A DNA stretch of 64,000 bases from Chloroflexota bacterium. GTDB lineage: Bacteria; Chloroflexota; Anaerolineae; Aggregatilineales; Aggregatilineaceae. The notes under the pieces were generated by a model. That model had not been told where the DNA came from and ran no database searches. It was given only the letters and a program-made list of their open reading frames with translations. Position numbers and translations under genes: made by a program. Below, piece after piece: positions 1-64,000 of the stretch; position 1 is the first letter of the stretch, and each line of letters opens with the position of its first letter. The DNA lies in the NCBI GenBank assembly GCA_012729765.1, contig JAAYCM010000115.1:62001-126000 (forward strand), given 5' to 3'.

Positions 1-514
1 TCAGGTCCTGGAGCGTCTCGAAGCGGACCTCGCCCAGGGCCATCAGCGCCAGCGTGACCAGCGCCGTCGTCTTGCCCATCCCGCAGATACCCAGCAGGGC
101 CACGTGCCGGTCGCCCGCGCCGAGATCGGCCAGGGCCAGCGTCTCGATGTTGTAGGGCGCGTAGCTCTGCGGCATATCGTGGAAGCGCGGCACCACGTCG
201 AATACGTCGCGGACCGTGACCTCGCTCGGATCGACATCCACCAGTGGGGGCGGGGGCGGGATGATGCGCGGCTCGATCAGCACGTCGGCCAGTGGAAACA
301 GGCTGCCGGCGAGGTGGTGGCGCTGGAGACTTTCGCTCAGATCGCGCGTGTAGCGGGCGCTGGCCGAGCGGCCCAGGTACTCGCGCGTGCCTTCGATCTG
401 CGAGCCGGTCGATTCTTGCAGCCGCGCCAGCCGCTCGCGCGAGCGCCACAGCACAAACGAGATACCGGCGACTGAGCCTGCACCGAGAAGAAATGAAAGC
501 GGATCAAAGCGCAT
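1..514 (-). CDS. Membrane-anchored P-loop NTPase, NACHT-like (5' part only, cut by window edge)
   Basis: This is the N-terminal 171 residues of a protein that continues past base 1. It opens with MRFDPLSFLLGAGSVAG, a hydrophobic segment at about residues 8-23 that should anchor it in the membrane. A proline-rich stretch (IIPPPPPLVDVD, about residues 85-96) follows, then a P-loop at about 141-149 (GICGMGKTT) that matches Walker A of NACHT/STAND or AAA-type NTPases. The start at 514 lies 11 bases after the stop of the zinc-ribbon gene, so the two are probably co-transcribed. Walker B and any effector or sensor domain lie outside the window, so the role (signalling, defence or other) cannot be decided. 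Confidence 0.7.
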   Translation of the reverse strand, partial: MRFDPLSFLLGAGSVAGISFVLWRSRERLARLQESTGSQIEGTREYLGRSASARYTRDLSESLQRHHLAGSLFPLADVLIEPRIIPPPPPLVDVDPSEVTVRDVFDVVPRFHDMPQSYAPYNIETLALADLGAGDRHVALLGICGMGKTTALVTLALMALGEVRFETLQDL

Positions 515-525
515 GGCGCTGCTCC

Positions 526-1227
526 CTAGTCTGCCACCAGAATACGCCCACAACTGGCGCACCGCACGATTTCCTGGCCCCGGCGCACACGCTGAACCAG
601 CATCGTCGTCTGGTCCACCCGGCAGCCGGAGCACATCTCACCTTGCAGCACCGCCACCGCGACGCCTTTCTTCTGCGCCCGCAGCGACGCATACAACTCT
701 TGCAGGTCGGGGCTGATCCGCTGCTCAACCGTTTCACGATCCTGCTTGAGCGCTCTGATCTCGCGCCTGAGCTGCTTCTGCTCCTCGCTCAGCGCGGTCT
801 GCTCCCCGGCCCGCTCGCTCTGAACCTGGCTCAGATGCGTGTTGGCGGCGCGCAGCGCGTCTTGCAGCTCTTCGACGTTGATCATCGTTTCCAGCAGACG
901 GTCCTCAAGCTGGGTGTGGCGGCGCTTCAGCTCGGCGATCTTCTCCTGGATGTCTTGCAGTTCTTTGGGGTTGCTGACCTTGCCGCTGTAGAGGCGGCTG
1001 GAAAGCTCGCCAGACTGCTCGCCCACCGACTGAATCTCAAGGTTGAGATCGGTCGCGTGTGCTTCCTGAGGGCGGAGCGTGTTCTGCAAGCTGGCGACCT
1101 GCGCCTCAGCCTCGCGCAGCACGCTGTCCTGTTCCAGCAGGGCGGTAATCTCGCGCACGCGGCTGCGCCGGGCGTCAAGCTCCAGATCGATGCGCTGAAG
1201 GCGGTAGAGGTCGCGAACGATGCTCAT
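526..1227 (-). CDS. Coiled-coil C4 zinc-ribbon protein (COG1579 / DUF164 family)
   Basis: The protein has 233 residues. About 1-180 is a long charged helix region with heptad-like spacing, expected to form an antiparallel coiled coil. The C-terminus is a zinc ribbon with two CxxC pairs (C199/C202 and C223/C226; CSGC and CASC). This layout is typical of COG1579 proteins, a widespread family whose function is only partly known and probably involves binding nucleic acid or protein. The start at 1227 gives the family N-terminus (MSIVRDLYRLQRIDLELD). The gene is first in a short minus-strand operon with the NTPase. The family call is firm; the function is not. Confidence 0.88.
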   Translation of the reverse strand: MSIVRDLYRLQRIDLELDARRSRVREITALLEQDSVLREAEAQVASLQNTLRPQEAHATDLNLEIQSVGEQSGELSSRLYSGKVSNPKELQDIQEKIAELKRRHTQLEDRLLETMINVEELQDALRAANTHLSQVQSERAGEQTALSEEQKQLRREIRALKQDRETVEQRISPDLQELYASLRAQKKGVAVAVLQGEMCSGCRVDQTTMLVQRVRRGQEIVRCASCGRILVAD

Positions 1228-1313
1228 GGCTCCTCGCTGGCTGGCAGATCGCTCAAGTCGATGTACAATGAGCGTAGAGTTAATGTTGGGCCGGGCATAA
1301 ATTGATAAAAAGC

Positions 1314-1343
1314 ATTATACTACACGCCAGAATCGCACGGCAA
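1314..1343 (-). promoter_or_regulatory. Candidate sigma-70-type promoter for the zinc-ribbon gene
   Basis: On the minus strand a TTGCCG hexamer (1343-1338) is followed after 18 bases by a perfect TATAAT (1319-1314), about 87 bases before the start codon at 1227. The site lies in the 171-base divergent gap between the zinc-ribbon gene and the first membrane-protein gene. Seen by eye only. Confidence 0.4.
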
Positions 1344-1398
1344 ACGACTGGTTGGCTTTGGGTGGCTGCAATTTGCCTTCCAACCCGCGAGGTTCTCT

Positions 1399-3066
1399 AT
1401 GCAAACACTGCGTACGGTCGACATTTCAGCCGCCGAGTGGCGCTGGGTGATCATCCTCAGCGGGCTGCTCGTTACCCTGACACTTGTGCCGTATGCCTGG
1501 GCACTGGCCAGCAATGATGCGAATGCCGAGTGGCGGTTTATGGGGATGCTGTCCAACCCGCAGGACGGCGCGACTTACCTCTCGAAAATCGAGCAGGGGC
1601 GGCAAGGCGCGTGGTTGTTTGAGCTGCGCCATACACCCGAAGCGCACGATGGCGCAGGGTTCCATACCTTTTACCTGTTCCTGGGCCATGCCGCACGCAT
1701 CCTGAGCATCTCCAATATTTTGATCTATCACCTGGTGCGGGTGGCGTCCAGCCTGTTCATGTTCATCTCACTCTACCAGTTTGGGGCCACAGTCTGGGTG
1801 CGGCTGCGTCCCCGGCGGCTCTTTTTTGTGCTGATCGCGGTTGGCTCCGGGCTGGGCTGGCTGCTGCTGCTGATCGATGCCGACTCGCTGGCAATCGACC
1901 TCACCATACCGGAAGCCTTCCCATTCTACGCCAGCTATACCAACCCCCATTTTCCGCTCAGCATCGCGGCGCTAGCCCTGATTGCATCGGTCTACCTGAT
2001 CGTCTTTCGACGCGGCTATTCGGCTGAACCGAGCGTGGATAACGGCGGGCTGGGGGTGATGCTGCTCTCGATCCTGCTGGCGCTGATCCAACCCCCCGCG
2101 CTGCTGCCGCTGGGCGGCGCGCTGGTCATGTACCTGCTGGTGCGCTACTACCTGACACGCGAATTCCCGGTGCACGAGCTGCGCTGGGCGTCGATGTTGT
2201 GGCTGCCGGCGATCCCCTTTGCGGTCTACTACCTGGCCGTCTTCCGCTTCAATGACGTGATGGCGGGCTTCAACGAGCAGAACATCACACCCTCGCCCGC
2301 GCCCCACCTGTACCTGTTCGGCTATGGTCTGCTGCTGGTCGTGGCGCTGCCGGGCCTGATCCGCGCGGTGCGGCGTTTCGAGCGTGACGGTGACCAGTTG
2401 ATGCTGCTGTGGTTCATTGTGAACGTGATCGGGCTGTATATGCCATTCAACTTGCAGCGGCGGCTGGCGATCGGGCTGAGCATTCCGCTGGTCTATTTCG
2501 CGGTGCGCGCGCTCGAAGACTACTGGTTCTACAAAGTGCCACGCCGCTGGCGTCAGGCCGCGCTGATGCTGTTGATCGTGTTCATCCTGCCCACCAATAT
2601 CCTGGTGCTGGGGATTCCGCTGGTGGGCGTCGTGGGCGACCCCGACAGCGGCCTGGAAGCGGGCCTGCTGCTCGAATCCGACTATTGGGACAGCATCCAA
2701 TGGCTGGACGCGCAGCCCGACAAGGACCAGGTCGTGCTGGCGTCGCCGAACGTCAGCCTGTGGATTCCGGCCTATACCAATCAGGTTGTGGTCTACGGCC
2801 ACCGCTTCGAGACGGTGCCCAACGACGAGCGCGAGGAGCAGGTCGAGGCGTGGTATCGCGGGCAGGACTGCGAGACGCTGTTGAGCGACACCCTGCCGTT
2901 CGACGTGCGCTATATCCTGGTCGGGCCGCAGGAGCGCGCGCTGGCGACGGACGAGGACGAGGACATCGTCTATCCCGATGCCGGCCAGTGCACCGCGAAT
3001 CTGCCCGAAGACCGTATCGCGCAGGAAGTGACACACGGCGATGTCACGATTTACGTTCTGGACTGA
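1399..3066 (+). CDS. Polytopic membrane protein, paralogue A of an interleaved pair
   Basis: The protein has 555 residues with about 10-12 hydrophobic segments from residue 16 to about 410 and a soluble C-terminal domain of about 140 residues. The architecture resembles GT-C-type glycosyltransferases or the membrane proteins that accompany them, but I see no certain catalytic motif. It is clearly homologous to the gene at 5139-6779: both carry GLGWLL, a QN..PSP.P..Y.FGY segment and a (F/I)N.QRRL motif before a late membrane helix. GAGG lies 7 bases before ATG 1399. The next gene starts 26 bases before this one ends, so translation is probably coupled. A role in cell-surface glycan assembly is inferred from the neighbours. 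Confidence 0.85.
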   Translation: MQTLRTVDISAAEWRWVIILSGLLVTLTLVPYAWALASNDANAEWRFMGMLSNPQDGATYLSKIEQGRQGAWLFELRHTPEAHDGAGFHTFYLFLGHAARILSISNILIYHLVRVASSLFMFISLYQFGATVWVRLRPRRLFFVLIAVGSGLGWLLLLIDADSLAIDLTIPEAFPFYASYTNPHFPLSIAALALIASVYLIVFRRGYSAEPSVDNGGLGVMLLSILLALIQPPALLPLGGALVMYLLVRYYLTREFPVHELRWASMLWLPAIPFAVYYLAVFRFNDVMAGFNEQNITPSPAPHLYLFGYGLLLVVALPGLIRAVRRFERDGDQLMLLWFIVNVIGLYMPFNLQRRLAIGLSIPLVYFAVRALEDYWFYKVPRRWRQAALMLLIVFILPTNILVLGIPLVGVVGDPDSGLEAGLLLESDYWDSIQWLDAQPDKDQVVLASPNVSLWIPAYTNQVVVYGHRFETVPNDEREEQVEAWYRGQDCETLLSDTLPFDVRYILVGPQERALATDEDEDIVYPDAGQCTANLPEDRIAQEVTHGDVTIYVLD

Positions 3067-5146
3067 GCGTCCGGCGCGACAGTCCGGCGTTTTCCTGCTG
3101 CTGCTGGCCGTCATCCTGGCGGCGTTTTTATGGTCGGTTGGGCTGGATGCGCACAGTCTGCCGTTCCCGCCCGAAGCCGAGTTCTCCGACGCCGTGATCA
3201 GCCATTGGCCAAACGCACTGTTTCTGCGCCGCTCGGTGCTGGACGATCACGCGCTGCCGCTGTGGCGTCCCCTGCTGATGAGCGGCCAGCCCTTCGCCGC
3301 CAACCCACTCAATAAAGTATGGTATCCGCCGCAGTGGCTCGTGCTGCTGGTACCTCCCACGCTGCACCTCAACCTGCTGCTGGGGCTGCATCTGCTGCTG
3401 GCCGGGGCGGGAGCCTGGACCTGGGCGCGCGCGACCGAGCTGGGACCGTTCGCGGCGGCGCTGGCGGGCTTCGGTTACGCGCTGGCCCCGCGTGTGATCG
3501 CGGCGGCGGGGGCGGGACATCTCGACCTGGTGTATGCGGCGGCGTGGGTGCCTTGGCTGCTGTGGGCGATCCAATGCGCCGTGCGGCCCGATCCGGCGCG
3601 TTATGCGGCCCCGGCGCTGGCGCTGTTCGCTGCGCTGCTGTTTCTAGCGGATGTGCGCCTGAGCGCCTACGCTTACGTGACCGGGGCGGCCTATGGCGTG
3701 TGGCTGTGGGGCCGGGGTGCGGCGCTGCGGACGCGGGCCGGGCTGCGCCGGGTGGGGCGCACCGTGATCGTGGCGGGGCTGTTGACCGCCGGGCTGACCG
3801 CGATCCAGTGGGTGCCGCTGCTGCTGCTAACGCCCGATCTCTCGCGCCGCGCGATCACGCCCGACGAGGCGGCACTGCACAGCCTGAAGTGGGGACAGTG
3901 GATCGGGCTGCTGATCGGCGATCACGGCGGCGGGTGGGAGACGCTGGTCTATACCGGGGTGAGCGCGCTGCTGCTGGCGATCCTGGCGCTGGTGCTGCGC
4001 CCGCGCGCGCTGGCGTTTTGGGGCACGGCGCTGATCGTCCTGGCGCTGTATGCGCTGGGCGATCAGTTCATTCTGTGGCCGCTGCTGACCAAAATCTTTC
4101 CGCCGCTGCTGTGGTGGCGTGTGCCGCCGCGCGCGTGGCTGATCGCCGCGCTGATCGTGCCCTATCTCGCGGCGTGGGGCGCCCAGATCGTGGCCGAACA
4201 CCCCCCCGACAGCCGCCGCGTGCGCCTGGGGTTGGTCGCGCTGTTGGGCGGCGGGCTGATGTGCGCGATCACCAGCGGGGTGATGCTCGTCCCGCCGCTG
4301 GAATTGAGCGCCGCCCTGGGGATTCTCGCGCTGCCGGCGGTGGTGCTGGCTGTGCTGCTGGCTGTGGCGGGACGGCTGCGCGGCACGGCGCTGATCGCGC
4401 TGCTGGGCGTGATTGTGCTGGCCGATGTGCTGTGGATCGACCGCACGCTGATCGAGGGGCGCGATCGCGCGGAATGGCTCGACCCGTACCAACCTCTGGC
4501 GGAATATCTGCGCGAGCAGGGCGCGACGCGCGTCTACTCGCCCGGCTACAGCCTCCCGCAGCAGGCCGCCGCCTATTGGGATGTGCCGCAGTTCGGCGGC
4601 GTCGATCCGTTCCAGCTTGACGCTTATCAGGCCGCCGCCGAGGACGCGACCGGCGTCAGGGCGCACGGCTACAGCGTCACGCTCCCGGCCTTCGAGGCGA
4701 GCGAGGACGGGGAAGACATGGAAATCGATCTGGCGACGGTCAACCGGGGCGCGCCAATCGACGCGCGGCGGCTGGGCGCGTGGCTGGTGACGCATGTCGT
4801 CGCGGCCTTCCCGATTGAGGCCGAGGGCCTGACCCTGGAGCGGCGGCTGGACGGTCTGTATATCTACCGCAACACCTTTGCGCCAGATGTCGCGCTGGCA
4901 TGGGATGGTCCGAACCGGGTCACGATCCGCGCCAACACGCCCTACGGCGGCGTGCTGTACGCGGTCGCCAACGGGCGCTGGCAGGACCCCGGCGATCAGT
5001 TGCCCGGCCTGCCCGGCCTGGTGCGCGAGTCGGATGACGCCTGGACGCTGACCTACCGCCGGTCCGAGGTGTGGCTGGGTCTGGGCCTCGGGGCGGGACT
5101 GATCGCGCTGGCGGCGGCGCTCGGGTGGGTGCTGCGCCATGCCTGA
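3041..5146 (+). CDS. YfhO-like polytopic membrane protein, paralogue B of an interleaved pair
   Basis: The protein has 701 residues. An N-terminal membrane helix is followed by a periplasmic-type loop (about 35-90) with a LPLWRPLLMSGQPFAANPL-like segment, many membrane helices to about residue 465, a large soluble region, and a final helix just before the C-terminus. This layout, and the loop motif of a site with gold-standard wording such as W.P....G.P..AN....YPP.W, match the YfhO family (PF09586), proposed to act in cell-wall or lipid-linked glycan glycosylation. It is a diverged paralogue of 6772-9129. It overlaps its neighbours by 26 and 8 bases, so it sits inside a tightly coupled operon. 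The start at 3041 is the likely one but lies within the upstream gene. Confidence 0.82.
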   Translation: MSRFTFWTERPARQSGVFLLLLAVILAAFLWSVGLDAHSLPFPPEAEFSDAVISHWPNALFLRRSVLDDHALPLWRPLLMSGQPFAANPLNKVWYPPQWLVLLVPPTLHLNLLLGLHLLLAGAGAWTWARATELGPFAAALAGFGYALAPRVIAAAGAGHLDLVYAAAWVPWLLWAIQCAVRPDPARYAAPALALFAALLFLADVRLSAYAYVTGAAYGVWLWGRGAALRTRAGLRRVGRTVIVAGLLTAGLTAIQWVPLLLLTPDLSRRAITPDEAALHSLKWGQWIGLLIGDHGGGWETLVYTGVSALLLAILALVLRPRALAFWGTALIVLALYALGDQFILWPLLTKIFPPLLWWRVPPRAWLIAALIVPYLAAWGAQIVAEHPPDSRRVRLGLVALLGGGLMCAITSGVMLVPPLELSAALGILALPAVVLAVLLAVAGRLRGTALIALLGVIVLADVLWIDRTLIEGRDRAEWLDPYQPLAEYLREQGATRVYSPGYSLPQQAAAYWDVPQFGGVDPFQLDAYQAAAEDATGVRAHGYSVTLPAFEASEDGEDMEIDLATVNRGAPIDARRLGAWLVTHVVAAFPIEAEGLTLERRLDGLYIYRNTFAPDVALAWDGPNRVTIRANTPYGGVLYAVANGRWQDPGDQLPGLPGLVRESDDAWTLTYRRSEVWLGLGLGAGLIALAAALGWVLRHA

Positions 5147-6779
5147 GCGGGGACACGTCCTGGCGTCCGAGTGGCGGCGCGTGGGCCTGTTCGCGCTGGC
5201 CGTGATGCTGCTGACGAGCGCGCCCTATTTTGTGGGCGGGCTGGCGGCGGGCGATGGCTGGACGTATGGTGGGTTCCTGTTCGGCGCGGATGACGGCTAC
5301 AGCTACCTGGCCAAGATGCGCCTGGGCGCGCGCGGCGATTGGCTGTTCACGGTGCGCTACACGTCCGAGCCGCACGAGGGCGCGCTGCTGTTCCTGCCCT
5401 ATATCCTGCTCGGCAAGCTGGCCGGGCTGGCCGTGCCGCCGGATGATCCGGGCCTGTTCGCGGCACTGGTGATCGTGTTTCACGCGGCGCGGATCGTGTT
5501 TGGCCTGCTGCTGATCCCGGTCAGCTACCGTTTCGTGGCGGAATTTCTGCGCGCGCCCGGTTTGCGCTTCCTGGCGCTGGTGCTGATCACGCTCGGCGGC
5601 GGGCTGGGCTGGCTGCTGAGCCTGGCCGGGCTAGGCGATCTGTTCGGCTCACTGCCGGTCGATTTTTACGTGCCGGAAGGCTACAGCTTCCTGATCCTGT
5701 ACGGGCTGCCGCACCTGGCGCTGGCACGCGCGGCGCTGCTGGGTGGGCTGCTGCTGCTGTTTCGCGCGCTGGGGCGCCCCGACACGCCGCGCGCGTGGCT
5801 ACCCTGGAGCGTGCTCGCGGGATTGGCGTGGGGCGTGATGGGCCTGTCGGTGCCGTTCTATATTGCCGTCGTGTACGCCGTGCTGGGGGCGTGGGGGCTG
5901 GCGCTGTGGCGGCGCGAGCGGCGGTTCCCCTGGCGGCTGTTCTGGCGGGCGGTGATCGCGGCGCTGGTCGTGCTGCCCGTGCTGGCCTATACTGGCACCG
6001 TGTTCCTGTCGAATGACGTGCTGGGGCGCTGGTCGGGCCAGAACCAGCTCCCGTCGCCGCACCCGCTGCACTACATTTTCGGGTATAGTGTGCTGGCGAT
6101 CCCGGCGGTGGCGGCACTGCGTTGGGCGTGGCGCAAAGGCACGGGCGAGGATGCGCCCTATCTGCTGCTGGCGGCCTGGATCGTGATCGTGCCGGTGCTG
6201 GTCTATCTGCCGATCAACGTGCAGCGCCGCCTGAGCGAGGGCGTGATCGTGCCGCTGGTCGTGCTGGCGGTGGCCGGGCTGCGCCTGCTGATCTCGCACC
6301 GGCAGCAGTGGCGGCGCGCGCGGACGCTGGTGCTGCTGCTGGCGCTGCCGACCGCGATCCTGCTCTGGCTGGGCGGGCTGGTGAGCGCACTCCAGCCGGA
6401 TCGCCCGCTCTTTCGCCCGGATGCTGAGCTGCAGGCGCTCGACACGCTGGACGTGCTCGCGCCGCCGGATGCGGTCGTGCTCAGCGTGAAGGAAACCGGC
6501 AGCGTGATCCCGGCGCGCACGGACCTGATCGCCTATGTCGGGCACGGGCCGGAAACGCTCGACAGCGAGGCGAAGGAGCAGCAGGCGGCGCGCTTTTATG
6601 CCGGGGCGCTGGACGATGCGGCCCGTTGGGCGCTGCTGGCGCAGGTCGATTATGTATTCTATGGGCCGCTGGAGCGCGAAGCCGATCCCGCGCCGGGGTG
6701 GGATGCCGGGCTGCGCCTGCTGGAACCGTTCGATCCATCCGATCCCTATCGAGTCTACGAGGTGCTGAGGCGTGACTAG
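5139..6779 (+). CDS. Polytopic membrane protein, paralogue A' of the interleaved pair
   Basis: The protein has 546 residues with about ten membrane segments and a C-terminal soluble domain (about 415-546). It is homologous to 1399-3066: the shared features are GLGWLL at about residue 150, QNQLPSPHPLHYIFGY against QNITPSPAPHLYLFGY, and INVQRRL against FNLQRRL. ATG 5139 overlaps the upstream stop (ATGCCTGA), and its own stop overlaps the GTG of the next gene. A role in building or transferring a surface glycan is inferred from the operon. A GT-C-like fold is plausible, but no catalytic motif was confirmed. Confidence 0.84.
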   Translation: MPERGHVLASEWRRVGLFALAVMLLTSAPYFVGGLAAGDGWTYGGFLFGADDGYSYLAKMRLGARGDWLFTVRYTSEPHEGALLFLPYILLGKLAGLAVPPDDPGLFAALVIVFHAARIVFGLLLIPVSYRFVAEFLRAPGLRFLALVLITLGGGLGWLLSLAGLGDLFGSLPVDFYVPEGYSFLILYGLPHLALARAALLGGLLLLFRALGRPDTPRAWLPWSVLAGLAWGVMGLSVPFYIAVVYAVLGAWGLALWRRERRFPWRLFWRAVIAALVVLPVLAYTGTVFLSNDVLGRWSGQNQLPSPHPLHYIFGYSVLAIPAVAALRWAWRKGTGEDAPYLLLAAWIVIVPVLVYLPINVQRRLSEGVIVPLVVLAVAGLRLLISHRQQWRRARTLVLLLALPTAILLWLGGLVSALQPDRPLFRPDAELQALDTLDVLAPPDAVVLSVKETGSVIPARTDLIAYVGHGPETLDSEAKEQQAARFYAGALDDAARWALLAQVDYVFYGPLEREADPAPGWDAGLRLLEPFDPSDPYRVYEVLRRD

Positions 6780-9129
6780 GCGCGATATCCCCGCCTGGCT
6801 GCCGCTGGTGCTGGTGGCGCTGGCGCTGTTTGCGCTGTTCCACCGGCTGCTCAGCGGCCATACCCTGTTTTGGGGCCTGCCGTCGCTCCAGTTCTATCCC
6901 TGGCGGCACTATGCGTTCCAACTACTGAGCGATGGGCGGCTGCCCGGCTGGAATCCCTATATCGGGGCGGGCGCGCCGCTGCTGGCGAACTATCAGACCG
7001 CCGTTTTCTACCCGCCCAACTGGTTGTTCCTGGTGCTGCCCGATCCGCAAGCGATGAACCTGATCGCGCTGGTGCACGTTCTGTGGGCCGGGCTGGGGAT
7101 GTGGCTCTTCACCGGGGCGCTGGGGCAGACCACCTTCGGGCGCGGCATGAGCACGCTGGCCTATGCGCTGTCGGGCTACCTGCTGGGGCGCTTCGGCTCG
7201 TTCCCGACCGCCGACGCAGCGGCCTGGATTCCTTGGGTGTTCTGGCTGGTGCACCGCCTGCTGACGCTGCGCCGCTGGCACGAGATCGGCTGGCTGGCGC
7301 TGATCGTCGCCATGCAACTGCTGGCCGGACACGCTCAGACGACGTGGTACTGTCTGGTGGGGGTGGGGCTGTACGTGGTCTGGCAGAGCGTGTGGGGTGC
7401 GCGAACCGCTCCGCGCCGCCGTCGGGTCTATGCCGTGCTGCTGATCTGCGCCGGGATGCTGCTGGGGCTAGCGATGGCAGCGGTCCAGTTGGTGCCGACC
7501 GCCGAATACTTCCGCGAGTCGTTCCGCGCGGGCGGCATGGATTACGAGTTTGCGACCAACCTGTCCTATTCCCCCCTGCGGCTGATCACGCTCTTCAGCC
7601 CCAACTTTTACGGCACGCCCGCCGATGGCTCGTATATCACCAAAGGCATCTACTTCGAGGACGCAGCCTATATCGGCTTTATCCCAATCGTGTCGGCGCT
7701 GGCGGCGATCGTCGGCTGGTTCCGGCGGCGGCGCTTTATCGCGCATTACCCGATCTTTGCGACGGTGCCGTTCTGGGCGCTGCTGGCGCTGGGCGCGCTG
7801 ATCATCGCCACCGGGCGCTATCTGCCGATCTTTCGCCTGCTCTACGACTACGTGCCCACCTTCGGCTTCTTCCGCGAGCCGGTGCGCTGGCTGATCCTGA
7901 CCGTGTTCGGGCTGTCGGTGCTGGCCGGGATCGGCACGCAGCACTGGGGGCGCGGCAAATGGATCGTGTTCTGGTCACGGCTGGCGGCGGCGGGCGGCGG
8001 CGCGGCGGTCGTCGTGGCGCTGCTGGCACAGACGTTCATGCAGCCTCAGAACGCGGAGAACCTGCAAGTGCTGACGCGCGGGCTGATCGTGCTCGGCTGC
8101 TGGGTTGTGGCGGCAGCGCTGTTCACGCTCACGCAGCCGCAGGGCGAAACGCCGCGCGCGACCGTGCTGTGGCGGACCGCCGTGCTGGTCTTCGTCGCCA
8201 TCGATCTGACCTGGGCCGCCAGCGGGCTGAATCCGACCATCCCGACCAATTTTTACCGCGATTTCGGCGTGCAGCGGCCCGAAGGGCGCGTCTATTGGTT
8301 TGTCGACTATGAGGACGAGGTCAAGTTCGAGCGCTTCTTCGTGCTGTCCGATTACCGGCTGGCGCGCGACCAGTGGCCGGACGTGCGCGGGTCGCTGCTG
8401 CCCAACCTGAACATGCTCGACCGTGTGCCGCTGCTCAATAACTTCGATCCGCTCGTGCCCCGCCACCACCGCGAATATATCGATCTGATCGAGGAACTGG
8501 GGCCAGACGCCGGGCCGCTGCTGCGGGCGGCGGGCGTGTCGCAGGTCTACGGCGAGACGCGCCCCGCTGGCTGGCCGGGTGAGGCCCCGATCTTCGTCGC
8601 GCCGCAGGAGACGCCGCGCGCCTGGCTGGTGACGGACGCGCGCTGGCTTGAATCGAATGACGCCGTGCAGGGCGCGCTGCGCGATCCCGCCTGGGACCCG
8701 GCGCAAACCGTGATCCTGGCCGGGGAGCCGCCGGACGATCAACCCCTGCCAGATGGCGGGCCGGTGGGCAGCCTGACCGTGCTGGAGCAGCGCCCCAACC
8801 AGCTTCGCTACCGCGTCGAGACGGAGTCGGCGGCCTATCTCGTGCTCAGCCATTCCTGGTATCCTGGCTGGCGCGCGACGATCGATGGCCGCCCGGCGGA
8901 GCTGGTGCGCGCCAATCTCGCCTTCCAGGCTGTGATCATCCCGCCGGGTGGGGGCGATGTGACGCTGCGCTATCACCTGACCGGGTGGCAGACCGGGGCC
9001 GCGATCAGCATCCTGGCGCTGCTGCTGGTGTTTGGCGTGGTGGCGCTCGGCAGCCTGCTTGCGGCGCGCGAGCCGGGATCGCCGGAGTCCCCGCGCCCGG
9101 TTCGACGCGGGCCGGACGCATCGCTATAA
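6772..9129 (+). CDS. YfhO-family membrane protein, paralogue B' of the interleaved pair
   Basis: The protein has 785 residues and is a clearer YfhO family (PF09586) member than its paralogue. The N-terminal helix is followed by a loop with LPGWNPYIGAGAPLLANYQ and YPPNWLF. About 11 membrane helices, a soluble domain (about 500-740) with a SHSWYPGWRATIDG motif typical of YfhO C-termini, and a final membrane helix follow. YfhO proteins are linked to glycosylation of lipoteichoic acid or other surface polymers in Gram-positives. The role in this lineage is not established. The start is GTG 6772, overlapping the upstream stop by 8 bases. It is the last of the four interleaved genes. Confidence 0.88.
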   Translation: MTRRDIPAWLPLVLVALALFALFHRLLSGHTLFWGLPSLQFYPWRHYAFQLLSDGRLPGWNPYIGAGAPLLANYQTAVFYPPNWLFLVLPDPQAMNLIALVHVLWAGLGMWLFTGALGQTTFGRGMSTLAYALSGYLLGRFGSFPTADAAAWIPWVFWLVHRLLTLRRWHEIGWLALIVAMQLLAGHAQTTWYCLVGVGLYVVWQSVWGARTAPRRRRVYAVLLICAGMLLGLAMAAVQLVPTAEYFRESFRAGGMDYEFATNLSYSPLRLITLFSPNFYGTPADGSYITKGIYFEDAAYIGFIPIVSALAAIVGWFRRRRFIAHYPIFATVPFWALLALGALIIATGRYLPIFRLLYDYVPTFGFFREPVRWLILTVFGLSVLAGIGTQHWGRGKWIVFWSRLAAAGGGAAVVVALLAQTFMQPQNAENLQVLTRGLIVLGCWVVAAALFTLTQPQGETPRATVLWRTAVLVFVAIDLTWAASGLNPTIPTNFYRDFGVQRPEGRVYWFVDYEDEVKFERFFVLSDYRLARDQWPDVRGSLLPNLNMLDRVPLLNNFDPLVPRHHREYIDLIEELGPDAGPLLRAAGVSQVYGETRPAGWPGEAPIFVAPQETPRAWLVTDARWLESNDAVQGALRDPAWDPAQTVILAGEPPDDQPLPDGGPVGSLTVLEQRPNQLRYRVETESAAYLVLSHSWYPGWRATIDGRPAELVRANLAFQAVIIPPGGGDVTLRYHLTGWQTGAAISILALLLVFGVVALGSLLAAREPGSPESPRPVRRGPDASL

Positions 9130-9130
9130 T
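9101..9130 (+). promoter_or_regulatory. Candidate internal promoter before the glycosyltransferase
   Basis: TTCGAC (9101-9106) and a perfect TATAAT (9125-9130) are separated by 18 bases and overlap the last codons of the YfhO-like gene, 34 bases before the glycosyltransferase start. The -10 box is consensus and the -35 box is weak. Confidence 0.35.
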
Positions 9131-9163
9131 CCTCGCCCGGTGAGGATAACCGGGAATTGCCCT

Positions 9164-10189
9164 ATGCTGGACACCAGTTCGACGCGTGGCCTGCCGCTTG
9201 TCAGCGTGATCATGCCTGTCTACAACGAGGAGTCGTTTATCCGGCGCTCGCTGGGGGCGGTGCTGGCCCAGGACTATCCCCCCGACCGGATCGAGGTGCT
9301 GGTAGTCGATGGCCTCTCCACCGACCGGACGGCGCGGCTGGTGCAGGACATCGCCGCGCAGGATGGGCGCGTCCAGATCATCCCCAACCCGGACCGGATT
9401 CAGGCGCAGGCGCTCAATCGTGCCCTGGACGCGGCACGCGGCACGGTGATCGTGCGCGTCGATGGGCACACCATCATCGCGCCGGACTACGTGCGCCGCT
9501 GTGTCGCGCACCTGCACGCTACTGGGGCCGATAACGTCGGCGGGCCGCAGCGCTTCGCCGCGACGACCGCGATGGGCCGCGCGATTGCCGCCGCCTACCG
9601 CTCGCCGTTCAGCGTCCCCAGCCGCTTCACGATCAGCGACCGGGCCGAATTTGTAGATACGGTCTATCTGGGCGCGTGGCCGCGCAGCGTGTTCGAGCGC
9701 GTCGGGCGCTTCGATGGCCGCCTTGCCGTCAACGAAGATTACGAGTTCAACTACCGGATTCGCAAGGCGGGCGGGCGCATCTATCTCGCGCCGGATATCC
9801 AGTCGCAGTATTACGGGCGGCAGACGCTCGCCGCGCTGGGGCGGCAGTATCTCCGCTATGGCCGCTGGAAGTTCAGGGTGCTGGCGCAGCATCCCGCCTC
9901 GATCCGCCCGCGCCACGTGGTCGCCCCGGCCTTTGTTGCGGCGCTGGTGGGCGGCGCGATCCTGGCGCGATTGGGCCGGAACTGGGCGCGGCTGTGGCAG
10001 GCCACCATCATCAGTTATGTTGTGGCGAATGCCGCCGCGTCGATCCGGCTGGCGGCGCGCACCGACCGGGACCTGCTGCCCCGGCTGCCGGTCGTGTTTG
10101 GCTGTATGCACATCGCGTGGGGCAGCGGCTTCTGGATCGAGGCGCTGGGCTGGCTGGCCTCGCGCGCACGTGGGCAGATGCGATCATGA
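9164..10189 (+). CDS. Family 2 glycosyltransferase (membrane-associated)
   Basis: The protein has 341 residues from ATG 9164. The GT2 fold is clear: SVIMPVYNEESFI at about 14-26, LVVDGLSTD at 46-54, a metal-binding RVDGH motif (D100), and a catalytic-base region NEDYEFNYR at 190-198. Two hydrophobic segments near the C-terminus (about 245-265 and 300-325) should hold it at the membrane, as in ExoA-type sugar transferases. It would move a sugar from a nucleotide donor to a lipid-linked acceptor. The open frame extends upstream into the previous gene, but GGGAA at about 9152-9156 and the family N-terminus favour 9164. An in-frame GTG at 9140 is an alternative. Its TGA overlaps the next ATG. Confidence 0.92.
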   Translation: MLDTSSTRGLPLVSVIMPVYNEESFIRRSLGAVLAQDYPPDRIEVLVVDGLSTDRTARLVQDIAAQDGRVQIIPNPDRIQAQALNRALDAARGTVIVRVDGHTIIAPDYVRRCVAHLHATGADNVGGPQRFAATTAMGRAIAAAYRSPFSVPSRFTISDRAEFVDTVYLGAWPRSVFERVGRFDGRLAVNEDYEFNYRIRKAGGRIYLAPDIQSQYYGRQTLAALGRQYLRYGRWKFRVLAQHPASIRPRHVVAPAFVAALVGGAILARLGRNWARLWQATIISYVVANAAASIRLAARTDRDLLPRLPVVFGCMHIAWGSGFWIEALGWLASRARGQMRS

Positions 10190-11622
10190 AGCCGTCGCGC
10201 CTCTCGTCCTACGCGCCGCCGCGCCGCCGCCAGCTTCAGATTTCCGAGCGGCGGATTTTGCTCATGGTGGGGGATACGGTCGCAATCCTGATCGCAGTGC
10301 TGCTCTCGCTGGCGATCTGGGTCACGGTCGATCCGCGCGACCTGGGCCTGCCGTTCATCCTCTCGCACAGCTATTGGTTCCCGATTTTGGCCGCGCTGTG
10401 GCTGCTGATCGCCCACGCCAACGACTTCTATAACCTGCGCGTTTCGTCACGGATCGATACCAGCCTGATCCGGCTGGTGCAGGTCACGCTGCAAGTGCTC
10501 GTGATCTATCTGGTGATCTTCTTCTTCTCCCCCCGCGCGGCGCTGCCCCGCCTGTTCATCCTCTACTACGCCGGGCTGAGCTTTGTGCTGATCGCGCTGT
10601 GGCGGGTGTGGCGGCCCTTCCTGATCGGCTGGACTGATGTCCGGCGGCGGGCGCTGGTGATCGGCGCGGGCTGGGCGGCCCGCACGATGATCGAGACGCT
10701 GCGCGAGGAAGCCCCGACCGATTATGAGATCGTGGGCGTGATGGTCGAGCCGACCGACACCCTGCCGCCCGATCTGCCCCCGGCGCTGGTAGTTGGCACG
10801 GCGGGCGATCTGCTGCCGACGGCGCGCGCCGAGAACGTTTCAGAGATCATCCTGGCGCACGGGCGCGAGTTGTCGGGCCAGATGTTTCAGGCGATCATGG
10901 ACTGCTATGAGCAGGGCCTCAGCATCGTGCCGATGCCGCTGCTCTACGAGCAGATCACCGGGCGGGTGCCGATCGAGCACGTCGGCCAGCGCTACTGGAC
11001 GGTCATGCTGCCGATTGAGGGCGGCTCGATCTTCGACCCCTACCCGCTGGTCAAGCGTGCGATGGATATCCTGCTGGCGCTGATCGGGCTGGCGGTTTTG
11101 GCGCTGCTGCTGCCGCTGATCGCGGTTGGGATGCGGCTCGATTCGCCGGGGCCGATCTTCTTCCGGCAGACGCGCGTCGGGCGGGGTGGGCGGACATTTC
11201 AGATGATCAAGCTGCGCTCGATGGTGCCCGATGCCGAGCGTGAGAGCGGGCCGCAATGGGCCAGCGCGCACGATCCGCGCGTGACGCGGTTGGGGCGAAT
11301 CCTGCGCCGGACACGGCTGGACGAGCTGCCGCAGTTGTTCAACGTGCTGCGCGGCGAGATGAGCCTGATCGGGCCGCGCCCCGAACGCCCGGAGTTCGTC
11401 GAGGAACTGAGCGCTACCATCCCGTTTTATCGCACGCGGCATGTGGTCAAGCCGGGGATCACCGGCTGGGCGCAGGTGCGCTATCACTATGGCAGCAGCC
11501 CCGAAGACGCGCTGATCAAGCTCCAGTACGACCTCTACTACATCCGTCACCAGTCGCTCGCGCTTGACGTGCTGATCATCCTGCGCACCATCGGCAAGAT
11601 GGCCTCGTTCCAGGGAACCTGA
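10186..11622 (+). CDS. Polyprenyl-phosphate sugar-1-phosphate transferase (WcaJ/EpsL-type initiating enzyme)
   Basis: The protein has 478 residues. Four or five N-terminal membrane helices (about 25-145) come first, then a CoA/NAD-binding-like middle domain (VIGAGWAARTMIETL at about 162-176), then the bacterial sugar transferase domain (PF02397) from about 288 to the end. That domain shows the reentrant helix (KRAMDILLALIGL), DSPGPIFFRQTRVGR, KLRSM, RTRLDELPQLFNVL, SLIGPRPERPEF and PGITGWAQV. Such enzymes start capsule, exopolysaccharide or O-antigen synthesis by putting a sugar phosphate on undecaprenyl phosphate. ATGA overlaps the upstream stop, indicating coupling. The open frame continues upstream to 9676, but that part only shadows the previous gene. 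The sugar is unknown. Confidence 0.93.
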   Translation: MKPSRLSSYAPPRRRQLQISERRILLMVGDTVAILIAVLLSLAIWVTVDPRDLGLPFILSHSYWFPILAALWLLIAHANDFYNLRVSSRIDTSLIRLVQVTLQVLVIYLVIFFFSPRAALPRLFILYYAGLSFVLIALWRVWRPFLIGWTDVRRRALVIGAGWAARTMIETLREEAPTDYEIVGVMVEPTDTLPPDLPPALVVGTAGDLLPTARAENVSEIILAHGRELSGQMFQAIMDCYEQGLSIVPMPLLYEQITGRVPIEHVGQRYWTVMLPIEGGSIFDPYPLVKRAMDILLALIGLAVLALLLPLIAVGMRLDSPGPIFFRQTRVGRGGRTFQMIKLRSMVPDAERESGPQWASAHDPRVTRLGRILRRTRLDELPQLFNVLRGEMSLIGPRPERPEFVEELSATIPFYRTRHVVKPGITGWAQVRYHYGSSPEDALIKLQYDLYYIRHQSLALDVLIILRTIGKMASFQGT

Positions 11623-11626
11623 GCCG

Positions 11627-14110
11627 ATGTCCGCCCGCCGCCTGTTGATTGTGCTGATCGTGCTGTACGTCATGTTCATCGGCGGGACAGCCTATGCCCA
11701 TACCGGCGCGCTGCCCGATCTGATCCGCTTCGTCGTGATCGCCGGGCCGGCAGCGGTCTGGCTGGCGCGGCTGCTGCGGTCGGGGCGCACCCTGCCTCAC
11801 ACCCCGCTCGATTTGATCCTGGCGGCGGGCGTCGCGTGGCTGTTGGTGAGCGCGCTCTCGTCGCAAGAGCGGCGCCTCAGCCTGGAGATGATCTGGCCCC
11901 TGCTGGCCGGGGCGCTGGCCTTTTACCTGCTGGTGGACCTGCTGCGGCGCGGCTGGCTGCCGCATTTCAAGGCCGCGCTGCTGGCGGTCGCGCTCGTGAT
12001 CGTAGCGATCAGCGGCGTCGAGCTGCTGGCGTGGTATTTCGGCTGGCTGGGCGAGCCGGGCTGGTTCGCGGCGGGCGGCCTGTCCGACCCGATCCCGCCG
12101 GAGCTGCCCGTATTGGACTGGGCGCTCAACGTCTCGACCATTCAGGGCAACACCGTCGCGGTGCTGATCCCGCTGGTGCTGACGGGCGCGATTCTGCGCC
12201 GGGGTCACAAGCGCGTGGGACTGCTCGGCCTGATGCTGGCGCTGCTGGCGGTCGAGGTACTGACCTTCTCACGCGGGGGGCTGCTCGGCGCGCTGGTCGG
12301 GATCGCGCTGCTGCTGGCATTCGTCGTGCTGCGGTGGGCCCAGCGCCGCGAGCGTGCCGCGCTGCTGCTGCGTCCCCCGGTGATCCTGGGCGCGATCGGG
12401 CTGCTGGTGCTCGGCGCGGGCCTGCTGATCCTGGTGTGGAGCCTGGGCGCGCAGCGTGCCGACAGCGACCAGGGCCGGCTGGACATCTGGCGCAGTGCGT
12501 GGGAGATGGCCGCCGATCAGCCGGTGGCAGGCATCGGGCCGGGGGTGTTTGGCCTGGCGCTGCGTTCGTACCGCGATCCCGACTTGGCACAGGACAAGAT
12601 CACGACTGCCCACAATCTGTGGCTCAACACCCTGGCCGAAACCGGCTGGCCGGGCCTGCTGATTCTGCTCGGCGGCACGGCGGCGGTTGCGATCATCTGG
12701 TGGCGGCACTGGTACGCCGTTGCGACGCGCACGCGCTGGGTGACTGAGGCGGCGGCGGACGAGCGGCGGATCGGGCTGGAAGGCGCGCTGGCGGCGCTGG
12801 TCGCCTACGGCGTTCACAGCCTGGTCGATACATTTCCGCTCCCGGCGTCGGTGCTGCCCCTGCTGCTGGTGCTGGCCTATATTGTGGCGCGGCCCGACAC
12901 ACGCGCAGCGGCCAATGCCCCGGCCAGCCTGCCGATCGTGCGCTGGCGCAGCCGCCTGATGTGGCTGGCGCTGGCCGGGATCATCGTCTATGGCGTGTGG
13001 ATTGCGATGCTCGACGTGGCTCAGGGCTGGATGACGCTCAGCCGCCGCGCGCTGGCCGGAGACGATCTGGACGGCGCGCTGACCTATGCCCGCCGCGCGC
13101 AGGCCTGGGACCCCGATCTGACGCTCTATGATCTGCACGAAGCATACGTGCTGGGGCGGCTGGCGGATCATGATCCGGGCCTCTATCTCGATCAGGCCAT
13201 CGCCGCGCATGAAAGCGTGCTGCGCGCCCAGCCTACGTTCGATCTCGGCTGGGCCAATCTCGCGGCGCTCTATATGCAGCAGGGCCACCTGGAAGCCGCA
13301 CGCGAGGCGCTGGCGCAGGCCGCCGCGATCGCTCCCACAAACGCGATCTACTGGTTCCGCCTGGGCGATTATCCGCAGGCGCTCGAACGTGAACCCACCC
13401 TGGCGGAGACGGTGGCCGAAATCGGCCCGGCGGGCTTGCGGCGCTATCTGGAAGACGAGCGGCTGCCGGTGGGCGAGCGGCTGTACGTCGCGGTGCTGGC
13501 CGGGGTGGGCGATGTAGCGGACGATCTCGCGCCGCGTGCCGAACGCGAGGGCGGCTGGCTGGCGCACCTGGCGTTGGGGATGTATGCCCACCGGCTCCAG
13601 GACGATCCGGACGCGGCGCTCACGTGGCTGACGCAGGCGATCAGCGAGCGCCCGGTGGACGAGCGTGCCGCGCTGGAGCGGGCCGAGTTGTACCTGGAGC
13701 AGGGCGACCTCGATGCTGCCACACACGACGCACACGCGGCCCGATTCGTCGATCCGAACGGTGGCGCGCCCGGCGCGTATTATCTGGCGCGGATTGCGCT
13801 GGCACGTGGGGCGGGTGATGCCGAGGTCGAAGCGCTGCTCAAAGCCAGCCGGAGCGTGCGCCCCAATATCCAGTATTTCGCTGGGACGGTCTACGCGCGC
13901 CCGGCGGCGTTCGACTACCTGCCGCAGCTTCGCGCACCTGGGCTGGATAATCGCGCCTATGCCGGCTGGCTGCTGCTGGCCGAGCGGTATATCGCGCAGG
14001 GGCGGGTGGACGACGCCCGCCAGGTGTACCGCAATCTGCTGCTGGCCCAGCCCTATCTCGACGAGGCGCGTATCGCGCTGGCCCGCTTAGCCGACTTCGA
14101 GGAAGAGTAG
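11627..14110 (+). CDS. O-antigen ligase/polymerase (Wzy_C) fused to TPR domain
   Basis: The protein has 827 residues. The first 450 or so hold about 11 membrane helices with the O-antigen ligase-like (PF04932) core: SQERRLSLEMIWPLL, a large loop with DQGRLDIWRSAWEMAADQPVAGIGPGVFG, and TAHNLWLNTLAETGWPGLL. These match the polymerase/ligase family signature. From about 470 to the C-terminus the sequence becomes helical tetratricopeptide repeats (for example WANLAALYMQQGHLEAAREA and LERAELYLEQGDLDAATHDA). The enzyme would polymerise or attach lipid-linked glycan units outside the membrane, with the TPR part perhaps recruiting partners. It starts 4 bases after the sugar transferase stop and overlaps the convergent next gene by 24 bases. 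Confidence 0.9.
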   Translation: MSARRLLIVLIVLYVMFIGGTAYAHTGALPDLIRFVVIAGPAAVWLARLLRSGRTLPHTPLDLILAAGVAWLLVSALSSQERRLSLEMIWPLLAGALAFYLLVDLLRRGWLPHFKAALLAVALVIVAISGVELLAWYFGWLGEPGWFAAGGLSDPIPPELPVLDWALNVSTIQGNTVAVLIPLVLTGAILRRGHKRVGLLGLMLALLAVEVLTFSRGGLLGALVGIALLLAFVVLRWAQRRERAALLLRPPVILGAIGLLVLGAGLLILVWSLGAQRADSDQGRLDIWRSAWEMAADQPVAGIGPGVFGLALRSYRDPDLAQDKITTAHNLWLNTLAETGWPGLLILLGGTAAVAIIWWRHWYAVATRTRWVTEAAADERRIGLEGALAALVAYGVHSLVDTFPLPASVLPLLLVLAYIVARPDTRAAANAPASLPIVRWRSRLMWLALAGIIVYGVWIAMLDVAQGWMTLSRRALAGDDLDGALTYARRAQAWDPDLTLYDLHEAYVLGRLADHDPGLYLDQAIAAHESVLRAQPTFDLGWANLAALYMQQGHLEAAREALAQAAAIAPTNAIYWFRLGDYPQALEREPTLAETVAEIGPAGLRRYLEDERLPVGERLYVAVLAGVGDVADDLAPRAEREGGWLAHLALGMYAHRLQDDPDAALTWLTQAISERPVDERAALERAELYLEQGDLDAATHDAHAARFVDPNGGAPGAYYLARIALARGAGDAEVEALLKASRSVRPNIQYFAGTVYARPAAFDYLPQLRAPGLDNRAYAGWLLLAERYIAQGRVDDARQVYRNLLLAQPYLDEARIALARLADFEEE

Positions 14111-15229
14111 CAGCACGATCCAGAGCGTGCTGTACACCAGCGGGCGGTGCGGCTGGTGGCGCGCGGTATAGAGCACGTACGCCAGCACCAGCCCCGGCAT
14201 AAAGCGCAGCAGTCCCAGAAACGTGCGGTAGGTCGAGAAGGGCAGAAACAGCATGATCAGCGCGTTGAAGAACAGCAGGCACGTGTAGAGGTCCCAGCGG
14301 CGGCGCAGGAAATCGCGCACGGTATAGATCAGGCTCAGTGCGCTCGGCAGGACGGCGGTCGGCAGCAGCAGCACGGCCAGGATTACCGCGATCGTCGGGT
14401 CGGGATCGCGCAGGCTGCGCCAGACCGCGTTGTAGGGGATGATCTCGAACGGCGTCGCGCCGGCCCCGCCCGAACTTGGCGCCCAGTGTCCCAGCCAGAG
14501 ATAGATCCCCAACTGCCACGCCGCGAACGGCGCGTTCACGATCACGGCCATCCGCAGCGCGTCATGCCAGCGCGCGTGCAGCGCCAGATAGAACAGGTAG
14601 CCCGCCGCAAACAGGCCGGTCGTCTCTTTCGCCAGCATCGCCAGCGCCAGTATCACCGCCGCCAGCAGCAGCCTGTCTCGTGCGCTGAACCACAGCCCCG
14701 TGATCACCAACCCATAAGCCAGCGTCTCGGCGGTGCTCAGGCGCACGGCCATGAACACGCCCAGAAACAGCCCGTAGGTCAGCGCGAACCAGCGGCTTAC
14801 CTTCTCGCGGACCAGCAGGTCTTCGAGCAGGGCGGTGCCTGCCGTCAGTGCTGCAACGTTGATTGCCACGAACGCCCAGGGGATCAGCGGCTCGTATCCC
14901 AGGCTGAGCATCCGCCCCAGCATCGGCAGCAGAATCCGCTGCAAGCGGTAGGCGGGCACATCCAGGCAGTGCGGCGATCCCACCGGATCGCGCGCGATAT
15001 AGTAGAAGAACTGCCCGTCATAGCCGAGTGTATCGGGATCACAGGCGACTCCAGGATTGTCGCGGCACTCGCTGAAGCACTGCCCGCGCGTGACGAACAC
15101 CTGCACGTCCCCGGCGTGCACGGCCAGGATCACCGCCAGATAGATCAGATTGGACACCAGAACCAGCACCCAGGGACGCAGGAAGCGTTTATAATAAGGT
15201 GGGTGAACTGAGTGAGAAGGGGTTGTCAC
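14087..15229 (-). CDS. Polytopic membrane protein of unknown function next to glycan genes
   Basis: The protein has 380 residues with about 9 hydrophobic segments (the first near residues 20-40, the last at the C-terminus). An early loop contains DTLGYDGQFFYYIARDP, a motif also met in uncharacterised GT-C-like membrane proteins, and four cysteines (GQCFSECRDNPGVACDP). I cannot assign a reaction. It is convergent with the ligase gene, with a 24-base tail overlap, and divergent from the alkyltransferase-like gene. The GTG start at 15229 has no clear ribosome binding site; a GTG at 15169, just before the first helix, is an alternative. Confidence 0.78.
   Translation of the reverse strand: MTTPSHSVHPPYYKRFLRPWVLVLVSNLIYLAVILAVHAGDVQVFVTRGQCFSECRDNPGVACDPDTLGYDGQFFYYIARDPVGSPHCLDVPAYRLQRILLPMLGRMLSLGYEPLIPWAFVAINVAALTAGTALLEDLLVREKVSRWFALTYGLFLGVFMAVRLSTAETLAYGLVITGLWFSARDRLLLAAVILALAMLAKETTGLFAAGYLFYLALHARWHDALRMAVIVNAPFAAWQLGIYLWLGHWAPSSGGAGATPFEIIPYNAVWRSLRDPDPTIAVILAVLLLPTAVLPSALSLIYTVRDFLRRRWDLYTCLLFFNALIMLFLPFSTYRTFLGLLRFMPGLVLAYVLYTARHQPHRPLVYSTLWIVLLLFLEVG
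15190..15195 (+). promoter_or_regulatory. Candidate -10 box for the alkyltransferase-like gene
   Basis: A perfect TATAAT lies 39 bases before GTG 15235. Initiation just downstream (about 15202) would leave a short leader and would exclude the upstream GTG at 15199 as the start. No good -35 box is seen, so this is tentative. Confidence 0.3.
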
Positions 15230-15234
15230 AGATC

Positions 15235-15615
15235 GTGAACCAATCGATTTCCTTTAACAAGCTGGTCTATGCCCTGGTTCGGCACATCCCGGAAGGCAAG
15301 GTGCTGACCTATGGGCGGGTGGCCGATATGCTGGCTGTGCCGCAGGGCGCGCGAGCGGTTGGCTGGGCGATGGCCGGCCTGACACAGCCCGACGTGCCCT
15401 GGCATCGCGTGGTCAATGCGCAGGGGCGCGTCAGTATCAAAGGCTCACCGGAAGCCGCCGCCGAGCAGCGCGCGCGCCTCGAAGCCGAAGGTGTCACATT
15501 TGACGAAAACGATCGGTTGGATCTGAAACAGCATCTCTGGGATCCCCACCCCTATGAAGTTGAACAGATTATCCTGCAGGCGCGCGGGCACGTGCCCGAC
15601 GCTCCCCCCGATTAG
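15235..15615 (+). CDS. Alkyltransferase-like protein (ATL; MGMT fold without the active-site cysteine)
   Basis: The protein has 126 residues covering the DNA-binding methyltransferase fold (PF01035). The start region (FNKLVYALVRHIPEGKVLTYGRVA) is standard. In the active-site motif the usual PCHRV is PWHRV (DVPWHRVVNAQGRV), so the alkyl-accepting cysteine is a tryptophan. ATL proteins with this change bind O6-alkylguanine, flip it out and hand it to nucleotide excision repair instead of reversing it. The frame is open back to GTG 15199, but 15235 gives the usual family length and avoids overlap with the divergent gene. The stop overlaps that of the GH31 gene by 4 bases. Confidence 0.88.
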   Translation: MNQSISFNKLVYALVRHIPEGKVLTYGRVADMLAVPQGARAVGWAMAGLTQPDVPWHRVVNAQGRVSIKGSPEAAAEQRARLEAEGVTFDENDRLDLKQHLWDPHPYEVEQIILQARGHVPDAPPD

Positions 15616-18137
15616 AGCCGGGGACGTGTCTGCGCGGCAGGCGATTCGGGAGCGCTGCGCCCGATGATCTGCGCCGTACCGAACTCCTTGACGATGAATT
15701 CAACCGTGCCGCTCTCATAATACCAGACCGGCGCGCGCTGTCCGTCCAGGTCGACCCGTTCGGGATCGCCGGAGATGCCGACGATCTCGACGCGCGTCTG
15801 CTGGTAGGGGGGACGATACCGGCCCGCACGCCGCCAGTCGAGCGCGAACTGGCCCGACGGCAGGAAGCGGCACGAAAAGTACGACCAGCGGTAGTCCCCC
15901 TGCTGGTACGCCATCCCCTCGCCGGCGTCCTCATACAGCGACGTCTCGCCGCTGCCGGCATAGACGCGCAGCCGCAGTTCTTCCGGCGTCTGCTCGCCCA
16001 CATACTGCATGACCGGCCACAGCGGCAGAACCTTCCCGGCGCGCACGTAGATCGGCAGGGTATCCAGCGGGGCGGCGGCGGTCAGCTCGCGCGCGCCATC
16101 GATCAGCTTGCCGCTGCCGAACTCGTACCACACCCCGCGCGGCAGATAGACGCGGCGCTCTTCTGCGCCCGGCTCCATGATCGGCGCGATCAGCAGCGTA
16201 TCGCCCAACAGGAACGCGTCATCGATCTCGCGCAGGTTGACATCTTTCGGATCGGCGATGAACAGCGGCCTGACGACCGGCAGGCCGTCGCGCACGCACT
16301 GCGCAAAGGTGGAATAGAGATAGGGCAGCAGCTGGTAGCGCAGTTCCAGGGTGCGGCGGATGATGTCTTCATATGGCTCGCCGAAGTGCCAGGGTTCGCG
16401 CCGCGCGCTGCCCGTCATGCTGTGCACGCGGAAGAACGGCAGCATACTGCCAAGCTGCATCCAGCGTGTGAACAGCTCGGCGTCCGGATTGCCCGTAAAG
16501 CCGCCGACATCCGGCCCGGTGAAGGCCAGCCCCGACAGACCGAGATTGAGTACCATGCTGACACTCAGCCGCAGATGCTCCCACGTGGCCGCGTTGTCGC
16601 CGGTCCACGACGAGGCATAGCGCTGTACCCCGGCATAGCCCGCGCGCGTGATATTGAAGACGCGCCGATCGGGCCTATGCTGTTGTAACGCTTCGCGGCT
16701 GGCGCGCGCCATCTGCATTCCATAGACATTGTGCCCGCCTTCGCCGTGCGTGCAGCCCTGGCCTTCCCAGTCGTGCGGCACATAGTCGGGCAGCGTGGTA
16801 TGCGGCGGCATATTGATCAGCGTCGGCTCGTTCATGTCGTTCCAAAAGCCGGCAAATCCGGCCTCAAGCAGCGGCGGGAACTGTTTGCCCCACCAGGCAC
16901 GCGCGCGCGGGCTGGTGAAGTCTGGGAAGTGGCACGCGCCGGGCCATACCGGGCCGCTGATCACCTGGCCGTCGGGATATTTGAGGAAGACATCCTCGCG
17001 CAGGCCGCTTTCATACACGGCGTAGCCCGGATCGATCTTGATGCCGGGGTCGAGGATTGCGACCGCCTTGAAGCCTTGTTCGCCCAACTCGCTGATCAGC
17101 CCTTGCAAGCGCGGGAAGCACTCCCGATTCCAGGTAAAGCAGCGATAGCCGTCCATGTACTCGATATCGAAATAGAGCGCGTCACAGGGCAGTTTGCGCC
17201 GCCGGAACTCGTCCGCGATTTCGCGGAAATCGACCTCGGTGTTGTAGCCCCAGCGCGACTGGTGGAATCCCAATGCCCACAGCGGCGGCAGGGGGGTGCG
17301 TCCGGTCAGCGCTGTATAATGTTGTAAGACAGACGGGGCGTCGCTGCCCACCATCAGATAAAAACGCAGCTCGCCGCCTTCGGCCTGGAAGGTGAGCCGG
17401 TCGGCCTGAGCCGCGCCCAGGTCCACCCAGCCGCGTGCCGGATTGTCCCAAAAGATGCCGCAGGCTCGATCGCGCTGCACGCCCAGATAGAACGGGATGC
17501 TGGCATAAAGCGCGTCCGTGCCGCTCGGATAGGCGGGCTGCGGATCGCTGTTCCACAGGCGCAAACGCCGCCCGCGCAGATTGAGCGCCCCGGTGCGCTC
17601 GCCCAGCCCATAACACATTTCACCTTCCGGCAGGCGGCGGCTCCAGCGCACCTCACCGGCGCGCCAGGTCAGGCCGGGCGCATCCTCGCTGATCGGCGTG
17701 CCGTCCACCATCCTGAAGGTCAGGCGACCGCTGTCTTTCGCGATCTCGCAGATCAGGTGGCTGGTTTGCAGCCGGTAGCCTGGCCCGGCAGACTGGCACT
17801 CGACGGCGGGCGCAGTCTCGGCCCCATCCACCACCGCATACGAGAACGGCGGGTGAAATTCGGCGTCGGCTCTGGCCCGCACGCGCACGACTTCCGGCGA
17901 AACGAAATAGATCTCCAGCGCGCCGTGCTCGCCGCGCAGAATCGCGCCGCGCTCGTTCGACTCGATGGCCCGGATCGCGCCGGTGGTGTGCCAGGGGCCA
18001 TGCGGCCTGGCGCTCCGGAAGCGGCGGTTGCGTGCGGTGACGGCAGCGTTATAGCGCAGGGCCGCACCGATCATCCCCGGCTGAAGTGCGCGTAACATCT
18101 GAGGCAGATTTTTGGGATTCAAAAGGAAATTAGCCAT
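15612..18137 (-). CDS. Glycoside hydrolase family 31 (alpha-glucosidase-like)
   Basis: The protein has 841 residues, starting MANFLLNPKNLPQ. It follows the GH31 order: an N-terminal beta-sandwich (about 50-270), a catalytic barrel with LWALGFHQSRWGYNT (about 287-300) and DALYFDIEYMDGYR, the nucleophile in FWNDMNEP (D434) and the acid/base in SSWTGDN (D514). C-terminal beta domains follow (PLFIADP, then RVYLPRGVWYEFGSG). No signal peptide is seen, so it is probably cytoplasmic and acts on alpha-linked glucosides such as maltose or starch fragments; exact specificity is uncertain. An upstream ATG at 18188 would add 17 unlikely residues. It is transcribed alone, opposite to both neighbours. Confidence 0.93.
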   Translation of the reverse strand: MANFLLNPKNLPQMLRALQPGMIGAALRYNAAVTARNRRFRSARPHGPWHTTGAIRAIESNERGAILRGEHGALEIYFVSPEVVRVRARADAEFHPPFSYAVVDGAETAPAVECQSAGPGYRLQTSHLICEIAKDSGRLTFRMVDGTPISEDAPGLTWRAGEVRWSRRLPEGEMCYGLGERTGALNLRGRRLRLWNSDPQPAYPSGTDALYASIPFYLGVQRDRACGIFWDNPARGWVDLGAAQADRLTFQAEGGELRFYLMVGSDAPSVLQHYTALTGRTPLPPLWALGFHQSRWGYNTEVDFREIADEFRRRKLPCDALYFDIEYMDGYRCFTWNRECFPRLQGLISELGEQGFKAVAILDPGIKIDPGYAVYESGLREDVFLKYPDGQVISGPVWPGACHFPDFTSPRARAWWGKQFPPLLEAGFAGFWNDMNEPTLINMPPHTTLPDYVPHDWEGQGCTHGEGGHNVYGMQMARASREALQQHRPDRRVFNITRAGYAGVQRYASSWTGDNAATWEHLRLSVSMVLNLGLSGLAFTGPDVGGFTGNPDAELFTRWMQLGSMLPFFRVHSMTGSARREPWHFGEPYEDIIRRTLELRYQLLPYLYSTFAQCVRDGLPVVRPLFIADPKDVNLREIDDAFLLGDTLLIAPIMEPGAEERRVYLPRGVWYEFGSGKLIDGARELTAAAPLDTLPIYVRAGKVLPLWPVMQYVGEQTPEELRLRVYAGSGETSLYEDAGEGMAYQQGDYRWSYFSCRFLPSGQFALDWRRAGRYRPPYQQTRVEIVGISGDPERVDLDGQRAPVWYYESGTVEFIVKEFGTAQIIGRSAPESPAAQTRPRL

Positions 18138-18163
18138 AGTCGTTTTCGTGTTGAACCAGTTCC

Positions 18164-18183
18164 GCCAGCATGAGTGAGCTGGC
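18164..18183. promoter_or_regulatory. Inverted repeat in the GH31 leader (possible operator)
   Basis: GCCAGC and GCTGGC form perfect 6-base arms around an 8-base spacer, 27 bases upstream of the GH31 start and downstream of its candidate promoter. It could be a repressor site or a leader hairpin. Confidence 0.25.
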
Positions 18184-18275
18184 ATCATGATAACGTAGAC
18201 CGGCGTGGTAGAAAAACAACGCCGCCTTCGACAGATATACTTCTATTAAAGATGATGCTATACACCCTAAATTGA

Positions 18276-18305
18276 TTTATATATACAGGGCCGCTCTTTG
18301 TGCAA
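18276..18305 (-). promoter_or_regulatory. Candidate promoter for the GH31 gene
   Basis: On the minus strand TTGCAC (18305-18300) is followed by TATATA at 16 bases or TATAAA at 18 bases (18281-18276). It lies in the AT-rich 289-base gap between the GH31 gene and the divergent flavoprotein gene and would give a leader of about 130 bases. Confidence 0.4.
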
Positions 18306-18426
18306 AATGGACTATGATAAGACCCTATTTTGCAGCGGATACGATGGGCCTGGGGACGTTTCCAGGTAGAATATTTGCTTCATTGAACACCGGCGTGTAT
18401 CACTCCCTGCGAGGCACAGAAAATAC

Positions 18427-19869
18427 ATGAGCGACACCGTTCCCGTCAAATCTATGCGCAAGGACAAGATCAGGCTCGCGCCGCAGGCGGTAACTACCCG
18501 TCCGGTCGCCGGGCGCATCGCCGACTTCGACCCTATCGTCATGTCTTTTGACGAAACCAGCGCCTGCGCTGAAGCCGATCGCTGCCTTTCCTGTCCCAGG
18601 CAGCCCTGTGTCGCGGCCTGCCCGCTCAGCAACGATATCCCGACCGCCATGCACCATATCGCCGAGGGCCGCTTCCTTGAGGCGGCAGCCGTCTATCGCG
18701 CCACCAGCCCCTTTCCCGAAATCTGCTCGCGGGTCTGCCCACAGGAAAACCTGTGCGAAGGCGCGTGCGTGCTGGGCAAGCACGGCCAGCCGGTCGCACT
18801 GGGGATGCTGGAGCGCTTTGTGACCGATTACCAGCGCGAGATCGCCCCCGAAACCGTCGTCCCGCTGCGTGCGCCATCCAGCGGCAAGCGCGTCGCGGTG
18901 GTGGGCACGGGACCCGCCGGAATGTCGGTCGCGCACTGGCTGCTGGAGCTGGGCTACGCCGTGACGCTGTACGAAGCATGGCCCGCGCCGGGCGGCTGGC
19001 TGACCTATGCCGTGCCCAGCTACAAGCTTCCGCGCGGCGTGCTGCACGATGCGCTGGCCCGGCTGGAACAGATGGGCGCGCGCTTCGTGTTCAATACACG
19101 CATCGGGCAGGATATTGCCGTCGAGACGCTGCGCGCCGAGTATGACGCTGTTTTTCTCGGTGTGGGAGCCATGCGCGACACCGCCGCCAGCTTCCCTGGC
19201 CACAATTTACCGGGTGTCTATACCGGGACCGAGTTTCTGCTGCCGGTCTACACCCCGGCGGCGCTTCGCCCACCGCAGATGGCCGAGCCGGAGATCGGGG
19301 CGCATGTCGTCGTCTTTGGCGGTGGCGATACGGCGATGGACTGCGTGCGGACCGCCGTGCGCTTGCAGGTCCGGCAGGGGATGCAGCCCAACGTCACACT
19401 GATGTACCGCCGCACCGAGTACGAGATGCCTGCCGCCCACAAGGAGCGCCACGCGGCGCGCGAAGAGGGCGTCGAGTTCGTCTACCTGGCTGCGCCGCTG
19501 GCCTTCCATCCTGGCCCGGATGGGCGCATCCACGAAGTGGTAGTGCAGGAGATGGCGCTCGGTGAGCCGGATGCCAGTGGCCGCCGCCGCCCCGTCCCCA
19601 CCGGCCACGAGTACACGGTTCGCGCCGATGTCGCCGTGCTGGCCCTGGGCTATGAGGCCGATCCGCTGCTGGGCGAGACGACGCCCGATCTGCTGACGCA
19701 CAAGCACGGCCTGATCGTGATCGACCCGCAGACCGGCGCGACCAACCTGCCGGGCGTCTTTGCCGGCGGCGATGACGTGCGCGGGCCGCACCTGGTGAGC
19801 GTCGCCAATCACGATGGGATCGTGGCCGCCCGCGCGATTCACGCCTACCTCACCGCCGCGCAGCCGTAG
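18427..19869 (+). CDS. GltD-like NAD(P)H-dependent FAD/iron-sulfur oxidoreductase
   Basis: The protein has 480 residues, the size of a glutamate synthase small subunit. The N-terminal region has two four-cysteine clusters (C53/C56/C61/C65 and C100/C104/C110/C114) that should bind [4Fe-4S] centres. An FAD-binding motif VVGTGPAGM lies at about 158-166, and a second Rossmann motif VVFGGGDTAMD at about 290-300 should bind NAD(P)H. The C-terminus has GVFAGGDDVRGPHLV, also usual for the family. It passes electrons between NAD(P)H and an iron-sulfur partner. No large GltB-type subunit is near, so a role other than glutamate synthesis (NfnB-like or dihydropyrimidine-type partner) is possible. It is monocistronic, ending in a strong terminator. 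Confidence 0.88.
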   Translation: MSDTVPVKSMRKDKIRLAPQAVTTRPVAGRIADFDPIVMSFDETSACAEADRCLSCPRQPCVAACPLSNDIPTAMHHIAEGRFLEAAAVYRATSPFPEICSRVCPQENLCEGACVLGKHGQPVALGMLERFVTDYQREIAPETVVPLRAPSSGKRVAVVGTGPAGMSVAHWLLELGYAVTLYEAWPAPGGWLTYAVPSYKLPRGVLHDALARLEQMGARFVFNTRIGQDIAVETLRAEYDAVFLGVGAMRDTAASFPGHNLPGVYTGTEFLLPVYTPAALRPPQMAEPEIGAHVVVFGGGDTAMDCVRTAVRLQVRQGMQPNVTLMYRRTEYEMPAAHKERHAAREEGVEFVYLAAPLAFHPGPDGRIHEVVVQEMALGEPDASGRRRPVPTGHEYTVRADVAVLALGYEADPLLGETTPDLLTHKHGLIVIDPQTGATNLPGVFAGGDDVRGPHLVSVANHDGIVAARAIHAYLTAAQP

Positions 19870-19896
19870 CCCGACCGGACTACCCCCGTTCCCTCC

Positions 19897-19932
19897 GATG
19901 CTGGTCGCCCGCGCAGACCAGCATCTTTTTTT
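19897..19932 (+). terminator. Rho-independent terminator after the GltD-like gene
   Basis: A perfect 10-base stem (GATGCTGGTC / GACCAGCATC) with a 9-base loop is followed by seven T. It lies 28 bases after the stop and separates this gene from the aminotransferase operon. Confidence 0.92.
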
Positions 19933-20088
19933 CGGCAGCGCGCTGCTTGTGAAGTGACAGTGCGCGTTGTCAGCCGTGAAATAAGCCACTAGGCGTTTGA
20001 GACGCGAGTGTCTATAGTTGGAGTCATAGATATGTTAGCTCGCAAGCTCTAAATAGGACGTTTTTCAACCGACAAGGACAAAACACGT

Positions 20089-21342
20089 ATGAGCATTTTG
20101 TGGGAGTCCCGCTTCGCGTTGCGCACGCAGTGGGTAACCAGTTCATTGATCCGCGAACTTCTGAAACTGACCCAAAAACCCGAAGTCATTTCTTTTGCGG
20201 GCGGCTTGCCCGCAGCCGAATACTTCCCCGTCGAGCGTTTTCAAGATGCCTGCCAGCGCGTGCTGGCCAACCAGGCGCATCAGGCACTCCAGTACAGCAC
20301 CACCGAAGGCTACCCGCCTCTGCGCGAGTTTATCGCCGAGCGACTGTGTACTCAGGGCGTCTGCGTTGGCCCGGAGAATGTGCTGATCACGTCCGGCTCG
20401 CAGCAGGCGCTGAGTATGCTTGGCGCGCTTCTGATCAATCCCGGCGACCGGGTGCTGGTCGAGGAGCCGACCTACCTCGGCGCGCTGCAAGCCTTCAGCC
20501 TCTACCAGGCAAGTTATGTGGGCGTGCCGACCGACAGCGACGGCATCTGCACCGAGATGCTGCCCGAAGCTCTGCGGCATGGCCCCAAATTCATGTATAT
20601 CCTGCCGAACTTCCAGAACCCGGCGGGTGTGACGCTCAGCGCCGAGCGGCGGATCGAGCTGACCCGCCTGGCGCATGAGCACGGCATTCCTATCGTCGAA
20701 GACGACCCCTATGGCGCGCTGCGCTTCGAGGGCGAGGATATGCGCCCGCTGGTCGCCGTCGATGCGGAGCTGACCGGCGGTGTTCACGAAGCCTACACCG
20801 GCAACGTGATCGTGCTGGGCACGTTCTCCAAAACACTTGCCCCTGGCCTGCGCATCGCGTGGATCGTCGCACCCCGGCAGGTGATCGCCAAGCTGACCCA
20901 GATCAAGCAAGGGCTGGACCTGCATACCAGCACCTTCAACCAGATGGTGATCTACGAGGCCGCCAAAGACGGCTTTATCGACGAGCACGTAGACCGTCTG
21001 CGGCATGTCTATCGCCGCCGCCGCGACGCGATGCTGGCGGCGCTGGATCGCTATGCGCCCCCGGAGATGACCTGGACTCAGCCGCAGGGCGGGTTGTTCC
21101 TGTGGCTGCAACTGCCCGCCGGGGTTGCCGAGCGGGCCGCGTTTGACCTGGCGATCGAGAAGAATGTCGCCTTTGTGCCGGGCAGCGCCTTTTTTGCTAG
21201 ACCCGATTCCCCGCCCACTGCGCGGCTCAACTTCTCATGTATGGACGAGGAGCGCATCGTCGAGGGTATCCGGCGGCTGTGCGGTGTGATTCAGGATATG
21301 CAGGCCAAGAGGAATGGAGATGCGCCCAACCGGGCGGAGTAG
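20089..21342 (+). CDS. PLP-dependent aminotransferase (fold I, 2-aminoadipate/MocR-type)
   Basis: The protein has 417 residues. Class I/II aminotransferase features are SFAGGLPAAEYFP at about 35-47, TSGSQQAL at 101-108, LPNFQNPAGVTLS at 172-184, EDDPYGALRF at 204-213, and the PLP lysine K248 in GTFSKTLAPGLRIAW. The QNP(A/S)G and EDDPYG forms point to the LysN/2-aminoadipate subgroup, which often takes branched, aromatic or aminoadipate substrates. It stands first in an operon with a CoA-transferase and a 2-oxoacid:ferredoxin oxidoreductase, so it probably makes the 2-oxoacid for that enzyme. AAGGAC lies just before ATG 20089. The substrate is inferred, not shown. Confidence 0.9.
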   Translation: MSILWESRFALRTQWVTSSLIRELLKLTQKPEVISFAGGLPAAEYFPVERFQDACQRVLANQAHQALQYSTTEGYPPLREFIAERLCTQGVCVGPENVLITSGSQQALSMLGALLINPGDRVLVEEPTYLGALQAFSLYQASYVGVPTDSDGICTEMLPEALRHGPKFMYILPNFQNPAGVTLSAERRIELTRLAHEHGIPIVEDDPYGALRFEGEDMRPLVAVDAELTGGVHEAYTGNVIVLGTFSKTLAPGLRIAWIVAPRQVIAKLTQIKQGLDLHTSTFNQMVIYEAAKDGFIDEHVDRLRHVYRRRRDAMLAALDRYAPPEMTWTQPQGGLFLWLQLPAGVAERAAFDLAIEKNVAFVPGSAFFARPDSPPTARLNFSCMDEERIVEGIRRLCGVIQDMQAKRNGDAPNRAE

Positions 21343-21345
21343 CGT

Positions 21346-22683
21346 ATGGACTGGATGAGTCAGTACGAGCCAAAGAAAGTTTCCGCCGAAGAGGCGGTCA
21401 GTGTGCTCAAATCCGGCTATCGAATCTTCGTGACCGGCAACTGCTCTGTGCCGCAGATGGTGATGGAAGCGCTCAACCAGCGCGCTCTGGAGCTGACCAA
21501 CCTCAAGCTGATCATGGTGTTGACCATCGGCAAGGCCGATTATGTCCGCCCGGAGCTGGCTCCGGAGCATATCCAGGTGAACTCGCTGTTTATCAGCGAG
21601 AACATCCGCGAGGCGGTCAACGATGGGCGCGCCGACTTTACGCCGGTCTTCCTGTCCGAGATCCCGCACCTGTTCAAGTCGGGTCGCCTGCCGCTGGACG
21701 TGGCCCTGATCCAGGTCACACCGCCGGATCGGAATGGATACTGCTCCTATGGCGTCGAGGTGGGTGTCACCAAGACGGCGGCTGACAGCGCCAAGATCGT
21801 GATCGCGGAAGTCAACCCCAATATGCCGCGCACGCTGGGCGACAGCTTCATTCATGTCTCCAAGCTCGACTATGTGGTCGAGGTGGATTACCGCCTGCCC
21901 GAAGTCTACATGGCAGATTCGTCCGACGAGCAGGAAGCGATCGCCAATCATCTGGCGGCGCTCATCCCCGACGGCGCGACGCTGCAAATGGGTATCGGCG
22001 GCATCCCCGACGCGGTTTTGAAGAAGCTGCTCAACCACAAACACCTGGGCGTGCATACCGAGCTGTTTTCCGACGGCGTGGTGGATCTGGTCGAGGCGGG
22101 CGTGATCACCAACGAGCGCAAGACGTTTCACCCCGGCAAGATCATCGCAGGCTTCATGCTGGGCACGCAGCGCCTCTACGACTTTGCCGACGATAACCCG
22201 ATTGTTGAGCTGCACCCGACCGAGTACATCAACGATCCCTTCAATATCGCCAAAAATGACCGGATGGTGTCGATCAACTCGGCGATCCAGGTCGATCTCA
22301 CCGGCCAGGTCTGCGCCGACAGTATCGGCACGCGGTTCTATTCGGGCGTCGGCGGGCAGATAGACTTTGTGCGCGGGGCGGCGCGCAGCCGGGGCGGGAT
22401 GCCGATTATCGCCTTCCCCAGCACGGCCAGGGGCGGCGAGATCAGCCGCATCGTGCCGACACTCGCGCCGGGTGCGGGCGTCGTCACCACGCGTAACGAT
22501 GTGCACTTTATCGCCACCGAGTTTGGCGTCGCCGATCTGTATGGGCGCACCATCCGCGAGCGGGCGAAGGCCCTGGTCGAGATCGCACATCCCAAGTTTC
22601 GGGCCGAGCTGGCCGAGGCCGCCGAAAAGCTCTATGCCGTGCCCCGGTTTTTCGTGCCGGAGCTGCCAGGCTCAGACGGGTAA
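21346..22683 (+). CDS. Acetyl-CoA hydrolase/CoA-transferase family protein (4-hydroxybutyrate/butyryl-CoA:acetate type)
   Basis: The protein has 445 residues, with the paired CoA-transferase domains of the Cat/AbfT family. GIGGIPDAVL lies at 216-225, and the conserved glutamate in HTELFSDG is E239, at the position of the catalytic Glu of 4-hydroxybutyrate CoA-transferase. Late motifs are GQVCADSIG, FYSGVGGQIDFVRGAARS and TTRNDVHFIATEFGVADLYG. It should swap CoA between acyl-CoA and acetate or another acid. It begins 3 bases after the aminotransferase stop and precedes the oxidoreductase subunits, so it may release the product acid or save the thioester energy. Hydrolase activity is the alternative. 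Confidence 0.9.
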   Translation: MDWMSQYEPKKVSAEEAVSVLKSGYRIFVTGNCSVPQMVMEALNQRALELTNLKLIMVLTIGKADYVRPELAPEHIQVNSLFISENIREAVNDGRADFTPVFLSEIPHLFKSGRLPLDVALIQVTPPDRNGYCSYGVEVGVTKTAADSAKIVIAEVNPNMPRTLGDSFIHVSKLDYVVEVDYRLPEVYMADSSDEQEAIANHLAALIPDGATLQMGIGGIPDAVLKKLLNHKHLGVHTELFSDGVVDLVEAGVITNERKTFHPGKIIAGFMLGTQRLYDFADDNPIVELHPTEYINDPFNIAKNDRMVSINSAIQVDLTGQVCADSIGTRFYSGVGGQIDFVRGAARSRGGMPIIAFPSTARGGEISRIVPTLAPGAGVVTTRNDVHFIATEFGVADLYGRTIRERAKALVEIAHPKFRAELAEAAEKLYAVPRFFVPELPGSDG

Positions 22684-22704
22684 TGTTATTCAGGAGCAGG
22701 ATGG

Positions 22705-22956
22705 ATGGCTAAAGGACGAATCGAAATCCGAGAAGATCGGTGCAAGGGCTGTACGCTCTGTGCGCTGGCCTGTCCTCAGGGCGTGATCGTCATGGCAAGT
22801 GATCACGTCAACGCCAAAGGATATTACCCGGCGATGCTGAACGATGCCGAGGGCAAGTGCACCGGCTGCGCGATCTGCGCGGTGGCCTGCCCCGACGTGT
22901 GCATCACCGTCTACCGGCAGGTCCCGGCCAAGACCCGGCCATCGGCGGCGGTCTGA
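22705..22956 (+). CDS. 2-oxoacid:ferredoxin oxidoreductase, delta (ferredoxin-like) subunit
   Basis: The protein has 83 residues with two [4Fe-4S] motifs: C13/C16/C19/C23 (CKGCTLCALACP) and C52/C55/C58/C62 (CTGCAICAVACP), plus one extra cysteine (C66). It carries electrons from the TPP centre of the complex to free ferredoxin. Order and size match the small subunit of the four-subunit VOR/KOR type. It lies 22 bases after the CoA-transferase and 18 bases before the alpha subunit. Confidence 0.92.
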   Translation: MAKGRIEIREDRCKGCTLCALACPQGVIVMASDHVNAKGYYPAMLNDAEGKCTGCAICAVACPDVCITVYRQVPAKTRPSAAV

Positions 22957-22974
22957 GGCTGAGGAGAGAACGTA

Positions 22975-24045
22975 ATGACGATTGAGCTGCTTAAGGGAAA
23001 TGTGGCCCTGGCCGAAGCGGCGATCCGGGCCGGGGTCGAAGCCTATTTCGGCTACCCGATCACGCCGCAAACCGAGTTATTGGAACACATGGCGAAGCGA
23101 ATGCCGGAATTGGGCCGCGCATTTGTCCAGGCCGAGAGCGAGGTTGCCGCGATCAATATGGTCTATGGGGCGGCCTGCACCGGCGTGCGCACGATGACTT
23201 CGTCATCCAGCCCTGGCATCAGCCTGATGCAGGAAGGGCTGTCGTATATCGCCGGGTCGGAAGTGCCGGCGGTGATCGTGGACATCATGCGCGGCGGCCC
23301 CGGCCTGGGCAATATCCAGCCCTCGCAGTCGGACTACTTCCAGGTGACGCGCTCGGCCGGGCACGGCGACTATCATCCGATCGTGCTCGCGCCGGCGTCG
23401 GTGCAGGAAGCCATCGATCTGATGACGGAAGCCTTCGACCTGGCCGACAAGTACCGCCATGTGGTGTATGTGGTGGCGGATGGGCTGCTCGGCCAGATGA
23501 TGGAGCCGGCGGAGCTGCCGCCTATGCAGCCGCTGCGCAAGGAGCGCGCCGGCTGGGCGCTGACCGGCAGCGAGGGCCGCGAGAAGCGGATCATCACCTC
23601 GCTCCAGCTCAATGCGCCGGACCTCGAAGCGGTCAACCTGCGCTTGCAGTTCAAGCTGGCCGAGATCCGCAAGCGCGAGCAGCGCTCGACCGAGATGCTG
23701 ACCGAAAACGTGCGGCTGGTGGTGGTTGGCTATGGCACCGCCGGGCGCATCGCGGAGACGGCGGTCAAGCGCGCGCGCGAGGACGGGATGAAGGTGGGCC
23801 TGTTCCGCCCGATCACGCTCTGGCCTTTCCCGGAGCGGCGGCTCTCGGCGCTGGCGGATCAGGTCGATGCCTTCCTGGTGGTGGAGATGAACGCGGGCCA
23901 GATGCTCGATGATGTCCGGCTGGCGGCGGGCGGGCAGGTGCCGGTATCGTTCGTGGGCCGTATGGGCGGAGTCGTGCCGGTGCCGGAAGAGATTTATGAC
24001 AAGATCGAAGAAATCTATGTGAAGCTGCCGGTGCGCGTGCGGTAG
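22975..24045 (+). CDS. vorB: 2-oxoacid:ferredoxin oxidoreductase, alpha subunit (VorB-type)
   Basis: The protein has 356 residues. The pyrimidine-binding domain begins [27 protein letters not shown] (key part GYPITPQTE at 26-34), followed by the [11 protein letters not shown] segment (75-85) and [17 protein letters not shown], as in 3-methyl-2-oxobutanoate (VOR) and 2-oxoglutarate (KOR) oxidoreductase alpha chains. The domain-II/III linker and C-terminal part ([26 protein letters not shown]) are complete. With its partners it turns a 2-oxoacid, CoA and oxidised ferredoxin into acyl-CoA, CO2 and reduced ferredoxin. The VorB-like sequence and the aminotransferase neighbour suggest branched-chain 2-oxoacids, but specificity cannot be read from sequence alone. 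Confidence 0.9.
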
Positions 24046-24057
24046 GGAGAGCGACGA

Positions 24058-24846
24058 GTGACGACAACAATGGTTGAGGAAAAAGTCGTATACCAGCGCC
24101 CCGACGCGCTGTGCGATGTGCCGACGCACTACTGCCCCGGCTGCACGCACGGCGTCGCGCACCGGCTGGTCGCCGAGGTGATTGATGAACTGGGCGTGCG
24201 CGGGCGGACGATTGGCGTGTCGCCGGTCGGCTGCGCCGTCTTCGCTTACCAGTATTTCGATATGGACGGGGCCGAGGCCGCGCACGGGCGCGCCCCCGCG
24301 ATGGCGACCGGGATCAAGCGCGTGATGCCCGATCACGTCGTCTTTACCTATCAGGGTGATGGCGACCTGGCGGCGATTGGCATCGCGGAGATCATCCACG
24401 CGGCCACGCGCGGCGAAAACATCACGACCATCTTCATCAACAATGCGATCTACGGGATGACCGGCGGGCAGATGGCCCCGACCACGCTGCCCGGCCAGCG
24501 CACGACCTCATCTCCGTCCGGGCGCGATGTCGAGCTGACCGGCTATCCGATCCGCATGGCCGAGTTGTTGGCCGGGATGCCGGGCGCGGCCTATGTCGCG
24601 CGCCAGTCGCTCCACAGCGTCAAGGAGATCAACCGGGCCAAGCGCGCGATTGCGACCGCGTTCAAGGCGCAGCTTGCCGGGCTGGGCTTCTCGATGGTGG
24701 AGCTGCTGTCGTCGTGCCCGACCAACTGGAAGCTCACCCCGCCCGAAGCGCTGGCGTGGGTCGAGCAGGTGATGGTGCCCTACTATCCGTTGGGTGAATA
24801 CAAAGTAACCGACGAAGTTCGCGCGTTGACCAGGAAACAGGGATGA
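24058..24846 (+). CDS. 2-oxoacid:ferredoxin oxidoreductase, beta (TPP-binding) subunit
   Basis: The protein has 262 residues. CPGCTHG at 26-32 and the TPP/magnesium motif GDGDLAAIG (100-108) with [11 protein letters not shown] (128-138) mark the thiamin-diphosphate subunit. The GTG start at 24058 follows GGGAGA. It lies 12 bases after the alpha subunit, and its stop overlaps the gamma start (ATGA), so alpha, beta and gamma are made together. Confidence 0.93.
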
Positions 24847-25409
24847 CGATGCACGAAGAAATCATATTCGCCGGGTTTGGCGGCCAGGGGGTGCTGTTTG
24901 GTGGCCAGCTTCTGGCCTATACCGCCCTGGCTGAGGAGAAGCACGTAACCTGGATTCCATCCTATGGGCCGGAGATGCGCGGCGGCACGGCCAACTGTAC
25001 GGTGGTGGTCAGCGACGATCCGATTGGATCGCCGGTGTGTCGCAATCCGAGCATCGTAATTACATTCAATAACCCCTCGCTGGAGAAGTATGAGAGCCTG
25101 ATCAAGCCGGGTGGTCTGCTGGTCGTCAACGAGTCACTGATCGTCGAGCCGCCCACGCGCACCGATATCGACGTGGTGCTGCTGCCGGCGACCACGCTGG
25201 CGACCGAGTTGGGCGACACCAAGATGACGAACATGATCCTGCTTGGCGCGCTGCTGGGCCGCCGCCCGGTCGTCGCGATGGAAACCGTTCAGGCGGTGCT
25301 GCTGGACAAGCTCGGCTCACGCAAGGCGCACCTGCATGAGCTCAATCTCGCGGCGTTGGCACGTGGGCAGGAAATCGGCCTCGCGCAGAACACGGAACAG
25401 GCGGTCTAG
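24843..25409 (+). CDS. 2-oxoacid:ferredoxin oxidoreductase, gamma subunit
   Basis: The protein has 188 residues of the POR_gamma domain (PF01558): the [11 protein letters not shown] loop at 11-21 that contacts CoA or nucleotide, then [16 protein letters not shown] and [10 protein letters not shown]. It completes the delta-alpha-beta-gamma set. The start overlaps the beta stop by 4 bases. After it comes a 127-base gap before hypE. Confidence 0.92.
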
Positions 25410-25435
25410 CGCTGGAAAGCCCTTGAGGAAGAGGT

Positions 25436-25463
25436 CCGCCCGCTTGCAGTATCCGGCGGGCGG
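25436..25463 (+). terminator. GC-rich stem-loop after the oxidoreductase genes (possible attenuator)
   Basis: CCGCCCGC and GCGGGCGG form an 8-base stem with a 12-base loop, 27 bases after the gamma-subunit stop. No T-run follows, so it is not a standard terminator. It may be a partial stop or an mRNA-end stabiliser between the operon and hypE. Confidence 0.35.
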
Positions 25464-25536
25464 GTTGATTCCAGGGGCAGTTCGCAGTACAGTACACGGT
25501 CTGAGAGGTCGATTTCAACGGTGCAGCGAATTCCTG

Positions 25537-26595
25537 ATGACGAATGATCTGAACTTCGACGGTTTTGTCTGCCCGCTGCCGCTGCGCGACTATCCCCAGA
25601 TCGTGCTGGGACACGGCAGCGGCGGGCGGCTTTCGGCAGACCTGATCGAGCATCTTTTCGTGCCGCTGTTCGATAATCCCACCCTGGCCGGACTCAACGA
25701 TCAGGCCGTGCTGGAGATCAACGGCGCGCGGCTGGCCTTCACCACCGACTCCTACGTGATCCACCCGCTGTTTTTCCCCGGCGGCAACATCGGCAGCCTG
25801 GCCGTGCACGGCACGATCAACGACCTGGCGATGAGCGGCGCGCAGCCGTTGTATCTCTCCGCCGGGTTCATCCTCGAAGAAGGGCTGCTGATGGATGACC
25901 TGGGCCGCATCGCGACTGCGATGGCGAACGCCTGTAAGCAGGCCAGGGTGCAGGTGGTGACGGGCGATACCAAGGTGGTCAATAAGGGCAGCGGTGATGG
26001 CGTGTTCATCAACACGTCCGGGATCGGGATTGTGCCGCCCGGCGTGCATATCGCAGCCGATCGCGCGCAGCCGGGCGACGCCGTGCTGGTCAGCGGGACG
26101 GTGGGCGATCACGGTATGGCGATCATGTCGGTGCGCGAGGGGCTGAGCTTCGAAACCGAACTGGTCAGCGACAGCGCGCCGCTGCATACCCTGGTCGCGG
26201 CCATGCTCGGCGTCACACCGGATATCCACTGCCTGCGCGACGCGACGCGCGGCGGCGTGGCGGCGGTCGTCAACGAGCTGGCCGGGCGCTCGCGGGTGGG
26301 CATCGAGCTGGACGAAACCGCGATCCCGGTGCGTCCGGCGGTCATGGCGGCTTGCGAAATGCTCGGCATGGACCCGCTGTATGTCGCTAATGAGGGCAAA
26401 CTGGTCGCAATCGTGCCGGGCGAGCAGGCCGGGGCGATAATGGACGTGATGCGCGTGCACCCGCTCGGCCAGGATGCCGCGATCATTGGGCGTGTGGTGG
26501 ACGAGCACCCCGGCATGGTGGTCGCCCGCACCGGCATCGGCGGGCGGCGCGTGGTCGATATGCCGCTCGGCGAGATTTTGCCGCGCATCTGCTAG
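25537..26595 (+). CDS. hypE: HypE, hydrogenase maturation carbamoyl-dehydratase
   Basis: The protein has 352 residues of the AIRS/PurM-like fold. LGHGSGGRLSADLIEHLF at about 24-41 is the ATP-binding signature, DATRGGVAAV lies in the second domain, and the protein ends in PRIC, the C-terminal cysteine that HypF carbamoylates and HypE dehydrates to thiocyanate for the CN ligands of [NiFe]-hydrogenase. All key parts are present, so it looks functional. No other hyp gene or hydrogenase subunit lies in the window, so partners must be elsewhere. ATG 25537 gives the usual length; the frame is open further upstream without family similarity. Confidence 0.92.
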   Translation: MTNDLNFDGFVCPLPLRDYPQIVLGHGSGGRLSADLIEHLFVPLFDNPTLAGLNDQAVLEINGARLAFTTDSYVIHPLFFPGGNIGSLAVHGTINDLAMSGAQPLYLSAGFILEEGLLMDDLGRIATAMANACKQARVQVVTGDTKVVNKGSGDGVFINTSGIGIVPPGVHIAADRAQPGDAVLVSGTVGDHGMAIMSVREGLSFETELVSDSAPLHTLVAAMLGVTPDIHCLRDATRGGVAAVVNELAGRSRVGIELDETAIPVRPAVMAACEMLGMDPLYVANEGKLVAIVPGEQAGAIMDVMRVHPLGQDAAIIGRVVDEHPGMVVARTGIGGRRVVDMPLGEILPRIC

Positions 26596-26622
26596 CAGAC
26601 ATCGAAGCGAGGGGGAATCGGG

Positions 26623-27951
26623 ATGGACGCGCAAACACTCTTCCGCCAGGCGGTGCAGGCCATTCGAGAAGAGAAGGACCTGGCGCGCGGGCAGGCTTTG
26701 CTACGCCAGACGTTGGAGCTTGATCCGCACAACGACCGCGCCTGGGTGTGGCTGGCGAGCATTACGCGCACGCCCCAAAAACGCATGGCCTATCTGGAGC
26801 GCGCCCTGGCGATCAATCCGGCCAATGAACACGCGCTGGCGATGAAAGCGCGCGTGCAGGCAGCGCTGGCGTCTGCGCCTACCTCGCCGCCACCCGCCGC
26901 GCCAGCGCCAGCGACCGCACCCGTTCCCGCCCCGGCCCCCACCCCCGCCGGACCGCCCAGCATCAAGGTTCCGCTCACGGCTGCCGAGCAGAAGCGCGTG
27001 GCGGCGCTGCTCGACCGGGCCGATATTTACCGCGAGGCGGGCGATACTGAGGCCGCGATCCAGCAGTGGGTCGAGGTGCTGAAGATTCGCGTCGATCACG
27101 AGGCGGCGCTCGGCGGGGCGGTCAGCCACCTGTGGCGGCTTGGCTACCGCGAGGACGCGCGCGAGCTGCTCACCCGCGCCCTGGAAAGCGGGAGCACGAT
27201 GCCGTTTGTCTACCTGACCGCGCTCGATCTGGCCGGGCGCTTGCAGGATTACGCCTGGTTGAACGCGCTGCGACAGCAGATTCTCGCCGCAGAGTGTGAC
27301 GAGGCGCTGCTGCTCGCCGTGATCGAACAGGATGTGCGCCAGCAGCAGATGGCCCACGCGCTCGATTTTTTGGAGCAGGCGATCAGCCATTGCCCCGACA
27401 GCCAGCCGCTCCTGGTGCGGATGGGCGAACTGCTGCAAGAGATCGGGCGCGGCCCGGAAGCCAAGCCCTATTATGAGCGGGCCGCCGCGCTGGGGGCGCG
27501 TACCAGGGCCGGCAAGGCCGCCGATCAAAAGCTGATGGGCTTTGTCCCGGTGCTGACCGATCGTGAGCGTGGGAGTGTCGGGCTGGCGGTGCGTGAGGTG
27601 GCCGGGGTGGGGCTGTTCTTTTTGCTGGCCGGGCTGCAAGACGCCGAGCTGAGCCTGCTGGCAATGGGGCCGCGCCGCTGGATGGGTGTGCTGGTCAGCC
27701 TGATCGGGGGCTACCTGCTGGTGACGGCCACCTCGTCGCCGCAGCAGCGCCGGATCGCGTCCTGGCTGGGCGGGCGCCTGATCGAGCCAGACGCCCCCGC
27801 GAACGATTCCGGCTCCCAGGCCCTTGAAGAGCCATCGCGCCTGCCGAGCATCCCGCCGACCGAGCGCGCCGTACTGGGGACGGTTGGGCTGGCGCTGCTG
27901 GCGCTGGCACTGATTCTGGTGTTCAACTACACTTTTGACGTACTGCTCTAG
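26623..27951 (+). CDS. TPR-repeat protein with C-terminal membrane helices
   Basis: The protein has 442 residues. Residues 1-80 hold tetratricopeptide-like repeats (ARGQALLRQTLELDPHNDRAW, then AYLERALAINPANEHAL). A low-complexity Pro/Ala linker covers about 85-115, a second helical-repeat block runs from 120 to about 300 (DTEAAIQQWVEVLKI; ALDFLEQAISHCPDS), and two or three hydrophobic segments lie at about 325-372 and 415-440. It is probably a membrane-tethered scaffold. The start lies 27 bases after hypE and 42 bases precede the rhomboid gene. No specific function can be given. Confidence 0.82.
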   Translation: MDAQTLFRQAVQAIREEKDLARGQALLRQTLELDPHNDRAWVWLASITRTPQKRMAYLERALAINPANEHALAMKARVQAALASAPTSPPPAAPAPATAPVPAPAPTPAGPPSIKVPLTAAEQKRVAALLDRADIYREAGDTEAAIQQWVEVLKIRVDHEAALGGAVSHLWRLGYREDARELLTRALESGSTMPFVYLTALDLAGRLQDYAWLNALRQQILAAECDEALLLAVIEQDVRQQQMAHALDFLEQAISHCPDSQPLLVRMGELLQEIGRGPEAKPYYERAAALGARTRAGKAADQKLMGFVPVLTDRERGSVGLAVREVAGVGLFFLLAGLQDAELSLLAMGPRRWMGVLVSLIGGYLLVTATSSPQQRRIASWLGGRLIEPDAPANDSGSQALEEPSRLPSIPPTERAVLGTVGLALLALALILVFNYTFDVLL

Positions 27952-27993
27952 CGCCTGGGCCGCGCCGCGCGCTGACCAAAGGACCGTTGCCGG

Positions 27994-28848
27994 ATGTGTC
28001 TCGCGATCCTGTTTCTGGTTTACTTCTTTTCCGTCCTGTTCCTGTCCACCTTCTTCTTTCCGATGCCGATCAACGACGCCGGGATTGTGCGCTATCGCAC
28101 CATCCCCTGGATGACGCTGGCGCTGATCCTGGTTAATACGGTGGTATTCGCCGCGTGGCTGGCTCCCGATCTCTACACCCCGACTTCGGAAGAGACGATG
28201 ATGGAGCCGACCGACTCCTACATCAACAAGATCAATACCTACGGCTTCAGCGAGACGAATCTGCGCGATCCGGCCAGTGTCGGCGCACTGACCACGCTAA
28301 CCAGCATGTTTATGCACGCCGACCTGTGGCACCTGTTCGGGAATATGCTGTTCCTGTGGGCGTTTGGCCGCCGCGTGGAAGATGCCTGCGGCGCGTGGCG
28401 CTACCTGCTGTTCTATCTGGTGGCGGGCATGGTGGCGAATGTGGGCAGTGTAATCGCCAACCCGGCGCTCAACGAGCTGCCCGGCATTGGGGCCAGCGGC
28501 GCGATTGCCGGGGTGATGGGTGCCTACCTGCTGCTCTTTCCGGGCGCGCAGCTTGTGACGCTGTGGGGGCTTGGCACGATCCTGCGCGTACCGATCGCGC
28601 TGTTCCGTAAGCTGATGGGCCAGGACGCCAAGCTCTGGAAGTCAACCGTCTCGCTGCCGGCATGGCTGCTGCTGATCGAGTTCGCGGTTGAAAACACGAT
28701 CCCATCGCTGGAGACGATCGTCCAGGGCACGGATACCGGCGGCGTGAACTACCTGGCCCACCTGACCGGCTTTTTGGCCGCGCTGACGATCTTCCTGTTT
28801 GTGCGCAAAGACCTGCTGCTGCGCTATGTCTCCGGGCGCTCGCTGTGA
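27994..28848 (+). CDS. Rhomboid-family intramembrane serine protease
   Basis: The protein has 284 residues with about seven membrane segments. The catalytic serine is S168 in GIGASGAIAG, the histidine H256 in NYLAHLTGF, and the oxyanion-side residues H113 and N117 are in WHLFGNMLF. All the residues needed for activity are present. An additional N-terminal hydrophobic helix precedes the core. Rhomboids cut membrane proteins inside the bilayer; the target here is unknown. AAAGGA lies about 10 bases before ATG 27994. An internal ATG at about 28063 would drop the first helix. Confidence 0.9.
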   Translation: MCLAILFLVYFFSVLFLSTFFFPMPINDAGIVRYRTIPWMTLALILVNTVVFAAWLAPDLYTPTSEETMMEPTDSYINKINTYGFSETNLRDPASVGALTTLTSMFMHADLWHLFGNMLFLWAFGRRVEDACGAWRYLLFYLVAGMVANVGSVIANPALNELPGIGASGAIAGVMGAYLLLFPGAQLVTLWGLGTILRVPIALFRKLMGQDAKLWKSTVSLPAWLLLIEFAVENTIPSLETIVQGTDTGGVNYLAHLTGFLAALTIFLFVRKDLLLRYVSGRSL

Positions 28849-28857
28849 GACGTGATC

Positions 28858-28885
28858 AAAAAGGGGCGCGCTGCTGCTGCGCCCC
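28858..28885 (-). terminator. Terminator of the M1 peptidase gene
   Basis: GGGGCGC and GCGCCCC pair around a 9-base loop. On the minus strand the stem is followed by TTTTTG. It lies 22 bases past the M1 stop and 10 bases past the convergent rhomboid stop, so it may work for both. Confidence 0.8.
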
Positions 28886-28906
28886 TGTACGTGTCGTGCC
28901 GCGTGG

Positions 28907-30391
28907 CTACTCGGCGGACTGCCGCGCGGTGAGTTCCATCTCCGGGATGCCGGGGACCTGCGTGTCGTAGAGCCAGCCGTCGAAGAATGCCTCTAAGTCC
29001 TGGCCGCTGACCGTTTCCGCGACGGCGATGAAGTCCTCGATTGTGGCGTTGCTGTTCTGATACTGCTCATAGTAGCTGCGCAGAATCTCGAAGAACGCCT
29101 CGTCCCCAACCTGCAGGCGCAGCGCGTGCAGCGTCAGGCCGCCGCGCAGATAGACGCCGCCGTTGAACAGGTTATCGGCGGGCGGGCTGCCGGGCGGCGG
29201 GAAAAACCGCTCCAGCAGCGCGTCAAGCTGGCTGTCCGTATACATCTCGAACTCCGGCGCCTGTCCGCTGACTAGGGCGTAGGTACTGCGCACCTGCTCA
29301 TCGAGCGCTTCCGGCCCGTCGGTGTGCTCGACCCACAGCCACGAGCCGTAGGTTGCGAACCCTTCATTGAGCCAGATATCTTCCCAGCGGGCGAGCGAGA
29401 CGCTGTTGCCGAACCACTGGTGCACCAGCTCATGCGCGGCGGTGATTTCGATATCGCCCCGGCCCGTGACGGCATCGCTGCCGTAGAGCACCAGCGTTTG
29501 CGTTTCCAGCGCGAAGCCCAGCGGCTGATCCACCACGACGACGCCATAGGCTTCGAAGGGGTAGGGCGCGAAGATGCTGCTGAAGAATTCCAGCATCTCC
29601 GGCGCGTCGCTGAAATCGCGGCTGCCTTCTTCGGCGATCTTCGGCGGGAAGAAGTTGCGGATCGGCAGGCCGCCGGGGCCTTCGTCCGTTTCCATCTCAA
29701 ACTCGGCAATGTTGACCGTTGCCAGATAACTCGCCATCGGATCGTTGGCGTCCCAGACATAGGTCGTGGTGCCATCGGCGTTCTCAGTGGTCTCGATCAA
29801 CAGACCGTTGGCCGCGACGGTGTAGGGTTCGGGCACCGTCACGCGGAACAGGTACGCCGCTTTGTCCAGCGGGTGATCGTTGACCGGGTACCACGTCGCC
29901 GCGCCGGACGGCTCCGACGCGACAAAGATGCCGTCACCGAAGTGGTTCCAGCCCGTCAGGAACGGGATTGCCCCGGCTGCTTCGGGGTCGGGTGAGCCGG
30001 TGTAGCTCACCGTGACGGTGAAAGGCTCCCCTTCCGGCAGCGTGGCGGCGGGTGTGATCACCAGCTCGCGCCCACTGCGCGTGAACCCGGCAGGCGCGCC
30101 GTTGACCGTCAGCGCGCTGATCTCGAAGCCCAGAAAATCGAGGTTGAATGTGCTGAGATTCTGCGTGGCCTCGGCTTCGATCACCGCTTCTCCGACCACC
30201 TCATTCGCTTTCACGTCAACCGTCAGGTCGAGCGTGTAGTGCAGCACATCATATCCGCCGTTGCCCAGCTCCGGATAATAAGTGTCGTCCAGGCCGCTCG
30301 CGCCGGGCTGACCTTCGGGTTCCTGTGCCAGCGCGAAACCTGGGATCGTGCTGAGCAGCACGACCAGCAGGATCGCTGTGATTTTACGCAT
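28907..30391 (-). CDS. Secreted M1-family zinc metallopeptidase
   Basis: The protein has 494 residues. An N-terminal signal peptide (MRKITAILLVVLLSTIPGFALA) is followed by an M1 beta-domain and the catalytic domain. The zinc site is HELVH at 320-324 with the third ligand E343 in WLNEGFATYGS. The exopeptidase motif, GxMEN in classic aminopeptidase N, is GFALET at 292-297, a form seen in other bacterial M1 proteins. The helical C-terminal domain of full-length aminopeptidase N is absent, so this is a short M1 form. It probably trims peptides outside the membrane. It is divergent from nothing close and ends at its own terminator. Confidence 0.92.
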   Translation of the reverse strand: MRKITAILLVVLLSTIPGFALAQEPEGQPGASGLDDTYYPELGNGGYDVLHYTLDLTVDVKANEVVGEAVIEAEATQNLSTFNLDFLGFEISALTVNGAPAGFTRSGRELVITPAATLPEGEPFTVTVSYTGSPDPEAAGAIPFLTGWNHFGDGIFVASEPSGAATWYPVNDHPLDKAAYLFRVTVPEPYTVAANGLLIETTENADGTTTYVWDANDPMASYLATVNIAEFEMETDEGPGGLPIRNFFPPKIAEEGSRDFSDAPEMLEFFSSIFAPYPFEAYGVVVVDQPLGFALETQTLVLYGSDAVTGRGDIEITAAHELVHQWFGNSVSLARWEDIWLNEGFATYGSWLWVEHTDGPEALDEQVRSTYALVSGQAPEFEMYTDSQLDALLERFFPPPGSPPADNLFNGGVYLRGGLTLHALRLQVGDEAFFEILRSYYEQYQNSNATIEDFIAVAETVSGQDLEAFFDGWLYDTQVPGIPEMELTARQSAE

Positions 30392-30559
30392 GAATGATTT
30401 TTCTCTCCCTCATGTGTTCTGATACGTGCAAGGTTATACGAGATTACGGTGGACAGATTGCAGGTTATTCGGCGGCGGTTGTCCTGCGTCGGGGCGTGCC
30501 AAAACCGGCCACCGCCGCTCCTGGCGCGAAGCCTGTTTCATGCCGGGATGACGGCGAGC

Positions 30560-30892
30560 CTAGAAGTTGGCGATCGCGTCCTGGACGCTGTCGTAGCTCT
30601 TGAAGAAGCGGTCGAAGCCGATGATGCGGAATACGCGTTCGACCTTTGGATTGACCGTAACCAGCCGCAGATCGCCTTCCTGCGCCCGGCACTGCGTCAG
30701 AATCTCGGCCAGGGTGCGCAGGCCGGCGCTGTTGATGTACTGCACCTGCGACAGATCGAGCACGATCTTGGCGCGGCCCTCGGCCACCGCCTGTTTGAGC
30801 AGCGCTTCCAGCTCGCCGGCGCCGATGCTGTCGATGCGCCCTTCGAGCACGTAGGTGCTGATGCCGTTTTCTTCGTGGAGTGTGCTTTTCAT
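30560..30892 (-). CDS. STAS-domain anti-sigma-factor antagonist
   Basis: The protein has 110 residues from ATG 30892, which has GAGGACC just upstream. The STAS fold (PF01740) is clear: [37 protein letters not shown] with phospho-acceptor serine S55, then a C-terminal helix. Such proteins bind an anti-sigma kinase when unphosphorylated and so free a sigma factor. No RsbW-type kinase or phosphatase is adjacent. A start 21 bases further upstream is possible but lacks a site. Confidence 0.88.
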
Positions 30893-30978
30893 CGGTGGTC
30901 CTCGTCTGATCAAACTCTCAGCGGCAGGATGTCAGACCGGCAGCGAGCGCGTGCCCGCTGCCGGTGCCAAAACCACGA

Positions 30979-31707
30979 CTATTCCACCGAGCGGGCGACG
31001 AGCCGCTCGTCCACTTCCTCGTGTGGCACAATCTGTCCGTCGCGCACTTCTTCGACGCGCGGAATCTGCCCGGCGAGGTCGCGGTCGTGCGTCACCATGA
31101 CGATCGTCGTGCCCTGCGAAACCAGGTCTTCGAACAGGGCGAACATGATACCGGCGGAAACCATGTCCAGGTTGCCGGTCGGCTCGTCGCCCACCAGCAC
31201 CTTCGGATTGTTGGCGAGGGCGCGCGCGATGGCGGCGCGCTGCTGCTGGCCGCCCGAAATCTGGCTGGGATACTTGTTGGCGACATCCGGCAGATCGACC
31301 AGCTCCAGCAGCTCCATAGCGCGCTCGCGGCGCTGGCCCTTGTAGCTGCCGACGTAGTGCATCGGCATCATCACGTTTTCGAGCACGGTCAGGGTCGGCA
31401 GCAGTTGGAAGAACTGGAACACCACCCCAACATTCGCGCCGCGCCACTTGGCGATCGCGTTCTCACCCATGTTGGTGAGCCGCTGCCCGGCGACGTGTAC
31501 CTCGCCGGATGTGGGCCGGTCGATGCCCGTGATCATGTTGATCAGCGTGCTTTTACCACTGCCCGACGGGCCGACCACCGCGACGAACTCGCCCTCGTTG
31601 ATCTCCAGATTGACGCCCTTCAGCACCCGCAGCGGGCCGGCTTTGGTCTTGTAGACTTTCTCGACGTTTTCCAGCAGGATGACCGGTTGCTTTGATCCGT
31701 TGCTCAT
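30979..31707 (-). CDS. ABC transporter ATP-binding protein (MacB/LolD type), second of two in the operon
   Basis: The protein has 242 residues. Walker A is GPSGSGKS at 46-53, the Q-loop region [16 protein letters not shown] at about 98-112, the signature ISGGQQQ at 150-156, Walker [12 protein letters not shown] at 171-181, and the H-loop THDRDL. It is a close paralogue of the ATPase at 34193-34954 (shared [29 protein letters not shown]). It follows the permease by 20 bases. It powers an FtsX-type mechanotransmission or lipoprotein/peptide export system; the cargo is unknown. Confidence 0.92.
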
Positions 31708-31727
31708 GGTGTCACTTCTCCCGGCGC

Positions 31728-34196
31728 TTACTGATAGCGCAAAATGTCTGATACGGTTTTACGAGAGGCGGCGATAGACGGCCACAGACTGGCGATGATC
31801 GCCACGAAAACGATCCCCACCAGGCCCAGACCGGCCACCCACAGCGGGTATTGGAATGTGATGAAGTCGTCGAAACCGAGCGCTCCCATCAGTGCCAGGC
31901 CCAACAGGTAGCTCAGTGGCAGGGCCACCAGCCAGGCCAGTACGGCAATAATGATACCCTCAACTTCGAACTGGGCGATAATTGTCCGCGAGCGCGCCCC
32001 AATCGAGCGCATCACGCCGATCTCCTTCTGGCGCTCGAAGACGGCCATCGAGAGCGTGGTCAGCAGCCCGATCGCACCCACCGCCGCCATCACCGCCGAC
32101 GTGAGCTGGAAGATCATCCCAAACACCAGGATACCCTCGGTCTGATCTTCCTTGTCCTGCACCTGGTTGAAGTACTCGGCGCTAATGCCCGCGACGGCCA
32201 TCCGATCCGAGATGTCGTTGATCACGGCGTCCACCTGGATCGCGCTGATGTCCTGGTTCGACAGCCGGATGAAGTAGGCGGTGGGCAGCGGTGTGTCGTC
32301 GGAAATGTCATCCGGCGTGCCGCTGTCGCCCGTCACGAACCCGGCGAGCTGCGCGAGGTCCTGCCAGCGCATGATCATCATCTCGAATGGGTACGACGCG
32401 ATTCCGATGATCTCATACTGGGCACTGCGCCCACCCGCCGAGACGATCACCTGATCGCCGACGGTCTTGTTGGCGCGCTTGGCCGCCGCCGAGGTGAGCA
32501 CCACCTGGGGCTCCTCGACGCCTTCCTGCCAGCCCTGGCCCTCGGAGTAGGTGATATTGACCATGTCGGTCGCCGGATCGTAGCCGACAGCCGAGATTTC
32601 GTCCTCACCCTGCGCGCCGATCTCCAGCACCGTGCCGCTCAGGTCCAACACCTGCACGTTGAAGCCCACGCCCGGATAGACTTCCTCGACCCCTTCGACC
32701 GCCAGAAATTCCTGCCGGACCTGCTCGTAGTCCTGCGCGGCTGCCGGAAAGACGGAGATCTCGAAGTTGAACGTGTTGAACAGGTTGTTGATCTCGCTCG
32801 TCAGGCGGCTGAACACGGCGAACACGCCCATGAAGGCTGCCGTCGCCAGCGTCAGCGTGATGCCGGTCAGCAGCAGGCGGCCCTTCTTCTGCACCACGTT
32901 GCTGAGCGCCTGCCGGGTGGTGATCGGGACCGGGAGCCGGTTCACCAGCCGCGACAGCCAGCCCTTGCCCCAATTGCTGGCGATGCCCAGGTCGGTCATC
33001 GCGTCGAGGATCGAAACGCGCGTCCCGTTCAGGACGGGCAGCAGCGACGCGAGGACCGGCACCAGCAGGCCCATTACCGCGCCGATGATCAAGGCAGTGG
33101 TCGAAACCTTGAAGCCGTCGATCAGGGTGAAGGCGAGCGTATCCAGCTCCTGGGCCATCACCGAGCCGACCAGCACGCCCAGGATCACGCCGGGGATCGT
33201 GCCAATGATGCCGTAGATCAGGGCGATGCCGGCGTAGATCACGAACGTATCCCAGCGCGTCGCGCCGATCGATTTCAGCACGCCGATCTGCCGCTTCTGC
33301 TCGACCACGATGGTATTGATCACGTTCGTGACCAGGAAGCCGGACACCACCAGCGCCACGATCGCCAGGATGTTGAGCACGTTGGTGATCTGCTGAACCT
33401 CACCGATCAGGAAATAGTCTTCCGGGTCGTCCAGCCAGTGGTACATCGGGATATAGCTCGTCTGGTTGGCGGTGGTTTGCTTGAGCTGCTCGGCCTGGTC
33501 GGCGGCGGCATCGGTGTCGATATAGCGCAGGTAGAACGTGCTCAGCCCGGTGAACCCGGCGATCTGCTGCGCGTCATCGTAACTGGCATAGATGCGCTCT
33601 TCCGCATCCGATGGACCGCCCGATGCTTCCACGTAATAGGGGTGGAAAACCGTGCCGGTGATCGTCCACGCGTCTGGCTCGCCCGATGTCTCGCCCAGCG
33701 GGCGGAAAACGATCTGATCCCCGACTGCCAGCCCAAACTCGTCGGCCATGCGCCGCTCGATCACGATCTCGTTCTGGCCGGATGCAGGCCACGTGCCCTC
33801 GACCAGGCGCATCGGCTCCAGCGCGATCTCACCGAATGGCTCGGTAAAGGCCATGATGTCGCCGTTGAAGTAGTTCTCCTCACCGGGACGCTTCCAGAAG
33901 ACCGGCGCGACGACGTGGCCCTCGGCCTCGGTGACACCCGGCAGGCCGCGCAGCGTTTGCAGGTCGGCCTCGTTATCGACTTCGGCCTCGGCGCTGGGCA
34001 CGCTGACATACAGGCGCGTCATGGCGATCTCGTCCGGGTTGATATCGGACTTGATCTGTTTGACGAGCAAGTCATTGACCGACATCAGCGAAACCGCGCC
34101 GAAAACGCCGATCAGGATGCTGAGCGCGACCAGTGCGGTGCGCCCCTTGCGCGACAGTACATCGCGCATAATCTTACGTCCGCGCGTCGTAATCAT
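31728..34196 (-). CDS. FtsX-type ABC permease (double FtsX domain)
   Basis: The protein has 822 residues. A first membrane helix at about 20-40 is followed by an extracytoplasmic domain (about 45-270) and an FtsX three-helix block at about 275-390. A second inner helix at about 440-465, a second outer domain, and a final FtsX block (about 690-810; FERQKEIGVMRSIGARSRTI) complete it. This is the layout of large macrolide-export/LolCE-like permeases with both halves in one chain. It is flanked on both sides by ATPase genes. Its start overlaps the upstream ATPase stop by 4 bases. Confidence 0.9.
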   Translation of the reverse strand: MITTRGRKIMRDVLSRKGRTALVALSILIGVFGAVSLMSVNDLLVKQIKSDINPDEIAMTRLYVSVPSAEAEVDNEADLQTLRGLPGVTEAEGHVVAPVFWKRPGEENYFNGDIMAFTEPFGEIALEPMRLVEGTWPASGQNEIVIERRMADEFGLAVGDQIVFRPLGETSGEPDAWTITGTVFHPYYVEASGGPSDAEERIYASYDDAQQIAGFTGLSTFYLRYIDTDAAADQAEQLKQTTANQTSYIPMYHWLDDPEDYFLIGEVQQITNVLNILAIVALVVSGFLVTNVINTIVVEQKRQIGVLKSIGATRWDTFVIYAGIALIYGIIGTIPGVILGVLVGSVMAQELDTLAFTLIDGFKVSTTALIIGAVMGLLVPVLASLLPVLNGTRVSILDAMTDLGIASNWGKGWLSRLVNRLPVPITTRQALSNVVQKKGRLLLTGITLTLATAAFMGVFAVFSRLTSEINNLFNTFNFEISVFPAAAQDYEQVRQEFLAVEGVEEVYPGVGFNVQVLDLSGTVLEIGAQGEDEISAVGYDPATDMVNITYSEGQGWQEGVEEPQVVLTSAAAKRANKTVGDQVIVSAGGRSAQYEIIGIASYPFEMMIMRWQDLAQLAGFVTGDSGTPDDISDDTPLPTAYFIRLSNQDISAIQVDAVINDISDRMAVAGISAEYFNQVQDKEDQTEGILVFGMIFQLTSAVMAAVGAIGLLTTLSMAVFERQKEIGVMRSIGARSRTIIAQFEVEGIIIAVLAWLVALPLSYLLGLALMGALGFDDFITFQYPLWVAGLGLVGIVFVAIIASLWPSIAASRKTVSDILRYQ

Positions 34197-34954
34197 TGAG
34201 CAGTCCCCCGAATTGCTGATCTGGTGCGCAGTGCGCGTAGTTCCTGGGTGCGACGGGCTGCCGCTGCAGCCAGCGTCGTCTGTTCAATCGTGCCATCGAC
34301 CATGTTGAAAATCTTGGGCACGCCCTGCACCAGCTCGCGGTCGTGCGTGACGATGATCACGGTTGTGCCGGAGTTGGCGAACTGCTGGAACAGGTCGAAC
34401 ACGTTTGTCGCGCTCATGCGATCCAGGTTGCCGGTCGGCTCGTCGCCCACGATCAGCGGCGGATTGTTCGCCAGGGCGCGCGCGATTGCGACGCGCTGCT
34501 GCTGGCCGCCGGAGAGCATATCCGGCGTCTTTTCGGCCTGGTCACGGATGCTGAAGCGGTCCAGCAGCTTGAGCGCGACGTCGCGCCGCTCCTTCGACTT
34601 CCACTTGCCGGCAAAGTCCATCGGAGCCATCACGTTTTCGACCACCGACAGCGTGGGCAAAAGCTGGAAGAACTGGAAGACGATCCCGACATTGCGCGCG
34701 CGCCACTTGGTTAGCCGGCGCTGTGGTACCTGCGTGATCGGCATCCCACCAACGATGATCTCGCCGCTGGTCGGTGTATCGACGCCGGTGAGCATGTTCA
34801 GGAAGGTGGTCTTGCCGCTGCCGGATGGACCGAGGAGCGCCACGAAGTCGCCCTTGTGTATCTCAAGATCGATCCCGCGCAGCACGTTGAGCGGCCCGGC
34901 GGGGGTGTCGAAGGTTTTCACGAGCTTACTGATCTGGATGAAGGGTTCTGCCAT
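34193..34954 (-). CDS. ABC transporter ATP-binding protein (MacB/LolD type), first of two in the operon
   Basis: The protein has 253 residues. Walker A is GPSGSGKT at 42-49, the signature LSGGQQQ, Walker [13 protein letters not shown] and the H-loop THDREL are all present, so it should be active. A basic C-terminal tail (about 225-253) is rich in Arg/Ala and absent from its paralogue at 30979-31707. It is the first gene of the minus-strand unit ATPase-permease-ATPase. The upstream 513-base gap is shared with the divergent oligopeptide transporter. Confidence 0.92.
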
Positions 34955-35467
34955 CGGATGAACTCCTGTGCCGTTGGGATATCAGGCGGTGGGTAGCAAT
35001 CCTGCGGTTGGAACGGCGCCCGCATTAACAATACGCAGTGACGCACAGGGCGTTGCGCACAAACCCCAGAATCATTACAGCCAGCCGAGCGATCTGCGTG
35101 ACATCGGCTGACCAGGGGCGTCTGGCCCGAGTCAATCCCCCCTTAACGTTATCGGGCCGACGATGATCAAGTGGAAATAAGAAGAGTTGTGGTGCCACGC
35201 CGGATTTGTGCCGGCAGTGCTTCCCCGGACTAGATCAATTTCATCATATAGCTTTCGCGCAATGAGAGCAATACTGTTTTCTTGCACTTCCTGATAACCG
35301 GGTGGAGCGCACGATCGAATTCTTGCGTATTTCACGAACCCATGTTCTAATCACCCTCTCATCTTTTTGAAGCTATTAGCCGAAATTTTAGCTTGTACGG
35401 TTTTCTTCTTTTTTGCCATAATCAGGGTATTGCTGCCAGAAGCCCAATTAGATTGAGGAGACAAAGC
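34955..35467. other. Long divergent intergenic region, no gene recognised
   Basis: These 513 bases separate the minus-strand ABC operon from the plus-strand oligopeptide operon. The right half (about 35150-35467) is clearly more AT-rich than the genes around it. It holds one promoter candidate for the plus strand (next entry). A 67-codon open frame on the minus strand (35132-35335) has no ribosome binding site or recognisable protein features and is not called. Confidence 0.6.
35393..35422 (+). promoter_or_regulatory. Candidate promoter of the oligopeptide transporter operon
   Basis: TTGTAC (35393-35398) and CATAAT (35417-35422) are separated by 18 bases, 46 bases before the start codon at 35468, in an AT-rich stretch. 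The -10 box matches consensus at five of six positions and the -35 box at three of six. Confidence 0.45.
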
Positions 35468-37039
35468 ATGTCCGACATACGCAACCGTAAAGCCGGTAAC
35501 GATGTGGCGCGTCTATCGCGGCGCGGCTTTCTCAAGATCGGTGCGGCAGGCTTGGCGGCGGCTGCTTTAGAGTTGGCGGGCTACGACCTGTCCCCGTCCC
35601 AGGTCGCCGCGGCGCTGGCGCGCCGCCAGGAAGGCGCGCTGCGGGTGGCGTGGGGCGGCGCCCCGGCAACGCTCGATCCTCTCTTCGCCTCAGCGGATAC
35701 CGAAATCGCGTTCCTGAACGCCGTGTACGATTACCTGATCGATACCAACAACAACTCAGAGCTGGTGCCGCGCCTCGCGACGGAGTGGTCGGTTTCTGAG
35801 GATGGCCTGACCTACACGCTGCAAATTGCCGAGGGCGTGACGTTTCATGACGGCAGCGCGCTGGCACTGGACGACATCCTATGGACGTTCGAGCGCCTGC
35901 GCGGTGAAGGCCCAACCGCCGACCTCTATGCCGATATCACCAGTATAGAAGCCGGTGAAGGAAACAGTATTGTCTTCACGCTGGCCCAGCCCAACCCCGA
36001 CTTTCTGTATAACCTGACCGATAACCACGCCGTGATCCTCAAACAGGGCGCGGAGAATATTGGGAACGAGTTCAACGGCACCGGCCCCTTCCGGCTGGAC
36101 GAGTACGTGACCGATCGTGCCGTGTTCTCGGCCAACGCGGATTACTGGGGCGGCGCGCCCGGCTTCGGAACGCTCGAATTCGTCTACTTCGACAGTGTCG
36201 AGAGCGCCGTGAACGCGCTCGAAGGCGGCGTGGTCGATGTCGTGCTGCGGATGGACAACGCCACCTATCTGAATCTGTCCAACAGCGGGAGCTACAGCGC
36301 CTCGGCGGTGCCGACCAGCGGCCACGACGTGGTCCGGCTGCGCGCCGACCAGGGGCCGGGGGCGGATGAGCGCGTGCGCCAGGCGTTCAAGCTGGCGACC
36401 GATCGCCAGGCGATCTTCGATCGCATCCAGTTTGGCTTCGGCGCGGTCGGGCGCGACACACCGATCAGCCCGGTCTTCGAGCGCTACTACACCGAAGAGA
36501 CGCCGCTCCCGGCGCGCGATCCGGCGGCTGCCCGCCAACTGCTGGCCGACGCGGGTTATGCCGAGGGGCTGGAGATGACACTCTACACGCCCAACCTGCC
36601 CGACCGTGTCGCGCTGGCCCAGGCGCTCGCCGCCCAGTGGGAAGAAGCCGGGATCATGATCACGATCGAGCCGCAGGAAGAAGCGGTGTACTATGCCGAT
36701 AACGTCTGGCTCGAAGTCGATCTGGCGATCACGCCCTGGGGTGCGCGCCCGGTCCCGCAGATCTATCTGGACCTCTATCTGAAGTCCGACGCGCAGTGGA
36801 ACGAGGCGCACTTCAGCGATGAAGAAGTGGACCAGTTGATCGAGGTGGCCGGGTCCTCGCTCGACGAGGAAGAGCGCGTCAACGCCTACCACGAGCTTCA
36901 GCGCATCCTGATCGAGCGCGGCCCGTACATCATCCCCTACTTCTTCGCCCAGTTCGGCGTGATGGCGAACACCGTTGGTGGAGTCGAAGTCCATCCTTTC
37001 GCCGGGCGTACCAACTTCCAGCAGGCTACCGTCGGCTAA
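35468..37039 (+). CDS. Oligopeptide/dipeptide ABC transporter substrate-binding protein, Tat-exported
   Basis: The protein has 523 residues from ATG 35468, with GAGGAG 7 bases upstream. A twin-arginine signal (LSRRGFLKIGAAGLAAAALE, about residues 16-36) leads into SBP_bac_5 (PF00496): ALRVAWGGAPATLDPLFASAD, LATEWSVSEDGLTYTLQIAEGVTFHDGSALALDDI, then NGTGPFRLDEY and the C-terminal lobe. It captures peptides or other nickel/opine-like ligands outside the membrane and feeds the permeases encoded downstream. The open frame extends upstream to 35393, but the Tat motif fixes the start. Substrate is inferred from family only. Confidence 0.92.
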   Translation: MSDIRNRKAGNDVARLSRRGFLKIGAAGLAAAALELAGYDLSPSQVAAALARRQEGALRVAWGGAPATLDPLFASADTEIAFLNAVYDYLIDTNNNSELVPRLATEWSVSEDGLTYTLQIAEGVTFHDGSALALDDILWTFERLRGEGPTADLYADITSIEAGEGNSIVFTLAQPNPDFLYNLTDNHAVILKQGAENIGNEFNGTGPFRLDEYVTDRAVFSANADYWGGAPGFGTLEFVYFDSVESAVNALEGGVVDVVLRMDNATYLNLSNSGSYSASAVPTSGHDVVRLRADQGPGADERVRQAFKLATDRQAIFDRIQFGFGAVGRDTPISPVFERYYTEETPLPARDPAAARQLLADAGYAEGLEMTLYTPNLPDRVALAQALAAQWEEAGIMITIEPQEEAVYYADNVWLEVDLAITPWGARPVPQIYLDLYLKSDAQWNEAHFSDEEVDQLIEVAGSSLDEEERVNAYHELQRILIERGPYIIPYFFAQFGVMANTVGGVEVHPFAGRTNFQQATVG

Positions 37040-37120
37040 AACGGCCCAACGAAGGTACCAACCAGTGCGGGGGCTTCGCGCCCCCGCCTGCCTGTTCCCA
37101 CACCATGAGGCGGATCGCTC

Positions 37121-38047
37121 ATGTTCAAGCAGCTTTCGAGAGCGCCAGGCCGGATCGCGCGCCCGGTCTGGGTGGGGCTGGCCGGAGCGGGCGGGGTACT
37201 GCGCGAGCTGATGCGCAGCCCACAGTCGGCGCTCGGCACGCTGATCGTGCTGTTCTTCCTGATGCTGGCGCTGTTCGGCCCGCAGATCGCGCCCTACCGC
37301 GCTAACGATCAGTCGTCCGCGCCGCGCCTGGAGCCGGGCGGCGAGCATCTCTTCGGCACGGATTACCTGGGGCGCGATGTGTTCAGCCGCGTGATCCTGG
37401 GTGCGTCGAGCATCTTCCGTACGGCGGGCTTCGGGACGCTGATCGCGGTCGTGATCGGCACCTTCGTCGGGCTGTTCATCGGCTACCAGGGTGGCACGGT
37501 AGATGAGATCGCCGGGCGCGTGATCGATGCGCTGCTGGCGATGCCCGCCCTGCTGATCGCGCTGGTGATCCTGGGCATCGTGCGCAACCTGAACTTCGAG
37601 CCGGGAAGCTGGCAGGCGCGGCTGGCCGATAACAGCGTCCTGCTGGTGATCGCGCTGGTCTACGTGCCGATTGTGGCGCGCGTCGTGCGCAGCAGCACGC
37701 TGGAGATCAAGACGCGCGAATTCATCGAGGCGGCACAGATGCGCGGCGAATCGCGGTTGTACATCATCTTCCGCGAGATCTTCCCCTCGGTCGTCCCGGC
37801 GCTGGTGGTCGAGGCGTCGCTGCGCTTCTCCTACGCGATCTTCCTGGTGGCCTCGCTCGGCTTCCTGGGCGTGGCGGCGCGGCCCCCCTCGCCGGACTGG
37901 GGCCTGATGGTGAACGAGAATCGCGGCGGGCTGTACGATCTGACGCCCTGGGCACTCGAATATCCGGCGGCGGCGATCGCGCTGCTGGTGGTGGGCGTCA
38001 ACCTGATGTCGGACGGCATCCGGCGCGCGGTGCAGAAAAGCGGGTGA
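37121..38047 (+). CDS. Oligopeptide ABC transporter permease (DppC/OppC type)
   Basis: The protein has 308 residues with six membrane helices. The DppC N-terminal segment (LIVLFFLMLALFGPQIAPYRAND) is present, followed by HLFGTDYLGRDVFSRVILGA, which is diagnostic of the C-type permease. The inner-membrane EAA loop is EFIEAAQMRGESRLYIIFREIFP. It pairs with the B-type permease at 40133-41110. Its stop overlaps the ATPase start (GTGA). Confidence 0.92.
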   Translation: MFKQLSRAPGRIARPVWVGLAGAGGVLRELMRSPQSALGTLIVLFFLMLALFGPQIAPYRANDQSSAPRLEPGGEHLFGTDYLGRDVFSRVILGASSIFRTAGFGTLIAVVIGTFVGLFIGYQGGTVDEIAGRVIDALLAMPALLIALVILGIVRNLNFEPGSWQARLADNSVLLVIALVYVPIVARVVRSSTLEIKTREFIEAAQMRGESRLYIIFREIFPSVVPALVVEASLRFSYAIFLVASLGFLGVAARPPSPDWGLMVNENRGGLYDLTPWALEYPAAAIALLVVGVNLMSDGIRRAVQKSG

Positions 38048-40131
38048 GCATGGCCGAAGCACAGACGGTGCTCCAGGTGGAAAACCTGAGCATCAGTTAC
38101 AAGGTCAACGGCGGGTGGATTCGGGCCGTGCGCGGCTTCCAGGTCGAGGTGCGGGCCGGGCAGATTTATGGCATCGTGGGCGAGTCCGGCTCCGGCAAAT
38201 CGACCGCCGCCAGCGGTGTGCTGCGCTATCTGGCCGCCAATGGCCGCACCGAGCTGGAGAGCCGGGTCACGTTTCTGGGCGAAGACTTGCTGGCGAAGTC
38301 GCGCCGCGAGATGCAGCCGGTCTGGGGCGCGCAGATCGGCACCGTCCCCCAGAACCCGGCGGCGGCGCTCAACCCGTCGATCCGCGTGGGCGAGCAGGTG
38401 GCCGAGATTCTGCGGCGGCATCGCGGCCTGAGCCGCCAGGACGCCCTCGACCGCACGGTCGAGATGTTCCGGCGGGTGCGGCTGGCTGATGCCGAGGGGA
38501 TCGTGGCGCGCTATCCCCACGAGCTGAGCGGCGGGATGCAGCAGCGCGTCGTGATCGCAATGGCGCTGATCGCCTCGCCGCAGCTTCTTATTCTGGACGA
38601 GCCGACGACCAACCTGGACGTGACGACCGAGGCGATCATCCTCGACCTGGTGCGCGAGCTGATCCGCGACGAGCAGGCCGGGGCGCTCTATGTGACGCAC
38701 AATCTGGGCGTGATCGCGCAGCTTTGCGAGCGCGTGATTGTGATGTATGCCGGTGAGATCATGGAAGATGCCCGCGTCGAGGACCTGTTTGTCCACCCGC
38801 TGCACCCCTACACCATCGGCCTGCTGAACAGCGTCCCGCGCCTGGGACAGACCAAGCGCGACGCCGGACTGATCTCCATTCCCGGCACGCCGCCTTCGCT
38901 GGCCGAACTGCCGCAGGGCTGTGTTTATGCGCCGCGCTGCCCGCTGGCAATCGAAATCTGCAAGACGAAGCCGCCGCTCGAAGCGCCCATGCCGGGCCGG
39001 TTGGTGCGCTGCCACCGCTGGCCGGAGATCGCGCGCGGCGAGGTGTCGGTGATCGGGCGCGAGGAAAAGGCAGTCTCGCCGCTGGCAGCGGGTGACCTGG
39101 AGCGCGAGCGGCTGCTGACGGTCGAAAACCTGACCAAACACTTCCCGATCCGGCGCTCGCTGGTCCAGGCGCTGCGGCGGGAGCAGCCCGCGCCGGTCCG
39201 CGCGGTGGACGGCGTGAATCTGAATATCCAGCAGGGGCGCACGCTGGGGCTGGTCGGGGAGAGCGGCAGCGGCAAGACGTCCCTGGCGCGCCTGATCGTC
39301 GGCCTGCTCGACCGCACCGCCGGAACCATTGATCTGCTGGGCGTTGAGATCGAAGGCAGCGTGCGCCAGCGCAGCCGCGAGATTCTGTCCGAGCTGCAAA
39401 TGGTTTTCCAGAACCCGCAGAACTCGCTCAACCCCTATCTGACGGTAGGGCAGGCGATCCGCCGCCCGCTGATGAAGCTGGCCGGGATGAACCGCCGCCA
39501 GGCCGATCGCGAGGTGCAGCGGCTGCTGGAGGCGGTCAGCCTGCGTGCCGAATATGCCCAGCGCTATCCCGGCGAACTGAGCGGCGGTGAGAAGCAGCGC
39601 GTTGCAATTGCGCGTGCGTTCGCCTCAAACCCGGCGCTGATCGTGTGTGACGAGGCGGTGTCGGCGCTGGACGTCTCGGTCCAGTCGGCGGTGCTCAATC
39701 TGCTGGCCGAGCTTCAGCAGGGGCTGGATACATCCTACCTGTTCATCTCGCACGATCTGGCGGTGGTGGCCTACCTGGCCGATTACATCGCGGTGATGTA
39801 CCTGGGCCAGCTCTACGAGGTCGGCTACGGGCGCGATCTGTTCCTACCGCCACTGCACCCCTACACCGAAGCGCTGGTCGCTTCGATCCCGAAGATGGAT
39901 CCGCAGGATCACACCCAGCCGGTGCGCCTGAGCGGTGAAATTCCCAGCCCGCGCCATATGCCGGGCGGTTGCCGCTTCCATACGCGCTGCCCGCACAAGC
40001 TGGGCGAGATCTGCGAGGTCGAGGAACCGCCCTGGCGCGGGGCGGGCGGCGAGCATTATATCCGCTGCCACCGCGAGCCGGATGATCTGACCGGGCTGCA
40101 GCAGTGGCTGCTGGACGAGGAGCGGGAGTGA
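38044..40131 (+). CDS. Fused double ATPase of oligopeptide ABC transporter (DppD-DppF fusion)
   Basis: The protein has 695 residues made of two complete nucleotide-binding domains. The first has Walker A GESGSGKS at 46-53, signature LSGGMQQR and Walker B LLILDEPTTNLD, and ends in a cysteine-bearing oligopeptide C-terminal motif (CVYAPRCPLAIEICKTKPP, about 297-315). The second begins at about 357, with Walker A GESGSGKT at about 400-407, signature LSGGEKQR, Walker B and a second such motif (CRFHTRCPHKLGEICEVEEPP). In most bacteria these are separate DppD and DppF chains. GTG 38044 overlaps the DppC stop; ATG 38050 is an alternative. Confidence 0.93.
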   Translation: MSMAEAQTVLQVENLSISYKVNGGWIRAVRGFQVEVRAGQIYGIVGESGSGKSTAASGVLRYLAANGRTELESRVTFLGEDLLAKSRREMQPVWGAQIGTVPQNPAAALNPSIRVGEQVAEILRRHRGLSRQDALDRTVEMFRRVRLADAEGIVARYPHELSGGMQQRVVIAMALIASPQLLILDEPTTNLDVTTEAIILDLVRELIRDEQAGALYVTHNLGVIAQLCERVIVMYAGEIMEDARVEDLFVHPLHPYTIGLLNSVPRLGQTKRDAGLISIPGTPPSLAELPQGCVYAPRCPLAIEICKTKPPLEAPMPGRLVRCHRWPEIARGEVSVIGREEKAVSPLAAGDLERERLLTVENLTKHFPIRRSLVQALRREQPAPVRAVDGVNLNIQQGRTLGLVGESGSGKTSLARLIVGLLDRTAGTIDLLGVEIEGSVRQRSREILSELQMVFQNPQNSLNPYLTVGQAIRRPLMKLAGMNRRQADREVQRLLEAVSLRAEYAQRYPGELSGGEKQRVAIARAFASNPALIVCDEAVSALDVSVQSAVLNLLAELQQGLDTSYLFISHDLAVVAYLADYIAVMYLGQLYEVGYGRDLFLPPLHPYTEALVASIPKMDPQDHTQPVRLSGEIPSPRHMPGGCRFHTRCPHKLGEICEVEEPPWRGAGGEHYIRCHREPDDLTGLQQWLLDEERE

Positions 40132-40132
40132 G

Positions 40133-41110
40133 ATGGCGCGTTTTCTGCTGCGACGGCTGCTGTTCTTCCTGTTCACACTGCTGCTGACTTCGATCCTGGT
40201 GTTTATCCTGACGCGTGTTCTGCCCGGCGATGTGGCGCGTGTGCTGTTGGGGCGCGAAGCCAGCCCGGAAGCGGTCGCCGCCAAGCGCGCCGAGTTGGGG
40301 CTGGATCAGCCGCTGGTAGTGCAGTATGTCGAGTGGCTGGGTGGCTTTGTGACCGGCGATTGGGGCACCACGTTCTCCACGCCGCGCCAGGATATCGCCG
40401 GCATCGTGATCCAGCGCATGTTGAATTCCGGGCGGCTGGCGGGCCTGACGCTGATCCTGGCGGTGCCGCTCTCGGTGGCGCTGGGCGTGATCGCCGGGTT
40501 GAGCGAGGGCAGGCCGCTCGACAGCGCGATCTCGATCCTGACGCTGTCCGTCGTCAGCCTGCCGGAGTTCGTCACCGGCCTGTTCCTGATCAATACCGTC
40601 GCGCTCAAGTGGCAGGATAACCCGATCGCGCGCGCGGTTGGCTGGTTCCCGGCCAGCTCCGCGATTCGCGCCGATGCGTCGTTCCGTGAGGCGCTGCCCG
40701 CCATGTGGCTTCCGGCGATGGCGGCGACGCTGGTGCTGATGGCCTACATCGTGCGGCTGGTGCGCGCCGGTGTGATCGAGGAATTGAAACGCGGCTATGT
40801 GCGGATGGCGGTGCTCAAGGGGCTGCCCTATCGCGTGGTGATCGCCAAGCACGTGCTGCGCAACGCCCTGATCCCGACCATCACCGTGATCGCCACCAGC
40901 ACCGGCTGGCTGATCAGCGGCATGGTCGTGATCGAGTCGGTTTTCAGCTATCCAGGCATCGGGCGGCTGCTGGTCAACAACGCGATCAACAACCGCGACC
41001 TGCCGTTGATCCAGGCGATTGTGATGGTGACGGTCATGGTGATCCTGGTGGCGAACTTCACCGCCGACGTGTTATATGCAATTCTGAATCCGCGCATCCG
41101 GCTGGAATAA
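40133..41110 (+). CDS. Oligopeptide ABC transporter permease (DppB/OppB type)
   Basis: The protein has 325 residues. The B-type N-terminus (ARFLLRRLLFFLFTLLLTSILVFILTRVLPGD) is clear, followed by ELGLDQPLVVQYVEWLGGFVTGDWG and the EAA loop ELKRGYVRMAVLKGLPYRVVIAKHVLRNALIP. Six membrane helices are expected. It starts 1 base after the ATPase stop and closes the operon SBP-C-ATPase-B, an unusual order since B usually precedes C. Confidence 0.92.
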   Translation: MARFLLRRLLFFLFTLLLTSILVFILTRVLPGDVARVLLGREASPEAVAAKRAELGLDQPLVVQYVEWLGGFVTGDWGTTFSTPRQDIAGIVIQRMLNSGRLAGLTLILAVPLSVALGVIAGLSEGRPLDSAISILTLSVVSLPEFVTGLFLINTVALKWQDNPIARAVGWFPASSAIRADASFREALPAMWLPAMAATLVLMAYIVRLVRAGVIEELKRGYVRMAVLKGLPYRVVIAKHVLRNALIPTITVIATSTGWLISGMVVIESVFSYPGIGRLLVNNAINNRDLPLIQAIVMVTVMVILVANFTADVLYAILNPRIRLE

Positions 41111-41140
41111 CGCCCGCCCCGGTTCACCCTATGCCATTGA

Positions 41141-41177
41141 AAAGCGCACCGGATCGTTTCGATGATCGGTGCGCTTT
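41141..41177. terminator. Bidirectional terminator between convergent genes
   Basis: AAAGCGCACCG (41141-41151) pairs with CGGTGCGCTTT (41167-41177), an 11-base stem with A-rich and T-rich ends. It lies between the DppB stop (41110) and the stop of the Lon-domain gene (41200), so it can serve both. Confidence 0.75.
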
Positions 41178-41199
41178 GAGATCAAACCGGCTTGCGGGG

Positions 41200-41859
41200 C
41201 TAGTTGAGCGAGAACATCCCCATCTCGTCGTGCGGGCTGTGCTGCAAGATCGCGCGCAGCAGCGGCACCTCGCGCTGGTAGATGGTGCGGATGTCGGCCA
41301 GGAGCTCAGTCGCCTCGCCCGTCGCCAACAGCTCCTGCTTCTGCGCGGCGGGAATCTGCACCACCGTCGCCGCGAGATAAGCCAGCGCCATCGGGTCGTT
41401 GGGGAGCTGGGTCGAGTCGAACTCGACTTCTTCCGCCGCTTCTGACAGCACGGCCAGGTAACGCTCGACCAATGGCCGCAGGCGCGTTCCGGCCTGGATC
41501 AAATGCTGCGAGTCGTGATCCATCTCGAATGGCAGCACCTCGATCATCCCGGTCAGGTAGGGCTGATCGTAGGACAGGCCGTGAATGTGAAAGCGCTCCA
41601 GACCGACCGCGAAGACATCCAGATGATCGTTCTCAAGCTGCTCCATATGCGTGATCTGCGCCGTGCAGCCAATCGGATAGGGATCGGCCAGCGGCCCAAG
41701 CGCCTCGTCGCCCTCGCGGATCAGGACGACGCCAAACGGCGATTGTGTTTCAAGACAGTAGCGGATCATCTCCTTGTAGCGCGGCTCGAAGATATGGAGA
41801 TTGATCGGCATGCCTGGGAAAAGCACGGTGTTCAGTGGGAAAAGCGGGATTTCATTCAT
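41200..41859 (-). CDS. Lon N-terminal (substrate-binding) domain protein
   Basis: The protein has 219 residues from ATG 41859. It begins NEIPLFPLNTVLFPGMPINLHIFEPRY, the hallmark of the Lon substrate-binding domain (PF02190), followed by GVVLIREGDE and a helical C-terminal half. No AAA+ ATPase or protease domain is attached, so it is a stand-alone form; such proteins are common but of unclear role, perhaps delivering or recognising substrates. The open frame continues 10 codons upstream without a better site. It is alone on this strand. Confidence 0.88.
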   Translation of the reverse strand: MNEIPLFPLNTVLFPGMPINLHIFEPRYKEMIRYCLETQSPFGVVLIREGDEALGPLADPYPIGCTAQITHMEQLENDHLDVFAVGLERFHIHGLSYDQPYLTGMIEVLPFEMDHDSQHLIQAGTRLRPLVERYLAVLSEAAEEVEFDSTQLPNDPMALAYLAATVVQIPAAQKQELLATGEATELLADIRTIYQREVPLLRAILQHSPHDEMGMFSLN

Positions 41860-41993
41860 CAGATGTTTGCTACCTTTACTCCTGCCCACACTGTATAGGA
41901 GATTGTAGTGAGGCGGCCAGTCCTTGACTATTAGAACTGCCTCTGAAAACCGCGTTCCGACCCCTAAAAAATGGGGGGCTGGTCAAACCAATA

Positions 41994-42019
41994 TTAGTAG
42001 TTTAAAATAGAACTACTAA
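41994..42019. promoter_or_regulatory. Perfect inverted repeat TTAGTAGTT-N8-AACTACTAA
   Basis: Nine-base arms (41994-42002 and 42011-42019) surround an 8-base AT spacer. The symmetric form suits a dimeric regulator. It could control the ABC operon, the Lon-domain gene, or both. Confidence 0.45.
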
Positions 42020-42104
42020 AGTCGAACAGCCGGTTTCGATCACCGCGTGTTGGCTGCAATCTCTCCAACCTAATTATATAACATTCAAAGATATATTTTT
42101 AAAG

Positions 42105-42121
42105 CCCCTAAATTTTAGGGG
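42105..42121. promoter_or_regulatory. Palindromic operator candidate CCCCTAAA-T-TTTAGGGG
   Basis: This is a perfect 8+1+8 palindrome about 22 bases upstream of a TATATT box (42144-42149) and 99 bases from the ABC-ATPase start. The half-site CCCCTAAA recurs at 41961-41968, which strengthens the case for a protein-binding site. Confidence 0.45.
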
Positions 42122-42219
42122 TAATAGCCGCCGTCAGACTTCTTATATTGAATCGCAACGGTGCTGCTACCGTCCGCACTTCGACGGCTCGAGAGGGCGC
42201 CGATATAAAGGAGCATACT

Positions 42220-42927
42220 ATGATCCACCTCGAAAACATTTCAAAACGCTATCAAGTGGGCGATGTGAGCGTCTCAGCTCTGGATAACGTCTCGCTCACG
42301 GTTGAGAAGGGGGAATTTGTGGTGGTGTTGGGGCCGTCGGGCAGCGGCAAAACCACCATGCTGAACGTTATCGGCGCGCTGGATGTGCCGACCGAAGGAC
42401 AGGTCTATATCAACGGCGACCGCCTGCCGCTGGTCAGCAAGCAGACCGATCGCTTTAAGTTCCGCCGCGAGACGGTCAGCTTCATCTTCCAGTCGTTCAA
42501 CCTCTTTCCCAGCCTGACCGCGCTCGAAAACGTCCAGCTTGTGCTCGATATGGCCGATGCGCCGGATGCACGCGAGAAGGCCATCGAAGTGTTGAACGAT
42601 GTCGGCCTGGGCGAGCGGATCAATCACTTCCCACACGAGCTGTCGGGTGGCGAGCAGCAGCGCGTGGCGATTGCGCGGGCGCTGGCGACCGGGAACCCGG
42701 TGCTGCTGGCCGACGAACCAACCGGCGAGCTGGACTTCCGCACCGGCGTCCAGATTCTCGATCTGCTGCGGCGGCAGGCCGAGGCGGGTAAGACCGTGCT
42801 GGTCGTGACGCACAACCGCGAGATCTCGCGTGTGGCCGACCGGGTGGTCGAGCTGAGCAGCGGCCATATCATCAGCGACGGCGCGCCGCGCGGCGGCAAG
42901 GTCTCGATCGCTGAGTTGAGCTGGTAA
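42220..42927 (+). CDS. ABC transporter ATP-binding protein (MacB/LolD type)
   Basis: The protein has 235 residues from ATG 42220, with AAAGGAG 7 bases upstream. Walker [10 protein letters not shown]-loop FQSFNLFPSLTALENV, signature LSGGEQQR, Walker B LLADEPTGELD and the H-loop THNREIS are complete. It pairs with the FtsX-type permease 11 bases downstream. The frame is open 24 codons upstream but without a start signal. Its long AT-rich, palindrome-bearing upstream region suggests regulated expression. Confidence 0.92.
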   Translation: MIHLENISKRYQVGDVSVSALDNVSLTVEKGEFVVVLGPSGSGKTTMLNVIGALDVPTEGQVYINGDRLPLVSKQTDRFKFRRETVSFIFQSFNLFPSLTALENVQLVLDMADAPDAREKAIEVLNDVGLGERINHFPHELSGGEQQRVAIARALATGNPVLLADEPTGELDFRTGVQILDLLRRQAEAGKTVLVVTHNREISRVADRVVELSSGHIISDGAPRGGKVSIAELSW

Positions 42928-42938
42928 GGGGGCCGACC

Positions 42939-45383
42939 ATGACGAATCTACGCTTTTGGCTGCGCTGGTCGTGGCGCGACCTGCGCGAGCGCTGGCTGCA
43001 GGTGGCGGCGATCGCGCTCATCATCGCCCTGGGGACGGGGACCTATGCCGGGCTGGGCAGCAGCATGCCCTGGCGTGAGCAGTCCTATGATACGAGTTAC
43101 GCGCAGTTGAATATGTATGACATGCGCGTCCTGTTCACCAATGGCAGCTATGTCAATGGCGAGGAACTGATCGCCGCCGTCGAGAGCATCGAGCATGCCG
43201 GCTGGATCGAAGCTGCCGAGCCGCGCCTGATCGCGCCAACGCTGGTCGATGTCTCGGATGGCGAGGACGTGCTGGTCCCAGGCCGGATCATGGGTGTGAC
43301 CATAAGCGAGGATCGCTCGGCAGTCAACGGGATTCATATCAATGCGGGGCGTAGCCTGACCGCCGAGGACTCCGGCCAGCCGCGCGCGATCCTCGAATAC
43401 AACTTCGCCGCCTACTACGATCTGCCGCCGCAGGGCACGATCCTGATCAGCGGCGGGCAGGCGCTCGACTACGTGGGCCAGGGGATGACGCCCGAATACT
43501 TCATGGTCATCTCCGATGAGATCGGTTTCAAGGAAGAGTCCGATTTTGCCGTCGTCATGCTGCCGCTGGAAACCGCTCAAACGCTGACCGATCATCCCGA
43601 ACAGGTCAACGATCTGGTCCTGACGCTGGCCGACGAGGCCGACTGGGAGACGGTGCGCGCCGAAGTGGAAGCCGCCATCGCGGCGCACTTCCGGGGTACG
43701 GGCGTGTCCTTCATGCACACGGAGGACGACCCGGCTTACACCATGCTCTATGGCGACCTGGAAGGCGACGACCAGATCTTCAAGCTGATTGCCTACCTGT
43801 TCCTGGCAGGCGCAGCCTTCGGGACGTTCAACCTCAGCAGCCGGATCGTTGAGGCGCAGCGGCGGCAGATCGGCGTCGGGATGGCGTTGGGGCTGCCGCG
43901 CCGCCTGCTCGCGTTCCGCCCGCTGCTGGTTGGGGCACAGATCGCGCTGCTGGGCGTGGTGTTCGGCGTGCTGATCGGGGTGCTGATTAGCAACTTGTTC
44001 GGCGGGATGATGCGGGATCTGATGCCGATGCCGGTCTTCGAAACGCCGTTCCAGTGGGGTATTTTTGCTCAGGCGGCGGTGCTGGGGATCGGGCTGCCGC
44101 TCGCTGCGACGTTCTACCCGGTGTGGCGCGCCGTGCGTGTCCAGCCCATCGACGCGATCAAGACCGGGCACCTGATCGCCAAAGGCGGCGGTCTGACCTC
44201 GCTGCTGGCGCGTGTTCCACTGCCGGGCAAGAGCTTCACGCAGATGCCGCTGCGCAACCTGCTGCGCGCGCCGCGCCGGACGCTGCTCACGCTGCTGGGC
44301 GTGGCGATGGCAATCACGACGCAGATTGCCATGATTGGGATGCTCGACACGTTCAACGAGGTGATCGACCAGGGCGAGCAAGAGTTTATGCAAGACAGCC
44401 CAGACCGGATGATCGTCGCGCTCAATAACTTTTACCCGGTGAACGCCGAGCCGGTGCTGGCGGTCGAGCAGGCCGGGCCAGTTGCCGAAGCCGTGCCCGC
44501 GATCCAACTGGGCGGCGAGCTGCTGCGGGGGAACGATTCTGTCGAAATCTCGCTGGAACTGCTCGATCTGGACAACCCGCTCTGGACGCCCAATCTGCTG
44601 GAAGGCCGCCTGGAATCAGATGGGCCGGGGATCATCATCGCGGAGAAGGCCGCCGATGATCTCGGCGTGGGAGTTGGCGACACGATCACGCTCAAGCACC
44701 CCCGGCGCGAGGGGATGTTCGCCTATCATATGGTCGAGAGTGAGATCGAGGTGATCGCGATTCACGCCAACCCCCTACGCTACCTGTCCTATATGAGCCG
44801 CGACCAGGCCGGGCTGATGGGGCTGGAGAATATGGTGAACGTCCTGTATCTCAACCCGGCAGACGGCTCCACCGCCACCGACGTGAAGCGGGTGTTGTTC
44901 GCGCAGCCGGGGATCGCCTCGGTGCGCGAGGTCGGCATGTTTATTCGTATCTTCAGGGACATGATGAGTCTGCTGGTGGGCTTCATGTCGGTCGTGGTGA
45001 TCGCTGTGCTGGCGCTGGCTTTCCTGATTGCGTTCAATTCGACCAGCATCAATGTGGACGAGCGTGCCCGCGAGATCGCAACCCTGTTTGCCTTTGGAGT
45101 GCCGGTGCGAACCGTCACACGGATGACGATGGTCGAAAATCTGATCACGGGTATCCTGGGCACACTGATTGGGATCGGGCTGGGTCTGCTGAGCCTGCAA
45201 TGGATGTTGGACTCGCGCATCGAGACGATGCTGCCCGATCTCAGCCTGTCGGTGGTGCTTTCACCGCTGGCGCTTGCGCTGGCAATTCTGCTGGGTGTCG
45301 TCGTTGTGACGCTGACTCCACTGCTGAACCTGCGCAAGCTGACTCGGATGAATCTGCCCTCGACGCTGCGCGTCGTGGAGTAG
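42939..45383 (+). CDS. FtsX-type ABC permease (double FtsX domain)
   Basis: The protein has 814 residues. A membrane helix at about 22-42 is followed by a large outer domain and an FtsX block at about 275-400 (RRQIGVGMALGLPRRLLAFRP). A central helix near 445-465, a second outer domain and a last FtsX block at about 670-805 (AREIATLFAFGVPVRTVTRM) follow. It matches the two-halves-in-one-chain permeases of MacB/LolCE-like systems. Together with the ATPase upstream it forms one two-gene transporter; cargo unknown. A terminator follows 30 bases after the stop. Confidence 0.9.
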   Translation: MTNLRFWLRWSWRDLRERWLQVAAIALIIALGTGTYAGLGSSMPWREQSYDTSYAQLNMYDMRVLFTNGSYVNGEELIAAVESIEHAGWIEAAEPRLIAPTLVDVSDGEDVLVPGRIMGVTISEDRSAVNGIHINAGRSLTAEDSGQPRAILEYNFAAYYDLPPQGTILISGGQALDYVGQGMTPEYFMVISDEIGFKEESDFAVVMLPLETAQTLTDHPEQVNDLVLTLADEADWETVRAEVEAAIAAHFRGTGVSFMHTEDDPAYTMLYGDLEGDDQIFKLIAYLFLAGAAFGTFNLSSRIVEAQRRQIGVGMALGLPRRLLAFRPLLVGAQIALLGVVFGVLIGVLISNLFGGMMRDLMPMPVFETPFQWGIFAQAAVLGIGLPLAATFYPVWRAVRVQPIDAIKTGHLIAKGGGLTSLLARVPLPGKSFTQMPLRNLLRAPRRTLLTLLGVAMAITTQIAMIGMLDTFNEVIDQGEQEFMQDSPDRMIVALNNFYPVNAEPVLAVEQAGPVAEAVPAIQLGGELLRGNDSVEISLELLDLDNPLWTPNLLEGRLESDGPGIIIAEKAADDLGVGVGDTITLKHPRREGMFAYHMVESEIEVIAIHANPLRYLSYMSRDQAGLMGLENMVNVLYLNPADGSTATDVKRVLFAQPGIASVREVGMFIRIFRDMMSLLVGFMSVVVIAVLALAFLIAFNSTSINVDERAREIATLFAFGVPVRTVTRMTMVENLITGILGTLIGIGLGLLSLQWMLDSRIETMLPDLSLSVVLSPLALALAILLGVVVVTLTPLLNLRKLTRMNLPSTLRVVE

Positions 45384-45413
45384 CGCAATCCGGCGTCGCT
45401 GTTCGTTTCTGCC

Positions 45414-45448
45414 ACAAGTCCCCTACCACCGGGGACTTGTTCGTTTTT
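45414..45448 (+). terminator. Rho-independent terminator after the ABC permease
   Basis: A perfect 10-base stem (ACAAGTCCCC / GGGGACTTGT) with a 7-base loop is followed by TCGTTTTT. Confidence 0.88.
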
Positions 45449-45504
45449 CACGAGTGGAAGTGCGGCCCGCGTCGTCTATAATTAGGTGCTGCTATGCTCT
45501 TTTA

Positions 45505-45609
45505 CCCCCATCCCCCGGCCCGTTCCCCCACGCTGGCGCGGAGGGAAGGGGAGCACGGCGGCGTTTTTAAGTCATTCCCTCATTTTGGGGGAAGGATTTA
45601 GGATGGGGG
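45505..45609. repeat. Nested inverted-repeat intergenic element (REP/MITE-like)
   Basis: Outer arms CCCCCATCC (45505-45513) and GGATGGGGG (45601-45609) are exact complements. Inner arms TTCCCCCA (45523-45530) and TGGGGGAA (45586-45593) also match exactly, so the 105 bases can fold into a long hairpin with a GC-rich middle. Palindromic C-rich/G-rich elements of this look are scattered between genes in many bacterial genomes. No coding sequence is present. Only one copy is visible in this window. Confidence 0.55.
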
Positions 45610-45687
45610 CAGTGTCGCTCGCCTCGTCCAGCGTTCCGAAGCACATAACACGCTCTGGGCGGATTGCTGCGGAGAAAGGAACCCAAA

Positions 45688-45996
45688 ATGTTTATTATGC
45701 ACGTGTTCATTCACGTCAAGCCGGAATATATCGACGCGTTTCGTGAAGCTTGCATCGAGAACGCGCGCCACAGCGTGCAGGAGCCGGGGATCGCGCGCTT
45801 CGACGTGCTCCAGGAAGCCGACGATCCGACTCGTTTTGTGCTGGTCGAGGTCTACCGCACGCCTGAGGACCCGGCCCGCCACAAGGACACCGCCCATTAC
45901 AACACCTGGGCCAACGCCGTCAAGGACATGATGGCCGAGCCGCGCACGCGCATCATCTACCAGAACATATTCCCGGCGGAAGCAGGGTGGGGCTAG
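45688..45996 (+). CDS. Antibiotic-biosynthesis-monooxygenase-fold protein (ABM/LsrG-like)
   Basis: The protein has 102 residues from ATG 45688, with AAAGGA 8 bases upstream. The ABM domain (PF03992) is recognisable: [38 protein letters not shown], then [12 protein letters not shown] and [10 protein letters not shown]. Members are small dimeric ferredoxin-like-fold enzymes, including quinol monooxygenases and the AI-2-processing LsrG. The KDTAHYNTW end is like LsrG/YgiN relatives. The reaction is unknown. It directly precedes the alcohol dehydrogenase. Confidence 0.85.
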
Positions 45997-46001
45997 GCCG
46001 C

Positions 46002-47156
46002 ATGCGCTTCGAGTTTGCGACCGCGAACCGGATCATCTTTGGGGCGGGCACACTGCCTGAGGCAGGTGCTATCGCCGCCGGGATGGGCCGCCGCGCGCTG
46101 GTCGTCGTGGGTGAGCGAATCGAGCGCGCCCAACCGCTGCTCGACTTGCTGCGCGAGTCGGGCGTCGCGGCCTCGATCTTCCAGGTGACGACCGAGCCGA
46201 CGACCGATCGCGTGCTGGCCGGAGTCGCGCAGGCGCGCGCCGAAAGCTGTGACCTGGTGATCGGGATCGGCGGCGGCAGCGTGATCGACGCGGGCAAGGC
46301 GATCGCGGCCCTGCTGACCAACAGCGGCGATCCGCTCGACTATCTGGAAGTGATCGGGCGCGGGCAGCCGCTCACCCGGCCCGCCGCCCCCTATCTCGCC
46401 ATCCCTACGACGGCGGGCACCGGCGCGGAAGTCACGCGCAACGCCGTACTGGCGTCCCCGGAGCACCGCGTCAAGGTCAGCCTGCGCAGCCCACTGATGC
46501 TGCCGGATGTGGCGCTGATCGATCCGGAGCTGACCTACAGCCTGCCGCCGGCGGTCACGGCTTACACCGGACTAGACGCGCTGACCCAGTTGATCGAGCC
46601 GTTTGTTTCGGTGCGCGCCAACCCGATGACCGACGGTTTCTGCCGCGAGGGGATTCCGCGTGTGGCGCGTTCGCTGCGGCGGGCCTATGCGCACGGCGAC
46701 GATCCGGCGGCCCGCGCGGATATGGCGCTGGCGAGCCTGTTCGGTGGGCTGGCGCTGGCAAATGCCGGGCTGGGCGCGGTACACGGTTTCGCCGGGCCGG
46801 TCGGTGGGATGTTCCCGGCCCCGCACGGCGCGATCTGCGCGGTGCTGCTGCCGCACGTCATGGCACAGAATCTTGCCGCTCTGCGCGAGCGCGAGCCGGG
46901 CAGCCCGTCGTTGGAGCGCTACGGCGAGATCGCGCGGCTGCTCACCGGCGATACGAGCGCGGCTGCCGATGATGGCGTGGCGTGGGTGCGCGAGCTGTGC
47001 GCCGCACTCGACGTGCCGCCGCTCTCGGCCTATGGCATCGCCGCCGCCGACTTCGACACGCTGATCGAAAAGTCGGCGGTTGCCAGCTCGATGAAGGGCA
47101 ACCCGATCAAACTCACATCCGGCGAACTGCGCGCGATTTTAGAGCAGGCATTGTAG
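46002..47156 (+). CDS. Iron-containing (group III) alcohol dehydrogenase
   Basis: The protein has 384 residues. The NAD(P) site is in the N-terminal domain (ALVVVGERIERAQP; GIGGGSVIDAGKAIAALL at about 86-103). The metal site lies in the helical C-terminal domain (GAVHGFAGPVGGMFPAPHGAICAVLLPHVM carries the histidines, with an earlier Asp/His in the second domain), as in Fe-ADH (PF00465). It reduces or oxidises an alcohol/aldehyde or related hydroxyacid; substrate unknown. A GTG at 45987 would overlap the previous gene; ATG 46002 fits the family N-terminus (RFEFATANRIIFGAG). It starts 5 bases after the previous stop. Confidence 0.9.
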   Translation: MRFEFATANRIIFGAGTLPEAGAIAAGMGRRALVVVGERIERAQPLLDLLRESGVAASIFQVTTEPTTDRVLAGVAQARAESCDLVIGIGGGSVIDAGKAIAALLTNSGDPLDYLEVIGRGQPLTRPAAPYLAIPTTAGTGAEVTRNAVLASPEHRVKVSLRSPLMLPDVALIDPELTYSLPPAVTAYTGLDALTQLIEPFVSVRANPMTDGFCREGIPRVARSLRRAYAHGDDPAARADMALASLFGGLALANAGLGAVHGFAGPVGGMFPAPHGAICAVLLPHVMAQNLAALREREPGSPSLERYGEIARLLTGDTSAAADDGVAWVRELCAALDVPPLSAYGIAAADFDTLIEKSAVASSMKGNPIKLTSGELRAILEQAL

Positions 47157-47159
47157 ACG

Positions 47160-48089
47160 ATGAAACGCTGGCAGGCCGATCTCACCCTGGCGCTGGTAGC
47201 GCTGATCTGGGGTTCGACCTTCGTCGTGGTCAAGAACGCGCTCGACGCGGTCGATCCGCTCACCTTCGTGGCGTGGCGCTTCTGGCTGGCCGCGATCTTT
47301 CTGGCACTGCTGTTCCACCGCCGGATCGCGGGCCTGACGCGCAGCGAGGTGCTGTCCGGCGGTCTGATCGGAATCTGGCTGGCGCTCGGCTATGTCTTCC
47401 AGACAATCGGCCTGCAAACTACGACCAGCGCCAAAGCCGGATTCATCACCGGCCTGAGCGTCGTGATCGTCCCGGTGTTGGCGACCTTTCTGCTGCGCCG
47501 CCCGCCGGGCCGCTGGGCGACAGTCGGCATCTTGGCCGCGACGGTCGGGTTGGGCCTGCTGTCGCTGGACGAGAATCTGCGCGTGCAGTCCGGCGATCTG
47601 TGGGTCCTGGGCTGCGCGTTTGCCTTCGCGCTGCATATCGTCACGGTGTCACACTTCGCGCCGCGCTGCGATCCGATCCGGCTGACGATCGTGCAGATCG
47701 CGGCGGTGGCGGCGCTGGCGACCGGCGCGGCCTTCGTCTTCGAGACGCCGACCTTCGATCTGCCGGCTGGTACCTGGGGGGCGATTGCCTTCACCGGGGT
47801 GACGGCGACCGCGCTGGCCTTCGGGCTGCAGGTCTACGTCCAGCGTTTTACCACGCCCAGCCACACGGCCCTGCTCTTCAGCCTGGAGCCGGTCTTCGCG
47901 GCACTGTTCGGCTGGTGGCTGGCGAGTGAGGCGCTCGGCCTTAAGGAACTGATCGGCTGCGCGCTGATCCTGGCCGCGATGCTCGTCGCGGAGCTGGGCG
48001 TGCAGTCGGGGCCGGAGCCAGAATCCGGCGCTGCGCCCGCCCTGCCGGACTACGAGCCGCTGGCGCAGTCCCCCCCGCACGAAGCCTGA
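47160..48089 (+). CDS. EamA/DMT-family transporter
   Basis: The protein has 309 residues with ten membrane helices in two EamA repeats (PF00892). Landmarks are LALVALIWGSTFVVVKNAL at the start, RFWLAAIFLALLF, and TPSHTALLFSLEPVFAALFGWWL in the second repeat. Family members export amino acids or other metabolites. It starts 3 bases after the alcohol dehydrogenase stop, so the two probably share a transcript. Substrate cannot be assigned. Confidence 0.9.
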   Translation: MKRWQADLTLALVALIWGSTFVVVKNALDAVDPLTFVAWRFWLAAIFLALLFHRRIAGLTRSEVLSGGLIGIWLALGYVFQTIGLQTTTSAKAGFITGLSVVIVPVLATFLLRRPPGRWATVGILAATVGLGLLSLDENLRVQSGDLWVLGCAFAFALHIVTVSHFAPRCDPIRLTIVQIAAVAALATGAAFVFETPTFDLPAGTWGAIAFTGVTATALAFGLQVYVQRFTTPSHTALLFSLEPVFAALFGWWLASEALGLKELIGCALILAAMLVAELGVQSGPEPESGAAPALPDYEPLAQSPPHEA

Positions 48090-48180
48090 ACCGCCTCATG
48101 ATCCGCACCCCGTTTTGATTCGCTTGGCCGCCTGCGCCCGCTTGTGCCTTCCGAGGGTACGAAAAGTGACAATCTGCGGT

Positions 48181-48214
48181 ACTATCAGGTTTGCCGCAAC
48201 AGTACACTGATAGT
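48181..48214. promoter_or_regulatory. Inverted repeat ACTATCAG-N18-CTGATAGT upstream of the decarboxylase operon
   Basis: Perfect 8-base arms (48181-48188 and 48207-48214) have centres 26 bases apart and lie 76 bases before the carboxyltransferase start. A spaced symmetric site suits a dimeric or tetrameric regulator. A matching promoter is not obvious by eye. Confidence 0.4.
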
Positions 48215-48289
48215 GGCAGCGGCACTCTACTTGATGTTATCGACACACCCTTCCGCTGCAAGTCAAGTGAATTCTTAAAGGAAGCTTCT

Positions 48290-49843
48290 ATGCCCCAAGA
48301 AGACCCCCGCGTTCTAGAACTCCGAGCCAAGCGCGAGCAGGCCCGGCAGGGTGGCGGAGAAAAACGTATCGCAGCCCAGCACGCCAAAGGCAAACTGACC
48401 GCCCGCGAACGGCTGGATTACCTGCTCGATCCCGGCACATTCAACGAGTTGGAGCCGTTTATCACCCACCAGTGGAACGAGGTCGGGCTGGAGACGGAAA
48501 AATATATGGGCGAGGGCGTCGTGACCGGCTACGGCCAGATCGACGGGCGCACCGTCTATGTCTATGCCCAGGATTTCACCATTCACGGCGGCACGCTCAG
48601 CGAGATGCAGAGCCACAAAATCTGCCGTGTGATGGACCTGGCCGTCCGCAACGGTACGCCCATCCTCGGCCTGATCGACTCCGGCGGCGCGCGCATTCAG
48701 GAAGGTGTGCGCAGCCTGGGCGGTTACGCCGAGATCTTCCGCCGCAACGCGCAGTATTCCGGCGTCGTCCCGCAGATCAGCCTGATGCTTGGCCCGTGCG
48801 CCGGCGGCGCGGCCTATTCTCCCGCGCTGACCGATCTGATCGTCATGGTGCGCGAGCAGAGCTTCATGTTCCTGACCGGGCCGCAGGTGATCCAGACCGT
48901 GACCGGTGAGCAGGTGGACACCGAATACCTGGGCGGCGCGGAAATCCATGCTGCCGTCAGCGGCACGGCCCATCTCGCCGTCGATACTGAGCAGCAGGCG
49001 CTTGACACCTGCCGCAAGCTGCTGAGCTATCTGCCGTCGAACAATGTCGAGAATCCGCCCTACCACCCGCCCACCGATGACCCGCTGCGCATGGACGAGG
49101 AGCTAAACTCGATTGTCCCGCTCGACCCCTCGACGCCGTACAGCATGCACGAGGTGATTACCCACGTCGTGGACCGGGGCACCTTCTTCGAGCTTCAGCC
49201 GGACTTCGGGCGTAACGCGGTGATCGGGCTGGCGCGCATCGGCGGCCACAGCGTTGGGATCGTCGCGCAGGAGCCGAGCATCATGGCCGGGGTGATCGAC
49301 ATCGACGCCGCCGACAAAATCACGCGTTTCGTGCGCATGTGCGACTGCTTCAATGTGCCGCTGGTGACGTTCGTCGATTCGCCCGGCTTTTTGCCCGGCG
49401 TCGATCAGGAGCACCGGGGCATCATCCGGCACGGCGCGAAGGTGCTCTACGCCTATTCCGAGGCGACCGTCCCGAAGATCAGCGTGATCACGCGCAAGGC
49501 GTATGGCGGGGCGTATGTGGTCATGAGCAGTAAGTATCTGGGCACGGATGTGAACTACGCCTGGCCCAGCGCCGAGATCGCGGTGATGGGGGCCGAGGGC
49601 GCGGTGAACATCATGTTCCGCAAAGAGATCGCCGACGCGCCCGATCCTGCCGCCGAACGCCGCCGCCTTGCGGAAGACTACCGCCAGCGCTTCAACAATC
49701 CCTACCACGCTGCCAACGCTGGCTACGTCGATGACGTGATCGAGCCGCGCGAGACACGCGCCAAGATCATCGCCTCGCTGGCCGCCCTACGCGACAAGTA
49801 TTCGCCCGCGCCGCCGCGCAAGCACGGCAATATCCCGGTTTAG
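48290..49843 (+). CDS. mmdA: Acyl-CoA carboxyltransferase subunit (methylmalonyl-CoA decarboxylase alpha / propionyl-CoA carboxylase beta type)
   Basis: The protein has 517 residues from ATG 48290, with AAGGAAG 6 bases before. It has both carboxyltransferase halves (PF01039): the N-half with GKLTARERLDYLLDPGTF, QDFTIHGGTLSEMQ and DSGGARIQEGV, and the C-half with GRNAVIGLARIGGHSVGIVAQEP, FVDSPGFLPG, and RKAYGGAYVVMSSKYLG. It moves the carboxyl group between acyl-CoA and biotin. The next three genes (OadG-like, biotin carrier, OadB-like) show that it belongs to a sodium-pumping decarboxylase of methylmalonyl-CoA type, although the chain alone could also serve a carboxylase. Confidence 0.93.
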   Translation: MPQEDPRVLELRAKREQARQGGGEKRIAAQHAKGKLTARERLDYLLDPGTFNELEPFITHQWNEVGLETEKYMGEGVVTGYGQIDGRTVYVYAQDFTIHGGTLSEMQSHKICRVMDLAVRNGTPILGLIDSGGARIQEGVRSLGGYAEIFRRNAQYSGVVPQISLMLGPCAGGAAYSPALTDLIVMVREQSFMFLTGPQVIQTVTGEQVDTEYLGGAEIHAAVSGTAHLAVDTEQQALDTCRKLLSYLPSNNVENPPYHPPTDDPLRMDEELNSIVPLDPSTPYSMHEVITHVVDRGTFFELQPDFGRNAVIGLARIGGHSVGIVAQEPSIMAGVIDIDAADKITRFVRMCDCFNVPLVTFVDSPGFLPGVDQEHRGIIRHGAKVLYAYSEATVPKISVITRKAYGGAYVVMSSKYLGTDVNYAWPSAEIAVMGAEGAVNIMFRKEIADAPDPAAERRRLAEDYRQRFNNPYHAANAGYVDDVIEPRETRAKIIASLAALRDKYSPAPPRKHGNIPV

Positions 49844-49854
49844 GGGGCGGAGCG

Positions 49855-50193
49855 ATGGGCGACGATCTGGTAACTGCACTTGAGATCACCGTAGTCGGGA
49901 TGGCGCTGGTATTTGGCGCGATCGTGGTGCTGTGGCTGGTCATGGCGCTGCTGGTGCGCCTGACGGGTGAGCGCGAACCGATCCTGCCCCGGCGGCGACC
50001 GGCGATGCCCACCGTCGAGGAAGAAACGGAGCTGCGCCGCCGGGCGGCAATTGCGGCGGTGGCGGTCGCGCTGGCGTCCGAAACCGAGTCGCTCCAGCCG
50101 CACGCCTTCCCCCTGCCGCCGACAGCGATTGTCACCGCGTGGCAGGCTGTCCAGCGGAGCCGCCAACTGACTCAAAAGGGTCCGATACGATGA
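49855..50193 (+). CDS. OadG/MmdD-like small membrane subunit of sodium-pumping decarboxylase
   Basis: The protein has 112 residues. One N-terminal membrane helix (about 10-36; ITVVGMALVFGAIVVLWLVM) and a charged cytoplasmic tail match the OadG gamma family (PF04277), which holds the complex together. The VGMALVF motif is typical. It starts 11 bases after the carboxyltransferase gene, and its stop overlaps the ATG of the biotin carrier. Confidence 0.88.
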   Translation: MGDDLVTALEITVVGMALVFGAIVVLWLVMALLVRLTGEREPILPRRRPAMPTVEEETELRRRAAIAAVAVALASETESLQPHAFPLPPTAIVTAWQAVQRSRQLTQKGPIR

Positions 50194-50624
50194 AAGTAAC
50201 CGTTAGAATCGATAGCCAGCTTTTCGAAGTCGAGATCGACAATCTGTACACGCGCCCGGTGGTGGCGGTCGTGGACGGCCAGCGCTTCGAAGTCTGGCCG
50301 GAAGTCAACCCGATCCCGCCTCACACCGAGCCTGCCGCCGCATCCACGCCGCAGCCGGCCCAGGCTGCTCCCGCACGGGCAGCCGCATCTGCGCCGGTCG
50401 GGGCCGACAGCAGCACCGTGTTCGCGCCGCTTCCTGGCGTGATCATCTCGGTCGCGGTCAAGCCCGGCGACACGGTTGAATCCGGGCAGGAATTGTGCGT
50501 GCTCGAAGCGATGAAGATGAAGAACATGATCCGCGCCCCGCGCGCCGGAACTATCGACACGATCCAGATCGAAGTTAACCAGCACGTCAAGCATCACGAT
50601 GTGCTGATGCGCTACAGTGATTAG
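50190..50624 (+). CDS. Biotin carboxyl carrier subunit of the decarboxylase
   Basis: The protein has 144 residues from ATG 50190, overlapping the OadG-like stop. After a short N-terminal domain comes a flexible Pro/Ala linker (about 42-72) and a biotinyl domain with the attachment lysine K109 in EAMKMKN. The linker length and domain are those of MmdC/OadA-type carriers. It shuttles the carboxyl group from the carboxyltransferase to the membrane subunit. A 12-codon longer frame upstream is not needed. Confidence 0.93.
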   Translation: MKVTVRIDSQLFEVEIDNLYTRPVVAVVDGQRFEVWPEVNPIPPHTEPAAASTPQPAQAAPARAAASAPVGADSSTVFAPLPGVIISVAVKPGDTVESGQELCVLEAMKMKNMIRAPRAGTIDTIQIEVNQHVKHHDVLMRYSD

Positions 50625-50649
50625 CGGCCCGTCCGCAATCCGGCATCTC

Positions 50650-50670
50650 CTGCTGTCTTGCCGACAGCAG
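50650..50670 (+). other. Stem-loop between biotin carrier and OadB-like gene
   Basis: CTGCTGTC (50650-50657) and GACAGCAG (50663-50670) pair perfectly around TTGCC. No T-run follows, so it is more likely an mRNA processing or stability element than a terminator. It sits 15 bases before the next start codon. Confidence 0.45.
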
Positions 50671-50685
50671 TGATAGGCTGCATAC

Positions 50686-51813
50686 ATGGATTTCTCTGAG
50701 CTTTTGCCCGAACTCACCCAGGGGCTGACCAACTTCACGGCTGGCAACGCGCTGATGATCCTCGCCGGTGGGATTCTGATCGCGCTGGCCGTGCTCAAGG
50801 AATACGAGCCGGTGCTGCTGCTGCCGATTGGTTTCGGCGCGATCCTGGCGAATATCCCGCTCACCGGCATGACCGAGAGCGGCGGCCTGTTCAACGTGCT
50901 CTACAACGCCGGGATCAGGAATGAGCTGTTCCCGCTGCTGATCTTTGTCGGCGTGGGCGCAATGATCGACTTCAGCCCGCTGCTGTCCCAGCCCCGGCTG
51001 GTGCTGCTCGGCGCGGCGGGGCAGTTTGGCATCTTCGGGACGCTGATCCTGGCGACGCTGCTCGGCTTCCCGCTCAACGAGGCCGCCTCGATTGGCGTGA
51101 TCGGCGCGATTGACGGCCCCACCTCGATTTACGTGGCGTCCAAGCTCGCGCCGGAGCTGCTCGCGCCGATTGCGGTTGCCGCCTATTCGTATATGTCGCT
51201 CGTGCCGATCATCCAGCCGCCCGTCATGCGCCTGCTGACCACACGCGAGGAGCGCATGATCCGCATGGAGTATGCGCCGCGCCCGGTGTCGCGCCGCGCG
51301 CTGGTGCTGTTCCCGATTGTCGTGACGCTGGTTGTGGGCCTGCTCGTGCCGGACGCCACGCCGCTGATCAGTATGCTGATGCTGGGCAACCTGCTGCGCG
51401 AGAGCCAGGTGGTAGACCGGCTGCGGCGCTCCGCCGAGAACGAGATCATCAACGTGGCGACGCTGTTCCTGGGGTTGACGGTTGGCTCGACCATGACCGC
51501 CGACAGCTTCCTCAACCTGGACACGATCCAGATTTTGATCCTGGGCCTGCTCGCGTTCGTGCTCGATACGGCTGCCGGACTGCTGTTCGGCAAGCTGATG
51601 TCGGCGCTCTCCGGCGGCAAGATCAACCCGTTGATCGGTGCGGCGGGCATCAGCGCCTTCCCGATGGCGGGGCGGCTGGCGGCGCAGGTCGCGCAGGATG
51701 AGGACTTCGATAACTTCATCCTGATGCACGCGATGGGGGCCAACACCGCCGGGCAGTTGGGCAGCGTGATGGCGGGCGGCGTGCTGCTGGCGCTGGTGAC
51801 GGCGATTCTGTAG
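50686..51813 (+). CDS. Sodium-translocating decarboxylase, membrane beta subunit (OadB/MmdB type)
   Basis: The protein has 375 residues with about nine to eleven membrane segments. Conserved features of the sodium channel are GAIDGPTSIYVASKL (D143), SYMSLVPIIQPPVMRL (168-183), and the C-terminal motif GANTAGQLGSVMAGG (N373, S382 region). It takes the carboxyl group from biotin, frees CO2 and exports sodium ions. It is last of the four-gene set, which therefore forms a complete membrane decarboxylase except that no epsilon-type peptide is seen. Confidence 0.93.
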   Translation: MDFSELLPELTQGLTNFTAGNALMILAGGILIALAVLKEYEPVLLLPIGFGAILANIPLTGMTESGGLFNVLYNAGIRNELFPLLIFVGVGAMIDFSPLLSQPRLVLLGAAGQFGIFGTLILATLLGFPLNEAASIGVIGAIDGPTSIYVASKLAPELLAPIAVAAYSYMSLVPIIQPPVMRLLTTREERMIRMEYAPRPVSRRALVLFPIVVTLVVGLLVPDATPLISMLMLGNLLRESQVVDRLRRSAENEIINVATLFLGLTVGSTMTADSFLNLDTIQILILGLLAFVLDTAAGLLFGKLMSALSGGKINPLIGAAGISAFPMAGRLAAQVAQDEDFDNFILMHAMGANTAGQLGSVMAGGVLLALVTAIL

Positions 51814-51842
51814 CCTGGCGCACGCTTACAAGCGGAATCAAA

Positions 51843-51883
51843 AACCGGGCTGTCGGCGTATGGGCAGCCCGGTTGTGTGTTTA
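51843..51883. terminator. Bidirectional terminator between oadB-like and livM
   Basis: AACCGGGCTG (51843-51852) and CAGCCCGGTT (51865-51874) pair over 10 bases. T-rich tracts follow on both strands (GTGTGTTT on plus, TTTTTG on minus). It lies between two convergent stops. Confidence 0.82.
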
Positions 51884-51893
51884 GCTCTGAGCG

Positions 51894-53066
51894 CTAGGAT
51901 GCGGAATCCGGCGGCTTCTGCTGCATCTGCATCGACGCTTCCAGGCGCTTAACCTTGCGCTCCGCCCACCAGCGATTCCACGTGCCGACAATGCCGTTCG
52001 GCAGCACCATCACCACCACCACGAACAGCACCCCCAGGAACAGGTCCCACAGGTCGGCGATCTCATACGTGGCCGAGCCGATGCGCAGCGTCTCGTCGCG
52101 CAGATACGCCTCGCCCAGCTCCAGGCCCAGGCTGCTGATCACCGGCCCGGCGAGTGTCCCCACGCCGCCGATCAGCGTATACAACAGCGGTTGGACCGTG
52201 TAATTGAGGCTGAGCAGGTCCGGCTTGATGCGCTTGTCGGTGCTCCACAGGACGAGCAGTATCCCGGTCAGGCAGGCGATCACGCCCGCAAACACCATCG
52301 TGATCAGCTTGTAGCGGAAGGTGTTATAGCCGATAGTGCGTGCGCGCTCTTCGTTCTCGCGGATGGCGAGCATCACGCGGCCCACCGGCGAGTTGAGATA
52401 GCGCCGGATCGCCAGGAACACGATCACGAAGAAGATCAGTGTATAGCGGTACATCACCAGGCGGCTGCCGTCGCCGGTCGGGGTGGGATTAAGCGCTTCC
52501 GGGATCAGGTCGCGAATCAGCAGGCCGTCTTCCGCCCCGGTGATGTTGCGGAAAGTGCCGCTCTTGGCCAGCACGAAGAACATCTCGGCGAAGGCCAGCG
52601 TGAACATCGTGAAGTAGACGCCACGCAGCCGCAGCGTGACCACGCCCGCGACCAGGCTCAGCAGGATGCTCGCCAGCACCGCCGCGATCACGGCGACGTA
52701 GAACGAGATGCCGTCCACCTGCGACATCACGACGAAGGTCACATAGCCGCCCGCGCCAAAAAACAGCGCGTGCCCGAACGAGATGATCCCGCTGAAGCCG
52801 AACAGCAGGTTATAGCTCATCGACAGGCTGGCGATCAGCAGCGACTGCGCCATCACGCTCTGCCAGAAAACCGAGTCGCCGGTCGGGCGGCGCGGCGTAA
52901 CTTCAGTGTCGCTCAGGCTGGCGACGATGTAGGGGAAGCGCCACAGCAGCAGGAAAACCAGGATATACAGCCAGTTTTCCAGCACCAGGCGGGCCAGCCC
53001 TTCGGCCACATTCCGCAGGGCGGGATTTTCGATCTTGTTGATGGTGGTATATACGGTGCGCTGCAT
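51894..53066 (-). CDS. livM: Branched-chain amino-acid-type ABC transporter permease (LivM)
   Basis: The protein has 390 residues with about ten membrane helices. The LivM domain (PF02653) shows SYNLLFGFSGIISFGHALFFGAGGY, NSPVGRVMLAIRENEERARTIGYN and GTLAGPVIGS-like GGVGTLAGPVISSLGL. ATG 53066 has GGAGG 7 bases before it and overlaps the livH stop by 1 base; a GTG 3 bases earlier is possible. It pairs with LivH to form the pore. The last gene of the liv set; the terminator follows. Confidence 0.93.
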   Translation of the reverse strand: MQRTVYTTINKIENPALRNVAEGLARLVLENWLYILVFLLLWRFPYIVASLSDTEVTPRRPTGDSVFWQSVMAQSLLIASLSMSYNLLFGFSGIISFGHALFFGAGGYVTFVVMSQVDGISFYVAVIAAVLASILLSLVAGVVTLRLRGVYFTMFTLAFAEMFFVLAKSGTFRNITGAEDGLLIRDLIPEALNPTPTGDGSRLVMYRYTLIFFVIVFLAIRRYLNSPVGRVMLAIRENEERARTIGYNTFRYKLITMVFAGVIACLTGILLVLWSTDKRIKPDLLSLNYTVQPLLYTLIGGVGTLAGPVISSLGLELGEAYLRDETLRIGSATYEIADLWDLFLGVLFVVVVMVLPNGIVGTWNRWWAERKVKRLEASMQMQQKPPDSAS

Positions 53067-54064
53067 CACGCTTCCTCCCGGCCAAACAGACCGCTCGGCT
53101 GGACGAGCAGCACGAGGATCATCAGCAGCAGAATCGACGTCTCGGCCAGCACCGGCGCGTTGAAATGAGTCAGCGAAAGCTGCTCGGCGACGGCGCGCGT
53201 CAGCCCGACGACGACGCTGGCGATCGCGGTCCCTTCATAACTCCCCATGCCGCCGATCACGACCACGACAATCGCCAGGATCAAAAACTGGTTGCCCATT
53301 TCGAGCGTCGCGCCCTGGTAGGGCACAATGGCGATCCCGCCCAGCGCGGCCAGCGCCGATCCCAGCACGAACACCAGCGTAAACACCAGCCGGACGTTGA
53401 TGCCGAGCGCCTGGACCATCTCGCTGTCCTGTACGCCGGCGCGGATGATGATCCCGATCCGGGTGCGGTGCAGCAGGATGAACACCCCGATCATCATCGC
53501 CAGCCCCAGGAAGATGATGAACAAGCGGTAGACGCTCAGGCTTTGCGCGAAGAGCGTGAACTTTTCGTCCAGAAAGGCCGGGGGCTTGATCGGCTGCTTG
53601 GGGTCGGGGCCATAGTAGCGCTCGACCAGGTCCATCAGGATCGCGGCCAGGCCGAAGGTCAGCACGATCTGGAAGATGGGCCGCTTGTAGAGCGGGCGGA
53701 TCAGCCCGGCCTCGACCAGCGTCCCCAATATCCCGCCGACGACCACCGCCGTGATGAACGCGGCCAGCAGGCTGAGTCCCGCGCCCAGGCCGATGCCCTC
53801 ATAAACCTGGTAGCCGACATAGGCACCCACCAGCAGGAAAGCGCCCTGCGCGAAGTTGAGCACGTCGAGCAGCCCGAAGATCAGCGACAGGCCCGACGCC
53901 ACCAGGAAAACCAGCATTCCCAGCAGCAGGCCGCGAAAAACGGTCTGGCCGGCGGTGTTCAGGCCAAAGTCGGCCAGACTGATGACGATCAGCAGGCCCA
54001 GATAGGCCGCCACCAGACCCCACGAGCGGCGGTGTTCGGGCGATAGCTGCTTGAAATAGTTCAT
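53066..54064 (-). CDS. livH: Branched-chain amino-acid-type ABC transporter permease (LivH)
   Basis: The protein has 332 residues with eight or so membrane helices. LivH hallmarks are LIFGLLDVLNFAQGAFLLVGAY near residues 64-85 and VVVIGGMGSYEGTAIASVVVGL near the C-terminus. It lies 19 bases after livF and overlaps livM by 1 base. Together with LivM it transports the ligand delivered by the binding protein at 55678-56955. Confidence 0.93.
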   Translation of the reverse strand: MNYFKQLSPEHRRSWGLVAAYLGLLIVISLADFGLNTAGQTVFRGLLLGMLVFLVASGLSLIFGLLDVLNFAQGAFLLVGAYVGYQVYEGIGLGAGLSLLAAFITAVVVGGILGTLVEAGLIRPLYKRPIFQIVLTFGLAAILMDLVERYYGPDPKQPIKPPAFLDEKFTLFAQSLSVYRLFIIFLGLAMMIGVFILLHRTRIGIIIRAGVQDSEMVQALGINVRLVFTLVFVLGSALAALGGIAIVPYQGATLEMGNQFLILAIVVVVIGGMGSYEGTAIASVVVGLTRAVAEQLSLTHFNAPVLAETSILLLMILVLLVQPSGLFGREEA

Positions 54065-54083
54065 CGTATCGATCCTTCCGCCC

Positions 54084-54803
54084 CTAAGCCACGCCCAGAT
54101 AGGTCTTGATCAGCTCGGTGTCATTCACGAGATCGGCCATCAGCCCGCTGTGGACCGAGACGCCTTCCTCGATGATCACGTAGCGCTCGGCAAGCTGGCT
54201 GGCGACCTGGAAGTTCTGCTCGACCAGCAGCACGGTCGTGCTGGCCGAAAGCTGCCGGATCGCGTCCATCATCTGCTCGATCAGCACCGGGGCCAGCCCT
54301 TCGCTCGGCTCGTCGATCAGCAGCAGATGGTTGTCGGGCACCAGCGCGCGCGCGATGGCGAGCATCTGCTGCTGCCCGCCCGACAGGTTGCCGCCCCGCA
54401 GACTGTAGAGCCGCTTGAGGTCGGGGAATAAGTTGAAGATAAAGTCGGCTTTGCGCTCCAGATCGCCTTTTTTGCGCTCGGCGATTTGCAGATTTTGCGC
54501 GACGGTCAGGTCGCGGAAGATGATGCGATTCTCCGGCACATAGCCGATGCCCATCTGCGCGATCTTGTGCGCGGGCCGGCCCTGGATCGCCTGGCCTCGG
54601 AACACGATCTGGCCCTCGCGCGGCGGCGTCAGGCCGATGATGCTGCGCAGCGTGGTTGTTTTGCCCGCGCCGTTGCGCCCCAGCAGCACCGTGATGCTGC
54701 CCGGCGGCACCGCCACCGTGACACCTTCCAGGATGTGAAACTGGCCGATAAAGGTGTGGATGTTCTGGACTTCCAGCATCGCCGTTGTGATCGCCGCGCT
54801 CAT
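54084..54803 (-). CDS. livF: Branched-chain amino-acid-type ABC transporter ATPase (LivF)
   Basis: The protein has 239 residues. Walker A is LGRNGAGKTT, followed by PAHKIAQMGIGYVPENRIIF, signature LSGGQQQMLAIARAL, Walker B LLLIDEPSEGLAP and the H-loop VEQN. The EGLAP and VEQNF forms are those of LivF, separating it from LivG. The start overlaps the livG stop by 4 bases. Confidence 0.94.
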   Translation of the reverse strand: MSAAITTAMLEVQNIHTFIGQFHILEGVTVAVPPGSITVLLGRNGAGKTTTLRSIIGLTPPREGQIVFRGQAIQGRPAHKIAQMGIGYVPENRIIFRDLTVAQNLQIAERKKGDLERKADFIFNLFPDLKRLYSLRGGNLSGGQQQMLAIARALVPDNHLLLIDEPSEGLAPVLIEQMMDAIRQLSASTTVLLVEQNFQVASQLAERYVIIEEGVSVHSGLMADLVNDTELIKTYLGVA

Positions 54804-55600
54804 GCCACCCCTCCCTGGCCCTGGATAATCTCCGCGAAGTCGCCGTACAGCTCGCCCAGGTAGGCTTTCTGCACCGTCTCGTTGCGCGTGATCTCAGCCG
54901 GCGTGCCTTCCGCCAGCACTTCGCCCTGGTGCATGACGGTGATGCGGTCGGAGATGTTCATCACCACGTTCATATTGTGCTCGACCAGCATGATCGTCTT
55001 GTCGCCCGCCTGCTGAATCCGGCGGATCGTCTCGATCAGCGCCGGGACCTGTTCGGTTGCCATCCCGGCGGTCGGCTCGTCCAGCAGCAGGATTTCGGCA
55101 TCCGACGCCAGCAGGATCGCCAACTCCAGCTTGCGCTTATCGCCGTGCGGCAGGATCGCCGCCGGGACGTGGGCGCGGTCATGCAGGCCCGCCTGCTCGA
55201 TGGCTTGCAGCGCGACGGCGTTATACTTCTTGAAGCGCTGGTAGTTCCACCAGAACTTGAAGCTGTCGCCGCCGCGAGCCTGGGCCGCCAGGCGCACGTT
55301 TTCCAGCACGCTCAGGTTGGGGAAGATATTCGTCACCTGGAACGAGCGCCCGATCCCCAGGTGCACGCGGCGATAGAGCGGCGCCAGCGTGATATCCTGA
55401 TCTCTGAAGCGCACCGTGCCGCGCGTGGGCCGCAGGTTGCCGGTGAGCAGATTAAACAGCGTCGTCTTGCCCGCGCCGTTCGGCCCGATGATCGAGTGCA
55501 GCTCGCCCTGCCGGACGCGGATATCGACATCGGCGACGGCGACCAGCCCGCCAAATTCTTTTCGTAACCCCTGACCTTCAAGAATGTACTTTTCCGACAT
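54800..55600 (-). CDS. livG: Branched-chain amino-acid-type ABC transporter ATPase (LivG)
   Basis: The protein has 266 residues. Walker A is GPNGAGKTT, then LGIGRSFQVTNIFPNLSVLENVRLAAQAR, Walker B ILLLDEPTAGMA and VEHNMNVVMNISDRITVMHQG. The usual LSGG signature is replaced by LPHGDKRKLELAILLAS, a change known in some LivG proteins (SYGEQR/HGxQR forms), so it is probably still active. It lies 77 bases after livK with a stem-loop between them. Confidence 0.93.
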   Translation of the reverse strand: MSEKYILEGQGLRKEFGGLVAVADVDIRVRQGELHSIIGPNGAGKTTLFNLLTGNLRPTRGTVRFRDQDITLAPLYRRVHLGIGRSFQVTNIFPNLSVLENVRLAAQARGGDSFKFWWNYQRFKKYNAVALQAIEQAGLHDRAHVPAAILPHGDKRKLELAILLASDAEILLLDEPTAGMATEQVPALIETIRRIQQAGDKTIMLVEHNMNVVMNISDRITVMHQGEVLAEGTPAEITRNETVQKAYLGELYGDFAEIIQGQGGVA

Positions 55601-55622
55601 GGGCCTGCTCGCTTGTTACATA

Positions 55623-55644
55623 GGGGAAGCGCGCACGCTTCCCC
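55623..55644 (-). other. Intercistronic stem-loop between livK and livG
   Basis: GGGGAAGCG and CGCTTCCCC form a perfect 9-base stem with a 4-base loop (CGCA), 34 bases past the livK stop. Hairpins at this place often protect the binding-protein mRNA or reduce read-through so that the binding protein is made in excess. Confidence 0.55.
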
Positions 55645-55677
55645 CACTGGTTAACGGGTAAAGGTGGAACGAGCGCG

Positions 55678-56955
55678 CTACTCGGCGGTGCGTTCCGCCA
55701 GCGGCGTGCAGTCGAGCGTCTCACTGCTGCGGTCCGCACCGGCTTCACACGGCGGGGCGGTTTCTTCAGCCGAGACTTCGGCTACCAACTCGTAGAACGC
55801 CTGCTCCTCGCTGTCGAGGTTGTCCAGCCGGACGACGTACATGGGCAGCGTCGCCTGATGATCTTCGGCGCGCAGGGTGTAGGTGCCCTTCGGGCCTTCC
55901 CAGCTCAGACCTTCCAGCGCCGGGATCAGGTCTTCGGTGAAGGTCGAGCCTTCGGCCAGCTCCACGCCATTGACGATCGCCTGCGCAGTTGCGAATCCGC
56001 ACTCGGTGAACAGGTCCGGCACGTCGCTGTAGCGCTCGATGTGCTGCTCGGTCAGCCAGTCGTTGATCTCGTTGTCGGGCAGGGTGTAGTGATAGACGAT
56101 CAGCCCAACGTTGCCGATCTGCGACTCGTCGGCGAACGCCGTCACGATGTCGTTCGAGTTGAAGCCGGTGATGATCACGGGCTTGTCTTCATCCACACCC
56201 AGGCCCAGTTCTGCCGCCTGCTGGAACAGGTTGATCGCGCTCGCGCCGGCCCAGGTGAAGAGCGCGCCATCCGCGCCGGAGTCGATCACCTGCTGCAGGT
56301 AGGGGGTGAACTCGGTCGTGTCAGTCGGGACGAAGATCGGGTCGCCGACGAAGGTCGCGCCCTTTTCCAGGAAGCCATATGCGAAGGCCGCCACCGAGCC
56401 ATAGCCGAAGGCGTAGTCTGGGGCAAGCTGGATATAGTTGGAGCCAACGTTCGCAACGGCCCACGACGCGATGTCGAGCGAGTCGTGATACGAGTTGCGG
56501 CAGGCGCGGAAGGTGGTCGGCTCGAAGAACTCGCCCGTGATGCGCGGGTCGGCAGCCGGGCCGGCCATCAGGACCACGTCGTACTCAGCCGCGATGCTGA
56601 CCAGGCCGAGCGTCACACCGGAATCGGGCGCGCCGACCAGAATCTCGACGCCCTCGACTTCGATCAGCTCGCGGGCCTGCTGCGCGGCGAGATCGGCGTC
56701 ACCGGCATAGTCGCGCACGACGACTTCGATCGGGCGCCCGGCGATTTCCAGCGTGCCGTCGGTTTCATAGTCGAGGCCCAGTTCCAGGCCGTTTTGCAGT
56801 TCCACGCCGTAGAGCTGGAGCACCGCCGAGAGGTCGGTCAGCAGGCCGATCTTCAACGGCTCGCCGCCGTCCTGGGCGGTCGTCAGCGAGGCCGACGGGG
56901 CCAGCGCAATCGACAGGATCAGCAGAATGGGGAGAATAACCGCTAATTTACGCAT
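55678..56955 (-). CDS. Periplasmic-type binding protein of the Liv transporter (LivK-like)
   Basis: The protein has 425 residues from ATG 56955, with AAGGAG 8 bases upstream. The signal peptide (MRKLAVILPILLILSIALAP) leads into a type I periplasmic-binding fold (PF13458): LKIGLLTDLSAVLQLYGVELQNGLELGLDYE, IEVVVRDYAGDADLAAQQARELIEVEGVEILVGAPDSG. The family binds branched-chain amino acids but also amides, urea and aromatic or other carboxylic acids. The acyl-CoA ligases just upstream make a carboxylate ligand plausible. The long open frame upstream to 57282 is shadow sequence. Confidence 0.92.
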   Translation of the reverse strand: MRKLAVILPILLILSIALAPSASLTTAQDGGEPLKIGLLTDLSAVLQLYGVELQNGLELGLDYETDGTLEIAGRPIEVVVRDYAGDADLAAQQARELIEVEGVEILVGAPDSGVTLGLVSIAAEYDVVLMAGPAADPRITGEFFEPTTFRACRNSYHDSLDIASWAVANVGSNYIQLAPDYAFGYGSVAAFAYGFLEKGATFVGDPIFVPTDTTEFTPYLQQVIDSGADGALFTWAGASAINLFQQAAELGLGVDEDKPVIITGFNSNDIVTAFADESQIGNVGLIVYHYTLPDNEINDWLTEQHIERYSDVPDLFTECGFATAQAIVNGVELAEGSTFTEDLIPALEGLSWEGPKGTYTLRAEDHQATLPMYVVRLDNLDSEEQAFYELVAEVSAEETAPPCEAGADRSSETLDCTPLAERTAE

Positions 56956-57103
56956 CTGAAAAGCTCCTTTTTGAGCAACGTCAGGACAGGTTGTGTGATA
57001 GCCTGGTTCGGTAGCTGATACATGTGAGATGGGCGATAAGTCTGATGGGTAGGCTGCCTCCTTTGCCTTCAGCATATCAGGCCATACGCTTGCATTACGA
57101 TAG

Positions 57104-58645
<1,542 letters not shown>

Positions 58646-58657
58646 GCGGTCCCTCTC

Positions 58658-59647
58658 CTAGCTCGTCCAGATAAACGCGGTAGCGGCCATCGTATAGCCC
58701 GCGCCGCTGCCGCAAAAGACGACCAGCTCGCCCGGCTGCGGCCCGCGCTGTTGCTCGATCGCGTCGTCGAGCGCCATCGGCATGCAGGCCGAGCCGGTAT
58801 AGCCCCACTTGTCCATGATGGTATGCGTTTTTTCGGGCGGCAGGCCGAGATCGGCCAGCACCACCTGGATGGTGCGCAGGTTGAGCTGCGTGAAGTAGAT
58901 CCGGTCGATGTCGCTCACCGGGCGGCCAATCTTGTCCATCAGCCCGCGCACGAGCGGCGGCCAGCCCAGGTTGTTGGTATCGGGCGGGAAGCGCTTGCGG
59001 ATTTCGAGACGCTGCGGGCGCGTCTCGGCCCCGCCGGTCGGCTCGACCGTGCCGCCGATGAAGACGCCCATATAGTCGTGAAACGCGCCGTCGGAACGCA
59101 TGCTGCCGCCCAGGAAACCAGGTTGATCGCCCGCGCTGAGCAGGACCGCGCCGCCGCCGTCGCCAAATAGCGTGCAGGTGCGTTTGTCGGTCCAGTCCAC
59201 GAAGCGTGTCATGCCATACGCGCCGATGACCAGGATGTGATTGTAGCTGGCGTCGGTCGCAATATAGCGGCTGGCGATGTCCAGCCCGATTACCCACGCC
59301 GCGCACGCGCTGTTCACGTCATACGTTCCGGCGTTGACCGCGCCGAGCTTAAGCTGCACGACCGACGCCGTGCCGGGCGAGACGTAGTCGGGCGTGTCGG
59401 TCGCCAGGATGATCAGGTCCACGTCTTCGGGCGGCACCTGGGCGCGCACCAAAGCTTCGCGGGCGGCATGCACGGCCAGATCGGACGTAACCTCGTCGTC
59501 GGCCATCAGGCGGCGCTCGCGGATGCCAACGTTCTCGATCAGCCACTGATCGACTGGCTCACCCAGGAGCGCGTCAAGCTCGGCGTTGGTGCGCACCCGC
59601 GCCGGAACATAGCGGCCCGTGCTGGCGATCTGTGCGTAGCGCGGCAT
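58658..59647 (-). CDS. Diverged KAS III (FabH)-like thiolase-fold protein A
   Basis: The protein has 329 residues with the FabH fold. The nucleophile C115 lies in YDVNSACAAWVIGL, and the glycine-rich FGDGGGAVLLS and CGSGAGYTMAATAF segments are present. The other two catalytic residues of FabH are changed: the HQAN-type motif reads TQLN (His to Thr253) and the GNTSA motif reads GYTGSA (Asn to Tyr283). Those residues drive decarboxylation of malonyl-ACP, so ordinary chain initiation looks unlikely. Acyl transfer or a non-decarboxylating condensation or cleavage is possible. It is 5 bases after the hydrolase gene. The fold is firm, the reaction open. Confidence 0.88.
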   Translation of the reverse strand: MPRYAQIASTGRYVPARVRTNAELDALLGEPVDQWLIENVGIRERRLMADDEVTSDLAVHAAREALVRAQVPPEDVDLIILATDTPDYVSPGTASVVQLKLGAVNAGTYDVNSACAAWVIGLDIASRYIATDASYNHILVIGAYGMTRFVDWTDKRTCTLFGDGGGAVLLSAGDQPGFLGGSMRSDGAFHDYMGVFIGGTVEPTGGAETRPQRLEIRKRFPPDTNNLGWPPLVRGLMDKIGRPVSDIDRIYFTQLNLRTIQVVLADLGLPPEKTHTIMDKWGYTGSACMPMALDDAIEQQRGPQPGELVVFCGSGAGYTMAATAFIWTS

Positions 59648-59652
59648 GATGA

Positions 59653-60447
59653 CTAGCTCCGCTGCCGGGTCACGCCGGCCAGATGCTGCCGGAGCACGGC
59701 GGCCCAGGCATCCGGCGCTTCGACATTGGGCGAGTGGCTGGCGGCGGGAATCTCAACGTACTCTGCGCCGGGCAGGTTCTCAACGATCGTCCGGCAGACA
59801 GCCTCGGTCGAGATGTACTGATCCTGTGCGCCGCGCACCACCAGCGCCGGGATACCGGCCAGCGCGTGCAGCCGGTCCACCACTGCCCACGCGCTGAGCG
59901 CCACCGGCCCGCGCAGGCTGGCTTCGTCGGTCTGCTTCAGGCTGGCCGCTTCGAGACGCTGCCAGTTGTCGTCGGCGGGGTGCAGCATTGCGATCCCGCG
60001 CAGGGCCATCTTCAGCAGCGCCTTGTCAGCTACCATCTGCTGGACGCGCGCCGGATCGCCCACCGCTGCCGGCATATCGCCCGCCACCCAGCCAGGGTTG
60101 AGCAGCAGCAGGCTTTTGACCTCGGCGGGGTGGTCGAGCGCGTATTGCAGCACGACGCTGGAGCCGAGCGAGTGCCCGACGAAGTGCGCCGCGCCCAGGC
60201 CGAGATGTTCCACCAGCCCGCGCAGATCGCCGGCCAGCATCTCGACCGTCCACTCGGCGGACGGGCCGGTCGTGTCGCCGCGCCCGCGCAGGTCCGGCGC
60301 GATGAAGTGATAGGCGTCGCCCAGCCGCTCCAGGGTGTATTCCCACCACACGCTGCTCGACGTGTTGCCGTGCACCAGCACGACCGGCTCACCCCGGCCC
60401 TGTTCCTTGTAATGGATCGTCAGATCACCTACGACTGCGGTCGGCAT
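59653..60447 (-). CDS. Alpha/beta hydrolase with Ser-Asp-His triad
   Basis: The protein has 264 residues from ATG 60447, with GAGGAG 9 bases before. The alpha/beta fold shows the HGNTS oxyanion region, nucleophile S93 in GHSLGS, D209 in RGAQDQYI, and H238 in AASHSPN. It resembles esterases, thioesterases and C-C bond hydrolases of the MhpC type. In this cluster it may cleave a thioester or a beta-diketone product, but this is inference. It sits between the second ligase and KAS-like A with small gaps, so it belongs to the operon. Confidence 0.9.
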   Translation of the reverse strand: MPTAVVGDLTIHYKEQGRGEPVVLVHGNTSSSVWWEYTLERLGDAYHFIAPDLRGRGDTTGPSAEWTVEMLAGDLRGLVEHLGLGAAHFVGHSLGSSVVLQYALDHPAEVKSLLLLNPGWVAGDMPAAVGDPARVQQMVADKALLKMALRGIAMLHPADDNWQRLEAASLKQTDEASLRGPVALSAWAVVDRLHALAGIPALVVRGAQDQYISTEAVCRTIVENLPGAEYVEIPAASHSPNVEAPDAWAAVLRQHLAGVTRQRS

Positions 60448-60467
60448 CCGGTTCGTCTCCTCAGAAA

Positions 60468-62015
60468 TCAGGCTTCCGGCTGGCCGAACTGTTGGGCCAG
60501 CGCCTTTTTGTCGATTTTACCCGCGCCGGTCTTGGGCAGAGCTTCCACGAATACGACCGACTTGGGAACCTTGTAGCGCGCCAGGTGGCCGCGCAGGAAC
60601 TCGATCACGTCCTCGCCGATCAGGCTGTGGCCCGGCTCCGTCACCACGATCGCGCGCCCGACCTCGCCCCACGTCTCGTCGGGGACGCCGATCAGTGCCG
60701 CCTCGTGGATCGCCGGGTGGCGGTACATCACGCTCTCAACCTCAGCCGGGTAGATGTTCTCGCCGCCGGAGATGATCATATCCTTCAGCCGCCCGACGAT
60801 GGTGTAGTAGCCCTCGTCGTCGCACGTGGCGAGATCGCCGGTGTGCAGCCAGCCGTTCACAATCGCCTCGGCGGTCGCGGCGGGATTGTTCCAGTAGCCC
60901 GGCGTGACGTGCGGCCCCCGGATCAGCAGTTCGCCCGGCTCGCCCGCGTCACAACGCGTGCCGTCGGGCCGGACGACTTTTACGTCCACGTGCATCAGCG
61001 GGAACCCGACCGCGCCCGGCTTGCGGCGCACATCGGCAGCCGGCAGCCAGAAGGTATTCGGCCCCGCTTCGGTCAGCCCATAGCCGGTCTTGAAGTCTAT
61101 GCCCTTGTCCCAGAAGCGCTCGAAGATCGGCATGGGGCAGGGCGCGCCACCGCTGATCACCAGCTTGAGCCGGCTGAAATCGGCTTCGGCCCAGCGCGGA
61201 TGCGTTTGCAGCTTGACAAACATGGTCGGCACGCCGAAGAACAGCGTCACGCCGCCGTCTTTGATCAGGTCGAAGGTCTGGTCCACGTCGAACCCGGCGG
61301 TCAGGATGTTCGTGCCGCCCGCGTGGATCAGCGGCAGCGTGAAGACATTCAGCCCGCCGGTGTGGAACAGCGGCGAGTTGAGGATCGTGACGTCGTTCTG
61401 GTCCAGCCCCCAGCTCATGACGGTATTGATGCTGTTCCAGGTCATGTTGCCATGCGTCAGGATCGCGCCTTTGGGCAGGCCGGTCGTGCCGCCGGTGTAG
61501 CAGATCACCCAGGGGGCGTCCCAGTCGAGATCGGGGCGCGGTGTGGTGAGCGTGGTGGAGTAGTCGTCACGCTCGCCGAAACAGCGATCGCCGGGCTGAG
61601 CCAGCGCGTTCAGCGCGATAAAGTGCTCGACGCCGGGGATCTGCGGGCGCAGGGCGTTCGTCGTCTCGATAAAGTCGTCGGAGTAGGCGAGCGCTTTGGG
61701 CGTGGTATCGGCGATCAGCCCTTGCAGCTCGGCGGGTGTCAGCCGCCAGTTGAGGTTTTGCAGGATCACGCCGAGCTTGTTGCAGGCCATCCAGATATCG
61801 AGATAGGCCATGCAGTTCGTGGCATACACCGCGATCCGGTCGCCCTGGCGCAGCCCCAGCGCGCGCAGATAGTTTGCCGTCTGGTTCGCCTGCGCGTTCC
61901 ATTCGGCATAGGTATAGTCGCGCCCGGTGATCGTGTCGCGGATGGCGAGCCGGTCCGGTGTCAGTTGGGCGCGGCGCTCTAAAAAGTCGGTGACATAAAG
62001 CGATTTTTGCTGCAT
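60468..62015 (-). CDS. AMP-forming acyl-CoA ligase (second of two)
   Basis: The protein has 515 residues, a paralogue of 57104-58645 with the same motifs: [94 protein letters not shown], and catalytic lysine in [12 protein letters not shown]. Here the P-loop keeps the usual Lys. The substrate is unknown; two ligases in one operon suggest two acids or two steps. It ends 20 bases before the hydrolase and starts 63 bases after the reductase stop. Confidence 0.93.
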
Positions 62016-62042
62016 CTGTCTTGCCTGCTAAGTTTCTAGTTG

Positions 62043-62073
62043 AAGCAGGGGCACAGCACCCTGTCGCCTGCTT
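62043..62073 (-). other. Stem-loop between the reductase and second ligase
   Basis: AAGCAGG (62043-62049) and CCTGCTT (62067-62073) pair around a 17-base loop that itself holds CAC/GTG complementarity. No T-run follows, so an mRNA-stability role is more likely than termination. Confidence 0.3.
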
Positions 62074-62078
62074 TAATG

Positions 62079-62825
62079 TTACATCACCAGCCCGCCATCG
62101 ACGCTTAGCACGATCCCGTTGATAAATCCCGCCGCTTCCGACGCCAGGAACAGGTAGGCGTTGGCGATGTCTTCGGGCGCGCCCAGGCGGCGTACCGGCG
62201 TGCGCTCGATCAGCGCGTCGATCACCTTCTCCGGCACGGTCTTGATCATATCGGTGGCGATAAAGCCCGGTGCGATCGCGTTGGCGGTGATGCCCTTTGG
62301 ACCCAGCTCGCGTGCCCAGACGCGGGTCATGCCGATCACCCCGGCCTTGGTTGCGACATAATTGGTCTGGCCGAAGTTGCCGTAGATGCCGACCACCGAC
62401 GAAGTGGAGATGATCCGCCCATAGCCGCGCTCGACCATGTGCGGCGCGACAGCCTGGGTCAGGTTGAAGACGCCCTTGAGGTTGACATCGACCACCAGGT
62501 CGAACTCCTCTTCGGTCATCTTGACCAGCCGCGCATCGCGCGTCACCCCGGCATTGTTGCCCAGGATGTCGATCTGCCCGTAGGTGTCGAGCACCTGCGC
62601 GACCGCCGCCTGCACCTGATCGCGTTTTGTCACATTGCAGACGACGGCCAGACTCTCGCCGCCCGCTGCCTTGATCTCGTCGCTCACGCTCTGGACGTTG
62701 TCCCCGGCCATATCCAGCACGGCGACCTTCGCGCCCTCGCCGGCGAAGCGCAGCGCAATCGCCCGCCCGATGCCCTGTCCCGCGCCCGTGATCAGCGCGA
62801 CGCGCCCTTCAAGCTGTTTGCCCAT
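62079..62825 (-). CDS. FabG-type short-chain dehydrogenase (3-oxoacyl reductase)
   Basis: The protein has 248 residues of classical SDR length. The cofactor motif is TGAGQGIG at 13-20, NNAG at 90-93, and the catalytic set is S143, Y156 and K160 (STSSVVGIYGNFGQTNYVATK). It matches E. coli FabG at these places and should reduce a 3-oxoacyl thioester (or oxidise the hydroxyacyl form) with NADP(H) or NAD(H). It is much shorter than extended SDRs such as OleD. It follows KAS-like B by 46 bases in the same operon. Confidence 0.92.
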   Translation of the reverse strand: MGKQLEGRVALITGAGQGIGRAIALRFAGEGAKVAVLDMAGDNVQSVSDEIKAAGGESLAVVCNVTKRDQVQAAVAQVLDTYGQIDILGNNAGVTRDARLVKMTEEEFDLVVDVNLKGVFNLTQAVAPHMVERGYGRIISTSSVVGIYGNFGQTNYVATKAGVIGMTRVWARELGPKGITANAIAPGFIATDMIKTVPEKVIDALIERTPVRRLGAPEDIANAYLFLASEAAGFINGIVLSVDGGLVM

Positions 62826-62871
62826 AATGCGCAGCCCCTTATATAGATGTTCGCAAAAAACTATAGCGCGG

Positions 62872-63894
62872 CTAACCCCAGCGGAACGCCGTTGCGCTCC
62901 AGGTGTAGCCGGTGCCCGCCCCGGCCAGCACGATCAGATCGCCGGGCTTGATCTTGCCCTGCGCCAGCCCCAGTTCTAGGGCCAGCGCCTGATCGACGCT
63001 CTGAATGTGGCCGTAGTCTTCCAGGTAAACCGACTGTTCGGCGGTCAGGCCGACTGCTTGCAGAATCTCCAGGTAGAACGAGCGCTTCATGTGGGTGATG
63101 CCCAGGAAGCGCAGGTCGTCCAGACGATAGCCGCTCTGCTCGACCGATTCGGTGATCACCTCGACAAAGCGATCCAGTGACACCGCGCCCAGCCGCTCGG
63201 CCATATACGCCGCGTTGTGCACGTCCAGCCGCCCGTGCAGCGATCCCATCTCGCCCGGCAGCAGCGCGACTCCCTCATCCGCCGGCGTCATGATCACGGT
63301 ATCGGCCAGCGTGCCATCCGTCTTGACCGCCGACTCCAGCACGAGGTTACGGTCCAGCCCGCGCTGAAAGACGACCGCGCCGCCGCCCGCGCCGAAATTG
63401 AACATGAAGCGCGTGCGCATGTTGTCGAAGTCGATCAGGTCGTTTTCGCGGCTGGCACTCACTAGCAGGACGTTGTTCAGACGGGGATCGAGGCGCATCA
63501 TATCGCGCACGGCCTTGTACGCGATCGGCGCACCGGCGCACAGCGCGTACATCTCGAAGGCATAGGCGTTGGTCGCGCCGAGCAGGTTTTGAATCTTGGA
63601 CGCCGCCGACCAGACGATGTGGTCTTTGTACTCGCTGCCGTGATACACCACCAGATCGATATCCTGGGGCGCGAGTTTGGCCTGGGCCAGGGCGCGCTCA
63701 CCGGCGCGGCAGGCCATCGCCGTGATCGTGTCGTCCGGCCCGGCCAGATGCACCTGGCGGATTCCCATTTTTTCCAGCACGACGAATTCCGGCAGGCCGG
63801 TCCGCGCGGCGATCTCGGCGCCGGTCATGACGCGCGCGGGGAGATAGGTGCCGATCCCGGCGATGCCGATAGGGGGGAGCTCGATAAGTGTCAT
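62872..63894 (-). CDS. Diverged KAS III (FabH)-like thiolase-fold protein B
   Basis: The protein has 340 residues from ATG 63894 (an upstream TTG at 63930 is less likely). The fold matches KAS III, with nucleophile C119 in FEMYALCAGAPIAYK and NFGAGGGAVVF. The HQAN-type motif reads THMKR with H268. The FabH GNTSA motif reads GHIQS, so His296 replaces Asn. This gives Cys-His-His, the triad of KAS I/II, in a KAS III frame. It is the promoter-proximal gene of the operon and a distant paralogue of the gene at 58658-59647. The reaction is unknown; it may be a condensing enzyme or a thiolase-like enzyme acting on CoA substrates. Confidence 0.88.
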   Translation of the reverse strand: MTLIELPPIGIAGIGTYLPARVMTGAEIAARTGLPEFVVLEKMGIRQVHLAGPDDTITAMACRAGERALAQAKLAPQDIDLVVYHGSEYKDHIVWSAASKIQNLLGATNAYAFEMYALCAGAPIAYKAVRDMMRLDPRLNNVLLVSASRENDLIDFDNMRTRFMFNFGAGGGAVVFQRGLDRNLVLESAVKTDGTLADTVIMTPADEGVALLPGEMGSLHGRLDVHNAAYMAERLGAVSLDRFVEVITESVEQSGYRLDDLRFLGITHMKRSFYLEILQAVGLTAEQSVYLEDYGHIQSVDQALALELGLAQGKIKPGDLIVLAGAGTGYTWSATAFRWG

Positions 63895-63965
63895 GAGGCT
63901 GTCCAAAAAAAGAGCCGCTAAGTTCGACAAATGATATTCTGGCTAGTTTGAGCGTACCGGATGCT

Positions 63966-63987
63966 AGTTACGCGCCAGTTACGCGCC
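63966..63987. repeat. Tandem 11-base repeat upstream of the acyl operon
   Basis: AGTTACGCGCC occurs twice in a row, 72 bases before the first gene of the operon. It may be a direct-repeat operator or chance. Confidence 0.3.
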
Positions 63988-64000
63988 GAACAGGGGGAAA

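Follow-up and report, generated by a model that had tools for sequence, protein, structure and literature searches.

PRK06840-Family KAS III-like Protein in a Conserved Importer Operon: Active Site, Gene Neighbors and a Possible Role in CoA-Linked Hydroxy Acid Metabolism

Results and Discussion

Genes at the Locus

The window, the whole 64,000-nucleotide stretch of Chloroflexota DNA that was analyzed, carries on its minus strand an open reading frame of 340 amino acids with the ATG at 63894 and the stop at 62872 (P0001, protein B). It is the first gene in the window's part of an operon for an importer, ligases, an SDR, a hydrolase and KAS III-like proteins.

62872..63894, minus strand: KAS III-like protein B (P0001); match to NCBIfam NF005308/PRK06840 at 413.5 bits, above the cut-off of 315
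62079..62825, minus strand: SDR of the FabG/acetoacetyl-CoA-reductase type, NF004198, 304.8 bits, above the cut-off of 296
60468..62015, minus strand: acyl-CoA ligase (AMP-binding), PF00501; NF004837, 482 bits, cut-off 476
59653..60447, minus strand: α/β hydrolase with weak likeness to NF050089 and PcaD; NF050089, 104 bits, below the cut-off of 300
58658..59647, minus strand: KAS III-like protein A (P0002), with C115, the FabH His column occupied by Thr253, the Asn column by Tyr (GY), and Cys at +5
57104..58645, minus strand: second acyl-CoA ligase, PF00501; NF004837, 477.5 bits
55678..57003, minus strand: Liv-type ABC substrate-binding protein; PDB 3n0x/3nnd, 186/182 bits
54800..55600, minus strand: ABC ATPase (LivG-like), from the ORF and synteny cluster
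54084..54803, minus strand: ABC ATPase (LivF-like), from the ORF and synteny cluster
53066..54064, minus strand: ABC permease (LivH-like), from the ORF and synteny cluster
51894..53069, minus strand: ABC permease (LivM-like), from the ORF and synteny cluster

Against the AcAcCoA_reduct model the SDR scored 254 bits, below the cut-off, and the top PDB match of the ligase at 60468..62015 was a fatty-acyl/feruloyl-CoA synthetase (8weu/8wev). The PDB relatives of the binding protein, 3n0x and 3nnd, are titled 'possible substrate binding protein', and a literature search for their ligands found nothing useful. Protein A represents a separate conserved KAS III-like clade, found also at loci L010 (14886-15875) and L086 (8992-9990). 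At L086, protein A lies directly upstream of protein B, and at L084 that place is taken by a KAS fragment where the contig ends; protein A is possibly a partner subunit.

Protein B Belongs to the PRK06840 Family

Protein B contains PF08545 and PF08541, both over the gathering score, which places it in the KAS III-like superfamily, and its AlphaFold2 model (pLDDT 92.8) shows a confident KAS III fold. The closest solved structures found by Foldseek are those of FabH, with TM scores of 0.84–0.92 at 20%–26% identity. The match to NF005308 is nearly full-length (residues 8–340 on profile positions 4–336 of 339). Judged by its profile score, protein B is a clear member of PRK06840, a family already known and named ('3-oxoacyl-ACP synthase'), to which it adds one further member. 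Comparison with the family itself revealed no difference: the GHxxxxD motif is invariant in every member read, and the name is generic. The two FabH models stayed below their cut-offs (TIGR00747, 128 versus 292.1 bits; PRK09352, 130.8 versus 249 bits), and neither the KAS I/II nor the thiolase Pfam domains matched protein B. The second catalytic cysteine of thiolases has no counterpart in the protein, whose C-terminal glycine loop contains no cysteine. A 48-residue query against the PDB gave no matches. Literature searches found no paper naming PRK06840 and nothing useful on a FabH-type thiolase or a haloarchaeal counterpart.

A scan for relatives with one genome per species yielded 247, of which the best 80 were kept. 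Among the collected ORFs, the lowest-scoring PRK06840 member reached 239 bits, followed by the next KAS III protein at 124 bits, a gap that, together with the single clade described below, bears out the original prediction's suggestion of a distinct family. PRK06840 exceeded the cut-off in 22 of 251 Chloroflexota genomes and was carried by 45 of 150 genomes of the Bacillus order. One Chloroflexota MAG (L028) has two neighboring PRK06840 ORFs (7528-8550 and 6058-7047), in one of which H268 is replaced by Gln. Elsewhere, a fragment covering the C-terminal part of a KAS III protein (G000:C76:5743-5934 and 7312-7578) is near-identical to the adjoining gene and is either a partial duplication or an assembly artifact.

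An Invariant GHxxxxD Motif in the Active Site

The original prediction had placed Cys119, His268 and His296 of this frame where FabH has Cys-His-Asn. The three positions were confirmed, and the residues are conserved among 106 non-redundant relatives; Asp301, which had not been mentioned, is as invariant as His296.

63538..63540, minus strand: codon of the putative nucleophile Cys119, C or S across all 107 family rows
63091..63093, minus strand: codon of His268 (motif HxKxS), H in 104 of 106
63007..63009, minus strand: codon of His296 (GH of GHxxxxD), 106 of 106
62992..62994, minus strand: codon of Asp301 (D of GHxxxxD), 106 of 106, equivalent to ChlB3 Asp301

Position 119 is Cys in 102 of the PRK06840 rows and Ser in 5, and K270 and S272 are each invariant (106/106). 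The alignments were numbered by an E. coli FabH row that served solely as a numbering reference. C119 aligns with C112 and H296 with N274, so the predicted equivalence stands for these two columns; H268 falls on Q245, and it is T267 that occupies the column of H244. Protein B thus keeps the cysteine of the FabH triad, has His in place of Asn and carries its other histidine one column off. The fold and nucleophile position are those of FabH, but FabH has GN with Ser at +5 where protein B has GH with Asp.

The Ser-nucleophile members form a branch of their own (S-H-H-D, with P, not Q, after the Asp), represented at L048 (3888-4874), L067 (4184-5263), L074 (4276-5280), L106 and L110. In Bacillales, these genes have a TetR gene and one for an acyl-CoA ligase as neighbors, often with MaoC as well, and they sometimes lie next to a Cys-type operon.

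The same GHxxxxD spacing is found in PDB chains of DpsC ('GHLGGGDP') and ChlB3 ('GHLGASDQ'); protein B has 'GHIQSVDQ'. The hand-made GHxxxxD query was used solely for retrieving the real DpsC and ChlB3 sequences, and a second hand-made query matched only StlD and FabH-type chains, which have GN. The triad of ChlB3 is Cys113-His296-Asp301, with the His and Asp of GHxxxxD both catalytic; the same triad is stated for CerJ, and DpsC is described as Ser-His-His and is grouped with the Claisen-condensing KAS III enzymes (PMC9573744). By its GHxxxxD motif and Cys nucleophile, protein B sorts with DpsC, CerJ and ChlB3. Since GH and the Asp at +5 are invariant, as in DpsC and ChlB3, the nearer match is a Cys/Ser-His-Asp arrangement with an extra His, and the catalytic set is likely to consist of Cys (or Ser)119, His296 and Asp301 together with H268, the arrangement of DpsC.

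DpsC, the daunorubicin starter KAS III (PDB 4xs7/5wgc), resembles PRK06840 in its KAS III fold, a nucleophile at the Cys112 site and GHxxxxD, and the His one column past FabH His244 is seen in Ser-type DpsC-like plasmid homologs. It differs in its Ser nucleophile (most PRK06840 proteins have Cys), its separate clade, its ACP-dependent antibiotic pathways and its low identity. The acyltransferases ChlB3 and CerJ (PDB 7eqi and 3s3l) share Cys-His-Asp, the Asp lying five residues past the His, but the Cys-type DpsC-like rows lack H268, and these enzymes belong to natural-product clusters, not import operons. KAS I/II enzymes (FabB/FabF) share the superfamily fold and carry a Cys-His-His triad; they are a different family, and D301 plays no part in such a triad. 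The proposal that protein B is functionally intermediate with KAS I/II was not upheld, as the Asp is always present at +5 of GH, as in DpsC and ChlB3. Taken as the principal interpretation, a KAS I/II-like triad is probably wrong, given that D301 matches H296 in invariance and given the DpsC/ChlB3 precedent.

A Single Switch between GN and GH

The motif was surveyed in 87 KAS III proteins. All 39 GN-type rows keep N and have Ser or Thr, never Asp, at +5; GH with Asp was found in 36 of 36 PRK06840 rows and 6 of 6 DpsC-like rows, and GY with Cys at +5 in 6 protein A rows. The suggested family tree keyed on GN versus GH was built with the trait columns excluded; it is quick and unrooted and has long branches. 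PRK06840 forms one clade (98*), as do the DpsC-like proteins, and protein A forms one clade within the GN group. Two changes of the motif residue are seen on this tree, one between GN and GH and one from GN to GY. The GN/GH branch puts PRK06840 and the DpsC-like proteins on one side, in separate clades on the long branches of this quick unrooted tree, and a shared origin with DpsC is possible. The concern that GH might be common in ordinary KAS III enzymes did not hold for the GN-type FabH rows (0 of 39), although GH does occur in KAS III-like enzymes of known role and is universal in PRK06840. The C-terminal glycine motif said to be shared with protein A is indeed present in both; G327 and G329 are, however, invariant across the aligned KAS III set, canonical FabH included, so the motif is a hallmark of the fold and indicates no special link to protein A.

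Conservation of the Operon

The operon is kept in Bacillota, Chloroflexota and haloarchaea. Among the 49 loci with both flanks, the ATPase of a Liv-type ABC importer is present in 49, the substrate-binding protein in 45, a ligase in 44 and the permeases in 42–43, along with an α/β hydrolase (42), a MalT/BTAD-type regulator (36) and an SDR (35). A thiolase gene lies nearby in 4 of the 49, and a MaoC hydratase is found near the KAS gene in some loci. Four haloarchaeal plasmids show a matching importer order, in which the KAS gene comes immediately after that of the last permease; an α/β hydrolase and an AMP-binding protein are near in three of the four, MaoC in two and an SDR in one. No ACP-like ORF was detected in 85 loci with a profile made from only four sequences; ACP-type genes do adjoin several DpsC-like genes, unlike the PRK06840 loci. 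No carboxylase was seen in the operon and no sugar gene in its core. The conserved neighbors suggest that protein B handles small imported hydroxy and keto acids and is not involved in making fatty acids.

Links to PHA Genes

In Bacillales, the operon hydrolase is an NF050089 protein ('intracellular short-chain-length PHA depolymerase'; 437 bits, cut-off 300). The member known from experiment is B. thuringiensis PhaZ, once annotated as 3-oxoadipate enol-lactonase, as cited in PMC7236355; we infer that this enzyme is the basis of NF050089. Across 150 Bacillales genomes, NF005308 and NF050089 occurred both, former only, latter only and neither in 42/3/7/98 (Fisher p = 3e-26, which overstates the number of independent events because the genomes are related). 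Thus, 42 of the 45 genomes with NF005308 also have NF050089, and the two genes lie within 350 bp in 39 of the 42. The PHA synthase PhaC is present in all 7 NF050089 genomes without the KAS gene but in only 6 of the 42 with both (absent in 36), and a simple 'PHB mobilization operon' in Bacillales was rejected on this comparison. With PhaC so scarce where the KAS and NF050089 genes co-occur, the operon hydrolase probably acts on an imported compound, not on the cell's own PHB.

The sole class III PhaC-like gene of the window's genome (contig 100:126957-127961; 314 bits, below the cut-off of 365) lies just beyond the window, upstream of the KAS gene at a distance of ∼1 kb, with a YwiC-like gene next. 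The PhaC-YwiC-KAS order is repeated at L011 and L018. PhaC was found in 6 of the 22 Chloroflexota genomes with the KAS gene, and in none of the other five is it on the same contig; the link is seen only in the window's close relatives. Within this region (G000:C100:126936-128968, window ∼64936-66968, past its end), the PhaC-like synthase gene encodes a GYCMGG box. Ahead of it lie two small ORFs, coiled-coil-like in character (107 and ∼180 amino acids), which could be a PhaE/PhaR-type subunit or a phasin.

Possible Function of Protein B

The reading favored here, held at somewhat less than an even chance, has protein B forming or cleaving β-ketoacyl-CoA in a CoA-dependent reaction, as part of the metabolism of short (R)-3-hydroxy acids. 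Cys119 would accept an acyl group from CoA, the H296-D301 pair would activate Cys119 as in ChlB3 and DpsC, and H268 would stabilize the enolate, so that the protein would act, free of ACP, at the β-ketoacyl-CoA step of PHA-type metabolism. In Bacillota and haloarchaea this would mainly be cleavage, in a catabolic path in which a compound is imported, hydrolyzed, joined to CoA and oxidized by the SDR before thiolysis; beside the PhaC-like synthase of the window's lineage, the enzyme could also form β-ketoacyl-CoA in place of PhaA. The direction is uncertain, with breakdown in the importer operons and possibly synthesis beside PhaC. An operon with a ligase, an SDR of the (R)-3-hydroxyacyl dehydrogenase type and sometimes MaoC, in which a thiolase is usually missing, makes the KAS III-like protein a natural candidate for the thiolase. 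Against this, a few of the loci carry a thiolase gene, so the operon does not always lack that step; a counterpart of the second thiolase Cys is absent, the PhaC link within Chloroflexota is limited to close relatives, and the window's own hydrolase falls below the NF050089 cut-off. Given the absence of PhaC from most Bacillales genomes with both genes, the substrate need not be PHA. The bolder proposal, that PRK06840 stands in for β-ketothiolase (PhaA) as a CoA-only Cys/Ser-His-Asp enzyme with the KAS III fold, making or cleaving β-ketoacyl-CoA in an (R)-3-hydroxy acid uptake-and-use operon of Bacillota, Chloroflexota and haloarchaea, is possible but rather doubtful.

The main rival is acyl transfer of the CerJ/ChlB3 type, in which the Cys-His-Asp set would acylate a hydroxyl, amine or thiol on the imported compound from an acyl-CoA donor, with no C-C bond formed. 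The GHxxxxD motif common to ChlB3, CerJ and PRK06840, the replacement of Cys by Ser in five members, and the operon α/β hydrolases, which could reverse an ester, are consistent with it; we consider it unlikely, as the second His is kept in PRK06840 and the Ser-type DpsC-like rows but missing in most CerJ/ChlB3-like proteins, the SDR, ligase, MaoC and PHA-gene neighbors favor β-ketoacyl chemistry, and neither an ACP nor a sugar gene was seen in the operon core. Less probable again is a decarboxylating condensation of malonyl-CoA with acyl-CoA by an NphT7-like enzyme or a KAS I/II-like Cys-His-His site: the conservation of C119, H268 and H296 and the classing of the Ser-His-His enzyme DpsC with Claisen-condensing KAS III enzymes (PMC9573744) agree with it, but D301 is no less invariant than the histidines, breakdown suits the importer, the ligase and a hydrolase of depolymerase type better than synthesis does, and the operon shows neither carboxylase nor ACP.

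For all its FabH fold and generic annotation, protein B is very improbable as an ordinary FabH initiating fatty acid synthesis: it scored 128 bits against the fabH cut-off of 292, no FAS genes lie near its locus, no ACP was detected in its operon, other KAS III genes with canonical GN are present in the genome, and PRK06840 occurs within a matching operon in haloarchaea, which to our knowledge lack bacterial fatty acid synthesis. On the model cut-offs, the lack of a detected ACP and the haloarchaeal occurrence, a role in fatty acid synthesis was rejected for protein B.

The label '3-oxoacyl-ACP synthase', which databases give to all of PRK06840, implies fatty acid synthesis, whereas the active site and operon suggest something different, namely that small hydroxy and keto acids are used in a CoA-linked way, with ties to genes of PHA (bioplastic) in two phyla. 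If the preferred assignment to β-ketoacyl-CoA chemistry is true, an annotation in wide use is misleading, and a protein with the KAS III fold performs the job of a thiolase in catabolism. In Bacillales, the NF050089 proteins called 'intracellular PHA depolymerase' are found mostly in genomes without PhaC, beside PRK06840, and for those adjoining PRK06840 that name may be misleading.
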